Of a DNA stretch of 64,000 nucleotides, positions 1 through 64,000 are shown in pieces. This DNA comes from Prevotella sp. (lineage in GTDB: Bacteria > Bacteroidota > Bacteroidia > Bacteroidales > Bacteroidaceae): assembly GCA_017478025.1 (NCBI GenBank), contig JAFVGZ010000028.1:62001-126000 (forward strand), read 5' to 3'. Both the position numbers and the translations under genes were made by a program. Every line of letters begins with the position of its first letter. Position 1 is the first letter of the stretch. Below the pieces are notes generated by a model. That model did no database searches. It saw nothing but the letters and a program-made list of their open reading frames with translations, and had not been told where the DNA came from.

Positions 1-1
1 G

Positions 2-163
2 GCTGTGGCAAGCAAGTATCTGACGGAGATAAACAGAGAAATCGGAGGCGTTGTGCCCGAGAAATACAGAGAAACCAAAGGCTTTATGCCGGAGACAGAC
101 AGAGGAAAAGGAGGCTTAGGAGAGACTGGAAACAAAGAGAAGTCAGGGAGAAAAGAATGCTGA
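2..163 (+). CDS. 3' end of an unidentified protein (partial)
   Basis: An open frame enters from the left edge and ends at a TGA at 161-163, overlapping the next start codon (ATG at 157) by seven bases. That overlap is typical of translationally coupled genes. The 53 visible residues begin AVASKYLTEINREIGG and become rich in Gly, Lys, Arg and Glu, like a disordered C-terminal tail. No family is recognisable. The overlap suggests it belongs with the two membrane-protein genes that follow. Chance openness of a short frame is a real alternative. Confidence 0.4.
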   Translation, partial: AVASKYLTEINREIGGVVPEKYRETKGFMPETDRGKGGLGETGNKEKSGRKEC

Positions 164-1596
164 AATCTATCATAAACATATTCTATATCCGCTATGGTGA
201 GCGGCGCGGTATGCTTGCGGCGTGTTTGATGTTCGTCATGCTCAATGTCCTGAACGTGGCGCGCCATTGGAATAACCTCACCGTGGTGGGCCTGAAATAC
301 CATGATTTCATCAAGGGCTGGCACCTCTCGGGCTTCGATCCCATCACCTACGGAGTCATCAGCGACTGGACTATAGGATATAACATCTACCGTCATCCGC
401 TGCTGCCATATTATATGTGGCCTCTGAGCATGCTCAACAAAGGGCTGAAGGCGGTGACCGGCATGGACTGGGCAATCGTACTGACTGCTATGCTGCTTGT
501 ATTCTGCGCCACATACGCCTTTCTCTTCCTGTGGCGCATACACAAGGATGTGATAGGTGTGACCAGCAGAGAGGGCTATCTGCTCACTGTGCTCACATTC
601 TCAATGGCATACGTGATGCTCGCCACGATGGTGCCTGACCACTTCGTGATGTCCCTGTTCTGGTTGACGCTGACGCTGTATATCTGTGGTCTGAAGCTGA
701 AAAGAGGCAGCGCCCTGAATATGTGGCAGACTATAGTGCTGTTCTTTATGACTGCCGGCGTGTCGCTCAACAATGGGCTGAAGGTCTTTCTGGCAGCCTT
801 GGTGACCCGCAAATACAGGTTCTTTGAGTGGCGTTTTCTGCTGTTTGCCGTTGTGTTGCCTTCAGCATTGATATGGGGTAGTGCGCGGCTGACGTACAAA
901 GAGATGGTATGGCCAAAGGAGATGGCACGCAAGGCAAAGTCCGAACAGGTGCGCAAGACCAAGGCCGAGAAGCTCAGGGCAACTGTGGCTGACACGATAA
1001 AGTCCCATGACAGCGTGTCGATAGAGAAGGCATTCCAGGCAGCAGTGAAGAAACAGAAGGAGAAAGAGCAGCGCCGCAGACAGATGAGTGCCGTGGTGAG
1101 ACACACGGGAAAGCCCATCGCCAAGGGTGAGTTCATGCGCTGGACCGATGCTACGACATCGCGAATGGATGTGGCAGTGGAGAGTCTCTTCGGTGAGGGT
1201 ATCATGATACACGAGAAGTATCTGTTAGGCGACGTGTTGGTAAACCGCCCTGTCATAGTGCATTACCGCAACTGGGGCAACTACATCGTGGAGGCGTTGC
1301 TGTTCACCTTATTTATAATAGGACTCTGGTGTGGGCGCAAGAAGCAGTTCCTTTGGACCGCAATGTCGTTCCTGATGCTGGACCTGCTGCTTCACATGGT
1401 GCTGGGATTTGGCATCAATGAGATGTTCATCATGTCGGCTCACTATCTCTTTGTATTGCCGATAGCAATGGCGTACCTGCTCAAGGCGCTGCCCAAACTG
1501 CATCGACGGCGCCTGGTGATGCTACTCGCACCAGTGACGCTATACCTCATAGCGTGGAATGTCACGCTGATTGTGGAGTACCTTTACTGGGATTAA
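157..1596 (+). CDS. polytopic membrane protein, paralogue of the next gene (DUF6080-like)
   Basis: 479 residues. It has hydrophobic segments near residues 20-38, 105-125, 145-175, 190-215 and 225-245, a long charged Lys/Glu/Arg-rich cytoplasmic-looking stretch (about 250-320), then further membrane segments to the C-terminus (about 375-475). A HPLLPYYMWPLSMLN stretch near 90 and a GEG/HEKYLLGD stretch near 350-365 are shared with the downstream paralogue, so the two genes arose by duplication. The layout resembles uncharacterised Bacteroidetes membrane proteins of the DUF6080 type found near polysaccharide loci; I recall that family by resemblance only. A role in envelope glycan assembly is inferred from the adjacent locus, and no catalytic motif is visible. 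Confidence 0.75.
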   Translation: MLKSIINIFYIRYGERRGMLAACLMFVMLNVLNVARHWNNLTVVGLKYHDFIKGWHLSGFDPITYGVISDWTIGYNIYRHPLLPYYMWPLSMLNKGLKAVTGMDWAIVLTAMLLVFCATYAFLFLWRIHKDVIGVTSREGYLLTVLTFSMAYVMLATMVPDHFVMSLFWLTLTLYICGLKLKRGSALNMWQTIVLFFMTAGVSLNNGLKVFLAALVTRKYRFFEWRFLLFAVVLPSALIWGSARLTYKEMVWPKEMARKAKSEQVRKTKAEKLRATVADTIKSHDSVSIEKAFQAAVKKQKEKEQRRRQMSAVVRHTGKPIAKGEFMRWTDATTSRMDVAVESLFGEGIMIHEKYLLGDVLVNRPVIVHYRNWGNYIVEALLFTLFIIGLWCGRKKQFLWTAMSFLMLDLLLHMVLGFGINEMFIMSAHYLFVLPIAMAYLLKALPKLHRRRLVMLLAPVTLYLIAWNVTLIVEYLYWD

Positions 1597-1630
1597 TGGA
1601 TGAGGGTTGATGGATGAGGGTTGATGAATT
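1597..1630 (+). repeat. GATGAGGGTTGATG tandem repeat between the paralogues
   Basis: Two and a half copies of a GGATGAGGGTTGAT unit fill most of the gap. This is the smallest intergenic member of the GATGAGG-rich family that recurs at 58367-58410 and 61995-62060, and in frame in murA, rimM and the GH28 gene. Confidence 0.7.
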
Positions 1631-1644
1631 AGAGTATTTACATC

Positions 1645-3003
1645 ATGAGAAATATTAACAGAAGTAAAAAAATAGAGACTCTGACGGTGTTGCTGATGGG
1701 CTTGTTGCTCTTCGGGGGCCTTAATGTGCTGATGGTTCTGACTGCTCCTGCGGCATGGACAGACACTCATTTCGGTGCTTGGACGGCTTTTCATAAAGGT
1801 TTTCACTGGTCGGGGTTTGACCAGTGCACCTATATCGTGACGACTCAGTGGCGTCCCATGTATGTGCATTTGCGTCATCCTATACTGGCATACATGCTGT
1901 GGCCGCTGTCTGGGTTGAATGATTGGCTGACGGAAGTGACGGGCGTGAACTGTACTATATACATTCTCGGCGTGGTTTGGACTTGCCTGAGCATGCTGGC
2001 ATGGCTCCTGATGTACAAGATTCTGCGTCAGATTGTAAGGCTCGGCCACAAGGAGAGTCTCATGCTTGACCTGATGTTCTTCTCCCTTGCCTACGTGATG
2101 TTGGCGACATTCGTGCCCGATCATATGCTATTGACGCTGAATGTGATGCTGCTGACCATCTATCTGAGCGGTCGCGCCTTGCAGCGTGGCAAGACTATAG
2201 CAACATGGAAGATGCTGTTGCTATACTTTGTCGGCACAGGTATCACCACCACCAACGGCGTGAAACTGTGGCTGATGGACGTGGCGGGACGATGGAAACG
2301 ACATAACCTGATGCGCATAGTGAAGCATAGCCTGTGGTATTTCGTGCCTACGCTGATGTTGGCAGGGCTGTTCTACTATCAGGAACAGACGGCGGAAGTA
2401 GAAGAGGATCAGTTCAATGCCCGCATGGAGAAGCGTGCTCAGGAGCGGGATAGCGTGAAATTTGCAAAGCAAAAGGCAGCAAGCCTGCATCGTATAGAGG
2501 CGCGGACGGACAAGCAACTGATAGACAATCCGCTGTTTGAATGGACCGATATGTCAATAGAAGTGCTGCCGTCGCTGGTGCATAATATCTTCGGCGAGGG
2601 CTTGCAGTTGCATGAAGATTACCTGCTTGGCGATGCCAACATCAAAGGCGAGCGTCCGGTGATAGTGAAATACCGCGCCTGGTACAACTATGCCGCTGAG
2701 GCTCTCATTGCGTTGCTGCTGCTCTTAGGCATCCTGGCAGGAGCACGCGAACGGTTCCTGTGGGTGTGCATGATGCCGTTCCTCTTCGATATGGTGTTGC
2801 ACTTAGGATTCAGATTTGCCTTGACAGACGTCTATATTATGACGGCACACTGGGCCTTTATCATTCCCATAGCGGTGGGATACCTGCTGAAACGCACCGA
2901 GCATGAGGCAGCTTATCATAGGAGTATTGTGGTGGTTGTGTGCATGCTCACCTGCTTCCTCGCTGTGTGGAATGCAGGATTAATCATCAGTCACATGTTA
3001 TAG
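1645..3003 (+). CDS. polytopic membrane protein, paralogue of the previous gene (DUF6080-like)
   Basis: 452 residues with the same plan as the upstream gene: N-terminal membrane segment, WSGFDQCTY, RHPILAYMLWPLSGLN, a TFVPDHMLLTLNVMLL segment, a charged stretch (about 245-300), IFGEGLQLHEDYLLGD, and a C-terminal membrane bundle. The 48-bp gap to the first gene holds two copies of a GATGAGGGTTGATG repeat. It is transcribed toward the minus-strand flippase gene, leaving 59 bp between the stops. The duplicate pair probably has related but non-identical partners. Function unknown. Confidence 0.75.
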   Translation: MRNINRSKKIETLTVLLMGLLLFGGLNVLMVLTAPAAWTDTHFGAWTAFHKGFHWSGFDQCTYIVTTQWRPMYVHLRHPILAYMLWPLSGLNDWLTEVTGVNCTIYILGVVWTCLSMLAWLLMYKILRQIVRLGHKESLMLDLMFFSLAYVMLATFVPDHMLLTLNVMLLTIYLSGRALQRGKTIATWKMLLLYFVGTGITTTNGVKLWLMDVAGRWKRHNLMRIVKHSLWYFVPTLMLAGLFYYQEQTAEVEEDQFNARMEKRAQERDSVKFAKQKAASLHRIEARTDKQLIDNPLFEWTDMSIEVLPSLVHNIFGEGLQLHEDYLLGDANIKGERPVIVKYRAWYNYAAEALIALLLLLGILAGARERFLWVCMMPFLFDMVLHLGFRFALTDVYIMTAHWAFIIPIAVGYLLKRTEHEAAYHRSIVVVVCMLTCFLAVWNAGLIISHML

Positions 3004-3062
3004 CTGGTCACAAGGCTTGCCGGCGGGGTATCTGCGATGGTATCGCAGATGCTCAGACGAGT

Positions 3063-4526
3063 TTATAATACCTTCTTTGCGTTGGTGCGAGAGCCACCGA
3101 GAGACTTGAGATAGCCTAATGTCTCGCGCATAATCTGGGCACCGCTGAGGTAGGAGAGACCTGTATAGAGAATAAAGGCAATGGCTATCTTGGAAACAAG
3201 GGCAAGATAGAGGTTCTCTATAGGCAGGGTGACATAATGGGTGCATGCCATAACACCTGCTGCCAGAAGGAAGAAAGGCATGATGTCTGTCAGCGCAGCC
3301 CATAGCGACAGGCGCACCATGCGCCATGCGAACCATTGCCATACCAACAGCCAGGCGATATTGACAACCACGAAATAGACTATCATGCTATACACTCCGT
3401 AGGGGTACATCAGCAATAATCCTGCCCAGATGAGTATGCATAGCGTGATGGTGCAGAACATATTGATGCCCGACTTGCCCCGGCTGATGGCCATATAGCT
3501 GTAGAGCATCGTGACGGGATAGAAGGCTCCGTAGATGCATAGCAACTGAAGCATGGGCACACTCTCTATCCATTTGGCACTGACGGTGATGAGAATAAAC
3601 TCCTTTGCCACCAGCGCCAGCCCCAGCATGCAGGGGAAAGTGACAAAGCAGACAAAGCGCAGCATCTTGCGAAACACGCGGCGATAACGCTCATCATCGT
3701 CCACCACCTGTGCCAATACCGGCTGTGAGACCCCGTTCATCATGCCTTGGATAGTGTTGACCACAATGTCGTTCCACTTGCGGGCGTTGCTATAGTAGCC
3801 CACGGTGCGCGTGTTGTAGAAACGGCCGAGCAGGAATGAGAACACCTGCGTGTTGAGTTGGTTGAACAGGTTGGTGACCAGAAGCTTGCTTGAGAAGCCA
3901 AACATCTTTGCTGCGGGCCTCAGGTCAATATGCAGCGTGGGGCGCCAGGGGGAGACGAACCAGTCGCATATCATGATAAACGTAACGAAAAGCACCGTCT
4001 GAGCCGCCAGTCCCCAGTAGGCATAGCCCATGAGAGCCATCACGACACCGATGCTATTGGACATGATAACCGAAAAGAGAGCTATCAGATTGACCTGCTT
4101 GAGCTTCAGGTGTCCGTTGAGATATGCACGCTGTACCGTTCCGAAAGAGTTTATGACAAAGCCGCAGAAGAGGAACCGCGCCAACGGTGTGAGGCTCTCG
4201 TCGTGGTTGAAAGCGGCAATGTATGGCGCTGCGAACCATAGAAGCAGGTATAGCAAGCCACTGACAAGGATATTGAACCAAAACACGGAGTTGTACTCCT
4301 CGTGTGTTGGTTCTTTTTTGTTTATCAGCGCAGCAGACAGTCCGCTGTCCTGCAGGCTGGTGGCTATGTTGGTATATATGAGCAGTACGGCAATTTTACC
4401 ATAGTCGGCAGGCGACAGTATGTTGAGCATGACGAGGCCGAGCAGTATGCCTATCACTTGCATTGCTCCGTTGCCCAACCCGCCCCACAGCAGGCCTTTC
4501 GCCGTCTTGTCTTTCAGTTCACTCAT
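3063..4526 (-). CDS. polysaccharide flippase (Wzx-like, MOP superfamily)
   Basis: 487 residues, almost entirely hydrophobic, with about 12-14 predicted membrane helices. It opens with SELKDKTAKGLLWGGLGNGAMQ, the amphipathic start typical of oligosaccharide flippases, followed by LSPADYGKIAVLLIYTNIATSLQDSGLSAALI, the conserved N-terminal block of the family. Such proteins flip undecaprenyl-linked oligosaccharides across the inner membrane. The gene is the last one of a minus-strand run of glycosyltransferases, which fits export of the O-unit or capsule repeat they build. It starts at an ATG 43 bp after the upstream glycosyltransferase stop. Length and topology match TuaB/Wzx relatives; the glycan itself cannot be read from sequence. 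Confidence 0.9.
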   Translation of the reverse strand: MSELKDKTAKGLLWGGLGNGAMQVIGILLGLVMLNILSPADYGKIAVLLIYTNIATSLQDSGLSAALINKKEPTHEEYNSVFWFNILVSGLLYLLLWFAAPYIAAFNHDESLTPLARFLFCGFVINSFGTVQRAYLNGHLKLKQVNLIALFSVIMSNSIGVVMALMGYAYWGLAAQTVLFVTFIMICDWFVSPWRPTLHIDLRPAAKMFGFSSKLLVTNLFNQLNTQVFSFLLGRFYNTRTVGYYSNARKWNDIVVNTIQGMMNGVSQPVLAQVVDDDERYRRVFRKMLRFVCFVTFPCMLGLALVAKEFILITVSAKWIESVPMLQLLCIYGAFYPVTMLYSYMAISRGKSGINMFCTITLCILIWAGLLLMYPYGVYSMIVYFVVVNIAWLLVWQWFAWRMVRLSLWAALTDIMPFFLLAAGVMACTHYVTLPIENLYLALVSKIAIAFILYTGLSYLSGAQIMRETLGYLKSLGGSRTNAKKVL

Positions 4527-4569
4527 TGTTGTTGATGTCTGGTGGAGAACACCAGACCACTGTATGATT

Positions 4570-5700
4570 TTAATTACACAATGAATTATACATTAAATAA
4601 GTTTTGCAGTATTCTTCTTGCATGCGCTTTAGCGTAAAGCGGCTGCTTGCAAAGCGGTATGCTTCCTCTGCCAGAGCTTTGCGATTTGCCGTTGGCAGTA
4701 CGTCATTGAAGAGGTGCAGCCATTGTTCCGTATCGTTGTTCGTTACCATCAGCGGCCAGTCGGGGGGCAGGGTGTCTGTCAGTCCCGGTGCGTTGTTAGC
4801 CAATACAGGTGTGCGTGACAGTGATGCTTCGATGGATAGCGTCGCTAATCCTTCGTGCACAGAGGGCATGAAGACGTAGTCAAACCGCCTCAGGTGTGCT
4901 GCGATACCGCTTACCGGTCCGCTGACTGTTACGTTATTCTGCTGCCGCAAGTCATTGAGCAGGTGGCTCAGCGTACCGTCACCGAAGATATAAAAGTGGT
5001 ATCGCGTGTCTCCTGCCATCCTTTTCACCACCTCGCACAGCGTGCGCACGCCCTTCTGCTCCTCCAGTCGTGCTGCAAAGCAGATGGAAATGCAGTCCTT
5101 TCCCGTTTCACCGGCTGGTAGGGGAGACGGTGTTGTCATCTCTGCTGAAATGCTCTCCACACCATTATATATAATAGGTGGCCTCATGCCGTATGTTGCC
5201 TCATAGCAAGAACTCACCGATTCGGAGATGCTGACGTTCGCATTGTGCTGCTGCATAAAGCGCTCTATGTGTCGGCCCAGGCGCTTCATGCCGGTCCAAA
5301 GCACTGTGTTGTGGATGGTGCGCACTATCTTGCGGGGCCTGACAAACGGGAACAGCCGCAGCGTAGCATACAGCGCTATGTCGGGAATCTCCGTGTGGGA
5401 ATGCAATACGTCGGGGCGATGGCGCAACCATAGCCACACGAACCACAGGGGGAAGAGCCATGCGAGCGCCTTCTCAGCGACATAGTGCCAATGGAAAAGC
5501 ACCGGCAGTGGCGCACGATGCACCGTGATGCCTGCCTCTCGCATCTCGGCAATCATGGATTGCGTCATGCGCGAGGTGCCGCGAGTCACCTCCACCACGT
5601 GCATGTCGATGCCATGTGGCTTGCCGCCCTTGGCAATGTTGATGGCTATACGCTCGGCTCCGCCAAGGTCTATGTGTGTTATGATGTGGAATACTCGCAT
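4570..5700 (-). CDS. glycosyltransferase family 4 (GT-B)
   Basis: 376 residues. The N-terminal MRVFHIITHIDLGGAERIAINIAKG is the classic acceptor-domain start of GT4 enzymes. The C-terminal domain has FAARLEEQKGVRTLCEVVKRM, YIFGDGTLSHLL, and PSVHEGLATLSIEASLSRTPVLANN, which carries the E-x7-E type nucleotide-sugar motif. It probably adds a sugar to a lipid-linked glycan at the cytoplasmic membrane. Its ATG overlaps the stop of the upstream gene (TGATG), so translation is coupled. Oddity: residues near 200-214 (TTPSPLPAGETG) look like an extra loop between YNGVE and the usual ICFAARLE strand. The loop is encoded by CTCCCCTACC-type DNA resembling the GC-rich intergenic hairpin family. Confidence 0.9.
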   Translation of the reverse strand: MRVFHIITHIDLGGAERIAINIAKGGKPHGIDMHVVEVTRGTSRMTQSMIAEMREAGITVHRAPLPVLFHWHYVAEKALAWLFPLWFVWLWLRHRPDVLHSHTEIPDIALYATLRLFPFVRPRKIVRTIHNTVLWTGMKRLGRHIERFMQQHNANVSISESVSSCYEATYGMRPPIIYNGVESISAEMTTPSPLPAGETGKDCISICFAARLEEQKGVRTLCEVVKRMAGDTRYHFYIFGDGTLSHLLNDLRQQNNVTVSGPVSGIAAHLRRFDYVFMPSVHEGLATLSIEASLSRTPVLANNAPGLTDTLPPDWPLMVTNNDTEQWLHLFNDVLPTANRKALAEEAYRFASSRFTLKRMQEEYCKTYLMYNSLCN

Positions 5701-6812
5701 CAGTCAGCGTGATATGTGCCCAGTATCTTTGAAATCCTTATCCTTACGGCCTTCGTTATGCCGCCAAAGTCACCGTAGCGCAGATGCAGAAGCAACTCCT
5801 CGATGCTGTGTACCACCTTGTGCAACGGTCGGTCCAGCCCCATGCGGCAGAGGTATGAATCCAAGTATTGCGGCCAATCCACCACCTGTTCAGGGTGTGT
5901 ATAGGGCGGCCACATGTCGTGACGCTGCATCGTGAATATCTCCCTTTGACAACGAGGCTTCAGTCGCAGGTCTGCATCATAGTGCGTGCCGCCGGTCAGT
6001 CCGACGTTGTTAATCATATTCATGCGCGGCATTATGGCAAGGCCGTCATGCATGAACATGTATGTCCAGAAGATGCTCTCAAAGTGAGCCCTGCCCGAAT
6101 TGGCATGGTCCACACACACTTGCGGCATCCAAGTGAATATCCTTTCGTGCTTCACCTTGTCGCACAGTTCCTTAAACCGTGCCTCGTCTTTCACAAAAGC
6201 GAAGTCACCTTCCCACTGGTTTACCACTCTGGCCCACGATGCCCAGCCCCAGATGGAGAAGGCACGGGTGAAGAAATAGCTTGGTACTGCAGCCCCCTCT
6301 GTGGTACGTGCTGCCGTAGGCGTGGTAGAGGCATAGCCGGCAGGCAGGTCAGAAACCTCGTTGGTATTGAAGCCGGCTATCATCGTGATGCGTTCATCGT
6401 ACTCATAGCGGTCCAGCATCTCCTTGCAGAAGGTGAAGAATGACTGTGAGGGAACTACGTCATCTTCCAACACCATGCACTTGTCTGTCAGTGAGAAGGC
6501 CCATCGCTGGGACATGAAACCGCTGGGGTCGCAGCCGTAGTTACGGTCCTGATAGTTGCGATGCACCTCACACTGCCAGTTGATGTTCTCATCCTTCACC
6601 AGTTCCCTGCAAGCCATGATGCCGGCATAGTCCCTTGACAGGCGCACATCATCAACGGCTTGCCCCTCAGCATCCGTCATGCGCGGCCCGTCCTGATAAA
6701 GGAACAGCCGTGCGGGACGTGCCTTGCAGACCTCCGCCCACACCTGCGAGAAATTGTCAGGTCGGGCGTGAAACAGCATCAGCACGCTTATGTCAACATT
6801 GTATGGTTGCAT
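5700..6812 (-). CDS. GT-A-type glycosyltransferase (HlpA-like / GT2-like)
   Basis: 370 residues. It begins ISVLMLFHARPDNFSQVWAEV, followed by LFLYQDGPR and a DKCMVLEDDVVPSQSFFTF block. The EDD is a DxD-like metal and nucleotide-sugar motif of GT-A folds. The remaining part (FSIWGWASWARVVNQWEGD, HANSGRAHFESIFWTYMFMHDGLAIMP) matches glycosyltransferases often annotated as hemolytic-protein-HlpA-like. It stands in the middle of the polysaccharide operon, 32 bp downstream of the galactofuranosyltransferase-like gene, and overlaps the next gene by one base. Donor and acceptor are unknown. Confidence 0.8.
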   Translation of the reverse strand: MQPYNVDISVLMLFHARPDNFSQVWAEVCKARPARLFLYQDGPRMTDAEGQAVDDVRLSRDYAGIMACRELVKDENINWQCEVHRNYQDRNYGCDPSGFMSQRWAFSLTDKCMVLEDDVVPSQSFFTFCKEMLDRYEYDERITMIAGFNTNEVSDLPAGYASTTPTAARTTEGAAVPSYFFTRAFSIWGWASWARVVNQWEGDFAFVKDEARFKELCDKVKHERIFTWMPQVCVDHANSGRAHFESIFWTYMFMHDGLAIMPRMNMINNVGLTGGTHYDADLRLKPRCQREIFTMQRHDMWPPYTHPEQVVDWPQYLDSYLCRMGLDRPLHKVVHSIEELLLHLRYGDFGGITKAVRIRISKILGTYHAD

Positions 6813-6844
6813 GGGGTATAGTTACACTTTGCTATTATATAATG

Positions 6845-7951
6845 TTATTGCGTGATGACTTTTTGCAGTACCGAGGAAAGCATCTTGCCTTTTTTCACGG
6901 AGGCAGAGTACTTACTGACATTTTCCTTAATATGCTCAACCTGAGTTTCGGAGAGCTTTTGTATGGTCGGGTAGATGTCGTTGAGGCTGTCAATGGTTAT
7001 TCCCAGCCCATAATCCTCCACGTATTTTGCCATCGCACTCTCTTTCCATACTATCACGGGCAGCCCTTTTGCAAGGTACAGGGAGAACTTGAAGGGGGCA
7101 TTTATCTTCAGGTATTCCCCAAAATTGCCCTTGCAGGTGTCAATGCTCTCTCCATCCCAGACCAATCCCCATGTGCCGTCAATGTCAGCGATGTCATCAT
7201 TCTGGAAGCATCCCTTGTAGATGACGGATTCGTTTGTAGGTATATCATCGGCCTGTTTGCCGTAAAGATGGTAATGAAGGTTAGGGTAGGCCTCGAGTGT
7301 GTGGAGCTTCCTGACAAAGAGACTCTTCTCAAGGTTGCCGGCAAAGACGATGTTTATGTTGCTTTTTATGTCGGTATTATCTTGCCCTGTCTGGTACGTG
7401 TTCAGATAATCAAAGAACTTGAGCGTTTCAATGGTTCCGCTGAAGCCTAATTTCCGCAGCTCCTCCTTCATCGGTTCGGAGTGGGCTATGACGATGTCGG
7501 TATTGCGCAGCAAGTCCTTCTCATTGCGATGCAACTTCCTGAGGTAGGCAGAAGCGACAGAACTGCCCTCTCCGTCAAGTCGCAGCGAGTCCAAATCATG
7601 AATTAGCAGAATGATGCGGTTATTGTTCTTCTTCAGCTTTCTGACGATGGAGAACATGGATTCTGTGGAGAAGCCATACTGTATGAATATGTCAGCATCT
7701 TTGATGTCATTCAGACGGCGGGCTTGCCATTGCACGTAGGCTTGATATGATAGGTTGTAAATATGCAAAAGGATTTTCTTCCAGATGGGCTTTCCTAACT
7801 TAGACAGTCTGCTGCCATAGAGATAGACGGACTCAAAGCCAAGGGCGTTGGCAGTCTTTTCGGCATCTGTATGTGGCTTAGAGCACGCGTCGTAGTAGGT
7901 TACTCCGAATGTACTCTTGTTAAGCGCATCGATGTGATATTTCTTTTTCAT
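6845..7951 (-). CDS. galactofuranosyltransferase-like glycosyltransferase
   Basis: 368 residues. Recognisable pieces are DADIFIQYGFSTESMFSIVRKLKKNNNRIILLIHDLDSLR, ERNEKDLLRNTD-like text leading to IVIAHSEPMKEELRKLG, INIVFAGNLEKSLFV, and KINAPFKFSLYLAKGLPVIVWKESAMAKYVEDYGLG. This arrangement is that of beta-1,6-galactofuranosyltransferase and Gtf3-type GT-B enzymes from O-antigen loci. The gene lies four bases after the LicD gene stop, so the two are tightly coupled. If the assignment holds, the glycan should contain Galf, but no UDP-galactopyranose mutase gene is visible in this window. Confidence 0.75.
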   Translation of the reverse strand: MKKKYHIDALNKSTFGVTYYDACSKPHTDAEKTANALGFESVYLYGSRLSKLGKPIWKKILLHIYNLSYQAYVQWQARRLNDIKDADIFIQYGFSTESMFSIVRKLKKNNNRIILLIHDLDSLRLDGEGSSVASAYLRKLHRNEKDLLRNTDIVIAHSEPMKEELRKLGFSGTIETLKFFDYLNTYQTGQDNTDIKSNINIVFAGNLEKSLFVRKLHTLEAYPNLHYHLYGKQADDIPTNESVIYKGCFQNDDIADIDGTWGLVWDGESIDTCKGNFGEYLKINAPFKFSLYLAKGLPVIVWKESAMAKYVEDYGLGITIDSLNDIYPTIQKLSETQVEHIKENVSKYSASVKKGKMLSSVLQKVITQ

Positions 7952-7955
7952 CTGA

Positions 7956-8843
7956 TTATAATACTCTTCTTTCTCCTTGGCTTATTCTTTTGCGAACCTC
8001 ATCAATGGAAAGTCCCTCGCTTAGATTTATGTAATAGCAGCCATGCGCAGGCTTGCGTTTCTCCTCTGGGGGCAGTTTCATGTAGTCTCCGAAAACATCC
8101 TTTAGGTACCCATCATAGCCTGCGGGAACGCGTATGCTGAAGTCTGCAAAGGGCATCTCAACGTATTTGGCAAACCATTCCTTGTCATAGGTCTCAAGTC
8201 CGTAGATATAACTTGCGAAGTTTACTAATCTATGGCCTCCGGGAGTGTTGAGCTCGGATTGAAAGCGGTCAAGTTCCTTCTTATATTTCTTCACGTTGCA
8301 CGTAGAGAGAGCCCATTTGATGTTTCTCAGTAGTCCGCGTAGATGCTTGTGCTGGATGTTCTCCTTGAAGCGCACCCAGTTATATCTTTGGTTGGCATGC
8401 TGGTAACGCCATGTCTTGAAAAGGTTCTCATGCAGCATGGCTGTTAATGTTTCGTCATCATCGATGTCTGTCTCATACAGGGGAAAGACGTCTATCTGTG
8501 TACCAAAGATTATAGGGTTCATGTAGTACCTCCAAATGGAAGTCTCTGTATCGGTAATCCTGCAAATGGGATCATAGAACCCTGGGGTGTCGGGAGTGAG
8601 GAGCTTATACTTTCCAGTACCATCAATTTCTTGTCTCAGACTCAATAGCTTCTGATAGTCATCATAGGGCATCAATATGTCCACATCGTCGTCCCAAGGT
8701 ATCATATTATGATGCCTTACCGCTCCGAGACAGGTTCCTCCGTAAGCAAAATAACTTAGATTGTGTTGTTCAAAGAAGTCAATTGCATACTTCAGAGTTA
8801 CAAGTGTCTTCTGTTGTAGTTTCTTCAAATACTCAGACTCCAT
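7956..8843 (-). CDS. LicD family phosphotransferase
   Basis: 295 residues. The diagnostic block FAYGGTCLGAVRHHNMIPWDDDVDILMPYDDY (about residues 32-63) carries the LicD nucleotidyltransferase-fold signature GGTxLGxxRhxxxIPWDDDxD, with the aspartates that bind metal. LicD proteins move a phospho-group such as phosphocholine, ribitol-P or glycerol-P from a CDP donor to a sugar. Two genes upstream is a TagD-type cytidylyltransferase, and between them is an SDR that could make the alditol, so the three genes plausibly decorate the glycan with a phospho-alditol or similar group. That substrate is an inference from context. Confidence 0.9.
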   Translation of the reverse strand: MESEYLKKLQQKTLVTLKYAIDFFEQHNLSYFAYGGTCLGAVRHHNMIPWDDDVDILMPYDDYQKLLSLRQEIDGTGKYKLLTPDTPGFYDPICRITDTETSIWRYYMNPIIFGTQIDVFPLYETDIDDDETLTAMLHENLFKTWRYQHANQRYNWVRFKENIQHKHLRGLLRNIKWALSTCNVKKYKKELDRFQSELNTPGGHRLVNFASYIYGLETYDKEWFAKYVEMPFADFSIRVPAGYDGYLKDVFGDYMKLPPEEKRKPAHGCYYINLSEGLSIDEVRKRISQGERRVL

Positions 8844-8898
8844 TGTGGCTAAAAATCGTGAATGGTTATTACCTACCTATGATTGTTGGTCGTTATGA

Positions 8899-9618
8899 TT
8901 ATTTGTAGCAGTATCCGCCATTGACCTCTATGATGCTGCCATTGACGAATGGGTTGTTGATGCAGAAACGTACCGCGTCGGCAATCTCTTCGACAGAGGC
9001 AAATCGCTTGATGGCAGTCTTGGCGTAAATGTTTTGTCGTATCTGCTCCGGCTTTGTGCTCTGCCATTCCGTCTCTACAAAGCCTGGGGCAATGGCATTA
9101 ATGGTAGTGTCGGTGCCCTCAAAAAACTTGACAAGGTTGGTCGCCAGTGCATGAACGGCAGTTTTGCTGACGCCGTATGCTATGGATGTACCGTGTGGGT
9201 GGATGGCCATCTCAGAACCGATGAAGACGATGCGGCTTCCGTGAGGAATGATGTGGTATAGGTCTCTGATGAGAAAAAACGGTGCATTGACGTTTATCGC
9301 CATAACTTTCTCCCATTCCTCATCGGTTATGTCGGGCAGGTCTTTCTTAAGTGTGGTGCCGGCATTGCAAACGATGCAGTTGATTTCCTTTTGCTCTTGC
9401 AGATGCTTGACGAGACTCTTCATTTCGTCTTTGTCGCTTTGGTCAGCCTTGATGACTTCAAAGTGTGGAGAAATCTCTCTCATAGCCTGTGCGCAGTCCT
9501 CTGCTGCTGCGGCATCACGGGCGTATGTTACGGTAACAAAATACCCCTCATGCAGCAGCATCTTGGATACTGCCAATCCTATGCCCTTTGTGCCTCCTGT
9601 AACAAGTGCTCTTTTCAT
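8899..9618 (-). CDS. SDR family oxidoreductase
   Basis: 239 residues, typical for classical SDRs. It shows RALVTGGTKGIGLAVSKML (Gly-rich NAD(P) motif TGxxxGxG), CIVCNAG (NAG motif), IVFIGSEM with the catalytic Ser, YGVSKTAVHALATNLV (YxxxK active site), and a C-terminal FVNGSIIEVNGGY. Its ATG overlaps the cytidylyltransferase stop by four bases, so it belongs to the phospho-decoration module. Sequence alone resembles FabG, but the position in a polysaccharide operon next to a CTP-dependent transferase argues for a sugar or alditol reductase rather than fatty-acid synthesis. Confidence 0.85.
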   Translation of the reverse strand: MKRALVTGGTKGIGLAVSKMLLHEGYFVTVTYARDAAAAEDCAQAMREISPHFEVIKADQSDKDEMKSLVKHLQEQKEINCIVCNAGTTLKKDLPDITDEEWEKVMAINVNAPFFLIRDLYHIIPHGSRIVFIGSEMAIHPHGTSIAYGVSKTAVHALATNLVKFFEGTDTTINAIAPGFVETEWQSTKPEQIRQNIYAKTAIKRFASVEEIADAVRFCINNPFVNGSIIEVNGGYCYK

Positions 9619-10085
9619 TTGTCCTCGTCCCTTACTTTAACGTCTGGATTGGCCTTCGTCTCGTGTTGGTTCTTTAGGCTGATGTAGTTTTCCAGTATCT
9701 CCTCCTTAATCTTTGTGGAGGACACTCCGTCGCCATAAGGGAAATAGAATACAGTCACTCCGAGGTCCTTCAGGTAGTCATACTTGCCTGTCCAGTCATC
9801 ACCAACCACGAAGACATCAATGTTTAGCTTCTTTACCAACTCGGTATGGTCCAGCGAGTGTTGCGGAATAACTACATCAGGATACCTCAACGCCTTAAGG
9901 ATAGCTATCCTCTCCTCAAAGGGAATGACAGGTGGGCGCTTGTAGCTACACACGAGTTCATCTGTGCTCACACCTACAATCAGCGTGTCACCAAGTCCCC
10001 TTGCATACTCTATCATTTTCAAATGATTACTGTGGAACATGTCAAATGTCCCGCTGGTATATACTACGACTCTGTTGTTGTACAT
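9615..10085 (-). CDS. glycerol-3-phosphate cytidylyltransferase-like nucleotidyltransferase
   Basis: 156 residues from the ATG at 10085. A longer open frame exists upstream, but its extra residues are poor in family signal. RVVVYTSGTFDMFHSNHLKMIEYARGLGD contains the GTFDxxHxxH motif of the cytidylyltransferase superfamily. LIVGVSTDELVCSYKRPPVIPFEERIAILKALRYPDVVIP and VGDDWTGKYDYL are typical of TagD. The YGDGVSSTKIKEEI end carries the SST nucleotide-binding signature. The likely reaction is CTP plus a polyol phosphate to a CDP-polyol, feeding LicD two genes downstream. Ethanolamine-phosphate or heptose relatives of the superfamily are alternatives. Confidence 0.85.
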   Translation of the reverse strand: MYNNRVVVYTSGTFDMFHSNHLKMIEYARGLGDTLIVGVSTDELVCSYKRPPVIPFEERIAILKALRYPDVVIPQHSLDHTELVKKLNIDVFVVGDDWTGKYDYLKDLGVTVFYFPYGDGVSSTKIKEEILENYISLKNQHETKANPDVKVRDEDK

Positions 10086-10122
10086 ATCATCATGTATTTC
10101 TTTGTTCTCTTTTGGATGGTCT

Positions 10123-10728
10123 CTATCTCCATGTCTGGCCGATGTTCCAGTGCTCTCCATAGGTTATGTCGGTGCGTCCCTCTGGCAGGTCAAACTCTTC
10201 CATTATGAGGTCATACGCCTCTTGGTGTGTAGAGAACCAACTTCCTATGGCAATGGTGAAACGGTCGTTCTTCGGGTTGTAGAATACTCGTCCCCGGGGC
10301 TTGTCCTGATATGCTCCGGTGAATGGGCCGATGCCTCCGTGATACTTTTGCTTATTAAATGCTTTCTTCCATACGTCCTCATGCATCTCTGAGCATGTGA
10401 CCAAACCGCCGCCGGCATTGGGCTTGCTATAGTCGGACACTTTGTGGGATACGACTCCGAACAGTTCATTGCTTGCCACGTCGTACCAAAATATGCCTAC
10501 TTTCGGCTCGTCCCCTTTGCCACGGTTCGCTGCCATCACGCGCATGGCTTCTTCATATTCCTCCGGTGTGAAGCTTCGCTGCTCTATGTGTCGCGTGGAG
10601 TGGTCTGCCTCATCTATGGATGTGACACTTTGCGGGGCAATCTTCTGAAGTGCTTTTAACACGGCATCCTCCACGATGGAGTTAAGCTCGCGTCGTGTCA
10701 GCGTAATATTCTCGCCTGATATAGTCAT
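10123..10728 (-). CDS. hypothetical protein at the head of the polysaccharide operon
   Basis: 201 residues, soluble, no signal peptide. The N-terminal 35 residues form a helix with Leu/Val heptads (ELNSIVEDAVLKALQKIAP). The C-terminal part (KVGIFWYDVASNELFGVVS ... HGGIGPFTGAYQDKPRGRVFYNPKNDRFTIAIGSW ... YGEHWNIGQTW) looks like a compact beta-rich domain with many aromatic residues. I recall similar KVGIFW-starting proteins in Bacteroidetes but know no function. It ends 37 bp before the cytidylyltransferase start on the same strand and is probably the first gene of the operon. No TAnnTTTG box is evident just upstream. Confidence 0.7.
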   Translation of the reverse strand: MTISGENITLTRRELNSIVEDAVLKALQKIAPQSVTSIDEADHSTRHIEQRSFTPEEYEEAMRVMAANRGKGDEPKVGIFWYDVASNELFGVVSHKVSDYSKPNAGGGLVTCSEMHEDVWKKAFNKQKYHGGIGPFTGAYQDKPRGRVFYNPKNDRFTIAIGSWFSTHQEAYDLIMEEFDLPEGRTDITYGEHWNIGQTWR

Positions 10729-10781
10729 CTCTTTATTCTTTGTGCCGAGGTTTTGTAATACTAAATTATGAATGATGCATT

Positions 10782-10840
10782 CTTAAGCAAGCGTCACAGA
10801 GTGCCGAGCGATATAGTATGAATTATGCATTATGCATCGT
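10782..10840. repeat. dispersed ~44-bp element plus TGCATTATGCAT repeat
   Basis: AAGCAAGCGTCACAGAGTG followed by CCGAGCG (10784-10810) is one copy of a dispersed element also seen at 24452-24495, 29091-29133, 44933-44950, 48361-48400 and 48491-48520. The ATGAATTATGCATTATGCAT stretch that follows recurs near 20100, 39050 and 62000-62050. Confidence 0.75.
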
Positions 10841-10844
10841 CCCA

Positions 10845-11807
10845 TCAGCTCATCACGCGGAAGGAGTCGATGACGCCCTTTACTGTGCCGGCGGCATCGG
10901 TCACCACGAGGGCGTGGATGTTGTGGCGGCGCAGGATGTTATCAACCTCTGAGAGGGTTGTCTCTGGGCGGCATGTCTTGGGATCAGGGGTCATCACGTC
11001 GCTGACGGTGATGTCGAACATGCGGCGCTGATACTTCTGTACGGCGCGTCTTACGTCACCATCGGTTATGATGCCTCTCAGCGCGCCCTCTGCATCTATT
11101 ACTATTGCCAGTCCCAACTTGCCTCCCGTTACGGTTATGAGGGCATCGGCAAACTTTGTCTCAGGGCTTACGATAGGCAGATTGTCGCTCACCATGTAGT
11201 CGCTGACATGTGACAGCAGGCGTTTGCCCAGCGTGCCGCCTGGGTGGAAGCGCGCAAAGTCCTTGGCCTCAAAGCCTCTCCGCTTTACCAAGGCACATGC
11301 CAACGCGTCGCCCATAGCCATCGTGGTGGCGGTAGAAGAGGTGGGAGCGAGGTTCAGGGGGTCGGCCTCATGGTCCACGTGGATGTCCAGGTGGCAGGCA
11401 GAATAGCGTGCCAGCAATGACTCGCCGTTGCCGGTGATACCGATGATGGGGATATTGCGCTCTATGAGCAGCGGGATGAAACGCAGCAACTCGTCGGTGT
11501 AGCCGCTGTAACTGATGGCTATCACCACATCGCCCGCTGCTATCATGCCCAGGTCGCCGTGGAAGGCATCCAGGGGATTGAGGAAGAATGACGGTGTGCC
11601 CAGCGATGCCAGCGTGGAGGCAATCTTCTCACCCACGTGGCCGCTCTTGCCCACACCGGTGACGATGACCTTGCCCTCACAGCGATAGAGCATCTCCACG
11701 GCACGGGGGAAGTTGTCATCAAGCCTCGGGATGAGTGACTGTATCGCCTCCGCCTCGTCGGTAAAGCATTGTCGGGCCGCAGCCAGTATCATTTCGTTTG
11801 ATTCCAT
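10845..11807 (-). CDS. kdsD: arabinose-5-phosphate isomerase (KpsF/GutQ family)
   Basis: 320 residues, the family length. The N-terminal SIS domain has CEGKVIVTGVGKSGHVGEKIASTLASLGTPSFFL and HGDLGMIAAGDVVIAISYSGYTDEL. The APTSSTATTMAMGDALACAL stretch is the conserved KdsD active-site loop. Two CBS domains follow (about residues 205-320), ending in HNIHALVVTDAAGTVKGVID. The enzyme interconverts ribulose-5-P and arabinose-5-P, the first step of Kdo synthesis for lipopolysaccharide. It lies just upstream of the polysaccharide operon, on the same strand but separated by a repeat-filled gap. A TAATTTTG promoter box sits 20 bp before the start codon. Confidence 0.95.
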   Translation of the reverse strand: MESNEMILAAARQCFTDEAEAIQSLIPRLDDNFPRAVEMLYRCEGKVIVTGVGKSGHVGEKIASTLASLGTPSFFLNPLDAFHGDLGMIAAGDVVIAISYSGYTDELLRFIPLLIERNIPIIGITGNGESLLARYSACHLDIHVDHEADPLNLAPTSSTATTMAMGDALACALVKRRGFEAKDFARFHPGGTLGKRLLSHVSDYMVSDNLPIVSPETKFADALITVTGGKLGLAIVIDAEGALRGIITDGDVRRAVQKYQRRMFDITVSDVMTPDPKTCRPETTLSEVDNILRRHNIHALVVTDAAGTVKGVIDSFRVMS

Positions 11808-11826
11808 TACATAATGTTTGATTATG

Positions 11827-11834
11827 CAAAATTA
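11827..11834 (-). promoter_or_regulatory. -7 promoter box for kdsD
   Basis: On the minus strand the sequence is TAATTTTG, matching the Bacteroidetes TAnnTTTG -7 consensus. It lies 20 bp upstream of the kdsD ATG. Confidence 0.6.
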
Positions 11835-11946
11835 TGCAATTTAATTGAGACTGCCAAGAAAAAAGGAGATAAAGTTGCCTGCCTGCTTGCATATCTCAGG
11901 ATTTAGTCGTAACTTCGCACGCTGAAATCCTAAACCTCATAACCTC

Positions 11947-13071
11947 ATGACCTCACAATCTCATGACCTCAAATGGGTGGCCTGCTGGGGCAATGCCACG
12001 TCTATAACAGACCGTCGCGAGTGTGTCTATGCCAAAGACCTCACCCTGCGCTATCCCATCCGCATGTGTTTCAGCGGCTCAAAGCTGCGGTTCCGCTTCT
12101 CAAACCTCACCGGCACGGAGCCTGTCACCCTCACCAAGGCCTTTGCCTGTCGCGTCCCCATCACCTTCGATGGCGGTAATATAGGCACCGTTCTCATGCC
12201 CGGCACCGAGACGGAGAGCGACATCATAGACCTCGCCGTCACGATGGGCGACACCCTGGAGGTGAGTATGTACTTCGCGGGCTATACGCAGATGAACAGC
12301 GGAACACTCATCACCGGCCCCCTGTCACACGGGCTCTACTCCTACGGCGACTATGCCGAGGCTGAGACGCTGCCTCTTGACCTGACCCGCAAGACCAACT
12401 GGTTCTATTTTCTCAACACCATAGACGTGCTCACCGATGCCGGCAACCGCTCCGTTGTGTGCTATGGCGACTCCATCACGGCGCAGTCATGGCCAGATTA
12501 TCTCGCTATGCTGGCCTATGGCAGCAACACCTCCATTATACGTCGCGCCGTCAGCGGCACGCGCATATTGCGGCAGTACGACTGCATCACCTATCAGGCA
12601 TACGGGCTGAAGGGCTCCACACGTTTCCCGATAGAGATAAATACCGCCGGTGCTACGGATGTTATCATACAGCATGGCATCAACGACATCATCCACCCTG
12701 TGGGTACCGATGTCAATCCGTTCCGCCCGTGGAGCGACCTGCCGACGGTGGAGGAGATGGAGAAGGGCGTGGAACAGCTGTATGTCACGCCCTCCAAGGC
12801 CCTCGGACTCAAGGTGTGGAGCGGCACGTTGCTGCCCATATACGGCTGGCGAACGTACAATGACGATCGCGAGAAGATGCGCTGTGAGTTTAACGAATGG
12901 CTTCGCACATCGGAGATATTCGACGGTTGCGTGGATTTTGATGCCGCCGTGTGTGATGCCAAAGACCGTCGTGCCTTTGCCCCGGGCTTTGACTCCGGAG
13001 ACCATTTGCACCCCAGCGAGAAGGCTTACGAGGCAATGGCTGAGGCTGCATGGCAAGTTATCAGCAAATGA
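11947..13071 (+). CDS. SGNH/GDSL family hydrolase
   Basis: 374 residues with no signal peptide. The C-terminal half (from about residue 165) has the SGNH blocks: SVVCYGDSITAQSWPDYLA (block I, GDS nucleophile Ser), a Gly in the RRAVSGTRIL block, QHGINDI (block III, GxND), and DSGDHLHPSEKAYEAMA (block V, DxxH). The N-terminal 160 residues are a beta-rich domain as in SGNH esterases of Firmicutes and Bacteroidetes that act on acylated or acetylated carbohydrates. The sequence before the ATG is a CTCATGACCTCA repeat, which makes the exact start uncertain; a downstream start is possible. Substrate unknown. Confidence 0.85.
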   Translation: MTSQSHDLKWVACWGNATSITDRRECVYAKDLTLRYPIRMCFSGSKLRFRFSNLTGTEPVTLTKAFACRVPITFDGGNIGTVLMPGTETESDIIDLAVTMGDTLEVSMYFAGYTQMNSGTLITGPLSHGLYSYGDYAEAETLPLDLTRKTNWFYFLNTIDVLTDAGNRSVVCYGDSITAQSWPDYLAMLAYGSNTSIIRRAVSGTRILRQYDCITYQAYGLKGSTRFPIEINTAGATDVIIQHGINDIIHPVGTDVNPFRPWSDLPTVEEMEKGVEQLYVTPSKALGLKVWSGTLLPIYGWRTYNDDREKMRCEFNEWLRTSEIFDGCVDFDAAVCDAKDRRAFAPGFDSGDHLHPSEKAYEAMAEAAWQVISK

Positions 13072-13373
13072 ATTTTATTCAAGTTTCTCAAGTAGTCAGA
13101 TGTTACCAAGCGTTGGTAATTGAGTTACCAAGCCTTGGTAATGCGGTTACCAAGCCTTGGTAATCAGTTTACCAGCCTTTGGTAATTGTCTTACTCGACT
13201 TAGTCCTCTCCTCACACGCTGCTTATCTTTAGCGGTACTCAGGTGAGGAAAACCCAGAGCAGGGTGCTTATCTACTTGAGAAAGTTAAGTGAATTTTATC
13301 CCAATAGTAAGTATATGAAATTTTCCTCAACGGTACGGAAACTGATTCAGAAGCCTACGGAAAACTTTTTGAC
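13072..13373. other. 302-bp gap with a four-copy palindrome array
   Basis: Apart from the TTACCAAGCCTTGGTAA array (separate entry), the gap holds AT-rich unique sequence and no convincing promoter box or open frame. A GCTTATCTTTAGCGG stretch near 13220 is only a weak -7 candidate. Confidence 0.6.
13103..13185. repeat. four palindromes in a 22-bp tandem array
   Basis: The 17-bp units start at 13103, 13125, 13147 and 13169, exactly 22 bp apart. Units 2 and 3 are TTACCAAGCCTTGGTAA. Unit 1 has CG in place of the central CC/CT step, and unit 4 shifts one base (TTACCAGCCTTTGGTAA). The 5-bp spacers (TTGAG, TGCGG, TCAGT) are not conserved. Conservation of the palindrome but not of the spacers points to protein-binding sites or a small hairpin array. 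Confidence 0.85.
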
Positions 13374-14240
13374 ATGAGATACGTTACATTATTTATGATA
13401 CTCCTTGTGGGCTCTTGGAGTTCAGTTAGCGTTGCAAAGCCCAATGCCGACAGCGTTGCCGTAGTGAAGCTTCTCACTGAGGGCAAGGCGGCAAAGGCCA
13501 AGGGCAAGCAGAATATGATGCTGTTCTACGGTCACAAGCTGCAGGGCGTGCCGTACGTGGCACACACTCTTGAGGTGAACCCTAAGGAGCGCCTTGTGGT
13601 AAACCTGCGTGAACTGGATTGCACCACGTTTGTGGAAAGCGTCCTTGCCCTGTGTCTCACCACGTGTGAGGGGTCGGTGAAGTATTCCGACTACTGCCGC
13701 AACCTCACCCGCATACGCTATGAAGGCGGCAAGATGGACGGCTATCCCTCGCGCAATCATTATTTTTATTGGTGGGCAGAGAGCAACAGAAAGCTTGGCA
13801 TCGTGTCATACCCCATTGATCAGGATGCTAAGAGGGCATCGTTCGTAGCGCGTCAAAGGATAGATGTCAACTGGATGACAACCCACGTCAGCAGCTACAA
13901 AATGCTGAAAGGTGACGCTAAGGCCATAAAAGCAATAGGCGAGCATGAGAAAAACACGAAGGGCAAGACGATGTATTACATTCCGCAGGCCTCGTTGGGG
14001 CTGTCAAAAAAGGAGATGCGCTATGTGGAGAATGGCGACATTTTGGCCATTGCCACAAAGAAGAAAGGCCTTGACACCGTGCATATCGGCATCGCCGAAT
14101 GGGGTAGCGACGGCAAACTGCATCTGCTCAACGCCTCGCAGATACACAAAAAGGTTATCCTGGAGCCGATGACTCTGCAGCAATATATGAAAAAGCACCC
14201 AGTCCAAATCGGTGTCTGGGTGCTTAGACCATTGCTTTAG
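13374..14240 (+). CDS. DUF1460 family N-acetylmuramoyl-L-alanine amidase-like protein
   Basis: 288 residues with an N-terminal signal peptide (MRYVTLFMILLVGSWSSVSVA). ELDCTTFVESVLALCL contains the conserved Cys of the NlpC/P60-like DUF1460 fold. Later DTVHIGIAEWGSDGKLHLLNAS supplies the expected His strand, and GVWVLRPL is the family's usual end. Known DUF1460 structures suggest cell-wall peptide or amide cleavage in the periplasm. The last codons form a GC-rich stem (AGCACCCAG/CTGGGTGCT, 14194-14224) that could serve as a terminator inside the coding end. It converges with the flavodiiron gene, with 36 bp between stops. Confidence 0.85.
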   Translation: MRYVTLFMILLVGSWSSVSVAKPNADSVAVVKLLTEGKAAKAKGKQNMMLFYGHKLQGVPYVAHTLEVNPKERLVVNLRELDCTTFVESVLALCLTTCEGSVKYSDYCRNLTRIRYEGGKMDGYPSRNHYFYWWAESNRKLGIVSYPIDQDAKRASFVARQRIDVNWMTTHVSSYKMLKGDAKAIKAIGEHEKNTKGKTMYYIPQASLGLSKKEMRYVENGDILAIATKKKGLDTVHIGIAEWGSDGKLHLLNASQIHKKVILEPMTLQQYMKKHPVQIGVWVLRPLL

Positions 14241-14276
14241 TATATCGTTTCTCGTATCAAAACAGAAAGACGAGGT

Positions 14277-15446
14277 TTACGCCAGGATAGCGTCTGCCAG
14301 GGCTTCAAGGGCGGGGATGTCTGCGGGTTTCATCTTGCCACGCAGGGTTACGAGGTCGCCCTTGATGGTGATGTCCTTCATCTCCTGCATCATTTGGGTC
14401 ATTACGCGGCCTGCGCTGGGTGCCCATGAGCCGTTTTCTATCAGCGCTACCTCGCGCTTCTGCCAGGTCTTGAGCTGCAGATGGTGTATGAAGTCATACA
14501 TCGGTGGGAAGAGCCCCGCATCGTAAGAGGAGGCGGCGAGCACCATCTTGCCATATTTGAAAGCATCCTCTATTGCCTCGGCCTGGTCTTCGCGGCACAG
14601 GTCGCAGATGGCTACCTTCTTGCATCCCTTGGCAAGGAGAATCTCTTTCAGCTTCGCTGCTGCCTCGGCGGTGTTGCCGTGGATGGAGGCGTGGGCTATG
14701 AAGACTCCCTCTGACTCTACGCCATACTGACTCCAGATGCCATAGAGACGCAGAGCCTCGCTGAGCATCTCGCCCTTCAGCACTGGACCGTGGAGCGGCA
14801 GTATCTGCTCTATCTCCAGCGCAGCAGCCTTCTTGAGCAGCGTTGACACGGGGGCGCCGTACTTTCCGCAGATGTTGAAGTAGTAGCGGCGTGCCTCGCA
14901 AGCCCAGTCGTCTGGGTCGGCATCAATGACGCCGAACTTGCCAAAGCCGTCGGCAGAGAAGAGTACCTTGTCCGTTGCATCGTAGGTGACCATCACCTCG
15001 GGCCAGTGAACCATCGGAGCCATGATGAATTTCAGCTCGTGTTTGCCTAGTGACAGTGTGTCACCCTCCTTCACGGTGGTGATGCGGTCACTCAGGTCAC
15101 CCTCGGGGAAGAAGAGCGGTATCATGGTCTTGGCCTTTGCCGAACAGATTATCTGTATGCCCGGGAAGGCGTTGGCAACTTCGGCGATGCCGCTGGCATG
15201 GTCGGGCTCCACGTGGTGAACGATGAGATAGTCTGGCTGACGGCCTGCCAGGGCATCCTTCAGGTCGCTCATCCATTGTGACATGGTGCGACGGTCAGAG
15301 GTGTCCATGATGGCTATCTTCTCATCCTGGATGAGGTATGAGTTATAGCACATGCCTTCGGGCACGTCATATTGTGATTCGAAAAGACGGAGGTCTGCAT
15401 CGTCCTGGCCGATGTAGAGGATGTCGGGAGTGATTGTTGGTTTCAT
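14277..15446 (-). CDS. fprA: A-type flavodiiron protein
   Basis: 389 residues. The metallo-beta-lactamase-like domain carries the di-iron ligand motif HHVEPDHASG (H-x-E-x-D-H) near residue 80, a second His in MVHWPEVM, and LPLHGP. A flavodoxin domain follows (IAHASIHGNTAEAAAKLKEIL at about 255, AASSYDAGLFPPM, ENGSWAPSAGRVM) that binds FMN. These cytoplasmic enzymes reduce O2 to water, or NO to N2O, and protect anaerobes. A TAACTTTG promoter box lies 45 bp upstream. The divergent neighbour is a rubrerythrin, so the two form an oxygen and peroxide defence pair. Confidence 0.95.
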   Translation of the reverse strand: MKPTITPDILYIGQDDADLRLFESQYDVPEGMCYNSYLIQDEKIAIMDTSDRRTMSQWMSDLKDALAGRQPDYLIVHHVEPDHASGIAEVANAFPGIQIICSAKAKTMIPLFFPEGDLSDRITTVKEGDTLSLGKHELKFIMAPMVHWPEVMVTYDATDKVLFSADGFGKFGVIDADPDDWACEARRYYFNICGKYGAPVSTLLKKAAALEIEQILPLHGPVLKGEMLSEALRLYGIWSQYGVESEGVFIAHASIHGNTAEAAAKLKEILLAKGCKKVAICDLCREDQAEAIEDAFKYGKMVLAASSYDAGLFPPMYDFIHHLQLKTWQKREVALIENGSWAPSAGRVMTQMMQEMKDITIKGDLVTLRGKMKPADIPALEALADAILA

Positions 15447-15490
15447 AGTTGATATATCTATTGTTGTTTTTTGTTTTATCGTTTGGGTTG

Positions 15491-15498
15491 CAAAGTTA
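15491..15498 (-). promoter_or_regulatory. -7 promoter box for the flavodiiron gene
   Basis: TAACTTTG on the minus strand, a match to TAnnTTTG, 45 bp before the ATG at 15446. Confidence 0.65.
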
Positions 15499-15595
15499 AG
15501 AAAAAAAATGATATTAGGAGGGTTGTGCTTTGTTATAAATTCTTAAAAAGTTGACTGTTGCGGTACAGAGATAATGAAATGAATAGAAATCTTAT

Positions 15596-15603
15596 TATCT
15601 TTG
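15596..15603 (+). promoter_or_regulatory. -7 promoter box for rubrerythrin
   Basis: TATCTTTG on the plus strand matches the Bacteroidetes -7 consensus and gives a leader of about 65 nt before the ATG at 15674. Confidence 0.65.
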
Positions 15604-15673
15604 CGACTGAAACAGAGAATACATTTTATTATACTACAACATTATTAACTATTATCTATTAACAAAAACAATT

Positions 15674-16231
15674 ATGAAGAAGAAGTTTATTTGCACCGTT
15701 TGTGGCTATGTTCACGAGGGTGACGCAGCACCGGAGAAGTGCCCACAGTGTGGTGTTCCAGCATCAAAGTTCAAGGAGTTGGAGGAGCAGACTGGTGCCA
15801 TCCAGTTTGTTCAGGAGCATGTTATCGGCATCGCCAAGGAGTATGGCGTTGACGAGGAGATGATAAAAGATCTGAATGCTCACTTCAATGGTGAGTGCTC
15901 TGAGGTAGGTATGTATCTGGCAATGAGCCGTCAGGCAGACCGCGAGGGCTATCCTGAGGTTGCTGAGGCTTTCAAGCGCTATGCTTGGGAGGAGGCAGAG
16001 CACGCTGCAAAGTTTGCTGAGTTGCTGGGCGACATTGTCTGGGATACCAAGACCAACCTTGAGAAGCGCATGAATGCTGAGGCCGGCGCATGTGAGGACA
16101 AGTTCCGCATTGCCAAGAATGCCAAGGCTGCAGGCTGGGATGCCATCCACGACACCGTACACGAGATGGCCAAGGACGAGGCTCGCCACGGCAAGGGCTT
16201 CGAAGGTCTGTACAACCGTTACTTCAAGTAA
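15674..16231 (+). CDS. reverse rubrerythrin (N-terminal rubredoxin domain)
   Basis: 185 residues. [23 protein letters not shown] at residues 4-26 is a rubredoxin-like centre with two CxxC pairs. A ferritin-like di-iron domain follows, with ExxH-type motifs in [32 protein letters not shown] and [16 protein letters not shown]. Canonical rubrerythrins have the rubredoxin at the C-terminus; here it is N-terminal, the reverse arrangement found in many obligate anaerobes. It reduces H2O2 using electrons from NADH or rubredoxin. It has its own promoter and is divergent from the flavodiiron gene. Confidence 0.93.
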
Positions 16232-16410
16232 GGACTATTAGAGTTTCTCAAGCTCTGCTTGCTCTGTAGATAAAAGTAGAGTGGGGGAGTGAGAAGGAGA
16301 TAGATGACATTTGTTGTTATGTGTTTATGGGCGTAAATGGACATATGTATTGTCCTTTATCTCCTCCTAACTCCTTCTATCTTCTTCTGACTCCAGAGCT
16401 TACAACATAA

Positions 16411-16446
16411 AAATCCCCCTGCAAGCACAGGCCTGCAGGGGGATTT
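16411..16446. terminator. bidirectional terminator between rubrerythrin and ackA
   Basis: AAATCCCCCTGCA pairs with TGCAGGGGGATTT around a short loop, with A-runs on the left and T-runs on the right. It can terminate both convergent transcripts. Confidence 0.85.
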
Positions 16447-16464
16447 CTCTATGTGTTGGGGGGA

Positions 16465-17661
16465 TTATTTCTTTACGAGTGACATGGTGTCGGTGGCTAT
16501 CATCAGCTCCTCGTCGGTAGGTATTACTACGACTTTCACCTTAGAGTCAGGTGTAGAGATGATGGCTTCCTTGCCATGAATCTGGTTGTTCACGTCCTTG
16601 TCTATCTTGATGCCCATGAACTCCAGGCCTTCGCATGACATCTCGCGCATGATGGACTGGTTCTCACCCACGCCGGCGGTGAATACCAATACGTCGATGC
16701 CACCCATAGCGGCAGCGTATGCACCGATGTATTTCTTGATGCGATAGAAGTATGACTGCTGTGCTACGAGAGCCTTCTGGTCACCAGACTTTGCTGCGCT
16801 CTCAACGTCGCGCATGTCAGAGAAACCGCAGAGACCCTGCACGCCGGACTTCTTGTTGAGCAGGTTGGAGATGCCGTCAGCGTCCAGACCGAGCTTCTTC
16901 TGTATGAATGTCACGGCTCCACCGTCGATGTCGCCAGAGCGTGTACCCATCATTACGCCCTCCAGTGGTGTGAGACCCATCGTGGTATCTACGCACTTGC
17001 CGTCAACGACGGCTGCCAAAGAGCCACCGTTGCCGATGTGTGCCGTTACCATCTTGCAGCCCTCCTGAGGTATTCCGAGGAAATCGCAGGCACGCTTGCT
17101 GACATAGCGGTGTGAGGTGCCGTGGAAACCGTAGCGGCGAACACCGTACTTCTCATACAGCTCCCATGGCACGGCATACATATAAGCCTTTGCTGGCATG
17201 GTTTGATGGAATGCGGTATCAAACACTCCGACCTGTGGCAGGCCCGGCATGAGCTCTGACACAGCGTTGACGCCCTTCATGTTGGCAGGGTTGTGGAGCG
17301 GAGCAAGGTCGCTGACAGCCTCAAATGCCTCGATAACCTCGGGGGTGATGATGACAGACTCAGCAAACTTCTCGCCGCCATGCACCATGCGATGACCTAC
17401 GGCATCAATCTCATCCAAGCTCTTGATAACGCCAATCTCAGGGTCGGTGAGCAGAGAGAAGATGAACTTCACGCCCTCGGTATGCTCGGGTATGTCGTGC
17501 ATAATCTGCTTCTTCTCGCCGTTGGCAAGTTTCACTTTCACGAAAGCGCCGTCCAGTCCCACGCGCTCTGCGCCGCCACTGGTCATGACGCTGTTGTCGT
17601 CCATATTGTACAGAGCATACTTGATGCTCGATGAACCACAGTTCAATACAAGGATTTTCAT
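16465..17661 (-). CDS. ackA: acetate kinase
   Basis: 398 residues, the usual length. It starts MKILVLNCGSSSIKYALY (phosphate-binding NxGSSSxK). It has GHRMVHGGEKF, VFDTAFHQTMPAKAYMYAVP, RRYGFHGTSHRYVS, IGNGGSLAAV and VFTAGVGENQ, all ASKHA acetokinase signatures. It converts acetyl-phosphate and ADP to acetate and ATP, the last step of fermentative acetate production. Pta, which makes its substrate, is upstream on the same strand, but a 33-bp inverted-repeat-flanked cassette with another gene separates them. Co-transcription through the cassette remains possible. Confidence 0.97.
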   Translation of the reverse strand: MKILVLNCGSSSIKYALYNMDDNSVMTSGGAERVGLDGAFVKVKLANGEKKQIMHDIPEHTEGVKFIFSLLTDPEIGVIKSLDEIDAVGHRMVHGGEKFAESVIITPEVIEAFEAVSDLAPLHNPANMKGVNAVSELMPGLPQVGVFDTAFHQTMPAKAYMYAVPWELYEKYGVRRYGFHGTSHRYVSKRACDFLGIPQEGCKMVTAHIGNGGSLAAVVDGKCVDTTMGLTPLEGVMMGTRSGDIDGGAVTFIQKKLGLDADGISNLLNKKSGVQGLCGFSDMRDVESAAKSGDQKALVAQQSYFYRIKKYIGAYAAAMGGIDVLVFTAGVGENQSIMREMSCEGLEFMGIKIDKDVNNQIHGKEAIISTPDSKVKVVVIPTDEELMIATDTMSLVKK

Positions 17662-17668
17662 ATTTTCT

Positions 17669-18155
17669 AAGTGAAGAGTGAAAAGTGAAGAGTGAAGAAT
17701 TAAAAACTACTCTTCAATGCTCACTCTGTTTTTTTAATAGGTTGTTATTTTTTGTTGTTTTAATAGATGCCACCAATAGTGCGATTATTTCACTGCAATC
17801 TGTTGCCATACTGTCGAACTCTTTATCGGAGAGTATTTCTGTATCGTGGAGCAAATTGAGCCAGTTCATCGTCTCATTGGCTTCCTTGAGAGCAATGTGA
17901 AGTTTCGAAGCGAAGTCTAAAGGGCTTTGCGCGAATTCTGATTCGTGAACATTAGCAGAAATAGACGTTCCCGACTTCAAGACCTGTTTATAAATGGTCT
18001 GCAGTTTCCAGTCTTTTTCCGTAAAGTGCAAGAACATATTCACTATTCGTACAGCGAATGCATAGCTCTTGATGTGAAGTGGGCCTCCTTCTCTTTTGTA
18101 GTTCTTAATCATGGCGACAGCAAATTCTTCACTCTTCACTTTTCACTCTTCACTT
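17669..18155. mobile_element. cassette-like segment bounded by perfect 33-bp inverted repeats
   Basis: 17669-17701 and 18123-18155 are perfect inverted copies of a TGAAGAGTGAAAAGTGAAGA-type sequence. They enclose a single four-helix-bundle gene and sit exactly between the pta stop (18161) and the ackA start (17661). The same purine-rich unit recurs without a gene near 55520-55585. No transposase and no obvious target duplication are visible, so mobility is an inference. Confidence 0.5.
17714..18112 (-). CDS. four-helix-bundle protein (23S rRNA IVP / S23 family)
   Basis: 132 residues from the ATG at 18112. A GTG nine codons upstream lies inside the flanking repeat and is less likely. The sequence is all helical: SYAFAVRIVNMFLHFTEK, LQTIYKQVLKSGTSISANVHESEFAQSPLDFASKLHIALKEANETMNWLNLLHDTEILS, EFDSMATDCSEIIALLVASIKTTK. 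The SGTSISANVHES...F..KL.IALKEANET..WL pattern is the hallmark of the S23/IVP family, first known from intervening sequences in 23S rRNA and common as solitary chromosomal genes in Bacteroidetes. Molecular function is unknown. Its insertion between pta and ackA and its inverted-repeat borders are unusual. Confidence 0.88.
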   Translation of the reverse strand: MIKNYKREGGPLHIKSYAFAVRIVNMFLHFTEKDWKLQTIYKQVLKSGTSISANVHESEFAQSPLDFASKLHIALKEANETMNWLNLLHDTEILSDKEFDSMATDCSEIIALLVASIKTTKNNNLLKKQSEH

Positions 18156-18160
18156 TCTCA

Positions 18161-19168
18161 TCACTTTGCGTCCATGGCCTGGCAGGCGGTGATGGCAACG
18201 AGGTTGACGATGTCTTCTACGGAGCAGCCGCGGGAGAGGTCGTTGACTGGGCGTGCTATACCCTGCAGGATTGGGCCGAGGGCTGTTGCTCCGGCGAGGC
18301 GCTGCACCAACTTGTAACCGATGTTACCTACTTCCAGGTTAGGGAATACGAGCACGTTAGCCTTGCCTGCTATCTCTGAGCCGGGAGCCTTCTTAGAGCC
18401 TACGCCGGGCACGAGTGCTGCGTCAGCCTGCAGCTCACCGTCAATCTTCAGTTCTGGATCAAGGTCCTTAGCTATCTTTGTAGCCTCTACCACCTTATCT
18501 ACGACCTCGTGAGAGGCAGAGCCCTTAGTGGAGAATGAGCACATTGCTACGCGTGGCTCAGCGAAACCTGCCACCGAGCGTGCTGTCTGTGCGGTGCAAA
18601 CGGCAATCTGTCCCAGCTGGTTAGCATCGGGCATTGGTGTTACGGCAACGTCGGCAAAGACGAGTACGCCGTTCTCGCCATACTCTGGCTTGTCGGTAAT
18701 CATCAGCATAGCGCCGCTGACGCATGTGATGCCAGGTGCGGTCTTGATAATCTGGAGTGCAGGACGCAGGGTGTCGCCGGTTGTTGACAGCGCACCAGAG
18801 ATCTGGCCGTCAGCACCTTCGGTCTTGATGATCATGCAACCGAGGTAGAGAGGATTCTTCACCAGCTCGCGGGCTTTCTCAATTGTCATGCCCTTCTTCT
18901 CGCGCAGCTTCTGCAGCAGCTGTGCCAGCTCTTCTGAGCGTTCATAGTTCTCTGGGTCGATGAGTGTTGCCTTGCCGATGTTCTTCAGTCCGTGCTCTTG
19001 TGCGAGGGCATTGACTTTGGCGGGATTACCGATGAGGATGAGGTCTGCAATCTCCTGCTCCAGCACCTTGTCGGCTGCAATAAGTGTGCGCTCCTCCTCT
19101 GCCTCGGGGAGCACGATGCGCTGCTTGTTTGCCTTTGCTCGCGCTACAATCTGTTCAATTAAGCTCAT
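18161..19168 (-). CDS. pta: phosphate acetyltransferase
   Basis: 335 residues, the short Pta form lacking the N-terminal DRTGG regulatory domain. It starts MSLIEQIVARAKANKQRIVLPEAEEERTL and contains LYLGCMIIKTEGADGQISGALSTTGDTLRPALQIIKT, YGENGVLVFADVAVTPMPDANQLG, PRVAMCSFSTKGSA and LQADAALVPGVGSKKAPGSEIAGKANVLVFPNLEVGNIGYKLVQRLAGATALGPILQGIARPVNDLSRGCS, the conserved PTA_PTB core. It makes acetyl-phosphate from acetyl-CoA and feeds acetate kinase downstream. Between it and cdaA is a TGTACA-rich repeat. Confidence 0.97.
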   Translation of the reverse strand: MSLIEQIVARAKANKQRIVLPEAEEERTLIAADKVLEQEIADLILIGNPAKVNALAQEHGLKNIGKATLIDPENYERSEELAQLLQKLREKKGMTIEKARELVKNPLYLGCMIIKTEGADGQISGALSTTGDTLRPALQIIKTAPGITCVSGAMLMITDKPEYGENGVLVFADVAVTPMPDANQLGQIAVCTAQTARSVAGFAEPRVAMCSFSTKGSASHEVVDKVVEATKIAKDLDPELKIDGELQADAALVPGVGSKKAPGSEIAGKANVLVFPNLEVGNIGYKLVQRLAGATALGPILQGIARPVNDLSRGCSVEDIVNLVAITACQAMDAK

Positions 19169-19189
19169 AGTGTAATAGTTATGAATTAT

Positions 19190-19281
19190 AGAATATAAAT
19201 TATGAATTGTGCGTCAAATCGTAAATTGTAAATCGTAAATTGTAAATCGTACATTGTACATTGTACATTGTAAATTGTACA
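19190..19281. repeat. TGTACA/GTAAAT dispersed repeat
   Basis: A run of TAAATTGTAAATCGTAAATT and ACATTGTACATTGTA units fills the gap between pta and cdaA. The family recurs at 24345-24435, 27100-27170 (inside a coding region), 27930-27965 and 48280-48310. Confidence 0.8.
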
Positions 19282-20055
19282 TCACTTCAGTTCTTCCGTG
19301 ATAAGTGCCTCCAGCTGTTCTGCCGACAGTCTGAGTCTGAACTGGCTCTTCACTGCTGCCGATATGCGGCCCGTCTCTTCTGATACCACGATGGCCAGCG
19401 CATCAGACTCTTGCGAGATACCCATAGCGGCGCGGTGTCGCAGGCCCAGTTCGCGCGGTATGTCGAGGTTGTGGCTCACTGGCAAGATACAGCCGGCAGC
19501 CTTGATGCGCTTCTTGCTGATTATCATCGCACCATCGTGCAGGGGGGAGTTCTTGAAGAATATGTTCTCTATCAGCCGCTGATTGATGCTGGCATCTATG
19601 CGGTCTCCCGTCTCCACGATGTCGTCAAGTGGCGTAAGTCGCTCTATCACTATCAGTGCGCCGCATTTCGCTTTGCTCATATTGATGCAGGCCATGACGA
19701 TGGGCAGGATGGTGGTACGATCTACGGTATCGGCATCTTCCTCCTTCTTCACAAACCAATTCATGAGGCTGTGCAGGCGTTCCTGCTCGCCAATGCGGAA
19801 AAGGAATTTGCGTATCTCCTCCTGAAAGAGAATGATAATCGCCAGGACGCCCACGCTGAAGAACTGGTCGAGCAGCGCTCCCATCAGTCGCATCTCCAGC
19901 ACCTTGGCCACAAAGAGCCATACGATGATGACGGCCAGCACGCCGCCAAAGACGTTCATGGTGCGCGACTCGCGCATGAAGCGGTAGATGTAGTACAACA
20001 ACACCGCCACAAGTAAGATATCTATTGCGTCTTTTATGCCAAAGTGGAAGAACAC
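19282..20055 (-). CDS. cdaA: diadenylate cyclase
   Basis: 257 residues. The N-terminal third has three membrane segments (IDILLVAVLLYYIYRF, MNVFGGVLAVIIVWLFVA, FFSVGVLAIIILFQEEIRKFLF). The DAC domain follows with the catalytic DGAMII of the DGA motif, and RHRAAMGISQESDALAIVVSEETGRISAA with the RHR motif. It condenses two ATP into c-di-AMP at the membrane. It lies 47 bp downstream of folP on the same strand, a gene order often seen in Bacteroidetes. The junction contains an AATTAACAAATT repeat. Confidence 0.95.
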   Translation of the reverse strand: MFFHFGIKDAIDILLVAVLLYYIYRFMRESRTMNVFGGVLAVIIVWLFVAKVLEMRLMGALLDQFFSVGVLAIIILFQEEIRKFLFRIGEQERLHSLMNWFVKKEEDADTVDRTTILPIVMACINMSKAKCGALIVIERLTPLDDIVETGDRIDASINQRLIENIFFKNSPLHDGAMIISKKRIKAAGCILPVSHNLDIPRELGLRHRAAMGISQESDALAIVVSEETGRISAAVKSQFRLRLSAEQLEALITEELK

Positions 20056-20102
20056 GGTCGAATTATCGAATTAACAAATTGTCGAATTAACAAATTAACG
20101 AA

Positions 20103-20864
20103 TTATGCATTATAAATTGCCACAACGTCTGCTGCGGCTTTTACGTCGTGCACCCTCAGGATGTCTGCCCCTTGTTGCAGCGCCATGAGGTTGGTCAGCA
20201 TGGTGCCTTGCAGGGCTCTGTCGCTATCGGGTGTGCACCCCAGCAGCTGATATATCATGCGTTTGCGGCTTATGCCTGCCAACAGCGGCAGTTCGGGAAA
20301 GGCCTCTTTCACCTTGTGCAGGTCACGGAGCATGGCGTAATTGCCTTTTATGACATCCTTTCCGAATCCGAATCCCGGGTCGAGGATGATGTCCTCACAC
20401 CCCTTTGCTCTCAGCCTCTTCACCTTCTCAGCGAAGCATTCCAGCGTCGTGGCCATATCGGGCTGCACAGACATCAGCACGTACGTGACTCCCAGTGCCG
20501 CCATCTCGTCGAGATACATACCCTCTGACACGTCGTTGACTATCTGCGCACCATACTCCTCCACCGCCATCTGTGCCACGCGGGGCCTGAATGTGTCAAC
20601 GCTCAGCACCGCTTCTGGCTGCACCTTGCGCACCACCTCCAATGCTCCCCTCAGCCTGCGCAGCTCCTCCTCTTCGCTTACCTCCGCAGCACCGGGGCGC
20701 GTGGAGTATGCACCGACGTCTATTATGTCTCCCCCTTCGCTGATTATGGCGTTGGCGCGAGAGGCTATCTCGCTCTCTGTTTGCATGCGGCTGCCAGAGA
20801 AGAAGGAGTCGGGCGTACAGTTCAGGATGCCCATTATGTGCGGAGTGTTTGCCTGGTTAAGCAT
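20103..20864 (-). CDS. folP: dihydropteroate synthase
   Basis: 253 residues. It begins with HIMGILNCTPDSFF, the pterin-binding start, then GGDIIDVGAYSTRPGAAEVSEEEE, VLSVDTFRPRVAQMAVEEYGAQIVNDVSEG, DIILDPGFGFGKDVIKGNYAML, LPLLAGISRKRMI and ILRVHDVKAAADVV, covering both signature loops and the SRK and RxHD motifs. It joins p-aminobenzoate to hydroxymethyl-dihydropterin in folate synthesis and is the target of sulfonamides. A TACTTTTG promoter box lies 35 bp upstream. Confidence 0.96.
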   Translation of the reverse strand: MLNQANTPHIMGILNCTPDSFFSGSRMQTESEIASRANAIISEGGDIIDVGAYSTRPGAAEVSEEEELRRLRGALEVVRKVQPEAVLSVDTFRPRVAQMAVEEYGAQIVNDVSEGMYLDEMAALGVTYVLMSVQPDMATTLECFAEKVKRLRAKGCEDIILDPGFGFGKDVIKGNYAMLRDLHKVKEAFPELPLLAGISRKRMIYQLLGCTPDSDRALQGTMLTNLMALQQGADILRVHDVKAAADVVAIYNA

Positions 20865-20898
20865 AGTCAGATTTTACCTGCAAAGAAACATCAGCGTA

Positions 20899-20906
20899 CA
20901 AAAGTA
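20899..20906 (-). promoter_or_regulatory. -7 promoter box for folP-cdaA
   Basis: TACTTTTG on the minus strand, matching TAnnTTTG, 35 bp before the folP ATG. Confidence 0.65.
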
Positions 20907-20982
20907 GCAATAATTTTGCACCCACGCAAGCATTTTTTTGATATTTAAGAATACTTTCTGCACTTTTTCCAAAAAAAATACT

Positions 20983-20990
20983 TAATTTTG
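20983..20990 (+). promoter_or_regulatory. -7 promoter box for argF'
   Basis: TAATTTTG on the plus strand, 24 bp before the ATG at 21015. An upstream in-frame start at 20988 would overlap this box, which supports the ATG at 21015. Confidence 0.65.
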
Positions 20991-21014
20991 CACGAAAATA
21001 TACTACGACACGCA

Positions 21015-21989
21015 ATGAAAACATTTTTTAATGCCAAAGACCTCGGCGATATCCGTGCCGCACTGGCAGAGGCGCAACAAGTTAAGAACGACCGTTTTGC
21101 CTATCAGCACCTTGGCAAGAACAAGACACTGCTGATGGTGTTTTTCAATAATTCACTTCGCACCCGCCTCTCCACTCAAAAGGCAGCGATGAACCTCGGC
21201 ATGAATGTCATCGTGCTCGACGTGAATGCCGGAGCCTGGAAGCTGGAGACGGAGCGCGGCGTGGTGATGGACGGTGACAAGAGCGAGCACCTGCTTGAGG
21301 CGATACCCGTCATGGGCAGCTTCTGCGATCTCATTGGAATACGCTCTTTCGCCGGCCTGACAGACCGCGAATATGACTATGCCGAGACCATCGTCAACCA
21401 GTTCGTGCAGTACAGTGGTCGCCCCGTCTTTGCTATGGAGACGGCTACGGTGCACCCCCTGCAGGCCTTTGCTGACCTCATCACCATCGAGGAGCACAAG
21501 ACAAAGGAACGCGTGAAGGCCGTTCTGACATGGGCTCCACACTGCCGTGCATTGCCTCAGGCAGTGCCTAACAGTTTTGCTGAGTGGATGCTGGCAGCAC
21601 CAGACGTGGATCTCGTCATCACTCATCCAGAGGGATATGAGCTGGACAGCCGCTTCACCGAGGGCGCAACGATAGAGTATGATCAGCGCAAGGCATTCGA
21701 GGGTGCCGACTTTATCTACGCCAAGAACTGGAGCTGCCCGGGTGTTACCAACCCTGCAGACTATGGCAAGATACTCCATGACTACAAGAAGATGGCTCAC
21801 TGGACCGTCGATAGCGAGCACATGTCATGGACAGACAACGGAAAGTTCCTGCACTGTCTGCCTGTGCGCCGCGGACTCATAGTGACCGATGATGTGATAG
21901 AGAGCAAGAACTCCCTCGTCATCCCCGAGGCTGCCAACCGCGAAATCTCTGCCGAGGTAGTCATCAAGCGCATGCTTGAGGCACTGTAA
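21015..21989 (+). CDS. argF': N-succinyl/N-acetylornithine carbamoyltransferase
   Basis: 324 residues from MKTFFNAKDLGD. It has the carbamoyl-phosphate loop FFNNSLRTRLSTQKAAMNLG (SLRTR in place of the STRTR of canonical OTCases), GAWKLETERGVVMDGDKSEHLLEAIPVMG, ATVHPLQAFADL, WAPHCRALPQAVPNSFAEWM, FIYAKNW and MHCLPVRR-like text (LHCLPVRRGLIVTDDVIES). These are marks of the Bacteroidetes acylornithine transcarbamylase used for arginine synthesis. Residue 90 is Ser, whereas I recall Pro at this position (Pro90) in the succinylornithine enzyme of Bacteroides fragilis, where it helps choose the acyl group. The acyl preference is therefore left open. Confidence 0.93.
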   Translation: MKTFFNAKDLGDIRAALAEAQQVKNDRFAYQHLGKNKTLLMVFFNNSLRTRLSTQKAAMNLGMNVIVLDVNAGAWKLETERGVVMDGDKSEHLLEAIPVMGSFCDLIGIRSFAGLTDREYDYAETIVNQFVQYSGRPVFAMETATVHPLQAFADLITIEEHKTKERVKAVLTWAPHCRALPQAVPNSFAEWMLAAPDVDLVITHPEGYELDSRFTEGATIEYDQRKAFEGADFIYAKNWSCPGVTNPADYGKILHDYKKMAHWTVDSEHMSWTDNGKFLHCLPVRRGLIVTDDVIESKNSLVIPEAANREISAEVVIKRMLEAL

Positions 21990-22021
21990 AGGACAGAAAT
22001 TAAGCTGAGTATTTTATAGAC

Positions 22022-22180
22022 AGAAATTATTATAATTAAAATAATTAACTCGCGCAGTTGGGCTGTTCAGCGACAATAATTATACTGATTATAATAATTT
22101 CTGTCTTTTCTTTGTCATCAGCTCGCGCAGTTGGGCTGTTCAACAACGAAAATTATATTAATTATAATAATTTCTGTCCT
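22022..22180. repeat. 73-bp direct repeat with AT-rich inverted arms
   Basis: CTCGCGCAGTTGGGCTGTTC occurs at 22049 and 22122. Each copy is followed by an AT-rich stretch ending in ATAATAATTTCTGTC, so the whole unit is repeated with a 73-bp period. Upstream, ACAGAAATTATTATAATT (22020-22038) is the inverted form of the unit's end. The gap between argF' and rimM consists almost wholly of this structure. Confidence 0.8.
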
Positions 22181-22225
22181 TCCACCCTATAATTTCTTTC
22201 CCTACTCCTTATTGATTTCTGTCTG

Positions 22226-22774
22226 TTACAGCAGGCCTTCGGGGATGTCCATTGTTATGGTGTGAGTGGCGGTGTCGATGTCTGTGATTAGCTCTTCTGC
22301 AGCGGGCAGGAGGGTGCCGTCGGTGAGTTCAAACATTGTGTTGATGGTCTGACGGTCTATGTATGCTATCTCGCCTACTGGCTTGTTGTTGTCGTTGGCG
22401 TTCCTGACGGTGTAGCCTACGAGCTGCGCATAGCTTACCGAGGATGAGCTTTCCTCATCCTTCATCTCTCCTTCCTCATCCTCCAGCCTCTCTTCCTCTG
22501 CCAATCTGCGGGGGAAGAAGACATCGCTGCCCGTCAGTTCGCGGGCTCGCTGCTGCGTGTCTATGCCCTCAAACTTTATCAGCGCTACGTCATCGGTCTT
22601 GAAGCGATACTCCTCAAGGAAGAATGGAACCAATATGCCATCCAATTCCAGAATGAGGTAGTCGGCATCAATGCGGTAGAAGGTGTCATCATCCACCTGC
22701 ATCGTCACCTCACCGCTAAGGCCGTGAGCCTTGCCTAAGCGACCTATCTTATATACTTCTTCTGATCTTATCAA
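22226..22774 (-). CDS. rimM: ribosome maturation factor RimM
   Basis: 182 residues. IGRLGKAHGLSGEVTMQVDDD is the typical RimM N-terminal barrel start, and KFEGIDTQQRARELTGSDVFFPR follows. The C-terminal PRC-barrel begins at AQLVGYTVRNANDNNKPVGEIAYID and ends ITMDIPEGLL. It binds S19 and helps mature the 30S head. Between the two domains is an Asp/Glu/Ser-rich insertion of about 25 residues (EEERLEDEEGEMKDEESSSSVS), encoded by CTCATCC/TTCCTCATC repeats of the GATGAGG family. It lies downstream of murA on the same strand, a conserved Bacteroidetes order. Confidence 0.93.
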   Translation of the reverse strand: MIRSEEVYKIGRLGKAHGLSGEVTMQVDDDTFYRIDADYLILELDGILVPFFLEEYRFKTDDVALIKFEGIDTQQRARELTGSDVFFPRRLAEEERLEDEEGEMKDEESSSSVSYAQLVGYTVRNANDNNKPVGEIAYIDRQTINTMFELTDGTLLPAAEELITDIDTATHTITMDIPEGLL

Positions 22775-22960
22775 ATTGAAAATTGAGAGTTGAGAGTTGA
22801 AAATTATGATTACAATAGACTTTCCCGCATCCCTTATAATTCTTCACTCTTGCCCTATCGGGCGAAGTTCCTCACGCTCGGCAAAGCTCATGCAAACATG
22901 GCATTGCTCTCGCTCAATCGAAACTTTCACTTTTTATTTTTCCCTTTTCCCTCTTCCCTC

Positions 22961-24337
22961 CTATACCACTCGTGTAATCCTTGCGCCGAGGGCGTTGAGG
23001 CGGCCTTCTATGTCTTGGTACCCGCGGTCTATCTGCGCGATGTTGCTAATCTCTGATGTTCCATCTGCTGACATCGCTGCAATGAGGAGCGCTATGCCGG
23101 CACGTATATCGGGGCTTGACATGCGTGCTGCACGCAGGCGTATCTTGTGATCGTGACCCACAACAACAGCCCTGTGGGGGTCGCAGAGGATTATCTGTGC
23201 ACCCATATCTATGAGCTTATCTACAAAGAACAGTCGGCTCTCAAACATCTTCTGGTGGAAGAGCACGCTGCCCTGTGCCTGCGTAGCCACCACGAGGAGC
23301 ACGCTGAGCAGGTCGGGGGTGAGTCCAGGCCACGGTGCGTCGCTCAGGGTCATGATGGTTCCGTCGATGAAAGAGTCTATCTGGTATGTATCGTGATGCG
23401 GTATCACGAGGTCATCGCCCTCCTCGATGATGGTGATGCCGAGGCGTCGAAAGGCATCGGGGATGATGCCGAGGTTGCGGATTGACACGTCTTTGATGCG
23501 TATGCCGTTGCCCACCATTGCCGCCATAGCGATGAAGGAGCCTATCTCAATCATGTCGGGCAGCAAGCGGTGCGTGGTGCCGTGGAGCGACTTCACGCCT
23601 ACGATGGTGATGAGGTTGCTCCCAATGCCCGAGATATTTGCTCCCATGCGGTTGAGCATGTGGCAGAGCTGCTGTATGTATGGCTCGCAGGCAGCGTTGT
23701 ATATGGTCGTAGTACCCTCTGCCATCACCGCTGCCATGATAATGTTCGCCGTACCGGTGACGCTGGCTTCATCCAGCAACATATAGCATCCCTTCAGGCT
23801 GCTGCTGCCGTTGTCATTGGCAGACAGCTCATACACATCGCGCCCTTCGATGCGCGAATACGTGGCACCGAGCTTATGGAATCCGAGGAAATGCGTGTCC
23901 AGGCGTCGCCGTCCTATCTTGTCGCCGCCGGGCTTGGCTACGGTAGCCTTGCCGAAACGCCCCAACAGCGGGCCTATCATCAGCACCGAGCCGCGCAACT
24001 GAGCGCATTTGTGCACAAATGCATCGCTTGAGAGATAATCCAGGTCCAGCTTGTCGGCCCTGAAGGTGAAAGTGCGTCCATTGCCGCCTCTCTCATCCCT
24101 CATCTTTCCTCCCTCATCTCTTGTCCTTCCTCCCTCTTCCAACCTCACCTTCACGCCGATGTCCTTCAGCAGTCGTATGAGGTTATTGATGTCCAGAATG
24201 TCTGGCACATTGCTGATGGTGACCTCTTCGTCGGTCAGCAATGTGGCACAGATGACCTCCAGCGCCTCGTTCTTGGCACCCTGAGGTGTTATGTCGCCTT
24301 GCAGGGCATGTCCGCCCTCAATGATGAATTTTGACAT
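22961..24337 (-). CDS. murA: UDP-N-acetylglucosamine 1-carboxyvinyltransferase
   Basis: 458 residues, longer than the usual 420-435. It shows FIIEGGHALQGDITPQGAKNEAL, LRGSVLMIGPLLGRFGKATVAKPGGDKIGRRRLDTH, GTANIIMAAVMAEGTTTIYNAACEPYIQQLCHML and DIRAGIALLIAAMSADGTSEISNIAQIDRGYQDIEGRLNALGA. It transfers enolpyruvate to UDP-GlcNAc, the first committed step of peptidoglycan synthesis. The catalytic-loop Cys (Cys115 of E. coli, PGGCTIG) is Asp here (PGGDKIG), a change known to make MurA insensitive to fosfomycin. Residues about 67-88 are an extra Gly/Arg/Asp/Glu-rich loop (GRTRDEGGKMRDERGGNG) encoded by a GATGAGGGA repeat. Confidence 0.96.
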   Translation of the reverse strand: MSKFIIEGGHALQGDITPQGAKNEALEVICATLLTDEEVTISNVPDILDINNLIRLLKDIGVKVRLEEGGRTRDEGGKMRDERGGNGRTFTFRADKLDLDYLSSDAFVHKCAQLRGSVLMIGPLLGRFGKATVAKPGGDKIGRRRLDTHFLGFHKLGATYSRIEGRDVYELSANDNGSSSLKGCYMLLDEASVTGTANIIMAAVMAEGTTTIYNAACEPYIQQLCHMLNRMGANISGIGSNLITIVGVKSLHGTTHRLLPDMIEIGSFIAMAAMVGNGIRIKDVSIRNLGIIPDAFRRLGITIIEEGDDLVIPHHDTYQIDSFIDGTIMTLSDAPWPGLTPDLLSVLLVVATQAQGSVLFHQKMFESRLFFVDKLIDMGAQIILCDPHRAVVVGHDHKIRLRAARMSSPDIRAGIALLIAAMSADGTSEISNIAQIDRGYQDIEGRLNALGARITRVV

Positions 24338-24344
24338 CTTAGTC

Positions 24345-24500
24345 TGATTTATTTACAATTTACCATGTATTTATTTACCATTTACCATGTACAATGTACA
24401 ATTTACATTCAACATGTACAACTGGTAAAATGTCCAAATGAAAATGGTACATTCTTGCTCCACTTTGTTACGCAAGCGTCACAGAGTGCCGAGCGGTACA
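24345..24500. repeat. TGTACA repeat and ~44-bp dispersed element
   Basis: 24345-24435 contains TTTACCATGTACAATGTACA-type units. 24452-24495 is a full copy of the dispersed element (TTCTTGCTCC, then TTACGCAAGCGTCACAGAGT, then GCCGAGCG). A short TGGTAAATGGTACATG run follows. Confidence 0.8.
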
Positions 24501-24526
24501 TGGTAAATGGTACATGTTAGATGTTT

Positions 24527-25138
24527 TTATTTCTTCTTCTTTTTCTTCTTTGCCGCTGCTGCCATATCGCCCTTTGCCACATCGCCCAGACTTACTGACA
24601 CGATGTCGGTATCCACCTGTATGGCCCCGTCGGTGAGGCGTGCAATGTCCGACACCACCTTCTCCTTGTCGGTGGTGATGCCCCATGTCAGCAGGCTGCG
24701 ATACATCTGATTGGCCGTCAGCTCTGTCAGCGCATCGCGCTCCGGGCCTGCCGGCATGTCTTTCAGCTTCTCACACATCGCCGTGAGCATGCGTCCATAG
24801 TGGCGCACCGGCATGGGTTTCTTGTTCTTATACTCTATGCGGTCGGGGCTCTTGGCCAGTTCGTCCTCGTGCTCTATCTCCACGGGATAGTCGATGTCGA
24901 GCTTGAAGTCGCTCATCAAAGCCAGGTGATACCACAGTATCGGCTCGCGCTCCCTGTAGCTCAGTTGTGATGAGACAACGCGTTTCATTGTCTCTACTAT
25001 GGTCTGGGCGCAGCTCTGTCGCTCTTCCTTGGTGGGCAGGGTGATACAATGCTCCACCATCTGCTGTATGTCACGGCCATACGCCATCAGCTTCAGCTGC
25101 TCGCGCTGGGTGTTATAGTCTAATCCTTCTAAGTTCAT
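24527..25138 (-). CDS. DUF4290 family protein
   Basis: 203 residues, soluble. MNLEGLDYNTQREQLKLMAYGRDIQQMVEHCITLPTKEERQSCAQTIVETM and PILWYHLALMSDFKLDIDYPVEIEH are the conserved core of DUF4290. I recall this gene next to murA in Bacteroidetes; the function is unknown. The C-terminus is a poly-lysine tail (AAAKKKKKKK) encoded by a TTCTTCTTTTTC run, which could vary by slippage. The ATG overlaps the tsaB stop by four bases. Confidence 0.9.
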   Translation of the reverse strand: MNLEGLDYNTQREQLKLMAYGRDIQQMVEHCITLPTKEERQSCAQTIVETMKRVVSSQLSYREREPILWYHLALMSDFKLDIDYPVEIEHEDELAKSPDRIEYKNKKPMPVRHYGRMLTAMCEKLKDMPAGPERDALTELTANQMYRSLLTWGITTDKEKVVSDIARLTDGAIQVDTDIVSVSLGDVAKGDMAAAAKKKKKKK

Positions 25139-25833
25139 AATTTCAGTAAGTTCTTGGGCAGTTTCGCTTCGTACTGCTTGTAGTATTCAGGGGTGAAATA
25201 TGCCACATCCTCAAACTTCTCCTCATGGAAGCGCTTGTCAGCCAGTGGCAGCATGTTCTTTGCCTGTGGCGTTATGCCGTCAATGTAGTGTGCGCAGAGA
25301 TGGTTGATGGTGTCCATGCACTTCTTTGCACCGTTGCCAAAGAAGTATATGTCGTGCTCCTTCAGCAGGTCCTTGAAGCTGTTCTCGTCCACCACCATTG
25401 CCTGCACGGGCATCACGGGGCGCAGGGCGCGGTCATAGACAGCGGTGAACACCTCCATGCGTCGCGCGTCTATCATGGGACACAGCAGCGCATCGTCGGG
25501 CATGTCATAGTCGCCCAGCAATACCGGCACGCAGAGCAGTTCCAGCGTGGGCACCGCAATCAGCTTTGCATCGCTGCCGTATGCCAGGCCCTTGGCCATC
25601 GACATGCCTATGCGCAGACCCGTATATGACCCTGGGCCGCTGCTGACGGCTACGGCATCTGGTTTCTCACGGGCTTCGTCGATGGCTTCCTCTACCAATG
25701 TGCCAAGCTGTTCTGACGCCTGGCTGCCCTTCACGGAGCCCGGAATGGTGCGGTCAAAAAGGCGGAAACCGTCCTTGCTCACCGCCACGCTACATACGTC
25801 CGTGCTCGTCTCTATGTGTATAATCGTTGCCAA
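25135..25833 (-). CDS. tsaB: tRNA threonylcarbamoyladenosine biosynthesis protein TsaB
   Basis: 232 residues if translated from TTG at 25833 (LATIIHIETSTDVCSVAV). An in-frame extension further upstream would cover the TACCTTTG promoter, so it is not believed. PDAVAVSSGPGSYTGLRIGMSMAKGLAYG is the family signature in the ASKHA fold. TsaB partners with TsaD and TsaE to form t6A at position 37 of ANN-decoding tRNAs. It is the first gene of tsaB-DUF4290-murA-rimM. A TTG start should be checked experimentally. Confidence 0.92.
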   Translation of the reverse strand: MATIIHIETSTDVCSVAVSKDGFRLFDRTIPGSVKGSQASEQLGTLVEEAIDEAREKPDAVAVSSGPGSYTGLRIGMSMAKGLAYGSDAKLIAVPTLELLCVPVLLGDYDMPDDALLCPMIDARRMEVFTAVYDRALRPVMPVQAMVVDENSFKDLLKEHDIYFFGNGAKKCMDTINHLCAHYIDGITPQAKNMLPLADKRFHEEKFEDVAYFTPEYYKQYEAKLPKNLLKL

Positions 25834-25863
25834 TTTATCTAAAAAAAATACAATTCCGACTGC

Positions 25864-25871
25864 AAAGGTAC
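25864..25871 (-). promoter_or_regulatory. -7 promoter box for tsaB operon
   Basis: TACCTTTG on the minus strand, 31 bp before the TTG start. It is arranged back to back with the plus-strand box at 25894. Confidence 0.7.
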
Positions 25872-25893
25872 ATATTTTTCTATAAAAAAATCC

Positions 25894-25901
25894 TAACTTT
25901 G
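25894..25901 (+). promoter_or_regulatory. -7 promoter box for the GH53-cyclophilin gene
   Basis: TAACTTTG on the plus strand, 40 bp before the ATG at 25941. Confidence 0.7.
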
Positions 25902-25940
25902 CAGAAATTAACAAAACACCTTATTATATATTACACCTAT

Positions 25941-27623
25941 ATGATGCATTATACTGACCTTTTTAACCCCGCTGTTAGTTCGCTGAAATCGTTCGCTTCA
26001 CGCGTGTGCCGCTGTGCCCTGTATGCCTTTCTGCCCCTTTCGCCGCTGGCTTCGTCGGCTGCGGATTTCTTTCTCGGTGCCGACATCAGCTGGTGTACGG
26101 AGATGGAGCAGCGCGGACAGAAAGTATATAACTACGTGGGCGAGGAGCGCGAAGCCACAGCGCTGATGAAGGAGCTGGGGCTCAATGCCATTCGTCTGCG
26201 CGTCTGGGTCGATCCCAAGGAGCACGGCGGCTGGTGCGACAAGAACGATGTGCTGGTCAAGGCGCTGCGTGCCAAGGCGCTGGGCATGGAGGTGATGATA
26301 GACTTCCATTACTCTGACTGGTGGGCAGACCCGGGCAAGCAGAATATGCCTGCTGCGTGGGCTAAGCATAAATATAAAGAGGTGTTGCAGGATGTGGCGG
26401 CTCACACCCGCGAGGTGCTGCAACTTCTGAAGGACAACGGTGTCACGCCGCGATGGGTGCAGGTGGGCAACGAGACCTCGGCAGGTATGCTGTGGCCTAT
26501 GGGCAAGATAACTGACGGACGTTGGCGCGACGACAACGGCAAGTGGACCAAGGAGGCTCAGCAGTATGCGGGTTTCTTTAAGTCCGGCTACGAGGCGGTC
26601 AAAGAGGTGTTCCCCAATGCTCAGGTCATAGTACATCTGGACAACGGCTACGATGACCTGCTCTACAACAACAACCTCGACGCCCTGCGCGAGAACGGCG
26701 CCAAGTGGGATGTCATAGGCATGTCGCTCTATCCCTACTGGACCTTCAAAGGCGGCTATCACGGCAGCGTGGAGCAGCTCATGGGGCAATGCATCAACAA
26801 TATGAACATGCTGGTGAAGAAATACGGCACCGATGTGATGATTGCCGAGACGGGATATAAGGTTGATGACAGCGCTCCCGAACTGATGGAGGAGGGTCGC
26901 AGACAACTGGCCGCGCTCATACGCCTGTGTCGCGAATACACCTCAGGCCGCTGTCAGGGCGTGTTCTACTGGGAACCCACCTGCCGTCCTAAGCAGTATG
27001 AGCTCGGAGCCTTCTCCGGCGAGGGCAAGCCCACATCCATCATGCGAGCCTTCACAATGGCAAGTCTCAAGGATGTCACCACAAAAAGCACCCCAAATAG
27101 TAAACCAAATGGTACATTGTACATGGTAAATTGTACATCAAATGGTACATTGTACATGGTAAATGGTACATGTCCTTATGATCGTCCTCTCGTCACCATG
27201 CACACAGACAAGGGTGACATCATCGTGGAGCTCTACAACGAGACGCCCAAGCACCGCGACAACTTCCTGCGCCTCATGAATGACGGCGCGCTCAATGGAA
27301 AGCCGTTCTACAGAGTGGTGAAAAACTTCGTGGCGCAGTATGGCATAGAGGGTGACTCCGCAACGGTGGATGCAGAGATCACCTACCCCGTGCATCTGCA
27401 TTGGCGTGGAGTGCTGGCAGCGGCGCGTCGCGGCGACGAGGTCAACCCCACCTATCGCAGCAGCGCCACCAACTTCTACTTCGTCTGGGGCCGCAACGAG
27501 TGGGACAGCATGCCGTCACTCGACAAAACCTACACCGTCTTTGGCGAAATAGCCAGCGGTCTCGACGTGCTCGAAGAGATAATGGCCCAGCCGGAAGGGG
27601 CCCCGGCGGTAAAGATAAAATAG
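25941..27623 (+). CDS. GH53 endo-beta-1,4-galactanase fused to a cyclophilin-type PPIase
   Basis: 560 residues from the ATG at 25941; upstream codons overlap the promoter. A signal peptide ends near SPLASSAAD. Residues about 48-375 are a GH53 catalytic domain: FFLGADISWCTEME, LGLNAIRLRVWVDPKEHGGWCD, MIDFHYSDWWADPG, VQVGNETSAGMLWP (acid/base Glu178), MIAETGY (nucleophile Glu303), GVFYWEPTCRP. It would cut beta-1,4-galactan side chains of pectin. Residues about 380-413 are a linker with NGTLYMVN twice, encoded by the TGTACA dispersed repeat. Residues about 414-560 are a cyclophilin domain (VTMHTDKGDIIVELYNETPKHRDNF, FYRVVKNFVAQYG, TVFGEIASGLDVLEEI). Galactanase-PPIase joining is unusual. A lost stop between once separate genes is plausible. 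Confidence 0.9.
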   Translation: MMHYTDLFNPAVSSLKSFASRVCRCALYAFLPLSPLASSAADFFLGADISWCTEMEQRGQKVYNYVGEEREATALMKELGLNAIRLRVWVDPKEHGGWCDKNDVLVKALRAKALGMEVMIDFHYSDWWADPGKQNMPAAWAKHKYKEVLQDVAAHTREVLQLLKDNGVTPRWVQVGNETSAGMLWPMGKITDGRWRDDNGKWTKEAQQYAGFFKSGYEAVKEVFPNAQVIVHLDNGYDDLLYNNNLDALRENGAKWDVIGMSLYPYWTFKGGYHGSVEQLMGQCINNMNMLVKKYGTDVMIAETGYKVDDSAPELMEEGRRQLAALIRLCREYTSGRCQGVFYWEPTCRPKQYELGAFSGEGKPTSIMRAFTMASLKDVTTKSTPNSKPNGTLYMVNCTSNGTLYMVNGTCPYDRPLVTMHTDKGDIIVELYNETPKHRDNFLRLMNDGALNGKPFYRVVKNFVAQYGIEGDSATVDAEITYPVHLHWRGVLAAARRGDEVNPTYRSSATNFYFVWGRNEWDSMPSLDKTYTVFGEIASGLDVLEEIMAQPEGAPAVKIK

Positions 27624-27965
27624 CCCCGCAGCCCCACCCCGGCCCTCCCCTGGGGGAGGGAGTGATATATCTCTCGTTATATCGTTATATCGTTATCCCG
27701 TCATCCCGTTATCCCGCCATCCCGTCATCCCGTCATCCCGCCATCTCGTCAATCTTCCCCGCCGTTCACGTCCCTCCCCCCTAGGGGGGAGCCGGTGGGG
27801 GGCTTTAATTCGTCTAATTCGTGGTCCCGTTCACGTCCCTCCCCCCTAGGGGGGAGCTGGTGGGGGGCTTAATTTTGCATTTTGAATTCTTAATTTTTAA
27901 TTTCCCCTCGGGGGGGAGCTGGTGGGGGCTAAATTGTACATTGTACATAGTAAATTGTAAATAAT
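27624..27965. repeat. 342-bp intergenic block of GC-rich hairpins and octamer tandem repeat
   Basis: It holds four copies of the GC-rich hairpin family (CCTCCCCTGGGGGAGGGA at 27645; TCCCCCCTAGGGGGGAGC at 27775 and 27838; a shorter CTCGGGGGGGAGCTGGTGGG near 27906). It also holds an 8-bp tandem array (TTATATCG/TTATCCCG/TCATCCCG units, about 27674-27752) and, at the end, TGTACATTG units. No open frame and no clear promoter for the esterase gene are visible. Confidence 0.85.
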
Positions 27966-28769
27966 ATGCGTTTTCTACTATCTTTTATCCTTCTCATGGC
28001 ATCATCCATGTTTGTTTGTAACGCTCAGCGCACCTTTGTGCTCAGCAACAGTGCCGATGGTCAGTCAGAGCTGACCGTCTATCTTCCCTCAGCCGAACTG
28101 GCAGCTCAGTCCGGCGGACGTGTCGTCGTGGGCTGCCCGGGCGGTGGCTACAGCCATCTGTCTATGGCCAACGAAGGCCACGACTGGGCAGAGTTCTTCA
28201 CTTCACGCGGCATCGCCTACGTGGTACTGAAATACCGTATGCCTGGCGGTGACCGTAACATCCCGCTCTCTGATGCCTACAACGCCATCAAGACCGTACG
28301 TGACTCTGCTGCGCTGTGGAACATCGATGCTCACAAGGTGGGCATCATGGGCTTCTCTGCCGGTGGACACCTCGCCTCCAGCGTGTGCACACATGCCGAG
28401 GATGCTGTGCGTCCCGACTTCGCCATCCTCTTCTATCCCGTCATCTCTATGGACGAGACCGTTACCCACAAAGGCTCCTGCGTAGGCTTCCTCGGCGAGC
28501 AGCGCAACGACCCTGAGCTTCAGGCAGAGTGGTCTAATCAAAACAAAGTAGTGGCCGGTGTCACCCCTCCCACCATCATCCTTTTGGCAAGCGATGACCG
28601 CGCCGTACCTGCTGCCACAAATGGTGTAGCATACTACGCCGCGCTATGCAAAGCCGGCATCCGTTGCGAGTTCCACGGCTACCCCTCCGGTGGTCACGGC
28701 TTCGGCTTCAAGAGCACCTTCAAATATCATGACCGCATGCTTGACAACCTGTCAAACTGGCTGCGATAA
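27966..28769 (+). CDS. secreted alpha/beta-hydrolase (carbohydrate esterase / BD-FAE-like)
   Basis: 267 residues with signal peptide MRFLLSFILLMASSMFVCNA. VVVGCPGGGYSHLSMANEGHDWAEFF is the oxyanion HGGG-like region (PGGGY). VGIMGFSAGGHLASSV carries the nucleophile elbow GFSAGGH. LLASDDRAVPAATNGVAYY holds the acid Asp, and YPSGGHGFGF the catalytic His. The set resembles feruloyl/acetyl-xylan esterases of the BD-FAE type and other acetylesterases acting on plant polysaccharides. Next to a galactanase, de-esterification of pectin-linked sugars is plausible. A strong terminator follows the stop. Confidence 0.88.
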   Translation: MRFLLSFILLMASSMFVCNAQRTFVLSNSADGQSELTVYLPSAELAAQSGGRVVVGCPGGGYSHLSMANEGHDWAEFFTSRGIAYVVLKYRMPGGDRNIPLSDAYNAIKTVRDSAALWNIDAHKVGIMGFSAGGHLASSVCTHAEDAVRPDFAILFYPVISMDETVTHKGSCVGFLGEQRNDPELQAEWSNQNKVVAGVTPPTIILLASDDRAVPAATNGVAYYAALCKAGIRCEFHGYPSGGHGFGFKSTFKYHDRMLDNLSNWLR

Positions 28770-29209
28770 AAGAAAAGCCCCACCCCGACCCCTCCCCTTG
28801 GGGAGGGAGAAACGAATGGCGAGATTTCGATAAAACTATGTATCGAAATCTCGCCATTTTATTATCTAGTTATCTAGTTATCTAGTTATCTCGTTATATC
28901 GTCATCTCGTCATCCCGTCATCCCGCCATCCCGCCATCCCGCCATCTCGTCATCCCGCCATTCACTCCTCCCTCCCCTATGGGAGGGCCGGGGTGGGGCT
29001 CTCCCCAGGAAAACGGGGGGCGAAGGGGGGTGAAGGCGTCCTCGCCCGCGTAAAACAATGTTCGGCCTCTTTTAATTCGTTAATTTGTTCGCTCGGCACT
29101 TTGTGACGCTTGCGTAACATCGTGGAGCAAGAATTCGTTAATTTGGTGGGGCTGAGGGCCGGGGTGGGGCTCTCCCCCTCCCCTTGGGGGAGGGGGTCGG
29201 GGGGAGAGG
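28770..29209. repeat. 440-bp intergenic block rich in dispersed repeats
   Basis: It contains GC-rich hairpin copies (28779-28810, 28968-29010, 29150-29212), a strong terminator (28815-28858), a 12-unit octamer array drifting from TATCTAGT to CATCCCGC (about 28864-28960), an AATTCGTTAATTTGTT repeat, and one full copy of the ~44-bp dispersed element (29091-29133). No gene seen. Confidence 0.85.
28815..28858 (+). terminator. terminator after the esterase gene
   Basis: An 18-bp perfect stem (AATGGCGAGATTTCGATA at 28815-28832, its complement at 28841-28858) is followed by TTATTATC. Confidence 0.8.
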
Positions 29210-30127
29210 TTACAGCGCGTTCAGCACCTGTTCCTTTATCTGCTCCAGCTCGTCCTTCATCTGCACCACGATGTTCTGCATCTCCGCCTGATTGCTCTTC
29301 GAGCCGGTCGTGTTAATCTCGCGTCCCATCTCCTGTGCTATGAAGCCCAGCTTCTTGCCTATCCCCTGACTCTTACCGCCTGCTGATGCCGGCTCCCAGG
29401 GCTCGTCCATCGTCTCGCGGAAATACCTCAGGTGGTTCGCCAGGCGCTGCTTCTCCTCCGATATGTCCAGCTTCTCGATATAATAAATCATCTCCTGCTC
29501 CAGCCTGTTCTGGTCATACTCCACATCGGGTATCGCCGTCAGGCCGTCCATGATGCGCTGCCTTATCTTCTCCACGCGGCTGCTCTCATAGGGCTCAATG
29601 CTCTCCATGAGGCTCGCTATGTTGTCCAGCTTCTCCTCGAACTTCTTTCTCAGCGCCGCACCCTCCTGAATGCGGAACGCCGTCAGCTCCTTCAGCGCCT
29701 CGTCTATGGATGCCGAAGCCACGCTCCACTCCTCGTCTGTCAGCTCCTCCGTCTCTGCACGGCTCACCAGGTCGGGCATACGCACCAGCACCTGCATCAC
29801 GTCCATCACCGTCGGCGCAGGCATCGGCACTCCCAACTCGCCTGACAGCGCCTGTATCTGCTCAAAATAACTCTTTGCCAGCGACACATTCACCTGCGGA
29901 GCATCCGTAGCCACATCCTTCTCCACCCAGATGGCAAAGTCAATCTTACCCCTCACGGCACACTCCTGAATACGTTTGCGTATCTCTATCTCCTTCTCGC
30001 GATAGATAGGTGCAATACGTGTAGAGCAATCCATAGCCTTCGAATTAAGCGACTTCACCTCCACGTGAATAGTTCTCTCCCCATATTTTGCTACGGCCTT
30101 ACCATAGCCAGTCATAGATAAAAGCAT
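29210..30127 (-). CDS. yicC: YicC family endoribonuclease-like protein
   Basis: 305 residues from the ATG at 30127 (MLLSMTGYGKAVAKYGERTIHVEVKSLNSKAMDCSTR), where MTGYG/A-x-R-H-VEVKSLNSR is the hallmark N-terminus. The C-terminus KKLGFIAQEMGREINTTGSKSNQAEMQNIVVQMKDELEQIKEQVLN is the DUF1732 signature with its GREINT...K motif. YicC proteins are stress-related RNases in E. coli and Bacillus. A longer open frame upstream would run through a TACTTTTG promoter box at 30184-30191, so the shorter start is chosen. A poly-purine helix near the middle is family-typical. Confidence 0.93.
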   Translation of the reverse strand: MLLSMTGYGKAVAKYGERTIHVEVKSLNSKAMDCSTRIAPIYREKEIEIRKRIQECAVRGKIDFAIWVEKDVATDAPQVNVSLAKSYFEQIQALSGELGVPMPAPTVMDVMQVLVRMPDLVSRAETEELTDEEWSVASASIDEALKELTAFRIQEGAALRKKFEEKLDNIASLMESIEPYESSRVEKIRQRIMDGLTAIPDVEYDQNRLEQEMIYYIEKLDISEEKQRLANHLRYFRETMDEPWEPASAGGKSQGIGKKLGFIAQEMGREINTTGSKSNQAEMQNIVVQMKDELEQIKEQVLNAL

Positions 30128-30353
30128 ATCGAAACCGAGATTTAAGTTTATAGTGTGTTCTTTTTTTATTTGCTTACCGAGTGCAAAAGTAATAAAAAAA
30201 TCCCACACCCCAAAACTTTTCCGCAAAATAAGCCGCCGAACATACATCGTCTGGATCAAGATGCTACAAAAAATTTTAGGCATAGTTTTCGTCAGATATA
30301 CACAAGAAATCACGTAACTGCATGAAAATAAACAAAATAAATTCATTTTACCC

Positions 30354-30762
30354 TACACCTATACCTACACTAAGCCTACACTAAAACTACACAAGATATA
30401 CACCTGATCAAAGCCCCCTCTCTGCCCAAAGGGCATCTCTCCCCCTGGGAGGAGAGATATATTACAGGATGACTAATTGAGAAATTGCCTGACTACAGGC
30501 GAAGTTGCTTACAAGCACAGCCGAAGTTACTTACAAGCACAGGCGAAGTTACTTACAAGCGCGACCAAAGTGGCTCACCAATACGATTTGACCATTTTGA
30601 TAGGTGTCCTGTAATCCCCTTCCCCCTCCCCCAGGGGAGGGACGGGGTGAGGCTTCCCTCTCTCCTCCTAGGGGGAGAGATGCCCTCCGGGCAGAGAGGG
30701 GGCTTTGGTCAGGTGTACTTTTAGTGTATATTTAGTGTAGTTTTAGTGTAGTTATAGGTGTA
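30354..30762. repeat. large inverted repeat with internal 22-bp tandem repeats
   Basis: The left arm (30354-30457) and right arm (30659-30762) are complementary over about 104 bp with scattered mismatches. Each arm has an outer part of TACACTAA-type units and an inner part AAAGCCCCCTCTCTGCCC then GGGCATCTCTCCCCCT. Between the arms are units of AGGCGAAGTTACTTACAAGC with a 22-bp period at 30497, 30519, 30541 and 30563. Confidence 0.85.
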
Positions 30763-30877
30763 TATCTAAAGCGACCTAATAGCCTAAAATACAATGACAT
30801 AAATCAAAATAGGTGTATATATTTTGAAAAGTGCAAACTTTTTTTTAAAAAATCCAGAATAATTCAGAATAATTTAG

Positions 30878-30978
30878 TAACTTTGCATAAAGAAAGGCTC
30901 TGATTGTGTGCTTTGTAAACATCAGATAATCAACGCGTTGCAATAGCAGGTCTTTTACCGTCTAAAAGACCTGCTATT
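30878..30978 (+). ncRNA. possible small RNA: promoter box followed by a 16-bp hairpin
   Basis: TAACTTTG (30878-30885) matches the -7 box, though no good TTTG is seen at -33. About 50 nt later AATAGCAGGTCTTTTA (30942-30957) pairs perfectly with 30963-30978. The hairpin lacks a strong T-tract. The hairpin sequence has a relative at 58568-58639. Transcription is unproven. Confidence 0.3.
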
Positions 30979-31246
30979 ACCTTGTAAAAGTTACTCTATT
31001 AGACCCTAATCGTAGGTCTTTCACATCGTCCCGAACACCCACCGAAAACAGCCAGGTGTATGTACCCCATAAAAAAAAACACTCCTCTTACATCGATGCA
31101 TAAAGATATGTAGGGCGTTTTTAAGTAGTAATGGAACAGTAGCCTGCATAGCGCATGTTTTATCGAAAAAGAGGAAATATCTTGTAGTTAGATTGTTTTT
31201 GAAGTTATAAACAGTTAAATATTCTGTCCTTATCAAGAAAAAATAT

Positions 31247-31254
31247 TATCTTTG
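31247..31254 (+). promoter_or_regulatory. candidate -7 promoter box for cas9
   Basis: TATCTTTG, with TCTG 20 bp upstream as a weak -33 element. It would give a leader of about 200 nt that passes through the tracrRNA gene in antisense. Confidence 0.5.
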
Positions 31255-31333
31255 TGGCGGTGAAAGAATAACTAAGACATTTGATACACCTAAAAACCTA
31301 CAACAACAAGCTACTAACTGCAGGTCCAATAAA

Positions 31334-31408
31334 TAAAAAAAGGCGAGTTGCCCCGCCTTGAATGTTTTCACAACGGAATAATCCTTATTGTGATTTGCAA
31401 AAAATTAG
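31334..31408 (-). ncRNA. tracrRNA (minus strand, divergent from cas9)
   Basis: On the minus strand a promoter TTTTG-N19-TAACTTTG (31445-31414) is followed by an anti-repeat, CACTAATTTTTTGCAAATCA then CAAT (about 31408-31388). This is nearly the plus-strand CRISPR repeat and so pairs with crRNA read from the minus strand. A tail of about 30 nt follows, then a terminator hairpin AGGCGGGGCAACTCGCCT and a T-run (31359-31334). Length about 75 nt; the start site is estimated from the box. The only mismatch in the core duplex is one missing base in the A/T run. Structure and position are standard for type II-C tracrRNA. Confidence 0.8.
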
Positions 31409-31413
31409 TGCTG

Positions 31414-31445
31414 CAAAGTTAAGAATAAAAAATCAAACATCAAAA
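31414..31445 (-). promoter_or_regulatory. tracrRNA promoter
   Basis: TTTTG (complement of 31441-31445), 19 bp spacer, TAACTTTG (complement of 31414-31421): a full match to the Bacteroidetes -33/-7 promoter. Confidence 0.75.
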
Positions 31446-31460
31446 TAAATCTACATAAAA

Positions 31461-34400
31461 ATGAAAAATATCTTAGGACTGGACCTTGGAACTAATAGTA
31501 TTGGTTGGGCTTTAGTTTCTTATGATGAGAATTCTGACGCAAAACCACAAATTAAAATAGGTAGCCGTATTATCCCTATGAGTCAGGATGTGCTGGGCAA
31601 GTTTGATAGCGGCGTTACGGAATCACAGACCGCGCAGCGAACCGGATATCGAGGCGTAAGAAGAATACGCGAACGTAACCTGCAAAGACGTGAGCGACTG
31701 TTCCGCATACTGCATATTCTTGGTTTCTTGCCTGAGCACTTTGATAAAGCCATTGGATGGGATAAGCAAAACAACCATACATATGGGAAATTCCTTGACC
31801 ATAGCGAGCCAAAGATAGCATGGAGGAAGAATGCCCTCAATAGAGCAGAATTTGTTTTTATGAGCTCCTTTGAGGAAATGCTTGAAGATTTTCATACACA
31901 TCAGCCTGATATAGTAGCCGATGGAAAGAAAGTCCCCTATGATTGGACATTGTACTTTTTGAGGAAGAAAGCATTATCGCGACCAATTAGCAAACAAGAA
32001 CTGGCATGGATAATTCTTAGCTTCAACCAGAAACGTGGATATTACCAACTACGTGGAGAGGATGAAGAAGAAACAAACTCTCATAAGAGAGAAGAATACT
32101 ATACTCTGAAAGTTGTAAAAGTAGAAGCTACAGACCAAAGACGAGGCAATGACATCTGGTATAACATTCACCTTGAGAATGGGTGGATATACCGTCGTTC
32201 CAGCAAGCAGCCTCTCAATGATTGGGAAGGAAAGATTAAGGAATTTATCATTACTACAGAGTACGAGGATGATGGGTCAGTAAAAAAAGATAGGGACGGA
32301 ATTGAAAAACGTTCCTTCCGGGCTCCGAAGGAAGACGACTGGGCATTACAAAAGAAAAGAGCTGAGTCAGACATCACCTTATCAGGTCAAACTGTAGGTG
32401 CATATATCTATGACCACATATTGGCAAATCCCTCTGAGAAAGTAAGAGGAAAACTTGTTCGTGTCGTTGAAAGGAAATTCTATAAGGAAGAGCTAATCAA
32501 AATCCTTGAGAAGCAGAAAGAATACATACCCGAACTGACTGACGCATCCTTCTTTGAGAAATGTATCAAAGAACTATATGCACAAAATACCAATCATCAG
32601 GAAAGCCTTCGTAGGAAAGATCTTATAAATCTCATAGCTAACGACCTCATATTCTATCAGCGTCCACTGAAAAGCAAACGGTCACTCATATCCGATTGCC
32701 CATATGAGCAGTATGAGTATATCAACAAAGAAACAGGAGAAGTAAAAGTACAACATATTAAATGTATAGCAAAGTCAAATCCGTTCTACCAGGAATTTCG
32801 CCTTTGGCAATTTGTGCATAACCTTCGTTTATATCAGCGTGATGATTTGAACAATACTGATGTCACACAAACATACCTTCCTACAGAAGAGGATTATGTG
32901 AGGCTATTCACTTACCTCAACGACAAGAAAGAAATCAACCAAGACACTCTTCTGAAAGAGTTCTTTTTACTGAAAAAGCCAAAGGGCAAAGACACAAAAT
33001 TTCCGCTGCGTTGGAACTATATAGAGGATAAGGCCTATCCTTGCAACGCTACAAGAGCAACCATAATGCATCACCTTCAAAAGGCTGATGTCGATACTGG
33101 TATAATCAATGACAGAAATGAAGAGTACCGCCTTTGGCATCTGCTATACTCTGTAGATGACAAGAATGAGCTCATCAAAGCACTAAAATCTTATGCAGAA
33201 CAAAAGCATCTGCCTGAAACATTTGTAGAGACATTCCAGAAGATTACTCCTTACAAAAAAGAATATGGGGCATATTCTGAAAAGGCCATCAAAAAACTCC
33301 TTACTGTCATGCGCATGGGTAGTATGTGGAACGAAAAGGAAATTCCTGATTGTGTGAACAATATACTTGGAGGTGAGATAGATGAAAAAATCGCATCCCG
33401 TATCCAGCACAATGGTATCCAACTGAAATCAAGAGAACGATGTAAAGGCCTTCCAGAGTGGCTTGCGTGTTATGTCGTTTACGGACGCCATTCAGAGGCA
33501 AGTGACATCGAAAAATGGGAAACCCCCAACGACTTACAACGATACATACGCAGTTTCAAACAGTATTCTCTGCGAAACCCCATCGTAGAGCAATGTCTGC
33601 TTGAAACTCTTCGCACTGTTCACGACATCTGGCAGGATTGTGGTAAGATAGACGAAATACATGTGGAACTTGGACGAAGTATGAAGAGTACCTCCGAACA
33701 GCGTAAAAGGGATACCGAACGTATTCTGAAAAATGAAAACACCAATCTCCGCATCAAACAACTTTTAATAGAGCTCAAGAATGATATCAGCATCGAGGAT
33801 GTACGTCCCTATTCTCCAATGCAGCAGGAAATCTTGCGCATCTATGAAGAGGGTGCACTCCTTACATTAAATAAGGATGATGCTGATTACTCAGATATTG
33901 AACGTATCTCTCGTCTTGCAAGCCCTACACAGAGTGAGCTGCAAAAGTATAAGCTATGGTTGGAACAAAAATACTGCTCACCATACACGGGACAGACTAT
34001 ATCACTTACAAAACTTTTCACATCTGCCTATCAGATTGAACACATCATTCCACAAGGCCGTTACTTCGATGATTCTTTCTCTAATAAAGTCATCTGCGAA
34101 AGCGAGGTAAATCAGCGAAAAAGCAATATGCTTGGAATGGAGTTTATAAAGAATTGTGGTGGTGAGATTATCCATTGTGCTGCTGTGGGAGATGTAAAAG
34201 TTTATACAGAAGAAGAGTACACCAAGTTCGTCCAACAACACTATGCCAACAACCGTCAGAAAGCGAGCAAACTGATGATGGATGACATTCCAGAGGAATT
34301 CCTTCAGCGGCAAATGAATGACAGTCGCTACATCAGCAAAGTCATAATCGGTTTACTTTCCAATGTAGTAAGGGCCGATGGTGAGACTGAATACAAGTCA

Positions 34401-35912
34401 AAGAACATCATAACATGTTCAGGTGGTATTACAGACCGATTGAAGAAAGACTGGGGACTCAAAGACGTATGGAACCATATCGTTTCGCCTCGCTTTGAAC
34501 GAATGAACATATTAACAGGAAGTGAAGAGTTCGGACATTGGGAAAACAAGAGTGGGAAAAGGGTATTCCAAACCACAATGCCTCTGGAACTGCAGAAAGG
34601 TTTCAGCAAGAAACGTATAGACCACCGTCACCATGCTATGGATGCCTTGGTCATAGCACTTGCTACAAGTAACATCGTAAATTACCTTAACAATGTATCT
34701 GCTGCTGACACAAAACGTCGTGAAGACCTGCGACAGTTATTGTGTGACAAGAATAGAATAATTCGTAAACCTTGGAATACATTCACAGAAGACTCTTACA
34801 GAGCCCTGCAAAATGTCATCATATCCTTCAAACACTACATTCGGGTCATTAATAAAGGAAGCAACTACTATGAGCATTACAATGTTGACGGCAAGAAGGT
34901 AATAGAGAAACAGAAGAGAGGTGACCAGTGGGTAGTAAGAAAGCCTCTGCACAAAGAAACAGTCTTTGGCAGGGTAAACCTGAAGAGAACAAGGGAAGTC
35001 GCTTTTTCAAAGGCTATTGAACAACCTGAAAATATAGCATCTTCACAACTGCGTCAGGCAATTGTGATGATGAAGGGTGCAGGAATGACAAAACAAAAAA
35101 TCAATGCACAATTCAAATCGCAAAACTATGTTTACATGGGAAGGGATTACTCTAAGGTCCTCGTTTACTATTTTACAGACGAGATAGAACCTTTAGTGGC
35201 CACTCGCAAAATGCTTGACAACAGTTTTGATGAGAAGAAGATAATGTCCATAACCGATACAGGCATACAGAAGATACTGCTGTCATATCTTGCTCAAAAG
35301 GGCAACGATCCAAAACTTGCATTCTCTCCAGAGGGGATAATGGAGATGAATGCCAACATAAGACAGTACAACGGAGGCAAAGATCACAAGCCTATCATCC
35401 GTGTGCGTGTTTCTGAACCTAAAGGAGAGAAGTATTCTGTCGGAGTGAATGGAATTAACAGCAAGAAATTTGTTGAAGCCCAAAGCGGAACCAACCTATA
35501 TTTTGCTATATACGAAAACAAAGACGGAGTGCGTTCATATCAAACAATTCAGCTCAACATAGTAGTTGAAAGGCTTAAACAAGGACTCTTGCCTGTGCCA
35601 GAGAAAGATGATAATGGAATACCTCTGAAGTTTTATCTTTCTCCTAACGACTTGGTTTATGTTCCAACAGAAGATGAAATCTTGTCAGAACCGGAACATC
35701 TTGATTTTGACAGAATCTATAAGTTCGTTTCTGCAACAGGTAATCGTAGTTATTTCATTAAGCACAATATCGCTGCTGTTATTCAAAACAAGGTTGAACT
35801 ATTCTCACTTAATAAAATGGAGAAAACAATGGACAACAGTATAATGATCAAATCCGTATGTTGGAAACTTGAAACCGACAGGCTTGGCCATATAACTAAG
35901 ATAATAAAGTAG
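31461..35912 (+). CDS. cas9: type II-C Cas9 endonuclease
   Basis: 1483 residues, long for II-C but usual in Bacteroidetes. RuvC-I is ILGLDLGTNSIGWALV (Asp8). An Arg-rich bridge helix follows (RRIRERNLQRRERLFRIL, about 70-87). RuvC-II is IDEIHVELGRSM (Glu736). HNH is YQIEHIIPQGRYFDDSFSNK with His861 and a downstream Asn. RuvC-III is DHRHHAMDALVIALA (His1058, Asp1061). All catalytic residues are present and there is no internal stop, so the protein should be active. The C-terminal PAM-interacting region is 400 residues long. cas1 follows five bases after the stop. With tracrRNA and an intact array nearby, interference is expected. Confidence 0.97.
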   Translation: MKNILGLDLGTNSIGWALVSYDENSDAKPQIKIGSRIIPMSQDVLGKFDSGVTESQTAQRTGYRGVRRIRERNLQRRERLFRILHILGFLPEHFDKAIGWDKQNNHTYGKFLDHSEPKIAWRKNALNRAEFVFMSSFEEMLEDFHTHQPDIVADGKKVPYDWTLYFLRKKALSRPISKQELAWIILSFNQKRGYYQLRGEDEEETNSHKREEYYTLKVVKVEATDQRRGNDIWYNIHLENGWIYRRSSKQPLNDWEGKIKEFIITTEYEDDGSVKKDRDGIEKRSFRAPKEDDWALQKKRAESDITLSGQTVGAYIYDHILANPSEKVRGKLVRVVERKFYKEELIKILEKQKEYIPELTDASFFEKCIKELYAQNTNHQESLRRKDLINLIANDLIFYQRPLKSKRSLISDCPYEQYEYINKETGEVKVQHIKCIAKSNPFYQEFRLWQFVHNLRLYQRDDLNNTDVTQTYLPTEEDYVRLFTYLNDKKEINQDTLLKEFFLLKKPKGKDTKFPLRWNYIEDKAYPCNATRATIMHHLQKADVDTGIINDRNEEYRLWHLLYSVDDKNELIKALKSYAEQKHLPETFVETFQKITPYKKEYGAYSEKAIKKLLTVMRMGSMWNEKEIPDCVNNILGGEIDEKIASRIQHNGIQLKSRERCKGLPEWLACYVVYGRHSEASDIEKWETPNDLQRYIRSFKQYSLRNPIVEQCLLETLRTVHDIWQDCGKIDEIHVELGRSMKSTSEQRKRDTERILKNENTNLRIKQLLIELKNDISIEDVRPYSPMQQEILRIYEEGALLTLNKDDADYSDIERISRLASPTQSELQKYKLWLEQKYCSPYTGQTISLTKLFTSAYQIEHIIPQGRYFDDSFSNKVICESEVNQRKSNMLGMEFIKNCGGEIIHCAAVGDVKVYTEEEYTKFVQQHYANNRQKASKLMMDDIPEEFLQRQMNDSRYISKVIIGLLSNVVRADGETEYKSKNIITCSGGITDRLKKDWGLKDVWNHIVSPRFERMNILTGSEEFGHWENKSGKRVFQTTMPLELQKGFSKKRIDHRHHAMDALVIALATSNIVNYLNNVSAADTKRREDLRQLLCDKNRIIRKPWNTFTEDSYRALQNVIISFKHYIRVINKGSNYYEHYNVDGKKVIEKQKRGDQWVVRKPLHKETVFGRVNLKRTREVAFSKAIEQPENIASSQLRQAIVMMKGAGMTKQKINAQFKSQNYVYMGRDYSKVLVYYFTDEIEPLVATRKMLDNSFDEKKIMSITDTGIQKILLSYLAQKGNDPKLAFSPEGIMEMNANIRQYNGGKDHKPIIRVRVSEPKGEKYSVGVNGINSKKFVEAQSGTNLYFAIYENKDGVRSYQTIQLNIVVERLKQGLLPVPEKDDNGIPLKFYLSPNDLVYVPTEDEILSEPEHLDFDRIYKFVSATGNRSYFIKHNIAAVIQNKVELFSLNKMEKTMDNSIMIKSVCWKLETDRLGHITKIIK

Positions 35913-35916
35913 CCCT

Positions 35917-36670
<754 letters not shown>

Positions 36671-36698
36671 CCATCAAAATCTGAAAGAGTAAGGAATA

Positions 36699-36731
36699 AA
36701 AAACTCCCAACCAATAAAGGATGGGAGTTTT
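36699..36731. terminator. bidirectional terminator between cas2 and the array
   Basis: AAAACTCCCA pairs with TGGGAGTTTT around AACCAATAAAGGA. It can end both the cas operon and the pre-crRNA coming from the other side. Confidence 0.85.
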
Positions 36732-36801
36732 TAGATGCACCATTTTTTTCTAATGTTAAATCTTTGCATCATGCTAAGGGTCACAGTGTTACACCAAATG
36801 A

Positions 36802-37463
36802 GTTGTATCTGATGGTGCAAAGGTACTAATTTTTCTGCAAATCACAACAGGTGGCGGTGAAGTTCATCACGGGCTTGCGTTGTATCTGATGGTGCAAAGG
36901 TACTAATTTTTCTGCAAATCACAACAGAATGATGAATTAGGTTATCGCGCTGCTAGTTGTATCTGATGGTGCAAAGGTACTAATTTTTCTGCAAATCACA
37001 ACTCTTTATGCCCTTGGTCATCTCTTCCCAACGTTGTATCTGATGGTGCAAAGGTACTAATTTTTCTGCAAATCACAACTAAACGCATGGGCAGGTATCC
37101 TCACCGAGAGTTGTATCTGATGGTGCAAAGGTACTAATTTTTCTGCAAATCACAACTATTGTGTATGGCGTGTCATGGCTTGTGCAGTTGTATCTGATGG
37201 TGCAAAGGTACTAATTTTTCTGCAAATCACAACCATAACTTTGCAAGGAAAATAATTCATCACGTTGTATCTGATGGTGCAAAGGTACTAATTTTTCTGC
37301 AAATCACAACGGCACTCGTCATAGTGCTCGCGGTAGTATGTTGTATCTGATGGTGCAAAGGTACTAATTTTTCTGCAAATCACAACTTGTAGCGGTGGGA
37401 CTGATAGTAGGCGGCTGTTGTATCTGATGGTGCAAAGGTACTAATTTTTCTGCAAATCACAAC
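36802..37463 (-). CRISPR. type II-C CRISPR array, 9 repeats and 8 spacers
   Basis: Nine identical 47-bp repeats start at 36802, 36879, 36956, 37033, 37110, 37187, 37264, 37340 and 37417. Spacers are 30 bp except spacer 7 (37311-37339, 29 bp). In crRNA sense (minus strand) the repeat begins GTTGTGATTTGCAG and ends CAGATACAAC, resembling the well-known Bacteroides II-C repeat. Orientation follows from the tracrRNA anti-repeat. The leader is then on the right (37464-37618), and the array is read toward cas2. No terminal repeat is degenerate. Each repeat contains GTTG-N19-TACCTTTG, a promoter-like sequence. Confidence 0.98.
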
Positions 37464-37618
37464 TCTTCACTCAGAAGATGAGAATAAAGGATCACCGGGA
37501 CGGTTCTTTGATCACTTTCTTATAAGCCCTATGTCCTGCGTGCATCATAAGTGTGGGTTAATAGTGTAATTGGCTACAAAAGTACAAAGATTGAGCGACT
37601 TCCATTGAACTAGAAAAA
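37464..37618 (-). promoter_or_regulatory. CRISPR leader with promoter box
   Basis: AT-rich 155-bp stretch between the array and the fic stop. On the minus strand TACTTTTG (complement of 37577-37584) matches the -7 consensus and points into the array. Confidence 0.6.
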
Positions 37619-38686
37619 TTACTGTGTCACAAAAACTCTCCAGCTACCGTCTTTTTCTCCTCGTTCAACATATTTCTTCTGAATCAGTTGGTCAAGAAGC
37701 TTCTGAATAGCAGCAATACTGATGCCTGTTAATTCTTTCATATCTGCCAATGTAAGCGTAGGTTGTGTTCGCATAGCATTCAGTATTTTAGTATAGTTTG
37801 GTGTACGGAAAGCTATCCGTTCACCATCATACCACCATACATTTTCATCCTTTTCACTCACAAAGAGTACATCATTATAAACCTCTGTAGCTACCAGTTC
37901 ATTGAAGTATTTCAAGAATGGTTTGATTTCCTTAATATCAGCATGTGCACCATCAGCAGGTACAGGGCCGACCTCAATATCAGTCTGATGCAAAGCCTCT
38001 AAATACTCACTCTTTTTACGACTGCGCACTACTATCATCGGATAATCGTGACGAGTCAGAATGAAGTTTACCATCAGTCGGGCTATACGTCCATTCCCAT
38101 CCTCAAACGGGTGAATGCGGATGTATCTGTAATGGAATAGTGCAGCCAACTCTATTGGAGAAAGTTTTCCTTCCTGCTCCGCCTTGTTATACCAATCCAC
38201 CAAGTCGGTCATCAAACTGGGTGTTTCCTCAGGAGAAGCATATTCGAATCTGTCGCCATAGCGAGTGATGACGCTGTTAGGGCGAGTCTTATATTGTCCT
38301 GCATGGATGACATAGCTTTTTTGTATGCCCCCAGGAAGCTCTCGATAGACAGTATAGTCTTCGCGTAGCAAGGTTTTATGTAACGTCCGAATAAAGTTCT
38401 GTGTTAACGGAACCTCCTTCACTGATGCCTCTTCAGACATCATACGGAGTCCCACGTTACTCGCAGTCATCTCCTGTACATCTCGCACATCCGCTTCTCC
38501 TATTACCTTACCATATAGCAACAGGATTTCCGTTTGACCATAAGTCAGCGTATTACCTTCAATATGATTGCTATTGTAATTGAAGTCCACAGTGAAACGA
38601 CGGCTAAGTCTATCCCTGTCTTTTTCAGACAATGGTTGCAAATCTTGCCATGCTGCCAATGCCTTCTTAAAATTCAGATACTTCAT
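37619..38686 (-). CDS. Fic family protein
   Basis: 355 residues. The Fic core is HPFEDGNGRIARLMVNFIL (HxFxDGNGR, about residues 193-201), preceded by AALFHYRYIRIHPF. FNYNSNHIEGNTLTYGQTEILL near residue 35 contains the inhibitory-helix motif S-x3-E-G of N-terminal (class II) Fic proteins, so the enzyme should be self-inhibited until triggered. The C-terminal 80 residues form a winged-helix-like segment (LTLADMKELTGISIAAIQKLLDQLIQKKYVERG). Fic enzymes AMPylate proteins. A promoter box (38794) and a perfect palindrome (38742) precede it. Confidence 0.93.
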   Translation of the reverse strand: MKYLNFKKALAAWQDLQPLSEKDRDRLSRRFTVDFNYNSNHIEGNTLTYGQTEILLLYGKVIGEADVRDVQEMTASNVGLRMMSEEASVKEVPLTQNFIRTLHKTLLREDYTVYRELPGGIQKSYVIHAGQYKTRPNSVITRYGDRFEYASPEETPSLMTDLVDWYNKAEQEGKLSPIELAALFHYRYIRIHPFEDGNGRIARLMVNFILTRHDYPMIVVRSRKKSEYLEALHQTDIEVGPVPADGAHADIKEIKPFLKYFNELVATEVYNDVLFVSEKDENVWWYDGERIAFRTPNYTKILNAMRTQPTLTLADMKELTGISIAAIQKLLDQLIQKKYVERGEKDGSWRVFVTQ

Positions 38687-38741
38687 ACGGTCACAAAATT
38701 TTTATATTAACGCCACAAGGATGCGATTAAGCGAGTGCAAA

Positions 38742-38755
38742 GAGAACATGTTCTC
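38742..38755. promoter_or_regulatory. perfect palindrome upstream of fic (operator candidate)
   Basis: GAGAACATGTTCTC is a perfect 14-bp palindrome located between the -7 box at 38794 and the fic start, a position suited to a repressor. Confidence 0.45.
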
Positions 38756-38793
38756 ATTTGCCGAGCGGGAGCATTCTCGCAGCTATCATGCTG

Positions 38794-38801
38794 CAAAGAT
38801 A
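38794..38801 (-). promoter_or_regulatory. -7 promoter box for fic
   Basis: TATCTTTG on the minus strand, 108 bp before the fic ATG. Confidence 0.6.
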
Positions 38802-39129
38802 CAGATTTTTTTTGATATGGTTGTAACAATACAACCTTTTTAGCAAAAATTCACTCGCTTCTTATTGAATAATCACAAAAAGCACATTAAAAACAACCTT
38901 TTATCTGAACGTAAGACCAGGATCAGGGGACTTCTGTAATCTGGCAACGTGTGACAATATAGTTCGATACAGTGAGTCTCTGTTTGGCAATTCTGTCTTG
39001 TTGGACCACATGATGCTGTTCCCGGAGATTGGAGGAGAGGAGGATAATTCATAATGCATAATGCATAACTAAAGTTTCCCACCCTTATAACATGCTGGGC
39101 ATAAGACGCTGAAAGCGTCTCCGCTCAGT

Positions 39130-39161
39130 AAGAGGATGTGCCTATTTTGACACACCCTCTT
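39130..39161. terminator. terminator-like hairpin before tRNA-Pro
   Basis: AAGAGGATGTG pairs with CACACCCTCTT (one mismatch), followed by TTAGTTTTATTTT. Confidence 0.55.
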
Positions 39162-39174
39162 TTAGTTTTATTTT

Positions 39175-39250
39175 CGGGATGTAGCGCAGTTGGTAGCGCA
39201 CTACGTTCGGGACGTAGGAGTCGCCAGTTCGAGTCTGGTCATCCCGACCA
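39175..39250 (+). tRNA. tRNA-Pro (CGG)
   Basis: Acceptor stem CGGGATG/CATCCCG, D-arm GCGCAGTTGGTAGCGC, anticodon arm CTACG-TTCGGGA-CGTAG with anticodon CGG, T-loop GTTCGAGTC, discriminator A and encoded CCA at 39248-39250. Folds as a standard 76-nt tRNA. Confidence 0.95.
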
Positions 39251-39255
39251 CTTAT

Positions 39256-39333
39256 GGTTGCTAAGCACCTAGACGCCCTTGCTTAGCAACCGCGTGCCCT
39301 TACTTAGCGAGGGCGTCTAGGTGCTTAGCAACC
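39256..39333. repeat. 24-bp perfect inverted repeat downstream of tRNA-Pro
   Basis: 39256-39279 (GGTTGCTAAGCACCTAGACG plus CCCT) is exactly complementary to 39310-39333, and the stem can extend imperfectly inward. GCTTAGCAACCGC also occurs as a direct repeat at 39281 and 39323. It could terminate the tRNA transcript or mark an insertion footprint. Confidence 0.8.
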
Positions 39334-39352
39334 GCAACTAATATAATCTGCT

Positions 39353-42300
39353 TTAGTTTTTCGTAGTATTATTGCGTGATTGCGCAATAGAAGAAGGAGA
39401 TACTCCTTCTATTTTCTTGAATACGCGTGAGAAGTATTTAGGGTCAGAGAACCCGCTCTTGTATGCTACTTCAGAGATGCTCTGTCCACCCATAGTGAGG
39501 AGATGTTTGGCATAAGCTATGCGATAGTGGGTGAGGTAATCTTGTGGACTGATGCCTGCAAGTTCCTTGAAGCGACTGAAGAAAGAGGTGCGGCTCATGC
39601 CCATCTCACTGGCTATGGATGGTATGGTTAGTCCTTCGTCGCTTATGTGTTCATCTATGTACTTACGTACTCGTTCCAGCAGGTCGTCCTTATCCTCACG
39701 AATGAGTGGTGCTACGTTATGGATAAAGTCCATGCGCTGTTTTATCACTTCTTCCTGAGTGTGCATCTTCAGGTGCAGACGGTAGATATAGGCCCACACC
39801 ATAGCGATGCCACCAATGATCAGGGCACCCAGGAATATGTAGAGCAGCAATGCCCATGGCGTTTCCCAGAAGGTAGGTTTGACATAGAGTGTGATGGTGC
39901 GGAAGTTGTTGCACCACACTCCTGAGGCGTTGGTTGAACGCAGCTGTATGGTGTGGTAGCCTGCTCGCATGTTGAGGAATGTTAGCCTGTCGTTGTCGCC
40001 CTGCATCACCCATGTGCTATCACCATCAAGCCGATAGGCATATTTTATCTTCTCTCCCTGCTTCATGGTGAGTGCTGAGAGTTGCAGGCTCACATCGCGT
40101 TCGTTGCTGTCAAACCTTATCGTGTCCATAAGGTCGGCATCATAGGTCTGCTGGCGACCCCCCATTGTCAGAGTAGATATGGCTATGCGGGGAGCTTCTT
40201 CGTCAGGTTTCAGGGTGGCAGGATTCCATGATATTATGTCGTCAGTGGTGGCTGCTACGAGGTGGCCTTGATTGTCTTTCACTATCTTGGCAAACGACAT
40301 AGCAGGCGACTGCCAGTTATAGAATGCTGTGCGTTCCCTGTTGAGCATAGCAATAGAGTTTGTATAGGCTATCCACAGGTTATCATTCGAATCGCCAGTG
40401 ATAGACAGGGGGGCATCAGATGGTGCAAGGTTCTGCTTATCATAGACCGTAAACACTGCATCGTCACTCAGCAGAGCCTCTGCCTTTGTGCGACATATTC
40501 CTGCACTTGGGGTGAGAGAATACACTTCACCTCGGCTGTCCTGATACATCATTATTATCTCGTTGTTAGACAGACTGTGCACATCGTCGGCCTTTCTCTC
40601 GTTGTGGAACACCTGTTTGGGTGTTTTGAATGCATAAATGCCGTGGCTTGTGCCAAGACACATTATGCCCTCTCTGGTGCAGAGCAGCGAACGAATGTTG
40701 AGTGACCTCTCGTCAGTAGGCAACCATGTCAGTTCGTTGTTCTTGTTTATGAATTTAACCTTATGATTAGCGTTCCCGTTAGCGTTCCCGTTGATATAGT
40801 TCACACCCCCGCTGTAGGTGCCAACCCACAGGTTTCCTTTGTGGTCCTTCGCCAGACAAAATACATCATTGGCTGAGATGGAATACTTATCCTTGGGGTT
40901 ATGTAGGAATTGTTCCACATTGTAACCATCCCTCCCGTTGGGCGAGAGTCTATATAGTCCTTTATTCTTGGTGCCCACCCACATAGTGCCGTCCTCCATT
41001 TCCTCTATGGTATAGACTATTCCGAGATTGTATTCCTTGCCCCATATGGTAAGTCTCCCCTTGGTGTCACCTATCCACAGCCTTTGCTTGGAGTCGGTAA
41101 ACAGAGCACATGGAGGATTCATCACGCCCCATGGCCTGAATGGGCTAGTGCGCAGGCTAATCCTGTCCAGTCCGCTTTCGCTGTTATACAACCACACATT
41201 GTTTTCCTTATCAACAAAGGTGCGGCCAACCTGTGGCTGATACCACTCGCCATTGTCTTGCATCACGTGGTAGAGTTCTCCGTTCCTGTTGGAGTTCCCG
41301 TTCCCGTTATAATAGCACAAACCACCATCCCTTGCCATCAGCAGGGTTGTGTTTTTAGGTTGCAAAGCGAAAAACCAGCTGTCATGTTTGTTCTCGTAGT
41401 TGCCCTCGCCACCAGGTAGCATGGTATGTAATGAGCCGTTTATCCTGTCAAGCAACATCGCTCCTGCTTGGTCGGTTATCATCCAATAACGTCCCATTTC
41501 ATCGCAGAAAAGTCGTTTTACAGACTCTATTCTTTCCTTATATCTGTGAACTCGCCAATCACCCTTGTAGTGTGTCAGCAGAGCCTCGTCAGTGGCAACT
41601 ACCAGTTCCCCTTTGGCGTTGCCTGCAAGGCGGAGTATCTTTCCTGCTTTTATCGGTAGTACCACCCTCTGCATAGTCCACGTTTTGGTGTTGAGCAACC
41701 ACAGTTCGCCACTCTTCGTGGCAAGGTATATGTGGTCTTTGGTTGTCTCGCGCCAGTGGTCGAAACGCTTTTGAGGGAATGATACTCGCAGACCAGGTAC
41801 GGTGATGCCGCCCTCAGACAGAATCCACGCCATACCTCGGCTATCCTCATTTATGCTGAGTATCTTACCCTTTTTCAGTCTGCCATTGGAGTATGAATAC
41901 AGACGTGCCGACTCCTTAGGATTATCTATGCTCACCCTTATAGCCGCATCGCCCTCCTTAGTCTGTAGCCACACATATCCGCTCGCCATAGGGTAGATTT
42001 GGTGTATGCTGAAGGTCTTTCCACTCGTCTGCTCCAGTTTCTCTGTCACATCAATAAAGGTGGATGTTCTCACATCGAAGCAGTAGGGATGGTAGAACGA
42101 ACGACACCATACGTTGCCTTTCTTGTCTATCTTCACAGCATCGAGACGGTCATAGGGCATCAGAGTGCCATCGCCTGGATGGGTCTTAAACGAACGAAAT
42201 TCCTGACCATCATAGCGGAACAGTCCGCCCCAGGAAGAGAACCATAGGAATCCTCGCTTATCCTGTGCTATGCCTGTCACCTTCTCTTTCAGCATTCCCT

Positions 42301-42379
42301 TGGTGATGTTCCATGAAGGATGAGTGCGAACAATCCCTGCCAACGACTGCATGGCAGTCATCAGCAAAAGGCATATCAT
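39353..42379 (-). CDS. propeller sensor-AraC transmembrane regulator lacking kinase and receiver domains
   Basis: 1008 residues from the ATG at 42379; an earlier start would lie upstream of the promoter box at 42406. A signal or membrane segment (MICLLLMTAMQSLAG) is followed by two-component-regulator propeller repeats (GFLWFSSWGGLFRYDG, LWIGDTKGRLTIW, GTMWVGTKNKGLYRL, NLWVGTYSGGVNYIN). A Y_Y_Y domain follows (LSALTMKQGEKIKYAYRLDGDSTW), then a membrane helix (WALLLYIFLGALIIGGIAMVWAYIY). After only about 45 residues comes an AraC HTH (LTIPSIASEMGMSRTSFFSRFKELAGISPQDYLTHYRIAYAKHLL ... SISEVAYKSGFSDPKYFSRVFKK). Hybrid two-component systems normally have HisKA, HATPase and receiver domains between; none is here. 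It probably senses pectin fragments and controls the adjacent lyase. NGN repeats are in frame at 40769-40794 and 41281-41312. Confidence 0.9.
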   Translation of the reverse strand: MICLLLMTAMQSLAGIVRTHPSWNITKGMLKEKVTGIAQDKRGFLWFSSWGGLFRYDGQEFRSFKTHPGDGTLMPYDRLDAVKIDKKGNVWCRSFYHPYCFDVRTSTFIDVTEKLEQTSGKTFSIHQIYPMASGYVWLQTKEGDAAIRVSIDNPKESARLYSYSNGRLKKGKILSINEDSRGMAWILSEGGITVPGLRVSFPQKRFDHWRETTKDHIYLATKSGELWLLNTKTWTMQRVVLPIKAGKILRLAGNAKGELVVATDEALLTHYKGDWRVHRYKERIESVKRLFCDEMGRYWMITDQAGAMLLDRINGSLHTMLPGGEGNYENKHDSWFFALQPKNTTLLMARDGGLCYYNGNGNSNRNGELYHVMQDNGEWYQPQVGRTFVDKENNVWLYNSESGLDRISLRTSPFRPWGVMNPPCALFTDSKQRLWIGDTKGRLTIWGKEYNLGIVYTIEEMEDGTMWVGTKNKGLYRLSPNGRDGYNVEQFLHNPKDKYSISANDVFCLAKDHKGNLWVGTYSGGVNYINGNANGNANHKVKFINKNNELTWLPTDERSLNIRSLLCTREGIMCLGTSHGIYAFKTPKQVFHNERKADDVHSLSNNEIIMMYQDSRGEVYSLTPSAGICRTKAEALLSDDAVFTVYDKQNLAPSDAPLSITGDSNDNLWIAYTNSIAMLNRERTAFYNWQSPAMSFAKIVKDNQGHLVAATTDDIISWNPATLKPDEEAPRIAISTLTMGGRQQTYDADLMDTIRFDSNERDVSLQLSALTMKQGEKIKYAYRLDGDSTWVMQGDNDRLTFLNMRAGYHTIQLRSTNASGVWCNNFRTITLYVKPTFWETPWALLLYIFLGALIIGGIAMVWAYIYRLHLKMHTQEEVIKQRMDFIHNVAPLIREDKDDLLERVRKYIDEHISDEGLTIPSIASEMGMSRTSFFSRFKELAGISPQDYLTHYRIAYAKHLLTMGGQSISEVAYKSGFSDPKYFSRVFKKIEGVSPSSIAQSRNNTTKN

Positions 42380-42405
42380 AATATGAAAACGTCTGTTCAC
42401 GGATG

Positions 42406-42413
42406 CAAAGGTA
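42406..42413 (-). promoter_or_regulatory. -7 promoter box for the AraC-type regulator
   Basis: TACCTTTG on the minus strand, 27 bp before the ATG at 42379. Confidence 0.65.
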
Positions 42414-42474
42414 CGAAAAAGAAAGGCAACTACCAAAAGTAGTCGCCTTTTTTCATATATAAGGAGTTGTTTCT

Positions 42475-44661
42475 TTATCTTATCACCTTTTTGCCACCCT
42501 CTATCACGATGCCGCGATAGCCATCAGATACTGGTTGGCCAGCGAGGTTAACGGGAGTAAAGTTTTCGTTCCCGTTAACGTTCCCGTTTACGTTTTTTAT
42601 ACCAGTAGTTTCAGAAGAGAGTGCTATATAATAGAGGCAAGACTCTCCGTTGGTGCGCTTGATGACATATTCGCCTGCTGCTGGCAGGGTGGCAGTCACA
42701 ATATTGTTTTCAGGGATGGTAATCTCTGACATCTCGTTGATCTTTATGCGTTTTGTAGCAGAGTTGGCGAAATAGAGGGTGAGGTTCATTGGTTCAGCTA
42801 TGCTGAAGGTAACTGATGATGAAGAACCCATCTTAACACAGGTGTTGTAGGTAGTTCCGTCAATTGTTACTGTCCCCTTGCTGTTACTTGTGTCGCCAAC
42901 AATAGAGAATCCTGATTCGCTATCGTTGATAAGGTCAACCACATAGCCGCCTTTGGTTACTTCTGATGGTGTTGGGCTTGGTGTAAGGTCATCGCCTCCT
43001 TCACCTCCTTCACCACCTTCGTCACCACCACTTGGTTTCTCGCCATCGCCTTGTATGCTTACGATGCTGGTTACATATGAGGTGATAGCCGACTTCAGTT
43101 CTTCGTTAACATCGTGACTCTTATCGTCAACGCTGTTATCAAAAGTCCACTTTATATCGCCACCATTCATACGACCTGCGTATGTGGTTACTATTCCCTC
43201 TACCTGTTCAGGAGCATCAGGAGCAGAGGTATACATTCCATCGGCTGTGTCGAAGTTGTCATAAACGTGTCCTCCCCTCTTGGCTGAAACGGTCTCAGGC
43301 ACCTTGTCACTACGGTTATTTACGAGCCATGCATCAAACTCCTGAGCGTCATCAGTCTGGTAAAATAGGTGCAGTTCTATGGTGCTATTCTCCACCTTAT
43401 TATTATATGCTTTGCTCATGCCTCCAGGTTGTCCTGAGAATGTACCCTTCTCTGGCTGGCTGGCATAGATATAGTCTGTGCCCTGACCAGCTATCATCAT
43501 AGGACGCTGCAGATTGCGGAAATAGTTGCACTCTATGAATGCGTTTGACACCTCTGTGCATCCTATGCCGTAGGTGGCGTTGCCGTCGTAGTAGTTATTA
43601 TAGATATGAGCTGTGGTGTGGTTAAGACGTGGGCAACGTGAGTCGCAGTGGTCAAACCAGTTGTGGTGGAAGGTGATAAGAAGATTTGTCTCCTCCTTGG
43701 TAGCGCCTCCGCATCCCATCACCTTGCCTGAGTCGAAGAAGTGGTTGTAGGAGATAGTAGTAAGAGTAGAGCGATACTTCATGTCGATAGAACCGTCGCC
43801 CTTCACCTGATCAGCATCAGGACCTGGCTTGCCATAGAAGAAGTCGCAGTTGTGAATCCAGTTGTGATAGTTGTCTGTATCCATTGACACAGCATCGTCG
43901 CCAAAGAGCATTATGCCGAGGTTGCGAACCTCCAGTCCCCTGGTGCGTTTGAAGCATACACCATAGCCGTAGAGTGCAGCATCGTCGCCTATGCCCTCGA
44001 GGGTAACATTCTCTAAAGAGCAGTCTGTTGCATTCTTACCCTCGAAGTTGAGGTAGTTGCCGTCTTTCAGCCCTTCAATATCAGTATTCTTCACTGTTCC
44101 CACCACACGTACTATCAACGGTGTGTGTGTTTTATCCTTGCCACAAGCGCTGATAATGTTTGCCAGTCCTGTATAGGTGCTGACGTTCTTGCCGTCGCGC
44201 ACCTCACAGGTAACGGTGTTCACGGTATTTGCCGTAACATATATTATCTTGGCATTAGCCTTTGGTGTACCATCCATGTTATAGCCGCCAGGCACTACTC
44301 CGTCGGTGAAGGCGTAGCCCTCGCGGTTGTGTGTCTTAACAGTTACGCTCTGCTGGGTTGAGGTGGCTATCTCTGCATTCTTATCATCAAGAGCCTTGAC
44401 GGTAAGGGTATATGAGCCAGCCTTCAGACCTGGGATGTCACAACGCACATACCCTGTGTAGGTGCGGATGAGCATATCCTCTGCCACACCATTTATGCCC
44501 TCGCCACTATAGCTCACGCTATACTTTGCTGCACCATCAACTGGCGACCATTGCAGCATAGCCGCCTCTAACCATCCTTCGCAACGGGTTACTGTTACCT
44601 CTGTTGCGTACATGCTTGCCACACTGGCAAGCGTTAGCATCATCAAGTAGATTCTTTTCAT
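42475..44661 (-). CDS. secreted pectate lyase (PL1) with C-terminal accessory domain
   Basis: 728 residues. A signal peptide (MKRIYLMMLTLASVASMYA) and a fibronectin-like module come first (about 20-110). A PL1 parallel beta-helix follows: VEVRNLGIMLFGDDAVSMD-like strands, DADQVKGDGSIDMKYRSTLTTISYNHFFDSGKVMGCGG, LLITFHHNWFDHCDSRCPRLNHTTAHIYNNYY (the HHNWFD..RxPRxR-type signature). After a Gly/Glu-rich linker (GGDEGGEGGEGGDD) is a beta-sandwich-like domain (about 600-690). The C-terminus GQPVSDGYRGIVIEGGKKVIR is a common end in secreted Prevotella proteins. It cleaves polygalacturonate by beta-elimination. It lies 96 bp upstream of the regulator gene on the same strand. NVNGNVNGNEN near the end is encoded by a TTCCCGTTAACG repeat. 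Confidence 0.92.
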   Translation of the reverse strand: MKRIYLMMLTLASVASMYATEVTVTRCEGWLEAAMLQWSPVDGAAKYSVSYSGEGINGVAEDMLIRTYTGYVRCDIPGLKAGSYTLTVKALDDKNAEIATSTQQSVTVKTHNREGYAFTDGVVPGGYNMDGTPKANAKIIYVTANTVNTVTCEVRDGKNVSTYTGLANIISACGKDKTHTPLIVRVVGTVKNTDIEGLKDGNYLNFEGKNATDCSLENVTLEGIGDDAALYGYGVCFKRTRGLEVRNLGIMLFGDDAVSMDTDNYHNWIHNCDFFYGKPGPDADQVKGDGSIDMKYRSTLTTISYNHFFDSGKVMGCGGATKEETNLLITFHHNWFDHCDSRCPRLNHTTAHIYNNYYDGNATYGIGCTEVSNAFIECNYFRNLQRPMMIAGQGTDYIYASQPEKGTFSGQPGGMSKAYNNKVENSTIELHLFYQTDDAQEFDAWLVNNRSDKVPETVSAKRGGHVYDNFDTADGMYTSAPDAPEQVEGIVTTYAGRMNGGDIKWTFDNSVDDKSHDVNEELKSAITSYVTSIVSIQGDGEKPSGGDEGGEGGEGGDDLTPSPTPSEVTKGGYVVDLINDSESGFSIVGDTSNSKGTVTIDGTTYNTCVKMGSSSSVTFSIAEPMNLTLYFANSATKRIKINEMSEITIPENNIVTATLPAAGEYVIKRTNGESCLYYIALSSETTGIKNVNGNVNGNENFTPVNLAGQPVSDGYRGIVIEGGKKVIR

Positions 44662-45067
44662 TTCCTTTTATTGTTTAGATTGTAATTTTGGGTCTTTGCC
44701 TGCAAAATTACTTTCTTTATCTTTGTATAGGGTGGACTAATAAACGAAAATGGTGGATTAATTGCTAAATAGCGATGAAATCGCAGTTTTTTAAATGACA
44801 ATTCTCCTTATTGAGCGATGACGCCTTCAGCGAAAGAAGGTACTCCGTCTTGGACATGCAATAAAAAAAGTAAACCTTTTTTCTTGCATATCTCAAGACT
44901 TAATCGTACTTTGACTGCGTCTCGCTCGGCACTCTGTGACGCTTTCACCAAGCGTAGCGACTGAAAGAAGGTACTCCGTTTTGGATGTACAAGAGAAAAA
45001 ACGAGTTCTTTCTCTTGTGTATCTCAAAACTTAATCGTACCTTTGCAAGCAATTATATATCCTGACT
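44662..45067. other. 406-bp divergent intergenic region with a duplicated hairpin-promoter cassette
   Basis: TAATTTTG on the minus strand (44703-44710) can serve the pectate lyase. Two related ~85-bp segments (about 44838-44913 and 44961-45045) each contain GAAAGAAGGTACTCCGT, a long hairpin, and CTTAATCGTAC-TTTG. The second ends in a full TACCTTTG box (45038-45045) 23 bp before the kinase-like gene. Between them is a partial copy of the ~44-bp dispersed element (44933-44950). Confidence 0.75.
45038..45045 (+). promoter_or_regulatory. -7 promoter box for the kinase-GH2 operon
   Basis: TACCTTTG on the plus strand, 23 bp before the ATG at 45068, directly after the second hairpin cassette. Confidence 0.7.
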
Positions 45068-45700
45068 ATGAAGAGAAATGAGAAATTTGTTGTAACGCTG
45101 AACCGCGAACTCGGTTCGGGCGGACGAACTGTGGGACGAAAGTTGGCAGAACGACTCGGAGTGAAGTTTTATGATAAGATGCTCATTGAGAGGCTGACGA
45201 AGGAGTTTGACCTCACAGTGGAGCAGATTGAGGCGTTTAAGGCTAAGAAGAAGTCCTGGTGGAATGAGTTCAATGCCTATTACAAGATGCACGGTTATGA
45301 TACGAAGCCGATGGAGCCGGAGGTGATACTGACCAATAAGGCGATGATGGAGACGGAGCAGCGCATATTGCAGGAGCTGGCCGAGCAGGAGTCGTGTGTC
45401 ATTGCAGGGCGCAGCGCATTCTTTGTGTTTAAGGATCACCCGAATCATTTCAATGTGTTTATCCAGGCGTCTAAGGAGACGCGCATAGCGAGGCTGATGG
45501 CGAAGCACGATATGAGCCGTGAGCAGGCAGAGGAGGCCATTGAGGAGACGGACACGAGCCGTGAGGTGTATATACAGAAGTATATCAAGACGACACGATA
45601 TGATACGCGGAACTATGACCTGGTGATCAAGATGGATGACCTGACAGAGGATGCAGCCGCTGATATCATCATGCAGTTTATTGAAAAGCAAACAAAATAA
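45068..45700 (+). CDS. cytidylate kinase-like family protein
   Basis: 210 residues. FVVTLNRELGSGGRTVGRKLAERLGVKFYDKMLIERL is a P-loop-like start (RELGSGGRTVG) of the cytidylate-kinase-like family. SCVIAGRSAFFVFKDHPNHFNVFIQASKETRIARLMAKH contains the GR motif and the FIxAxxxxRI strand. YKMHGYDTK and MSREQAEEAIEETDTSREVYIQKYIKTTRYDTRNYDLVIKMDDLT complete the family pattern. The true nucleotide substrate is uncertain; these proteins are distinct from canonical Cmk. It precedes the GH2 gene with a three-base gap, so the two are co-transcribed, a pairing without an obvious metabolic reason. Confidence 0.88.
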   Translation: MKRNEKFVVTLNRELGSGGRTVGRKLAERLGVKFYDKMLIERLTKEFDLTVEQIEAFKAKKKSWWNEFNAYYKMHGYDTKPMEPEVILTNKAMMETEQRILQELAEQESCVIAGRSAFFVFKDHPNHFNVFIQASKETRIARLMAKHDMSREQAEEAIEETDTSREVYIQKYIKTTRYDTRNYDLVIKMDDLTEDAAADIIMQFIEKQTK

Positions 45701-45703
45701 AGT

Positions 45704-48274
45704 ATGAAAAAACCTCAGCATTTTTTCTTTTCTGTCGCTCTGGCGGCGCTGATGCTGGTCTCTGCATCGGTCACGGTGTCTGCAGAGCGTAAAGTGATGA
45801 ACCTAAAGACGTGGGAGTTCTCACGTGACCAGGCACAGTGGGAGACTGTGCAGGTACCCCATGACTGGGCTATCGCAGGGCCGTTTGACAAGAAATGGGA
45901 CCTGCAGGTGGTGCGTATAGAACAGAACGGCGAGAAGAAGGCCACGGAGAAGAGCGGACGTTCCGGCTCGCTGCCCTGGATAGGAAAGGGATGGTATCGC
46001 ACTACCGTCAACCTCACAAAGAACGAGGCGGAGGAGTGTGCCGCAGTGCTGCAGTTTGACGGCGCTATGGCAGAGCCGAAGGTGTTCCTCAACGGTGAAG
46101 AGATTGGCGGATGGGCATATGGATATAACGCGTTCCGCCTGAACGTGACGAACCTGCTGAAGGAGGGTGAGAACAAGATTGAGGTGGCGCTGCAGAACCT
46201 GGAGGAGAGCAGCCGCTGGTACCCAGGAGCCGGCCTGTACCGCCCCGTACAGCTGGTGCTGACAGACCCGGTGAACATTGATCCATGGACGACGTATGTG
46301 CGCACCACAAGACTGGGTGACGGAGTGGATAATCACGGCAGGACGGAGCAGCAGGCTGTCATAGACTATGAGACGCACATACAGGGTGTGCGCGGAGAGG
46401 GTGCCGACGTGAGAAAGGGCGTGGCATGCGTAGTGGAGATTCTCGACAAGCAGGGAGTGTTCCAGACAGGCAGCCATTTTGACCTGCCCGCTGACGGTAT
46501 CATCACCACACAGCTGACGCTGAGCAAGCCTAATCTGTGGTCGCCGGAGGCACCATATTTATATAAGGTACGCACGCGACTGTTCCGCAACAATAAGCTG
46601 ATAGACGAGACGCTGACACCACTCGGTGTGCGCACCGTGGAGGTGACAAGCGAAGGCGGCTTCATGCTCAACGGTAAGACACGCAAGATAAAGGGCGTGT
46701 GCCTGCACCATGACCTCGGTCCGCTCGGAGCAGCAGTCAATGAGGCTGCGCTCATCAGGCAGATAAAACTGATGAAGGAGATGGGATGTGACGCTATCAG
46801 AACATCGCACAACATGCCTTCGACGATGCAGATGGACCTCTGTGACTCGCTCGGCATGATGGTGATGGCTGAAAGCTTTGATATGTGGATTTATCCTAAG
46901 TGCAAGAACGGCTACGCCCGCCTCTTCAAGGAGTGGGCACAGTGGGATATCACCAACCTCGTGCTGAACCACAGAAACCACCCTTCAATCGTGATGTGGT
47001 CTATAGGCAATGAGATACCCGAGCAGGGCGACAAGAATGCCGGCGTGGAGTGGTCTCAGAAGCTGCAGGACCTGTGCCACAAGCTGGATCCTTCGCGCCC
47101 CGTGACGCAGGGCTTTGACCGTGCTGATGCCGCTATGGGCAGCGGAGTGATGCAGATTATGGATATACCGGGGCTGAACTATCGCACCAACAAGTATGAC
47201 AAGGCGTATAAGAACACCACGAAGGGATTTATCCTGGGTACTGAGACGGCAAGCACCGTCAGCTCAAGAGGTGTGTATAAGCTGCCTTACAAGGTAAATA
47301 ACCGCGCCGTATATAAGGATGGACAGTGCTCGGGTTACGACAATGAATGGTGCCCGTGGAGCAACCTGCCCGATGTCGATTTCGAGAATATGGATGACCT
47401 GCCTTACACCATCGGACAGTTCGTGTGGACGGGTATTGACTATCTTGGTGAGCCGACACCTTACGATGAGTATTGGCCCAGCCGCTCGTCTTACTTCGGA
47501 ATATGCGACCTCGCCGGACTGCCAAAGGATCGTTATTACCTCTATCGCTCCGTGTGGAACAAAGATGAGCACACCCTGCACATAGCGCCGCACTGGACAT
47601 GGGGCAAGGCAATGGTAGGAAAGGTTGTGCCCGTGCAGGTGTATAGTGACTATGATGAGGCAGAGCTCTTTGTCAATGGCAAGAGCCAGGGCCGCATCAG
47701 GAAGAATAAGCTGGTGAACCGTGACCCGCAGGGCAATCAGCTGACAGGCACGGAGGTGACAGCACCTAACCGCGGCAGCTGGGATACTCCGGGGAATACA
47801 GCTGTACAGCCTAACCTGGACCGCTATCGTCTGCGTTGGATGAACGTGAAGTACCAGCCGGGTGAGCTGAAGGTAGTGGCATACGACAAGGACGGCAAGA
47901 CAGCAAAGACGGAGGTGATACGCACCGCCGGACCTGCTGCGAAGCTGAAGCTGGAGCCTTGGACGGCAGGAAAGGACCTCAAGGCTGACGGCAATGACCT
48001 GTGTTACATCACCGTGACCATGACCGATAAGAACGGTAACATGTGTCCTACCGCGAGTGATCAGCTGACATTCAGCGTGGAGGGCGAGGGTACGTTCAAG
48101 TGTGTCTGCAACGGCGACGCAACGTCACTGGAGCAGTTTACCAAGCCAACAATGAAGCTCTTCAATGGCCAGCTCGTGCTGACCGTGCAGAGCACCACCA
48201 CCCCTGGCACCATGACGGTAAAGGTGACAAACGGCAAGGGCATCACTGAGACGATAGCAATAGCGACAAAATAA
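45704..48274 (+). CDS. secreted glycoside hydrolase family 2 (beta-galactosidase-like)
   Basis: 856 residues with signal peptide (MKKPQHFFFSVALAALMLVSASVTVSA). The GH2 sugar-binding domain spans about 30-185 (GKGWYRTTVNL, VFLNGEEIGGWAYGYNAFRLNVTNLLKEGENKIEVAL, SRWYPGAGLYRPVQLV), followed by an Ig-like domain (to about 310). A TIM barrel follows with GVCLHHDLGPLGAAVNEAALIRQIKLMKEMGCDAIRTSHN, MWSIGNEIPE (acid/base Glu437) and LGTETAS (nucleophile Glu514). C-terminal domains resemble DUF4982 and a bacterial Ig-like fold. Together with the galactanase and lyases in this window, release of galactose from pectin side chains is a reasonable guess; other beta-glycosides are possible. Confidence 0.92.
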   Translation: MKKPQHFFFSVALAALMLVSASVTVSAERKVMNLKTWEFSRDQAQWETVQVPHDWAIAGPFDKKWDLQVVRIEQNGEKKATEKSGRSGSLPWIGKGWYRTTVNLTKNEAEECAAVLQFDGAMAEPKVFLNGEEIGGWAYGYNAFRLNVTNLLKEGENKIEVALQNLEESSRWYPGAGLYRPVQLVLTDPVNIDPWTTYVRTTRLGDGVDNHGRTEQQAVIDYETHIQGVRGEGADVRKGVACVVEILDKQGVFQTGSHFDLPADGIITTQLTLSKPNLWSPEAPYLYKVRTRLFRNNKLIDETLTPLGVRTVEVTSEGGFMLNGKTRKIKGVCLHHDLGPLGAAVNEAALIRQIKLMKEMGCDAIRTSHNMPSTMQMDLCDSLGMMVMAESFDMWIYPKCKNGYARLFKEWAQWDITNLVLNHRNHPSIVMWSIGNEIPEQGDKNAGVEWSQKLQDLCHKLDPSRPVTQGFDRADAAMGSGVMQIMDIPGLNYRTNKYDKAYKNTTKGFILGTETASTVSSRGVYKLPYKVNNRAVYKDGQCSGYDNEWCPWSNLPDVDFENMDDLPYTIGQFVWTGIDYLGEPTPYDEYWPSRSSYFGICDLAGLPKDRYYLYRSVWNKDEHTLHIAPHWTWGKAMVGKVVPVQVYSDYDEAELFVNGKSQGRIRKNKLVNRDPQGNQLTGTEVTAPNRGSWDTPGNTAVQPNLDRYRLRWMNVKYQPGELKVVAYDKDGKTAKTEVIRTAGPAAKLKLEPWTAGKDLKADGNDLCYITVTMTDKNGNMCPTASDQLTFSVEGEGTFKCVCNGDATSLEQFTKPTMKLFNGQLVLTVQSTTTPGTMTVKVTNGKGITETIAIATK

Positions 48275-48623
48275 TTGCATGTACAATTTACCATTTACAA
48301 AGTACAATATCTTGCACTCGTAGGTGCTCAGGCGAACTAAGTTCGGAGTTCCATTTACCGCTTGGCCCTGTGGGACGCTTGCGTAGCAGAGCGGAGCAAG
48401 AATGTACAATTATAACAAACAGGGCCGCAATCAACTGACGATTGCGGCCCTGTTGCGTTGGTGATACGAATTACAAAGAACGGACCACGAATTACGCAAG
48501 CGTCCCTTTGGGCCGAGCGCGCGTAATTCGTGGTCCTATGTATAGTTTGCCACGTACGTATATTCGTGAAATTTGTGTAGTGTTTGGCCTCTCCCTCCTT
48601 GGGGGGGAGCCGGTGGGGGGCTT
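48275..48623. repeat. 349-bp gap with dispersed repeats and a strong hairpin
   Basis: TGTACAATTTACCATTTACA units (48280-48310), two copies of the ~44-bp dispersed element in opposite orientations (48361-48400, 48491-48520), a 15-bp perfect stem (48418-48454), an AATTCGTGGTCC repeat, and a GC-rich hairpin (48590-48622). No gene seen. Confidence 0.8.
48418..48454 (+). terminator. hairpin downstream of GH2, probable terminator
   Basis: AACAGGGCCGCAATC (48418-48432) is perfectly complementary to 48440-48454 around AACTGAC. The T-tract is weak. Confidence 0.55.
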
Positions 48624-50462
48624 TTACAGCTGCTGCATGTCGTAGAGGCGTTTGTAGTAGCCGTTCTTTGATATTAGTTCGTCGTGTTGGCCGCGCTCTA
48701 CTATTTTGCCCTCGTAGATGACGTAAATCTCATCGGCATTCTTGATGGTCGATAGTCTGTGGGCGATGGCTACGGTGGTGCGGGTCTTCATCAGGCGGTC
48801 AAGGGCTTCCTGTACCAGGTGCTCTGATTCGGTGTCGAGTGCCGAAGTGGCTTCGTCGAGTATCAGGATGGGTGGGTTCTTCAATATGGCGCGTGCTATG
48901 GAGATGCGTTGGCGCTGTCCTCCTGACAGTCTGCAGCCACGGTCACCCACCATCGTGTCATAACCCTTCTCGCTCTCCATGATAAACTCGTGTGCGTTGG
49001 CTATCTTCGCTGCCTCTATGACCTGCTCTTGTGTAGCTCCCTCAACGCCGAAAGCGATGTTGTTGAAGAAGGTATCGTTGAAGAGAATGGCCTCCTGGTT
49101 TACGTTGCCAATGATGCCGCGCAGGGAGTGCAGGGTGTAGTTGCTTACCTCATTGCCGTCAATGAGTATCTTACCTTCGGTCACATCGTGATATCGCGGT
49201 ATGAGATCTACGAGCGTACTCTTGCCCGAACCGCTCTGTCCCACAAGGGCAATGGTCTTACCTTTGGGGATGGTGAGGTCGATGCCGCTTAGTACGTTGT
49301 GGCCCGGAGTGTAAGAGAAGGACACGTTGCGGAACTCAATCTTGTCCGACAGCGTGGTGATCTCCTTAGCGTTGGCATTGTCCTTGATGGGGTTCTCGGC
49401 ATTCAGTATCTTGTCGATGCGCACTACGCTCGCTACGCCCTTAGGTATGCTGTATGACGCGCGTGAGAGGTCCTTCAATGGATTGATGACGCTGTAGAGT
49501 ATCACCATATAGAATATGAACGTAGGAGCATCGAAATAAGATGTGCCGGAGAAGATGAGTGTGCCGCCGAACCACAGCACGAGAACGATCATGCAGGTGC
49601 CGAGGAACTCGCTGACGGGGTGGGCTGATGCCTGTCTGATGGCCAGCCTGTTGGTGGCTTGGCGGAACTCCTCGCAGCAACGCTCAAAGCGTCGTGACAT
49701 CTTGTCCTCTGCTATGAACGCCTTGATGATTCGCATGCCGCCCAGAGTCTCGTCCAATTGGCTCAGCGTGTCGCTCCATTTGTTCTGCGCCTCAAGCGAC
49801 TGGGCCTTGAGCCTGCGCCCTATCTTACCCATTGCCCAGCCCATGCCTGGGATGACAAGGAGCGTGAAGAGCGTCAACTCCCAACTGACACATATCAGCG
49901 TGACGAAATAGACGATAATCAGGATGGGGTTTTTGATGAGCATGTCGAGGTAGCCGGTGATGTTCTGCTCCACCTCTGACACATCACCGCTCATGCGTGC
50001 AATGATGTCTCCGCGCCTCTCATCATTGAGGAATGACAGCGGCAGATGCAGTACCTTGTCGTAGAGCATGGTGCGCAAATCCTTGGCGACACTCGTGCGC
50101 AGCAGCACCATCACCGCCGATGCGCCGAAGTAGCAGGCGGTCTTCAGACCTGTAGTGATGCTTAGGAACAGGCCTATGGCGAGCAGCGCCATGTTGGGGC
50201 CGTAGCCCTGGATGAGCAGCTGGGTGTAGTAGTACATGTTGTTGATGGCGGTATCAACGAGCCCTGTGTCACCACCCGTCCATGACATGTAGTGATACAC
50301 CTTCGTCTCGGCAAGGCCGAACAGCATATTCAGCATCGGGATAATGCTGGCAAATGAGAATATATTCAGTACCGCGCTGAGCAGGTTTATCGCGATTGCG
50401 ATAATCATATACCTTTTATAGGGCAGCGCAAAGCGCTTTAATATGGTAATCAGGTCCTTCAT
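48624..50462 (-). CDS. ABC exporter, permease fused to ATPase (MsbA-like)
   Basis: 612 residues from the ATG at 50462; an ATG three codons upstream overlaps the promoter. Six membrane helices occupy about residues 15-320. The nucleotide-binding domain shows LVGQSGSGKSTLVDL (Walker A), Q-loop NVNQEAILF, LSGGQRQRISIARAIL (signature), ILDEATSALD (Walker B) and AHRLSTI (H-loop). It probably flips lipid A or another lipid or peptide across the inner membrane as a homodimer. A TACCTTTG box (50469-50476) lies six bases before the start codon, predicting a very short or absent leader. Confidence 0.93.
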   Translation of the reverse strand: MKDLITILKRFALPYKRYMIIAIAINLLSAVLNIFSFASIIPMLNMLFGLAETKVYHYMSWTGGDTGLVDTAINNMYYYTQLLIQGYGPNMALLAIGLFLSITTGLKTACYFGASAVMVLLRTSVAKDLRTMLYDKVLHLPLSFLNDERRGDIIARMSGDVSEVEQNITGYLDMLIKNPILIIVYFVTLICVSWELTLFTLLVIPGMGWAMGKIGRRLKAQSLEAQNKWSDTLSQLDETLGGMRIIKAFIAEDKMSRRFERCCEEFRQATNRLAIRQASAHPVSEFLGTCMIVLVLWFGGTLIFSGTSYFDAPTFIFYMVILYSVINPLKDLSRASYSIPKGVASVVRIDKILNAENPIKDNANAKEITTLSDKIEFRNVSFSYTPGHNVLSGIDLTIPKGKTIALVGQSGSGKSTLVDLIPRYHDVTEGKILIDGNEVSNYTLHSLRGIIGNVNQEAILFNDTFFNNIAFGVEGATQEQVIEAAKIANAHEFIMESEKGYDTMVGDRGCRLSGGQRQRISIARAILKNPPILILDEATSALDTESEHLVQEALDRLMKTRTTVAIAHRLSTIKNADEIYVIYEGKIVERGQHDELISKNGYYKRLYDMQQL

Positions 50463-50468
50463 CGGTTG

Positions 50469-50476
50469 CAAAGGTA
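50469..50476 (-). promoter_or_regulatory. -7 promoter box for the ABC exporter
   Basis: TACCTTTG on the minus strand, immediately before the start codon at 50462. Confidence 0.65.
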
Positions 50477-50477
50477 C

Positions 50478-50522
50478 AACAAATTAACGAATTAACAAAT
50501 TAACGAATTAACAAATTCCTTT
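50478..50522. repeat. AATTAACGAATTAACAAATT repeat
   Basis: Alternating AACAAATT and AACGAATT units. The family recurs at 20060-20104, 29068-29090 and 53700-53736. Confidence 0.8.
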
Positions 50523-50605
50523 TATCTTTAGAAAAAATCGTCTCTTTAAGAGCCGAGCGAACGAAATAATACGTTGCGAAGATGCTGATTATGATTTTTT
50601 TGTTG

Positions 50606-50613
50606 TAACTTTG
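50606..50613 (+). promoter_or_regulatory. -7 promoter box for the GH28 gene
   Basis: TAACTTTG, five bases before the ATG at 50619, again predicting a near-leaderless mRNA. Confidence 0.65.
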
Positions 50614-50618
50614 CACGC

Positions 50619-52145
50619 ATGAAGAATATACTGAGTAATATCCATACGATTGCGGTGATGGCTTTTTCGGCCCTCGTCTTTCATCCATCCCCAATAGTCT
50701 CCCACCCCTCATTCACAGTCCCTAACCCCTCATCCACAGTCCCTAACCCCTCATCCACAGTCTCCCACCCCTCATCCACTGTCCCTAACCCCTCATCTAA
50801 CAATCCCTCCTCCCTCATCTCTCCTCCCTCATCCACAGAGCTGAAGGCTTTGCAGTCTCGTATTGACTCTGTCAGCGCTGCCGGTGGTGGGCGTGTAGAG
50901 TTGGAGCAGCGGGAGTATGTGCTGAATGGGTCGCTGAGGCTGAAGAGCGGCGTGGAGCTGCACGTGCCCCAAGGGGCGGTGTTGCGGTTTTCCGGCGAGC
51001 CGGATGATTTTCTTCCCGTTGTGCCTACCCGTTGGGAAGGCACGGAGCTGATGGGCCGCTCGGCGATGATCTACACCAACGGTCAGCACGATGTGAGCAT
51101 CACCGGCAGCGGTGTCATTGATGCCTGTGGCGGCAAGATGGCGCGCTGGGGGATGGCTCCGGAGATGATGGATGAGGGAGGCGAGGTGAAGGCTGAAGGC
51201 TCTGCTGCTTGGCAGGAGATAACGCACGGCACGCATGGGGAGACCATTGAGATGCCTGATGTGCGTCGGTTGCGCGAGATGGGCAGCCCCTCAGAAGGTG
51301 AGCCGATACCTGTCAGTGAGCGTGTCTTTGGCAAGGGTACATTCCTCAGACCATGTGCCATAGAGTTTTATGACTGCAAGAACGTACGCTTGGAGGGTTT
51401 TACACTGAAGAACAGTCCTTTCTGGTGCATTCACCCCGTCTATTGTGACAGCGTGACGGTGCGTGGCGTGACCATAGACAGCCACTATCCCAACAACGAC
51501 GGCTGTGACCCAGAGTCATCGAGCAATGTGCTCATCGAGGACTGCCTGTTCCGTACCGGCGATGATGCCGTTGCGATAAAGTCGGGTAGGGATGCTGACG
51601 GGTGGCGCGTGGGCCGTCCGTCAGAGAATATCACCATTCGCAACTGCCGCTTCTACTCAGAGTGTAACGGCCTCTGCATAGGCAGCGAGATGAGCGGCGG
51701 TGTGCGCAATGTGAAGATGGAGAATGTGGAAATAGGTAAGGTGAAGAATGCCCTGCTGTTCAAGAGCAACCTTGACAGGGGAGGATATATAAGAGATGTC
51801 GTGGTGAAGAATATCACGATAGAGGGTGTTCATGGCGCTGTATTGCGCTTTGAGACAAACTATTTCGGCTATCGTGGTGGCAACTCTCCGGCGCAATACG
51901 AGAACTTCCATATCGCTGGAGTGAAGGCCGGCAAGGCTGAGGGCTACGGTATCTATTACGACGGCAATGAGCAATGCCCCATACGCAACGTGGCGGTAGA
52001 GGACTTTCACGTGGAGAGTGCCACGCATCCCTACTACCTTTACCATACGCAGAACTGCACCTTCAAGGGCTGCACCGTGGGCGGTGTCGCTGTGCCTGAG
52101 CATCCGGAGGAGAGCAAGGAGCGTCAGTCCTGTGATGTGTGGTAA
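50619..52145 (+). CDS. secreted GH28 polygalacturonase-like enzyme with heptapeptide repeats
   Basis: 508 residues. The signal peptide is MKNILSNIHTIAVMAFSALVF. Residues about 22-70 are a Pro/Ser-rich low-complexity segment with NPSSTVP-type heptapeptides encoded by a 21-bp CCTCATCCACAGTCCCTAAC repeat. The catalytic beta-helix follows: ELKALQSRIDSVSAAGGGRVEL, DVSITGSGVIDACGG, FLRPCAIEFYDCKNVRLEGFTLKNSPFWCIHPVYCDSVTVRGVTIDSHYPNNDGCDPESSSNVLIEDCLFRTGDDAVAIKSG. Its NxD, DD and downstream GxGSE-type motifs (CIGSEMSGG) mark GH28. It hydrolyses polygalacturonan or a related uronic-acid chain. Its 3' end overlaps porX on the other strand by 22 bp. Confidence 0.92.
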   Translation: MKNILSNIHTIAVMAFSALVFHPSPIVSHPSFTVPNPSSTVPNPSSTVSHPSSTVPNPSSNNPSSLISPPSSTELKALQSRIDSVSAAGGGRVELEQREYVLNGSLRLKSGVELHVPQGAVLRFSGEPDDFLPVVPTRWEGTELMGRSAMIYTNGQHDVSITGSGVIDACGGKMARWGMAPEMMDEGGEVKAEGSAAWQEITHGTHGETIEMPDVRRLREMGSPSEGEPIPVSERVFGKGTFLRPCAIEFYDCKNVRLEGFTLKNSPFWCIHPVYCDSVTVRGVTIDSHYPNNDGCDPESSSNVLIEDCLFRTGDDAVAIKSGRDADGWRVGRPSENITIRNCRFYSECNGLCIGSEMSGGVRNVKMENVEIGKVKNALLFKSNLDRGGYIRDVVVKNITIEGVHGAVLRFETNYFGYRGGNSPAQYENFHIAGVKAGKAEGYGIYYDGNEQCPIRNVAVEDFHVESATHPYYLYHTQNCTFKGCTVGGVAVPEHPEESKERQSCDVW

Positions 52146-53701
52146 CCCTTTCTGCCCTTCATGGATATAACCGGCACAATCATCTCCTCCATAGAGATGC
52201 CTCCGTGCTGGAAGGTATCCTTGTAGTACTGCACGTAGTGGTTGTAGTTGTTGGGGTAGGCGAAGAAGTCATTACCGGTGGCAAAGACATAGCTTGTGGA
52301 AATGTTGGGGGAGGGGAGGTGCGCCTTCTTCGGGTCGGTGATGACGAAAACGTCCTTGGACTGATAGCTAAGGCTCTTGCCGAATTTGTATCGGAGGTTC
52401 GTGTTCGTATTCTTGTCGCCGATGATTTTCACTGGCCTGTCACAGCGCACGGAGCCGTGGTCTGTTGTCAGAATAACGTGATAATTGCTCTCTGACAGCT
52501 TTTCAAACAGCTCGCGCAGCATGCCGTGCCTGAACCAGGAGAGTGTGATGCTGCGATATGCGGACTCGTTGTTGGCCAGTTCGCGCACCATCTTGGACTC
52601 TGTGCGGGCATGTGACAGCATATCGACAAAGTTTATCACTACCACATTGAGGTCGTTTTGCTTCAGACTATTGAATTTTCCCATGAAGCGTTCTGCCCCT
52701 ACTGAGTCGTTTATCTTGTGGTATGAGAAGGTCTCCTTGCGTCTGTAGCGCTCCAGTTGCGTCTTTATCAGCGGCGCCTCGTTGAGGTTCTTGCCTTCCT
52801 CCTCGTCTTCATCCACCCACAGTTCGGGGAACATCTGGGCTATCTGCGTGGGCATCAGACCTGAGAAAATAGCGTTGCGTGCATATTGCGTGGCTGTGGG
52901 GAGGATGGTGCAGTAGAGCTTTTCGTCGATGTCGAACATATCACCGATTTCCTCTGCCAGCACTCTCCACTGGTCATAGCGGAAATTGTCTATGACGATG
53001 AGAAACACTTTCTCGCCTGCCGAGAGTGTGGGGAACACCACATCGGGCATGATGCGGTTTGACATCAGCGGCTTTCCATCTGTATTTCCTGTGTCGGCAG
53101 ACATCCAATCGAGGTAATGTTTCTTGATAAACTTTGCGAAACCGTTGTTTGCTTCCTCCTTCTGCATGCGCAGCATCTCGGTCATGCTGCTGCCTGCTGA
53201 CGATAGATCCAACTCCCACATCACAAGGCGCTTATACACCTCGCGCCAGTCCTCAAAGGTTCTGCACTCGCCTATCTGCATCGATATGTCTTGGAAGGAC
53301 TGCTGATAGCCCTGCTGAGTCACCTCGTTCACTATCTCGCGCTGGTGCACGTGTTTCTTCAGCGTTAGAAGTATCTGCTTGGGGTTGACGGGCTTGATGA
53401 GATAATCAGCAATTTTCTTGCCTATAGCCTGGTCCATGATGTCCTCCTCCTCGCTCTTGGTGACCATCACGACGGGTGTCTGGGGCTGTATCTCCTTGAT
53501 ACGCTCCAACGTCTCGAGGCCGCTGAGGCCGGGTATCATCTCGTCGAGAAGTATGAGGTCAAAGGTCTGTCCCTGGCACAATTCGGTTGCGTCAAGGCCG
53601 TTATTAGCTACGACAACATCGTAACCGCGTGTCTGAAGGAATATGATGTGGGCGTGCAGATGCTCTATCTCGTCATCTACCCAAAGGATTTTCTCTTTCA
53701 A
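52124..53701 (-). CDS. porX: PorX-type response regulator with PglZ domain
   Basis: 525 residues. The receiver domain (1-120) has VDDE at 9-12, the phospho-acceptor in LILLDEMIPGLSG (about Asp53), VTKSEEE and YLIKPVNPKQIL. A helical linker follows. The PglZ-type phosphodiesterase domain spans about 200-510: VFLIVIDNFRYDQW, LPTATQYARNAIFSGLMP, VVINFVDMLSHAR, ILTTDHGSVRCDRPV. This combination is PorX, the regulator of the type IX secretion system, which links this genome to T9SS-exported enzymes such as the lyases here. Its stop lies inside the GH28 coding end, giving a convergent overlap. Confidence 0.95.
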   Translation of the reverse strand: MKEKILWVDDEIEHLHAHIIFLQTRGYDVVVANNGLDATELCQGQTFDLILLDEMIPGLSGLETLERIKEIQPQTPVVMVTKSEEEDIMDQAIGKKIADYLIKPVNPKQILLTLKKHVHQREIVNEVTQQGYQQSFQDISMQIGECRTFEDWREVYKRLVMWELDLSSAGSSMTEMLRMQKEEANNGFAKFIKKHYLDWMSADTGNTDGKPLMSNRIMPDVVFPTLSAGEKVFLIVIDNFRYDQWRVLAEEIGDMFDIDEKLYCTILPTATQYARNAIFSGLMPTQIAQMFPELWVDEDEEEGKNLNEAPLIKTQLERYRRKETFSYHKINDSVGAERFMGKFNSLKQNDLNVVVINFVDMLSHARTESKMVRELANNESAYRSITLSWFRHGMLRELFEKLSESNYHVILTTDHGSVRCDRPVKIIGDKNTNTNLRYKFGKSLSYQSKDVFVITDPKKAHLPSPNISTSYVFATGNDFFAYPNNYNHYVQYYKDTFQHGGISMEEMIVPVISMKGRKGYHTSQD

Positions 53702-53734
53702 ATTAACAAATTAACGAATTAACAAATTAACGAA

Positions 53735-54187
53735 TTACTCTCCTACTTTCACCAGTCTCAGCCCTACGGCAGCAATGCCCGGTACTGTCTCTCGGCGCAT
53801 GTTCTGCTTTACTGCCACAACGATGGCTGCGCCCTTCTGTAATGACAACTGTCCTAGCGTGGCCTGCTCTTCGTGGTAAGGTGTGCCGCCTTCAGAGATG
53901 TTGAAGTGCAGCGTGTGGCGCTCCTGGCTGCCTTCCACCTTTGCCAAGACAGAGAAGTTGCTATAGGGATAGGCTACCGTAGTGCGTATCGTGATGTCGC
54001 ATTGGTATGTGCCGGCAATGGTGACAGTGTCGGGGCGCAGGTATATGGTGTCGCTTTCATACCATCCCTCGGGGTCGGTGATGTCCTCATAGCATGTTAT
54101 CTCGCCGTCCCTGCTGCATGAGGCGGTGACGAGAGTGAGCAATATGAGGCTTAGGAGAATATGCCCGATATGTCTTGGTGCTGTCAT
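53735..54187 (-). CDS. GldH-like lipoprotein
   Basis: 150 residues. The signal peptide ends in a lipobox (LLTLVTASC), so it is a lipoprotein. YEDITDPEGWYESDTIYLRPDTVTIAGTYQCDITIRTTVAYPYSNFSVLAKVE and LGQLSLQKGAAIVVAVKQNMRRETVPGIAAVGLRL fit the GldH family of gliding-motility lipoproteins, also present in non-gliding Bacteroidetes. The ATG overlaps the ricT stop by four bases, and the order holB-ricT-gldH is familiar in this phylum. Precise role unknown. Confidence 0.85.
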   Translation of the reverse strand: MTAPRHIGHILLSLILLTLVTASCSRDGEITCYEDITDPEGWYESDTIYLRPDTVTIAGTYQCDITIRTTVAYPYSNFSVLAKVEGSQERHTLHFNISEGGTPYHEEQATLGQLSLQKGAAIVVAVKQNMRRETVPGIAAVGLRLVKVGE

Positions 54188-55464
54188 TTCGCGTTGTCCT
54201 TGGCCTGTGCATTGTCGGCATTGCCGCCTCCGTTGCCCTTAGCCTGTGCGTTGTTGCCTTTTCCCTGTGCATTGTTGGCATGACCGCCTCCGTTGCCCTT
54301 GGCGCCGTCTTTGGATTTCGACTTCTTTTTCTTCTTTTTCTTGGCCTTGTCAAAGCGTGTCAGGTCTGAGTCGTCAAGCATATCCTTCGGGCGTTCCACT
54401 TCTTTTGTCTTGCCATTAAACTGTAGCGACAGCGGCTTCTCGCCCTCCTTGTTCATCTGTATGATTTCGTGGGCGCGTTTTGCCGTAATGGTCTCCAGGT
54501 TGGCAGGTGTGCGTTTGTCGGTGGAGTAGGTCACCAGACCTGCCAGAATGTCCTGCTTGAAGAAGTAATAGTCGTTGTCCTTCGTCTGTAGTATCACTTC
54601 TTTTGAAGGCAGATCCTTGCTTGCCTCCATGTAGCAATCCACCTCATAGTTGAGGCAGCACTTCAGCTTGGCACACATGCCGGCGAGCTTCTGTGGGTTT
54701 GGAGAGATGTCCTGAAAGCGTGCCGCGTTGGTGGAGACACTGGAGAAGTTCTTCATCCATGTGGCGCAGCACAGCTCCCTGCCGCATGGACCGGTACCGC
54801 CGATGCGTCCTGCTTCCTGGCGTGCACCAATCTGTTTCATCTCTATGCGCACGTGGAATGTGTCGGCAAGCACCTTGATGAGCTGTCTGAAATCCACGCG
54901 CTCGTCGGCGATGTAGTAGAAGATGGCCTTGTTGCCATCGCCCTGATACTCCACATCACCGATTTTCATGTCCAGCCCCAGGTCCTTGGATATCTGGCGG
55001 CTCTGTATCATGGTGCCCTGCTCGCGGCTCTTGGCCTCGCGATAACGATCCATGTCAGACTCTGACGCAAAGCGATATATCTTCTTTATATCGTCGGCAG
55101 ACTTCAGGTTGGCCTTCTTTATCTGCTGTGTCACCAGTCTTCCCGTCAGCGATACCACGCCGATGTCGTGTCCCGGGCTGGCCTCTACAGCCACCCAGTC
55201 GCCCTTCTTCAGGTCCAGACCGTTCACGTTGTGGAAATATCCCTTGCGGGTATTCTTGAACTGCACCTCCACCAGATCTGTGCTCTCGGCATTGCCGGGC
55301 ACATCGGCCAGCCAGTCGTAGGTGTTCAGCTGGTGGTCTGAGCGTGATACGCCTTTGGCGCACAGTCCTCGCGAACAGCCGAATGTGCCCCACGTGAGGC
55401 TGGTCATGCTGTTCTCTTCGTTAGTGACGTCGCCGTCTTGTATGTTTTTTATATCTTCTGCCAT
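54184..55464 (-). CDS. ricT: PSP1-domain protein (RicT/YaaT family)
   Basis: 426 residues. The core shows KNTRKGYFHNVNGLDLKKGDWVAVEASPGHDIGVVSLTGRLV, IFYYIADERVDFRQLIKVLADTFHVRIEMKQIGARQEAGRIGGTGPCGRELCCATWM and KLAGMCAKLKCCLNYE. The Cys residues (GRELCC, CAKLKCCLNYE) and SFGCSRGLCAKG-like N-terminal Cys pair fit the iron-sulfur ligands of RicT. The C-terminal 60 residues are low complexity: poly-Lys (KAKKKKKKSKSK) then repeated NAQ-KGN units, encoded by an imperfect tandem repeat at 54184-54300 that may vary in length. Downstream of holB, upstream of gldH. Confidence 0.92.
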   Translation of the reverse strand: MAEDIKNIQDGDVTNEENSMTSLTWGTFGCSRGLCAKGVSRSDHQLNTYDWLADVPGNAESTDLVEVQFKNTRKGYFHNVNGLDLKKGDWVAVEASPGHDIGVVSLTGRLVTQQIKKANLKSADDIKKIYRFASESDMDRYREAKSREQGTMIQSRQISKDLGLDMKIGDVEYQGDGNKAIFYYIADERVDFRQLIKVLADTFHVRIEMKQIGARQEAGRIGGTGPCGRELCCATWMKNFSSVSTNAARFQDISPNPQKLAGMCAKLKCCLNYEVDCYMEASKDLPSKEVILQTKDNDYYFFKQDILAGLVTYSTDKRTPANLETITAKRAHEIIQMNKEGEKPLSLQFNGKTKEVERPKDMLDDSDLTRFDKAKKKKKKKSKSKDGAKGNGGGHANNAQGKGNNAQAKGNGGGNADNAQAKDNAK

Positions 55465-55499
55465 CGTTACAAATTTTCAATACTTCATCAATGCTTACT

Positions 55500-55579
55500 G
55501 CTTACTGCTTACCGCTTAATTCTTCACTCTTCACTCTTCACTTTTAATTCTTCACTCTTCACTCTTCACTTTTCACTCT
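55500..55579. repeat. TTCACTCTTCACTTTT dispersed repeat
   Basis: The gap between ricT and holB is filled by TTCACTCTTCAC units and ACTGCTTACTGCTTACCGCT units. The former is the same unit as the 33-bp inverted repeats at 17669 and 18123. Confidence 0.85.
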
Positions 55580-56716
55580 TCACTTCCTCGTTGCATGCAG
55601 CAGCACGCCCACCTTCATCGCCATTTCAAAGAAGACCATGCTCGAGTTGGCGTTCTGTCCTATTTCCCTCATGGCATTCTGGTAGAGCTCCTGAAATCCC
55701 AGCACGTTGCGCTCGTTGACAAATCGTGCGAACTTCACACAGAATCCTTCTTCCTTTGATGTCATGTATGACAACTCAGCCTGCTGGAAATTATACATGA
55801 ACGCCTCTCTCACCATTCTGAGGAAGAATGTCATCATGCGTTTCTGCTCCTCCCTTCCCATTGCGCTCACGGTCTCGGTCCACTGTTTCAGCCCTTTCAC
55901 GTCGCGCATATATGCTTTGCGCATGAGTGAGACGAAGTGTTCGAAGAATACGTGTCGCTCGCTGTCGGCATCCAGTTCCTCCTTGGCTGCCAGCCAGTTT
56001 CCGTTTGCCAGACGTGCTATGCGGTGTGCATCCTCATCGCTCAGCCCGCGCCGTTCCCTCAGCGCCTGCTCCATGTCCGGCATGCTGATGGGCTTCACGT
56101 CAAAGCGCCATACTCTGGAGCGTATTGTCTCCAGAAGGCGTTCCGGTTCGCGCGACACCATGATGAACAGTGTCTTTGCCGGCGGTTCCTCTATGAGCTT
56201 CAGTATCTTGTTGGCACATTCGCCGTTCATCCTCTCTGGCAGCCAGATGATACACACCTTCCATCCGCCCTGATTAGACTTCATCGACAGGCGCTTTATC
56301 AGGTCTGCCGCCTCGCCCACGGTGATGATGGCCTGCTGTGTCTGCACCTTCATGGCCTGCAGCCAGTCGGTCAGAGAGAAGTAGGGGTCGATGATATGCT
56401 GTCCTTCGCCACCCGCATCCTGCCCCAGCATCTGCTGCCACTCCTTTGTGAAGTCGTCGCTGATAGGCTTATACTCTGCTTTCCATTTCGCCAGCTTGAT
56501 GGTAGGAAAGGTGAAGTGCAGGTCGGGATGCAGTATGCCACGCACCTTGTATGTGCCCTTGTCGAGGATATATGACGCCAGAGCAATGGCGATAGCCATC
56601 TTGCCCGCCCCGTCAGGGCCGCACAGCATCATAGCGTGCGGCAGACGATCCTCATCTGCCAGACGTTTCAGGCGCCCTATTATCTCGCCTTGTCCTATTA
56701 CCTCGCTGAAGTCCAT
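55580..56716 (-). CDS. holB: DNA polymerase III delta' subunit
   Basis: 378 residues. FSEVIGQGEIIGRLKRLADEDRLPHAMMLCGPDGAGKMAIAIALASYIL contains the AAA+ P-loop (GPDGAGKM, with Met after Lys where Ser or Thr is usual, as tolerated in non-hydrolysing delta'). CANKILKLIEEPPAKTLFIMVSREPERLLETIRSRVWRFDVKPI has the LLKxLEEPP and SR-finger (RSR) motifs. The C-terminal collar domain completes the clamp-loader subunit. A TAACTTTG promoter box lies upstream at 56758-56765, so holB heads the holB-ricT-gldH operon. Confidence 0.94.
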   Translation of the reverse strand: MDFSEVIGQGEIIGRLKRLADEDRLPHAMMLCGPDGAGKMAIAIALASYILDKGTYKVRGILHPDLHFTFPTIKLAKWKAEYKPISDDFTKEWQQMLGQDAGGEGQHIIDPYFSLTDWLQAMKVQTQQAIITVGEAADLIKRLSMKSNQGGWKVCIIWLPERMNGECANKILKLIEEPPAKTLFIMVSREPERLLETIRSRVWRFDVKPISMPDMEQALRERRGLSDEDAHRIARLANGNWLAAKEELDADSERHVFFEHFVSLMRKAYMRDVKGLKQWTETVSAMGREEQKRMMTFFLRMVREAFMYNFQQAELSYMTSKEEGFCVKFARFVNERNVLGFQELYQNAMREIGQNANSSMVFFEMAMKVGVLLHATRK

Positions 56717-56757
56717 GCGTTTAGTATTCTTGGGCCTAAAATGCCCTCTTCAAAATG

Positions 56758-56765
56758 CAAAGTTA
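56758..56765 (-). promoter_or_regulatory. -7 promoter box for holB
   Basis: TAACTTTG on the minus strand, 42 bp before the holB ATG. Confidence 0.65.
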
Positions 56766-56866
56766 GCGAAAAGTCTTGGAATGTCCAAACTTTTCGCTAA
56801 CTATTAAACTTTGTTTTGTTTTTTATACTTCTATATGTCCTTATGAGTCATAAGGCCGTTGTTCCT

Positions 56867-57178
56867 TTATCTTGTCTGGCTTGCTTGAGCTGCAGGCTCT
56901 CTGCGGATGTCCCACAAATCAACTATAAAGATATTGTTATCCGAAATGCGGTAAACTATTTTGTTTAACTTATTCAGCACTATACTTCTATAGACTTCAG
57001 AACGGTTGCACAAAAGCTGTTCCTGAGCGCCGAGTTTCGGATTCTGACGGAGGAGCACGATTATATTATCTATACTGTTACGAAATTTCAACCTCGCTTT
57101 GCTTCCAAAATGCTTATGAATGTACTTTGCTGTCTTGCGCATTTTCATTCTGGCATTATCTTCAATATAGATTTTCAT
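56867..57178 (-). CDS. RelE/ParE-type toxin
   Basis: 103 residues. MKIYIEDNARMKMRKTAKYIHKHFGSKARLKFRNSIDNIIVLLRQNPKLGAQEQLL and YRSIVLNKLNKIVYRISDNNIFIVDLWDIRREP follow the ParE/RelE fold: two N-terminal helices, then a beta-sheet with an Ile-Val-Tyr-Arg strand and a DxRR end. Whether it is a gyrase inhibitor or an mRNA interferase cannot be told. It overlaps its antitoxin stop by four bases. Confidence 0.85.
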   Translation of the reverse strand: MKIYIEDNARMKMRKTAKYIHKHFGSKARLKFRNSIDNIIVLLRQNPKLGAQEQLLCNRSEVYRSIVLNKLNKIVYRISDNNIFIVDLWDIRREPAAQASQTR

Positions 57179-57366
57179 ACAGCCTCAATGTGTATTTCTT
57201 CCTGGTGCTCTGTGGTATAACTGCCTAACTGTTCATCAAGTTCAAAGTCCTCATCCATCTCCCGAAGGACATCCTCTATAGAAGTGATATGCCCTGCCGC
57301 TATTTGGCTTTCCGCTCTGTCTATTCGAGCATTCAACTCATCTAATGTGTAAGGTGTCAAGTCCAT
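57175..57366 (-). CDS. antitoxin of the RelE/ParE pair
   Basis: 63 residues from the ATG at 57366 (MDLTPYTLDELNARIDRAESQIAAGHITSIEDVLREMDEDFELDEQL). It is short and acidic with a helical Glu/Asp-rich body, as in antitoxins that wrap a RelE/ParE partner. No HTH is clear. A TAACTTTG box (minus, about 57397-57404) lies 30 bp upstream; an earlier ATG at 57399 overlaps it. Confidence 0.8.
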   Translation of the reverse strand: MDLTPYTLDELNARIDRAESQIAAGHITSIEDVLREMDEDFELDEQLGSYTTEHQEEIHIEAV

Positions 57367-57396
57367 ATTCGTCCTTTCTTGTCCAGTTTCTTGGTG

Positions 57397-57404
57397 CAAA
57401 GTTA
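57397..57404 (-). promoter_or_regulatory. -7 promoter box for the toxin-antitoxin operon
   Basis: TAACTTTG on the minus strand in front of the antitoxin gene. Confidence 0.6.
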
Positions 57405-57547
57405 TGGATTTATTTTGAAAGTACCAAATAAATTAGGGAAATTCTCATGGTTGGAATACCCCTGTAAGCCTCTCGCTTGCAGGGGTGGTTGCTTTATAGT
57501 CATTTATTATTTTTTTTGTAAAAGGGAATGCTTGTCAAAAAAAAGTA

Positions 57548-57555
57548 GTACCTTT
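57548..57555 (+). promoter_or_regulatory. -7 promoter box for the exported unknown gene
   Basis: TACCTTTG on the plus strand, with the chosen ATG at 57615 about 60 bp downstream. Confidence 0.6.
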
Positions 57556-57614
57556 GCAGTCCCGTTGCGATGCTGCATAGCAATGCAGGGCATGAGAAAG
57601 TACAGGATAGACAA

Positions 57615-58325
57615 ATGACAATGCACATGATAAAGCTCACAACATACAGGATGCGCACGGTGATGCTTACGGTTCTGATGACGGTCACGTCATACGCTGC
57701 AGCGCAGTGTGGCTACTGCAAGACCTTTGAAGACCTGCTTGCCGACAGATGGGTGCCTCTGGACTCCGTCAATGTGGACAGGCATAGCAAGAACCGTCAG
57801 TTCTGGGTGGGAGGCAATGACTATGCACTCAGTACAGGCAACACTCTTACCGACAAGATACTGAAGGAGGATGCCTTCGCCGTGATGCAGGGCAAGAAGC
57901 TGTATGTGAACAGCCGCAGGCTGAGATACCAGAAGACCCGCTTCACGAAAGGCTTCACGCGGGCAATGCACTTGGGGCATGACACGCTGATATTCGTCAA
58001 TCAGACCATCGGTGCGGCAGCGACAAACAAAGTTGCCTCTACGGGGGTTATGTTTGGTGCAGTAGGTGGTTTGCTTGCTGCGGGCAATAATATGCATCGC
58101 AGGATATGCTATATCATCTCTGGCGCAAAGGACAAAAAGGGAAACATGGAGATAGAAATGGTGGACGATTCGCTGATGGAGAAAGTGCTCAAAGACCGCC
58201 CGGCTCTCAAGGAGGAATACTATTCAGAGCCCGAAAAATCGTTCCGCATACTGGCCAGTCACATCGTACCCATTCTGAAGAAGGCAGGACTATTGTCACC
58301 GGCAATGAGAAAGGAAGAGAGATGA
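57615..58325 (+). CDS. exported protein of unknown function
   Basis: 236 residues from the ATG at 57615; an in-frame ATG at 57570 only 14 bases after the -7 box is less likely. A signal peptide (MRTVMLTVLMTVTSYAAAQ within the first 32 residues) is followed by CGYCKTFEDLLADRWVPLDSVNVDRHSKNRQFWVGGNDYALSTG and a Gly/Ala-rich membrane-like segment (KVASTGVMFGAVGGLLAAGNN, about 150-170). It resembles Bacteroidetes exported proteins of unknown function. The CGYC pair right after cleavage could form a disulfide. No clear partner nearby. Confidence 0.7.
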   Translation: MTMHMIKLTTYRMRTVMLTVLMTVTSYAAAQCGYCKTFEDLLADRWVPLDSVNVDRHSKNRQFWVGGNDYALSTGNTLTDKILKEDAFAVMQGKKLYVNSRRLRYQKTRFTKGFTRAMHLGHDTLIFVNQTIGAAATNKVASTGVMFGAVGGLLAAGNNMHRRICYIISGAKDKKGNMEIEMVDDSLMEKVLKDRPALKEEYYSEPEKSFRILASHIVPILKKAGLLSPAMRKEER

Positions 58326-58991
58326 AGCCCCCTCCAGCTCCCCCAAGGGGAAGGGACGCTTGCATGAGAAGATGGATGAGGGAGGAGAGAAGAGTGATGA
58401 GGGAGGATAGATGCGGACTGACAAAATGGCAGACGGGGGACGAAAAAAGTATCGGAGTCTTTTTGCAATCTAGAAAAATAAAGTCCAAAAACATGTGAAG
58501 AACCTCCCTCGAAATCGTCAAGAAAAAGCTTTGGAGGCGGTAAAGTTACTCTAATGCAACGCTAAAGTAGGTCTTTTACCCTGCAAAAGTTACTCCGTTA
58601 CACAGTAAAAGTTACTCTATTACAAGGTAAAAGACCTGCTTTTACCCCCGTTTTTGGGGTGAAAAGCGGTCGGTTTTCATGTCCGTTTGCTGATAATCAG
58701 CGACTTACGAAAATTTCATTTTTCGGCGATTTTTGGGCCGAAGGAAAACTTTCTGAAAAATATCGCGCTTCAGAGCATGAAAATTTGTCAGTCTTTTGCG
58801 TGTTTCTGGACTTTTTGTGGCACTCCGACGATGATGTTTTGAGTGTGTGGAGCAACCCCTATTTTGTCGTGTCGCCTTTATAGTCTTCAGGAACCATCAT
58901 AGCCCTCATAGGCGCATAGCCCACAACTGTAGGTCTGCCACACAGATCCACATCATTATTCTGATTCGATCAATTATTCAGCAGACGCTAA
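58326..58991. other. 666-bp gap with several dispersed repeats
   Basis: A GC-rich hairpin copy (58328-58360), GATGAGGGAGGA units (58367-58410), the second copy of the AGGTCTTTTACC element (58560-58645), and unique AT-rich sequence. A 74-codon open frame at 58659-58883 has no protein character. No promoter for the downstream minus-strand gene is needed here, since it is read toward this gap. Confidence 0.7.
58560..58645. repeat. AGGTCTTTTACC inverted element (second copy)
   Basis: AGGTCTTTTACC (58569-58580) is the inverse of GGTAAAAGACCT (58626-58637). Between them are TAAAAGTTACTC direct repeats. GTAAAAGTTACTCTATTA is shared with the copy at 30980-31000. Confidence 0.75.
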
Positions 58992-60380
58992 TTAATAAAA
59001 AGGCTCAAAGGTGAAATTGTAATGAGGTCTTTTTCCTTTTATGAATTTCGCATCAGGATGTATAAACTTCACAGTTAAAGTACATCGTGTATCTATGGTT
59101 TGTCCGTTCGCTTTTCCCGGTTTCCATTTAGGCATACCCAGCAATGCACGCTTTACCACACGGGCGAGTGATGGATTTACAGTTTCCACGAACTCCACGT
59201 CTGACACTTTGCCCTTGGAGTTTATGGTATATTTTGCTACTACAGTCCCCTGTACTTCTCCAATCAAAGCATCCAAAGGATAATATATCTCATTCTGTAG
59301 ATAATCCTCAAAGGCTTCACTACCTCCTGGGAACAATGGAGACTTAAACTTTTTGTCATGAAGTGAAAAATCTATAGGGATGGCACAGCGCATTGCAACA
59401 GACTGGCCCTTGTTTATTCCACTGTTCCACTTTGGCATATTACTTACTATGCGAACTGCCTCTTCGTCAAGTCGGTAATCAACAGATTTCAGTACATTGA
59501 CATCAGATATTTTCCCATTCGCATTGACAATAAAGTCAACAAACACACGTCCCTCTACGCCGTCATTCTTTGCTGACAGGGGATATTCCATGTGTTTCTC
59601 AATAAAATCATCCAGGCAGCCTTCTCCTCCTGGAAACATCGGAGCTCTATTTCTTACTTTTGGATATGATGAGTTGCTCTCTTTTCCCTTAAATATTATA
59701 GGCAGTACATAGTAAACGGCTACAGGAAGTCCATTGTTGGTCCCAGGGTTCCACTTAGGCATCAAATCTACCACGCGCAAAGCCTCCGTGTCAAGTTTTG
59801 AATTTACGGATCTTTTTATTCCTATGTAAGAAAGACTTCCATCCGTATTCACAACAAAATCAATATTTACTCTTGCCTCCTTGCTGCCTTTCACATCAGA
59901 TTTGGAATACTTTAGATTCTCCTCAAGAAAGGCATCTAAGGCTCTGTTGCCACCGGGAAATGAGGGCATCTTATCTGCTCTCGTCACCACATTCATTCTT
60001 CCCAATCTCGCCATTTTTATAGAGTCTGCTTTTCTTTCGCTTCCCTTAGCATCATCAGTTCCAAATGCTATTGGTTCTATTATAGTGCTGGGAATTCCGC
60101 TTGAATTCCATTGAGGCATCATGGCAATTACCCGCATAGCCTCTCTGTCAAGTAGTGGATCTAAGGTTTCATTAACGAGGATATTAGACACATATCCATC
60201 TTGGTCTATTCTATATTGCACGCGAACAATTCCTTTTTTACCGGATTCTTTTGCTCCTTCTGGATATATCAGGTTGTTTTTTATGTATTCTTTCCACGCA
60301 TCTTTTCCTCCGGGAAAAGTATTTTGCGAATAGATGTGCATTGCGAATAGCAACAGAATAAGAGCTGTCAGTTTCTTCAT
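58992..60380 (-). CDS. secreted protein made of four TonB C-terminal-like domains
   Basis: 462 residues with signal peptide MKKLTALILLLFAMHIYSQ. Four copies of a ~95-residue module follow (about 20-105, 135-232, 247-335, 350-445). Each starts with FPGG, then YP/YS, a V-x-V-x-F/Y-x-V/I strand with DG or NG, a LDxEAxRVV..MPKWNPG motif, and a hydrophobic final strand. These are the features of TonB_C energy-transducer domains, but there is no cytoplasmic or membrane anchor and no Pro-rich spacer. It should therefore lie free in the periplasm or outside. Function is unknown; binding of TonB-box-like strands is a possible inference. Confidence 0.85.
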   Translation of the reverse strand: MKKLTALILLLFAMHIYSQNTFPGGKDAWKEYIKNNLIYPEGAKESGKKGIVRVQYRIDQDGYVSNILVNETLDPLLDREAMRVIAMMPQWNSSGIPSTIIEPIAFGTDDAKGSERKADSIKMARLGRMNVVTRADKMPSFPGGNRALDAFLEENLKYSKSDVKGSKEARVNIDFVVNTDGSLSYIGIKRSVNSKLDTEALRVVDLMPKWNPGTNNGLPVAVYYVLPIIFKGKESNSSYPKVRNRAPMFPGGEGCLDDFIEKHMEYPLSAKNDGVEGRVFVDFIVNANGKISDVNVLKSVDYRLDEEAVRIVSNMPKWNSGINKGQSVAMRCAIPIDFSLHDKKFKSPLFPGGSEAFEDYLQNEIYYPLDALIGEVQGTVVAKYTINSKGKVSDVEFVETVNPSLARVVKRALLGMPKWKPGKANGQTIDTRCTLTVKFIHPDAKFIKGKRPHYNFTFEPFY

Positions 60381-60450
60381 AGTGTTTTAGTGTCAGTACT
60401 ATACCTTATTAATAGTTTTTGTATGAATCAAAATCAAGAATTATATATTC

Positions 60451-60497
60451 AAGTTTCAGAAGTAGATATTACACAGTAAGAACTACTTCTGAAACTT
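60451..60497. terminator. 15-bp perfect hairpin between the lyase and TonB-domain genes
   Basis: AAGTTTCAGAAGTAG (60451-60465) pairs with 60483-60497. It sits just after the lyase stop in its direction of reading. Confidence 0.6.
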
Positions 60498-60501
60498 GTT
60501 T

Positions 60502-62046
60502 TTACTTATATCCCTCTTCCGTGCCGCCTTCGTTCTGGGCTGCGGTGATGTGGGCAACGATGGAGTTGAGGTATATCTCAAGGTTGGTGTAGCCTCCCTC
60601 GCCCGTATTGTTGCCGTCAGAGGCATCGGCGGGGTTCAGTCCGTGGAGGCGCTCCCATTCGTCTGGCATACCGTCGCCGTCGGTGTCGGCAGGGGCGGCG
60701 CTTGATGGCAGGGGCGGCCAAAGGTCTGGGAAGACAGCCTTTACGTCGTCCTGGGTGTTGATGAACCCGCCGTCGTTGCCCTCACCGGTGAACGTGGCGC
60801 GGCACTCCCTCACATCGTTGATGATGATAGAGTCGAGCGCATCTCTGTAGAGTGAAGCACCTACATACTTCAGTACCTGCTCATAGGTTGCATCGGCAGT
60901 GTGTGTGGTTACCGCCATGAACGGTATGGGAGCATCAAGGCGCATGGTGTCACGAGTGGCCTGAGTATAGGTGTAGTCAACGGTTTCGTTGTTGATGGTC
61001 TGGTTGTAGATGCCGTAGGTCCAGTTGTCATCGGTCACGTTGGCGTGAACGGAGTTCTTGTTGCCTGCGACGTAGAACTTTCCCCACACGTGCCACATGG
61101 GATACCAGCCGTTGAGCCTACCGTTTCTGGAGGTGCAATAAGCGGTGGTGCGAATGCCAATGCCCGCTATGCGCTGCTGTATCTGCTCGCTTTTGGTGAG
61201 CGTGGCAGGCCCCGGTTTGTAGTAGTTGTTTACGATATTCACCTTCATTCCCTCGCCTCCATAGCAACCGCCGCCTGCCCAGTTGTAGATGACGTTGTTG
61301 CGCAGGTCCATGCGCTCATCGGTCTGCGTGCCCTGTCGCGGGCCTAATCGCGGAGTGCGTGAGGTGTTGTGGGCTATGAGGTTATGGTGAAAGGACGCTC
61401 CGCTGCCGCCCCAGTTGCCGCCATAGCCGTGAGCACCCTTTGAGTGTCCGGCATTGACGAGGCTCTGGGATGCTATGCACCACTGCACGGTGAGGTTTCT
61501 GCCGCCATAGACGGAGAGGCATTCGTCAATGCTCCAGCTGACGGAGCAGTGATCCACGATGATGTCGTTGTCATCCAATGACCCCAGACCGTCGCCCTCG
61601 CGCTTTGCTGCCAGCCTATTGCCCAGGCGGAAACGCAGGTAGCGGCATATCACGTTGGAGCCCAGCAGGACGGGGCAGTCGGCAATGCAGATGCCTGCTC
61701 CGGGGGCTGTCTGGCCTGCAAGGGTGGTGCTGTCGGGGATGTGCATTGGCTTTTTCAGGAAGATGGTGCCGCTGATATCGAATACTATCGTGCGCGGCCC
61801 GGGCTGATTCACCGCCCAGCGCAGGGAGCCGCGGGTGTCAGTATCATCGAGGGTAGTGACGTGATAGACATGCCCGCCACGCCCTCCGGTGGTGTAGCAG
61901 CCGAAGCCTTCAGCTCCCGGAAAGGCGCGAAGCCTCTCTCCCTGAACCGCTGCAGGGGAGAGAAACAGGCATAACAACAGCAGCAGGTTAATGCATAATT
62001 GATGAGGGGTGAGGGAGGAGGGATGAGGGTTTAATTCGTAATGCAT
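60502..62046 (-). CDS. secreted pectate lyase-like protein (PL1 type)
   Basis: 514 residues. The mature part begins ERLRAFPGAEGFGCYTTGGRGGHVYHVTTLDDTDTRGSLRWAVNQPGPRTIVFDISGTI, the standard N-terminus of this Bacteroidetes lyase group. NVICRYLRFRLGN, DDNDIIVDHCSVSWSIDE, FHHNLIAHNTSRTPRLGP and RNNVIYNWAGGGCYGGEG are beta-helix rungs with the putative catalytic Arg (RTPRLG). Near the C-terminus DTDGDGMPDEWERLHGLNP is a calcium-binding thrombospondin-type-3-like motif. The first 15 residues of the signal peptide (MHYELNPHPSSLTPH) are encoded by the GATGAGG and TGCATTA repeats. Acts on pectin outside the cell. Confidence 0.88.
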   Translation of the reverse strand: MHYELNPHPSSLTPHQLCINLLLLLCLFLSPAAVQGERLRAFPGAEGFGCYTTGGRGGHVYHVTTLDDTDTRGSLRWAVNQPGPRTIVFDISGTIFLKKPMHIPDSTTLAGQTAPGAGICIADCPVLLGSNVICRYLRFRLGNRLAAKREGDGLGSLDDNDIIVDHCSVSWSIDECLSVYGGRNLTVQWCIASQSLVNAGHSKGAHGYGGNWGGSGASFHHNLIAHNTSRTPRLGPRQGTQTDERMDLRNNVIYNWAGGGCYGGEGMKVNIVNNYYKPGPATLTKSEQIQQRIAGIGIRTTAYCTSRNGRLNGWYPMWHVWGKFYVAGNKNSVHANVTDDNWTYGIYNQTINNETVDYTYTQATRDTMRLDAPIPFMAVTTHTADATYEQVLKYVGASLYRDALDSIIINDVRECRATFTGEGNDGGFINTQDDVKAVFPDLWPPLPSSAAPADTDGDGMPDEWERLHGLNPADASDGNNTGEGGYTNLEIYLNSIVAHITAAQNEGGTEEGYK

Positions 62047-62060
62047 AGTTGATGAGGGGT
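61995..62060. repeat. GATGAGG/ATGCATAA repeat overlapping a lyase start
   Basis: ATGCATAATTGATGAGGGGT recurs twice here, with GAGGGAGGAGGGATGAGGG between. The start codon and first codons of the lyase lie inside it. Confidence 0.8.
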
Positions 62061-62062
62061 TG

Positions 62063-62812
62063 TTACGGGCAGATTGGCTGTTCTGCTAATGCTTTTATTA
62101 TCTCCATGTTCACCTGGCAGAGGCGTTGGCTTACTGCTTTGAGGTGTGTCTGAAAGTCCGCGATGTCGTCTGAGGGTGCGTCGCGGAGATTGGTGACGGC
62201 CTTGACGAGCATTACAGGAACTCCGAACACCGAGCAGACAAAGGCCACCGATGCCCCCTCCATCTCCTTCAGCTGCCCGCCGTTGGCATCGATATACTCA
62301 TCTTCTATTGGGAGCAGGTCAAATGAAGAGCCCGTCGTAACCTTCCCCATAGGCAGATGCAGACGCTCTGCCAGGCTGTAGCTGCCATCCCAGACGCTGT
62401 AATTGCCCAGTCCCTGCGTGTCCCAGGCGTTATCTCCCGGCACTCGACGGTCGTGGAACATCGCTCCGTTGGCTATATATACCTGCCCCACCGCTATGCC
62501 CTTGCGTGCCCAGCCGCCACAGGTGCCACTGCTGATGATGAGGTCGGGGGAAAGGCGCTGTATGGCCATCGTGGTGGCGAGGGCTGCCGCCTCGCAGCCT
62601 ATGAGGTCACGGTCATGCTGCCGCCCGGTGGTAACGATAGAACACCTCACCCCTGACCCCTCTCCAAAGGCGAGGGGGACTGCTGACGGAAGGGGGCTTG
62701 TATATAACCTGCAAGGCAGGGGAGCGAAGAAATCTCTTTGCTCCTCTGCCTTGAGTTGCTCGATGAGAGGCCGGGCTTCGGCCTCCATCGCAAAGATATA
62801 ACAGATGTGCAT
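62063..62812 (-). CDS. MTAN/futalosine-hydrolase-like nucleosidase
   Basis: 249 residues. ICYIFAMEAEARPLIEQLK, PDLIISSGTCGGWARKGIAVGQVYIA, EMEGASVAFVCSVFGVPVMLVKAVTNLRD are phosphorylase-superfamily (NP-I) nucleosidase motifs, with the ribose-binding MEGAS Glu. In adenine-specific members VKAVTD carries an Asp; here it is Asn (VTNLRD), which in related phosphorylases goes with 6-oxopurines. Residues about 40-55 (SPLPSAVPLAFGEGSG) form an extra loop encoded by a GC-rich hairpin-family repeat (62640-62697). The stop of the upstream gene overlaps its ATG by one base. Confidence 0.85.
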   Translation of the reverse strand: MHICYIFAMEAEARPLIEQLKAEEQRDFFAPLPCRLYTSPLPSAVPLAFGEGSGVRCSIVTTGRQHDRDLIGCEAAALATTMAIQRLSPDLIISSGTCGGWARKGIAVGQVYIANGAMFHDRRVPGDNAWDTQGLGNYSVWDGSYSLAERLHLPMGKVTTGSSFDLLPIEDEYIDANGGQLKEMEGASVAFVCSVFGVPVMLVKAVTNLRDAPSDDIADFQTHLKAVSQRLCQVNMEIIKALAEQPICP

Positions 62813-64000
62813 TACTTTACACGTGCACCTGATGCATTGAATTTGTTATCGCCCTTGACAATGATGAAGCGGCCATTCTCCACGCGCTTCTGCGGCTTCT
62901 GTGCCTCGGCTGCTTCTGTGAGGCTGATGGATGTCTCGCCAGAAGACTCACCGCGTACCACTGTGAGCGAGATGATGTTTGTTGCGGTGTTGCCGGAACG
63001 GGTCAGAATGATAGACTCACAGTCGGCTGGCAGGGTGATGGTCTGCTCTACAGGATTGACAGAAGCATCGTATGTGTTGACGAAATCCTCTGTTGTAGCC
63101 ACCTTGTCGGCTTCCCTCAGTGAGCTGTAAACGGTGATGGCACCGCGCTTGGCAGCGTCCTTGTTGTTGATGCAACCGGTGATGTGTACCACGTCACCGG
63201 CCTTGAACGTACCGCTGGCGGGCTTGATAGCCGCATAGAAATCATTGATGGTGGTCTTTTCTGCATCTGCGTATGCCGCAGACTTACCGAACTTGATGCA
63301 GTTTACAGATGTGTCGTTCACCTTTACTGTTGCCTCTGCTATGCCGTCAGCCTGTCCCTCGGTTGTCATTGTGATGGTGCCAACCTTGCCGCTCCAGTCA
63401 TATACGTTGTCGTTGTCTGGTGTCGGGTCGTCAGGTGTTGGGTCAGGTGTCGGGTCGTCAGGTGTTGGGTCATCAGGTGTTGGTGTTTCGCCACCGGTTC
63501 TCTCTACGCTGAGCTTCAGTATGCAGGTCTTGGTATTGCCGGAACGTGCCAGAAGTATCTCATTGCAATCGGCTGCAAGCGTGATAGTCTGCTCTGTTGG
63601 ATTGACAGAGGCGCTGTTGGTATTGGCAAAGTCCTCTGTTGTGGCGATGAGAGATGATACGGCAGTATTGGCGTAGAATGAGATAGCTCCCTTCTTGGAA
63701 GCGTCAGCATTGTTGATGCAACCGGTGATGCGTATCACGTCACCTGCTTTGAACGTGCCGCTGGCAGGCTTGATGGTAGCATAGAAGTCGGTGATGACGG
63801 CATTCTCTGTGTTAGGATCCTGCTGCGCTGCCGACTTTTGGAACATGATACAGTCGGTTGCGGTGTTGTTTACCTTTACTGTAGATTTTGCAATGCCGTC
63901 AGCCTGGCCTGCTGTCACGAATGTTGTTGAGCCCACGTTGGTGTTCCAGTTGTAGATGCCTGTGCCGCTTGGTGTCGGGTCATCAGGTGTAGGACCCGGT
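62812..64000 (-). CDS. secreted repeat protein, 5' end outside the window (partial)
   Basis: 396 codons visible, open at the right edge. Two copies of a ~125-residue module are seen. Each starts YNW or YDW, then VGTITMTTEGQADGIAEATVKVN, CIKFGKSAA, FYAAIKPASGTFKAGDVVHITGCINN, GAITVYS, VNPVEQTITLPADCESIILTRSGNT. They are joined by (D/P/T)-rich linkers of PTPDDPTPDDPT type, with more linker at the edge. The C-terminal RVENGRFIIVKGDNKFNASGARVK resembles sorting or anchoring ends of secreted Prevotella proteins. The modules look like carbohydrate-binding beta-sandwiches, which is an inference. Probably a large cell-surface enzyme whose catalytic part lies beyond 64000. Confidence 0.8.
   Translation of the reverse strand, partial: PGPTPDDPTPSGTGIYNWNTNVGSTTFVTAGQADGIAKSTVKVNNTATDCIMFQKSAAQQDPNTENAVITDFYATIKPASGTFKAGDVIRITGCINNADASKKGAISFYANTAVSSLIATTEDFANTNSASVNPTEQTITLAADCNEILLARSGNTKTCILKLSVERTGGETPTPDDPTPDDPTPDPTPDDPTPDNDNVYDWSGKVGTITMTTEGQADGIAEATVKVNDTSVNCIKFGKSAAYADAEKTTINDFYAAIKPASGTFKAGDVVHITGCINNKDAAKRGAITVYSSLREADKVATTEDFVNTYDASVNPVEQTITLPADCESIILTRSGNTATNIISLTVVRGESSGETSISLTEAAEAQKPQKRVENGRFIIVKGDNKFNASGARVK

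Follow-up and report, generated by a model that had tools for sequence, protein, structure and literature searches.

The question raised by this locus is how a CRISPR array is read when each of its repeats carries a promoter-type motif of its own. The window analysed here is a stretch of 64,000 nucleotides from a Prevotella contig (JAFVGZ010000028.1, positions 62,001 to 126,000). In every window repeat, a motif of the type used by the host primary sigma factor is present on the correct strand and at the correct spacing. The Bacteroides sigma-ABfr promoter has been described as TAnnTTTG at -7 and TTTG near -33, with a variable AT-rich gap between them and a purine preferred at the start (PMC7366714). 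Judged from sequence, each repeat of the window very probably combines a primary-sigma (sigma-ABfr type) promoter with the crRNA handle, and the relatives suggest that an in-repeat promoter may be the way in which many long-repeat arrays of the order are read.

The array and its surroundings

The array and its flanks contain the following features, given in window coordinates.

36802..37463, minus strand: CRISPR array of nine identical 47-nt repeats and eight spacers of 29-30 nt
36818..36825, minus strand: candidate -7 box TACCTTTG in the repeat at 36802 (repeat start +16 to +23 in every copy)
36895-36902, 36972-36979, 37049-37056, 37126-37133, 37203-37210, 37280-37287, 37356-37363 and 37433-37440, minus strand: remaining TACCTTTG boxes
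36845..36848, minus strand: GTTG, which is a candidate -33 element and also the repeat's 5' end that pairs with the tracrRNA (repeat start +43 to +46 in every copy)
36813, minus strand: A36, the predicted start of transcription, 5 nt past the box (at repeat start +11 in all nine copies)
36699..36732, minus strand: hairpin plus U run, lying between the array and cas2 (folding energy -18.2 kcal/mol, z -5.61)
36671..36801, no strand assigned: cas2-proximal flank, the presumed leader (acquisition) end, from polarity in relatives
37577..37584, minus strand: lone TACTTTTG, a possible weak outside promoter, 121 nt upstream of the first repeat

The nine repeats start at 36802, 36879, 36956, 37033, 37110, 37187, 37264, 37340 and 37417 and are identical over all 47 nt. 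In transcription order on the minus strand, the first repeat is 37417-37463 and the last is 36802-36848, and the repeat in crRNA sense (the reverse complement) is GTTGTGATTTGCAGAAAAATTAGTACCTTTGCACCATCAGATACAAC. The layout described in the earlier note, with GTTG at positions 1-4, a 19-nt gap and TACCTTTG at 24-31, is exact in 9/9 repeats. The Rfam family CRISPR-DR49 also matches 9/9 repeats on the minus strand, with a score of 34.5 bits that lies below the gathering score of 41. Beyond the array, a gene for a Fic-domain protein (37619-38686) on the crRNA strand ends 155 nt past it. The cas genes and the tracrRNA are arranged as follows.

31333..31409, minus strand: tracrRNA, whose 5' end is the antirepeat (31388-31409); AAGGATTATTCCGTTGTGA is shared with relatives, and the end near 31333 is terminator-like
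31414..31421, minus strand: tracrRNA promoter -7 box TAACTTTG, with TTTG at 31441-31444 (TTG-N19-box)
31461..35912, plus strand: cas9, 1483 aa (TIGR01865, 381.5 bits, cut-off 100)
35917..36335, plus strand: broken cas1, with the first 24 residues and the C-terminal part left in different frames
36287..36670, plus strand: cas2 (TIGR01573, 66.9 bits, cut-off 24.5)

As a type II-C locus, it holds cas9, the broken cas1 and cas2 only, together with a tracrRNA with an antirepeat. The tracrRNA gene lies just upstream of cas9, and relatives show the same layout. The antirepeat complements the minus-strand form of the repeat, so the minus strand gives the crRNAs, with transcription towards cas2. The hairpin at 36699..36732, which is absent from the hits of a simple consensus scan, would terminate the array transcripts and, on the opposite strand, the cas transcripts. 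The 311-aa Cas1 of a relative (L183) aligns to the broken cas1 at residues 1-24 and 197-308 only, and the genome, which is 85% complete, yielded no second cas1 above the cut-off. With its cas1 broken, the array is probably frozen, and interference may persist.

Outside the array, the window contains 11 sites of the form TTG-N19/20-TAnnTTTG (100 shuffles: mean 1.17, maximum 5), one of which is the tracrRNA promoter. TAnnTTTG alone shows a weaker enrichment, with 44 sites vs a shuffle mean of 31.3 and maximum of 44. A sigma-70 scan of 36600-37700 gave one site, located outside the repeats (shuffle mean 3.1). The tracrRNA promoter reads TTTG-N19-TAACTTTG, and its predicted start, 5 nt past the box, coincides with the first antirepeat base. 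The geometry of the repeats is the same as that of this promoter. The GTTG of the repeats is one letter off TTTG and sits at the usual gap of 19, and pairing with the tracrRNA also explains it.

Conservation of the box in Bacteroidota repeats

The box was surveyed in a phylum sample (395 genomes, 65 with Cas9 over the cut-off, 64 stretches fetched), a family sample (399 genomes, 142 with Cas9 over the cut-off, 80 stretches fetched) and a named-record sample (the best 80 of a longer list). The 225 loci yielded 188 arrays with 167 distinct repeats, and 47 loci had no array. Arrays were treated as copies and merged only when they agreed throughout their first 150 nt, and 12 arrays were dropped, nine for a poor match to the GTTGTG end and three by length. 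This left 128 arrays with 113 distinct long repeats (43-50 nt) and 48 arrays with 41 distinct short ones (35-38 nt) for comparison.

A perfect TAnnTTTG begins 18-23 nt after GTTG in 66/113 distinct long Bacteroidota II-C repeats, and the reverse strand of the 113 repeats holds none. When positions 13 to the end were shuffled 500 times, a mean of 0.55 and a maximum of three perfect boxes were obtained, which rules out a chance match as the origin of the box. The contrast is weaker with one mismatch allowed (91 observed, shuffled mean 8.85 and maximum 16, reverse strand 35). The long repeats are related to one another; clustering at 70% identity, with the first 12 nt left aside, gives 24 groups, 12 of which contain at least one perfect box. 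A lack of conserved spacing among relatives had been named beforehand as a refuting outcome, and the spacing is conserved: the gap between GTTG and the box is 19 in 50 of the 66 perfect cases, 20 in five, 21 in five, 22 in four and 18 in two. Moreover, among six loci fetched later, the box was present in 5/5 arrays found, the sixth locus having no array. Three of these five arrays have a full 5' flank, and one (L287) carries TTG-N18-21-box at -80, in an apparent worn repeat.

The distribution of the perfect box among distinct long repeats differs between orders. It was found in 25/28 repeats of named Bacteroidales and in 36/45 from other genomes of the window's family, plus 2/2, as well as in 2/14 from further genomes of the same class, 1/10 from further genomes of the same phylum and 3/3 whose taxon name is unresolved. 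Among Flavobacteriales it is present in 1/12, the other 11 being one letter off; the Cytophagales gave 0/2, and the Sphingobacteriales, Saprospirales and Chitinophagales 0/1 each. In most repeats from outside Bacteroidales, the box either differs by one letter or is missing. The guess that the box may be general therefore fits Bacteroidales, and these order-level counts rule out the strict box as a phylum-wide rule. The Bacteroides II-C repeat that had been named in its support is found in print for B. fragilis, with TATCTTTG at the same place (PMC9367070, Table 1).

Some repeats carry the box elsewhere. In three repeats of 45-46 nt (L096 and L254 with the box at 31, L237 at 32), a perfect TAnnTTTG lies 7-8 nt later than usual and 19-20 nt after a (T/A)TTG at 8-11, which might represent a shifted promoter. 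Among the short II-C repeats (35-38 nt), only 1/41 has a perfect box 18-23 nt after GTTG, and three further ones (L086, L089, L090) hold a perfect box at gap 16. For other CRISPR types in the window's family, 16 array pieces taken from 12 loci were free of the box on both strands; three further loci of that sample had no array. With these types boxless and the family's short II-C repeats at 0/16, the box as a generic CRISPR-repeat feature of these hosts is ruled out.

Pairing with the tracrRNA was also considered as the cause of box conservation. In 42 arrays with the box at 24, agreement with the antirepeat is 0.86 and 0.88 at repeat positions 23-24 and falls to 0.31, 0.38, 0.14, 0.07, 0, 0.02 and 0.02 at positions 25-31, so that the box is located just past the tracrRNA-paired stretch. 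This cause is ruled out for the box, whose positions 25-31 are hardly paired, and is accepted for GTTG. GTTG is present in 69/70 distinct 47-nt repeats (the remaining one has GCTG) and, being the tracrRNA-pairing end, adds little alone. Of 63 tracrRNA genes recognised at loci with box arrays, 59 have a box of their own and 48 have TTG 17-22 nt before it; this box falls near the place corresponding to the repeat box. Across the three classes taken together, the commonest TTG gap in tracrRNA promoters is 19-20.

Array polarity, outside promoters and the 36-nt arrays

Among box arrays with both ends visible (n = 47), the worn terminal repeat is at the crRNA 5' end in 23 and at the 3' end in none, the two ends being equal in 24. 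Long arrays without a perfect box (n = 39) gave a similar picture, with 20, 0 and 19, respectively. In 64/72 box arrays cas9 lies downstream and opposite. From the worn 5' end and the cas9 layout, the acquisition end appears to face cas2, and transcription appears to run towards cas2. The window repeats are all identical and none is worn, so the polarity of the window array is taken from its kin. A promoter in the cas2-side leader reading into the array would yield the wrong strand.

The worn first repeats of box arrays keep the box in 20/23 cases. With places counted from the box, their mismatch is highest at positions 1-4 (0.70) and in the remainder of the outer arm (0.57) and drops to 0.26 over the seven letters that precede the box. 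Within the box it is 0.03 for the six fixed letters vs 0.17 for the two free ones (p 0.002), and past the box it is 0.05-0.06. Retention in worn repeats is thus not unique to the box, as the letters past it are nearly as well kept. The earlier note had read GTTG and the box as a -33/-7 pair. The box part of this reading stands; GTTG, which pairs with the tracrRNA and has disappeared from most of the worn repeats in which the box survives, gives no separate evidence of a promoter. Only 3/23 worn first repeats retain a TTG at 17-22 nt, which makes the -33 part doubtful or dispensable.

The box might instead be kept for another job, such as Cas1-Cas2 integration, binding of the crRNA by Cas9 or processing, its likeness to a promoter arising by chance. 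This would agree with the equal retention of positions past the box and with the near invariance of repeat positions 43-45, which places the 3' half under other constraints. Against it, the fixed and free box letters differ as a promoter predicts, the start of the box shifts from position 23 to 27 with gaps of 18-22, and the box persists in the repeat farthest from the leader, opposite the presumed acquisition end. In addition, the 16 distinct 36-nt repeats of the window's family have no box, which is found in the leader instead (12/15 5' flanks, eight of these at -90 to -94). Such another job is highly improbable as the explanation, and the in-repeat promoter remains the preferred reading.

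The flanks of arrays that have lost the box differ from those of box arrays. Within the window's family, TTG-N19/20-TAnnTTTG occurs within 200 nt of the 5' end in 0/28 box arrays vs 4/6 long arrays without a perfect box (Fisher p 0.0003). The six, which have a readable flank, are L120, L130, L140, L178 and the one-letter-off L121 and L156; three further ones (L118, L142, L148) at contig ends were left out. The full outside promoter was found in L120, L121, L130 and L140. Over all loci the counts are 4/38 arrays without a perfect box vs 1/46 box arrays, the contrast being limited to the window's family; the remaining 32 of these 38 arrays, mostly with one-letter variants from outside Bacteroidales, showed no replacement promoter. 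On a quick Cas9 tree of 53 rows with long branches, the boxless long class (eight rows) needs seven changes, each required by well-supported branches; L148 and L156, both one-letter variants, account for two of them, and L140 is absent from the tree. The five 36-nt rows form one clade on it.

A boxA-like element (nTCTTTGrmA) is present in the 5' flank of four of the same six arrays (L121, L130, L140, L178) vs 2/28 box arrays (Fisher p 0.004). The designation as boxA is tentative. Four complete genomes gave five exact hits, of which one lies in an rRNA operon, before 23S, the other four being without rRNA. In the genome with the 23S-operon hit, a related TTCTTTGA lies about 190 nt before the 16S start motif, and the one boxA-like hit of the window's genome has no rRNA beside it. 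A boxA upstream of CRISPR arrays has been reported elsewhere (Stringer 2020, as cited in PMC7862264, PMC12691694).

These flanks bear on the possibility that a single outside promoter upstream of the first repeat, such as TACTTTTG at 37584-37577, produces a long pre-crRNA and that the in-repeat box is a relic or side effect. The lone TACTTTTG of the window, the flank boxes in 7/28 family box arrays and the full flank promoters of four relatives without a perfect box would be in line with it. However, the window flank box has no TTG 18-21 nt before it, none of the 28 family box arrays has a full outside promoter, and at least one flank box (L150, at -54) belongs to a more worn repeat. Moreover, a relic would hardly keep six fixed letters in 36/45 family repeats and 20/23 worn repeats. 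Transcription from an outside promoter only is thus very unlikely for the window. Both kinds of promoter might also operate, the flank promoter giving a long precursor to which in-repeat promoters add, with cas2-near spacers read most. The same flank boxes, and one array (L179) with an in-repeat box, a flank box and a boxA-like element together, would suit such a combination, which is compatible with the in-repeat promoter; since the window flank box lacks a -33 match, it is rather unlikely here. The backward polarity, the outside promoter where the box is lost and the box kept in worn repeats point to an in-repeat promoter that works.

The 36-nt arrays of the family show the opposite arrangement, with the worn repeat at the 3' end in ten, at the 5' end in one and equal ends in four. 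Their leader box mostly lacks a TTG at 18-21 nt, the full pattern being found in 1/15 flanks, and among short arrays outside the family a box within 150 nt of 5' flank was found in 0/24. In their worn last repeats (n = 10), the mismatch is 0.02 at positions 1-12, 0.17 at 13-24 and 0.53 at 25-36. The outermost repeat of each design keeps the half needed for the crRNA of the outermost spacer, the promoter half in one and the tracrRNA half in the other. Bacteroidales II-C arrays probably follow two mirror-image designs: long arrays with a promoter per repeat and growth at the 3' end, and 36-nt arrays of the same family with a promoter in the cas2-side leader and growth at the 5' end, long arrays that lost the box having been rescued several times by a leader-distal outside promoter, often with a boxA-like antiterminator. 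A genome of the window's genus (G623) holds a boxless 47-nt array (L140) and a leader-type 36-nt array (L146), a natural pair of designs.

Flavobacterium-like 36-nt arrays (L053, L054, L059, L060, L065, L066, L068, L087) have cas9 upstream and in the same orientation in 8/8 cases. Their repeats are without TAnnTTTG, and the 5' flank contains a boxA-like element in 6/8 arrays. GTTC(T/A)TTGACAT and CAAACCAC(A/G)AC are present in 6/8 flanks. The latter is close to the complement of the repeat start and might base-pair with the first repeat; hairpins between leader and repeat in Cas13 systems (2026, PMC13187072) may be related. These arrays appear to be driven from the leader, in contrast to the in-repeat promoter proposed for F. 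columnare, which is compared here by description.

Proposed reading of the array and known systems

In the proposed mechanism, RNA polymerase would recognise the box TACCTTTG, possibly together with GTTG as the -33 part, and start about 5 nt past the box, near repeat position 36. An A occupies the predicted start in 37/50 repeats with the box at 24 and in 44/58 tracrRNA promoters aligned on the box; where the box is shifted (16 repeats), A36 is not conserved. The transcript would begin with 12 nt of repeat, continue through a spacer of 29-30 nt and include the following repeat, of which roughly the first 24 nt would pair with the tracrRNA for cleavage. Transcripts would run towards cas2 and end at the hairpin between the array and cas2. 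A start near the repeat end that reads the next spacer, as first suggested, is retained in part: from the conservation of A36, the start is predicted about 12 nt before the repeat end. As every repeat brings its own promoter, no leader promoter would be needed, and the array could grow at the 3' end.

Type II-C comprises the arrays on whose orientation current tools disagree most, and two mirror-image designs, if true, could explain why this orientation resists prediction. The place of one 8-letter box sorts the arrays of one family into two designs of opposite polarity, which gives a simple sequence rule to test. This rule bears on spacer and PAM orientation in gut Bacteroidales. Moreover, in-repeat promoters would offer compact self-promoting crRNA units for Bacteroidales hosts.

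In the II-C systems of Neisseria and Campylobacter, a sigma-70 type -10 box lies at the 3' end of the repeat and transcription starts in the spacer. In-repeat promoters are established for these systems (Zhang 2013, Dugar 2013, as cited in PMC8616872, PMC5006608, PMC8092290, PMC12638026). The window resembles them in that a promoter in each repeat would read the next spacer, and acquisition at the 3' end has been reported for II-C. Unlike them, it has a sigma-ABfr box in the middle of a 47-nt repeat, with a predicted start 12 nt before the spacer. The suggestion that the window follows the same logic as Neisseria therefore applies to the promoter per repeat that reads the next spacer; the start differs, being predicted inside the repeat. 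Transcription of II-C arrays towards the acquisition end has been described by others (PMC8092290, PMC12638026), and a 2025 paper suggests II-C subgroups with different acquisition ends (PMC12638026).

Known sigma-ABfr promoters, unlike that proposed here, stand in front of genes, and the strain of PMC7366714 has no annotated CRISPR array. One published II-C account assigns TAnnTTTG to cas9 and TTG to the repeat. Among the titles and abstracts listed from the open-licence literature on II-C, B. fragilis, Bacteroidetes promoters and Capnocytophaga, none describes the box in repeats. In-repeat II-C promoters are already known; the version with a sigma-ABfr box and the mirror-image alternative were not found described.

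Among Bacteroidota, a repeat promoter has been proposed for the II-C arrays of F. columnare and F. psychrophilum on the basis of a TTG located 33 or 35 bp ahead of the spacer (PMC8092290, PMC10309648). As in the window, transcription there is described as running towards the leader (eight reads on the F. columnare array), whereas these accounts, in their statements on the promoter, name only the TTG for the repeat and no -7 box (PMC8092290, PMC10309648). In the II-C locus of Riemerella anatipestifer, compared by description only, the repeats reportedly yielded no promoter, and one was predicted in the cas2-side leader (PMC5006608). In other respects it is like the window, with 47-nt repeats, an antirepeat upstream of cas9 and new spacers beside cas2, where spacer turnover suggests acquisition on the cas2 side (PMC5006608).
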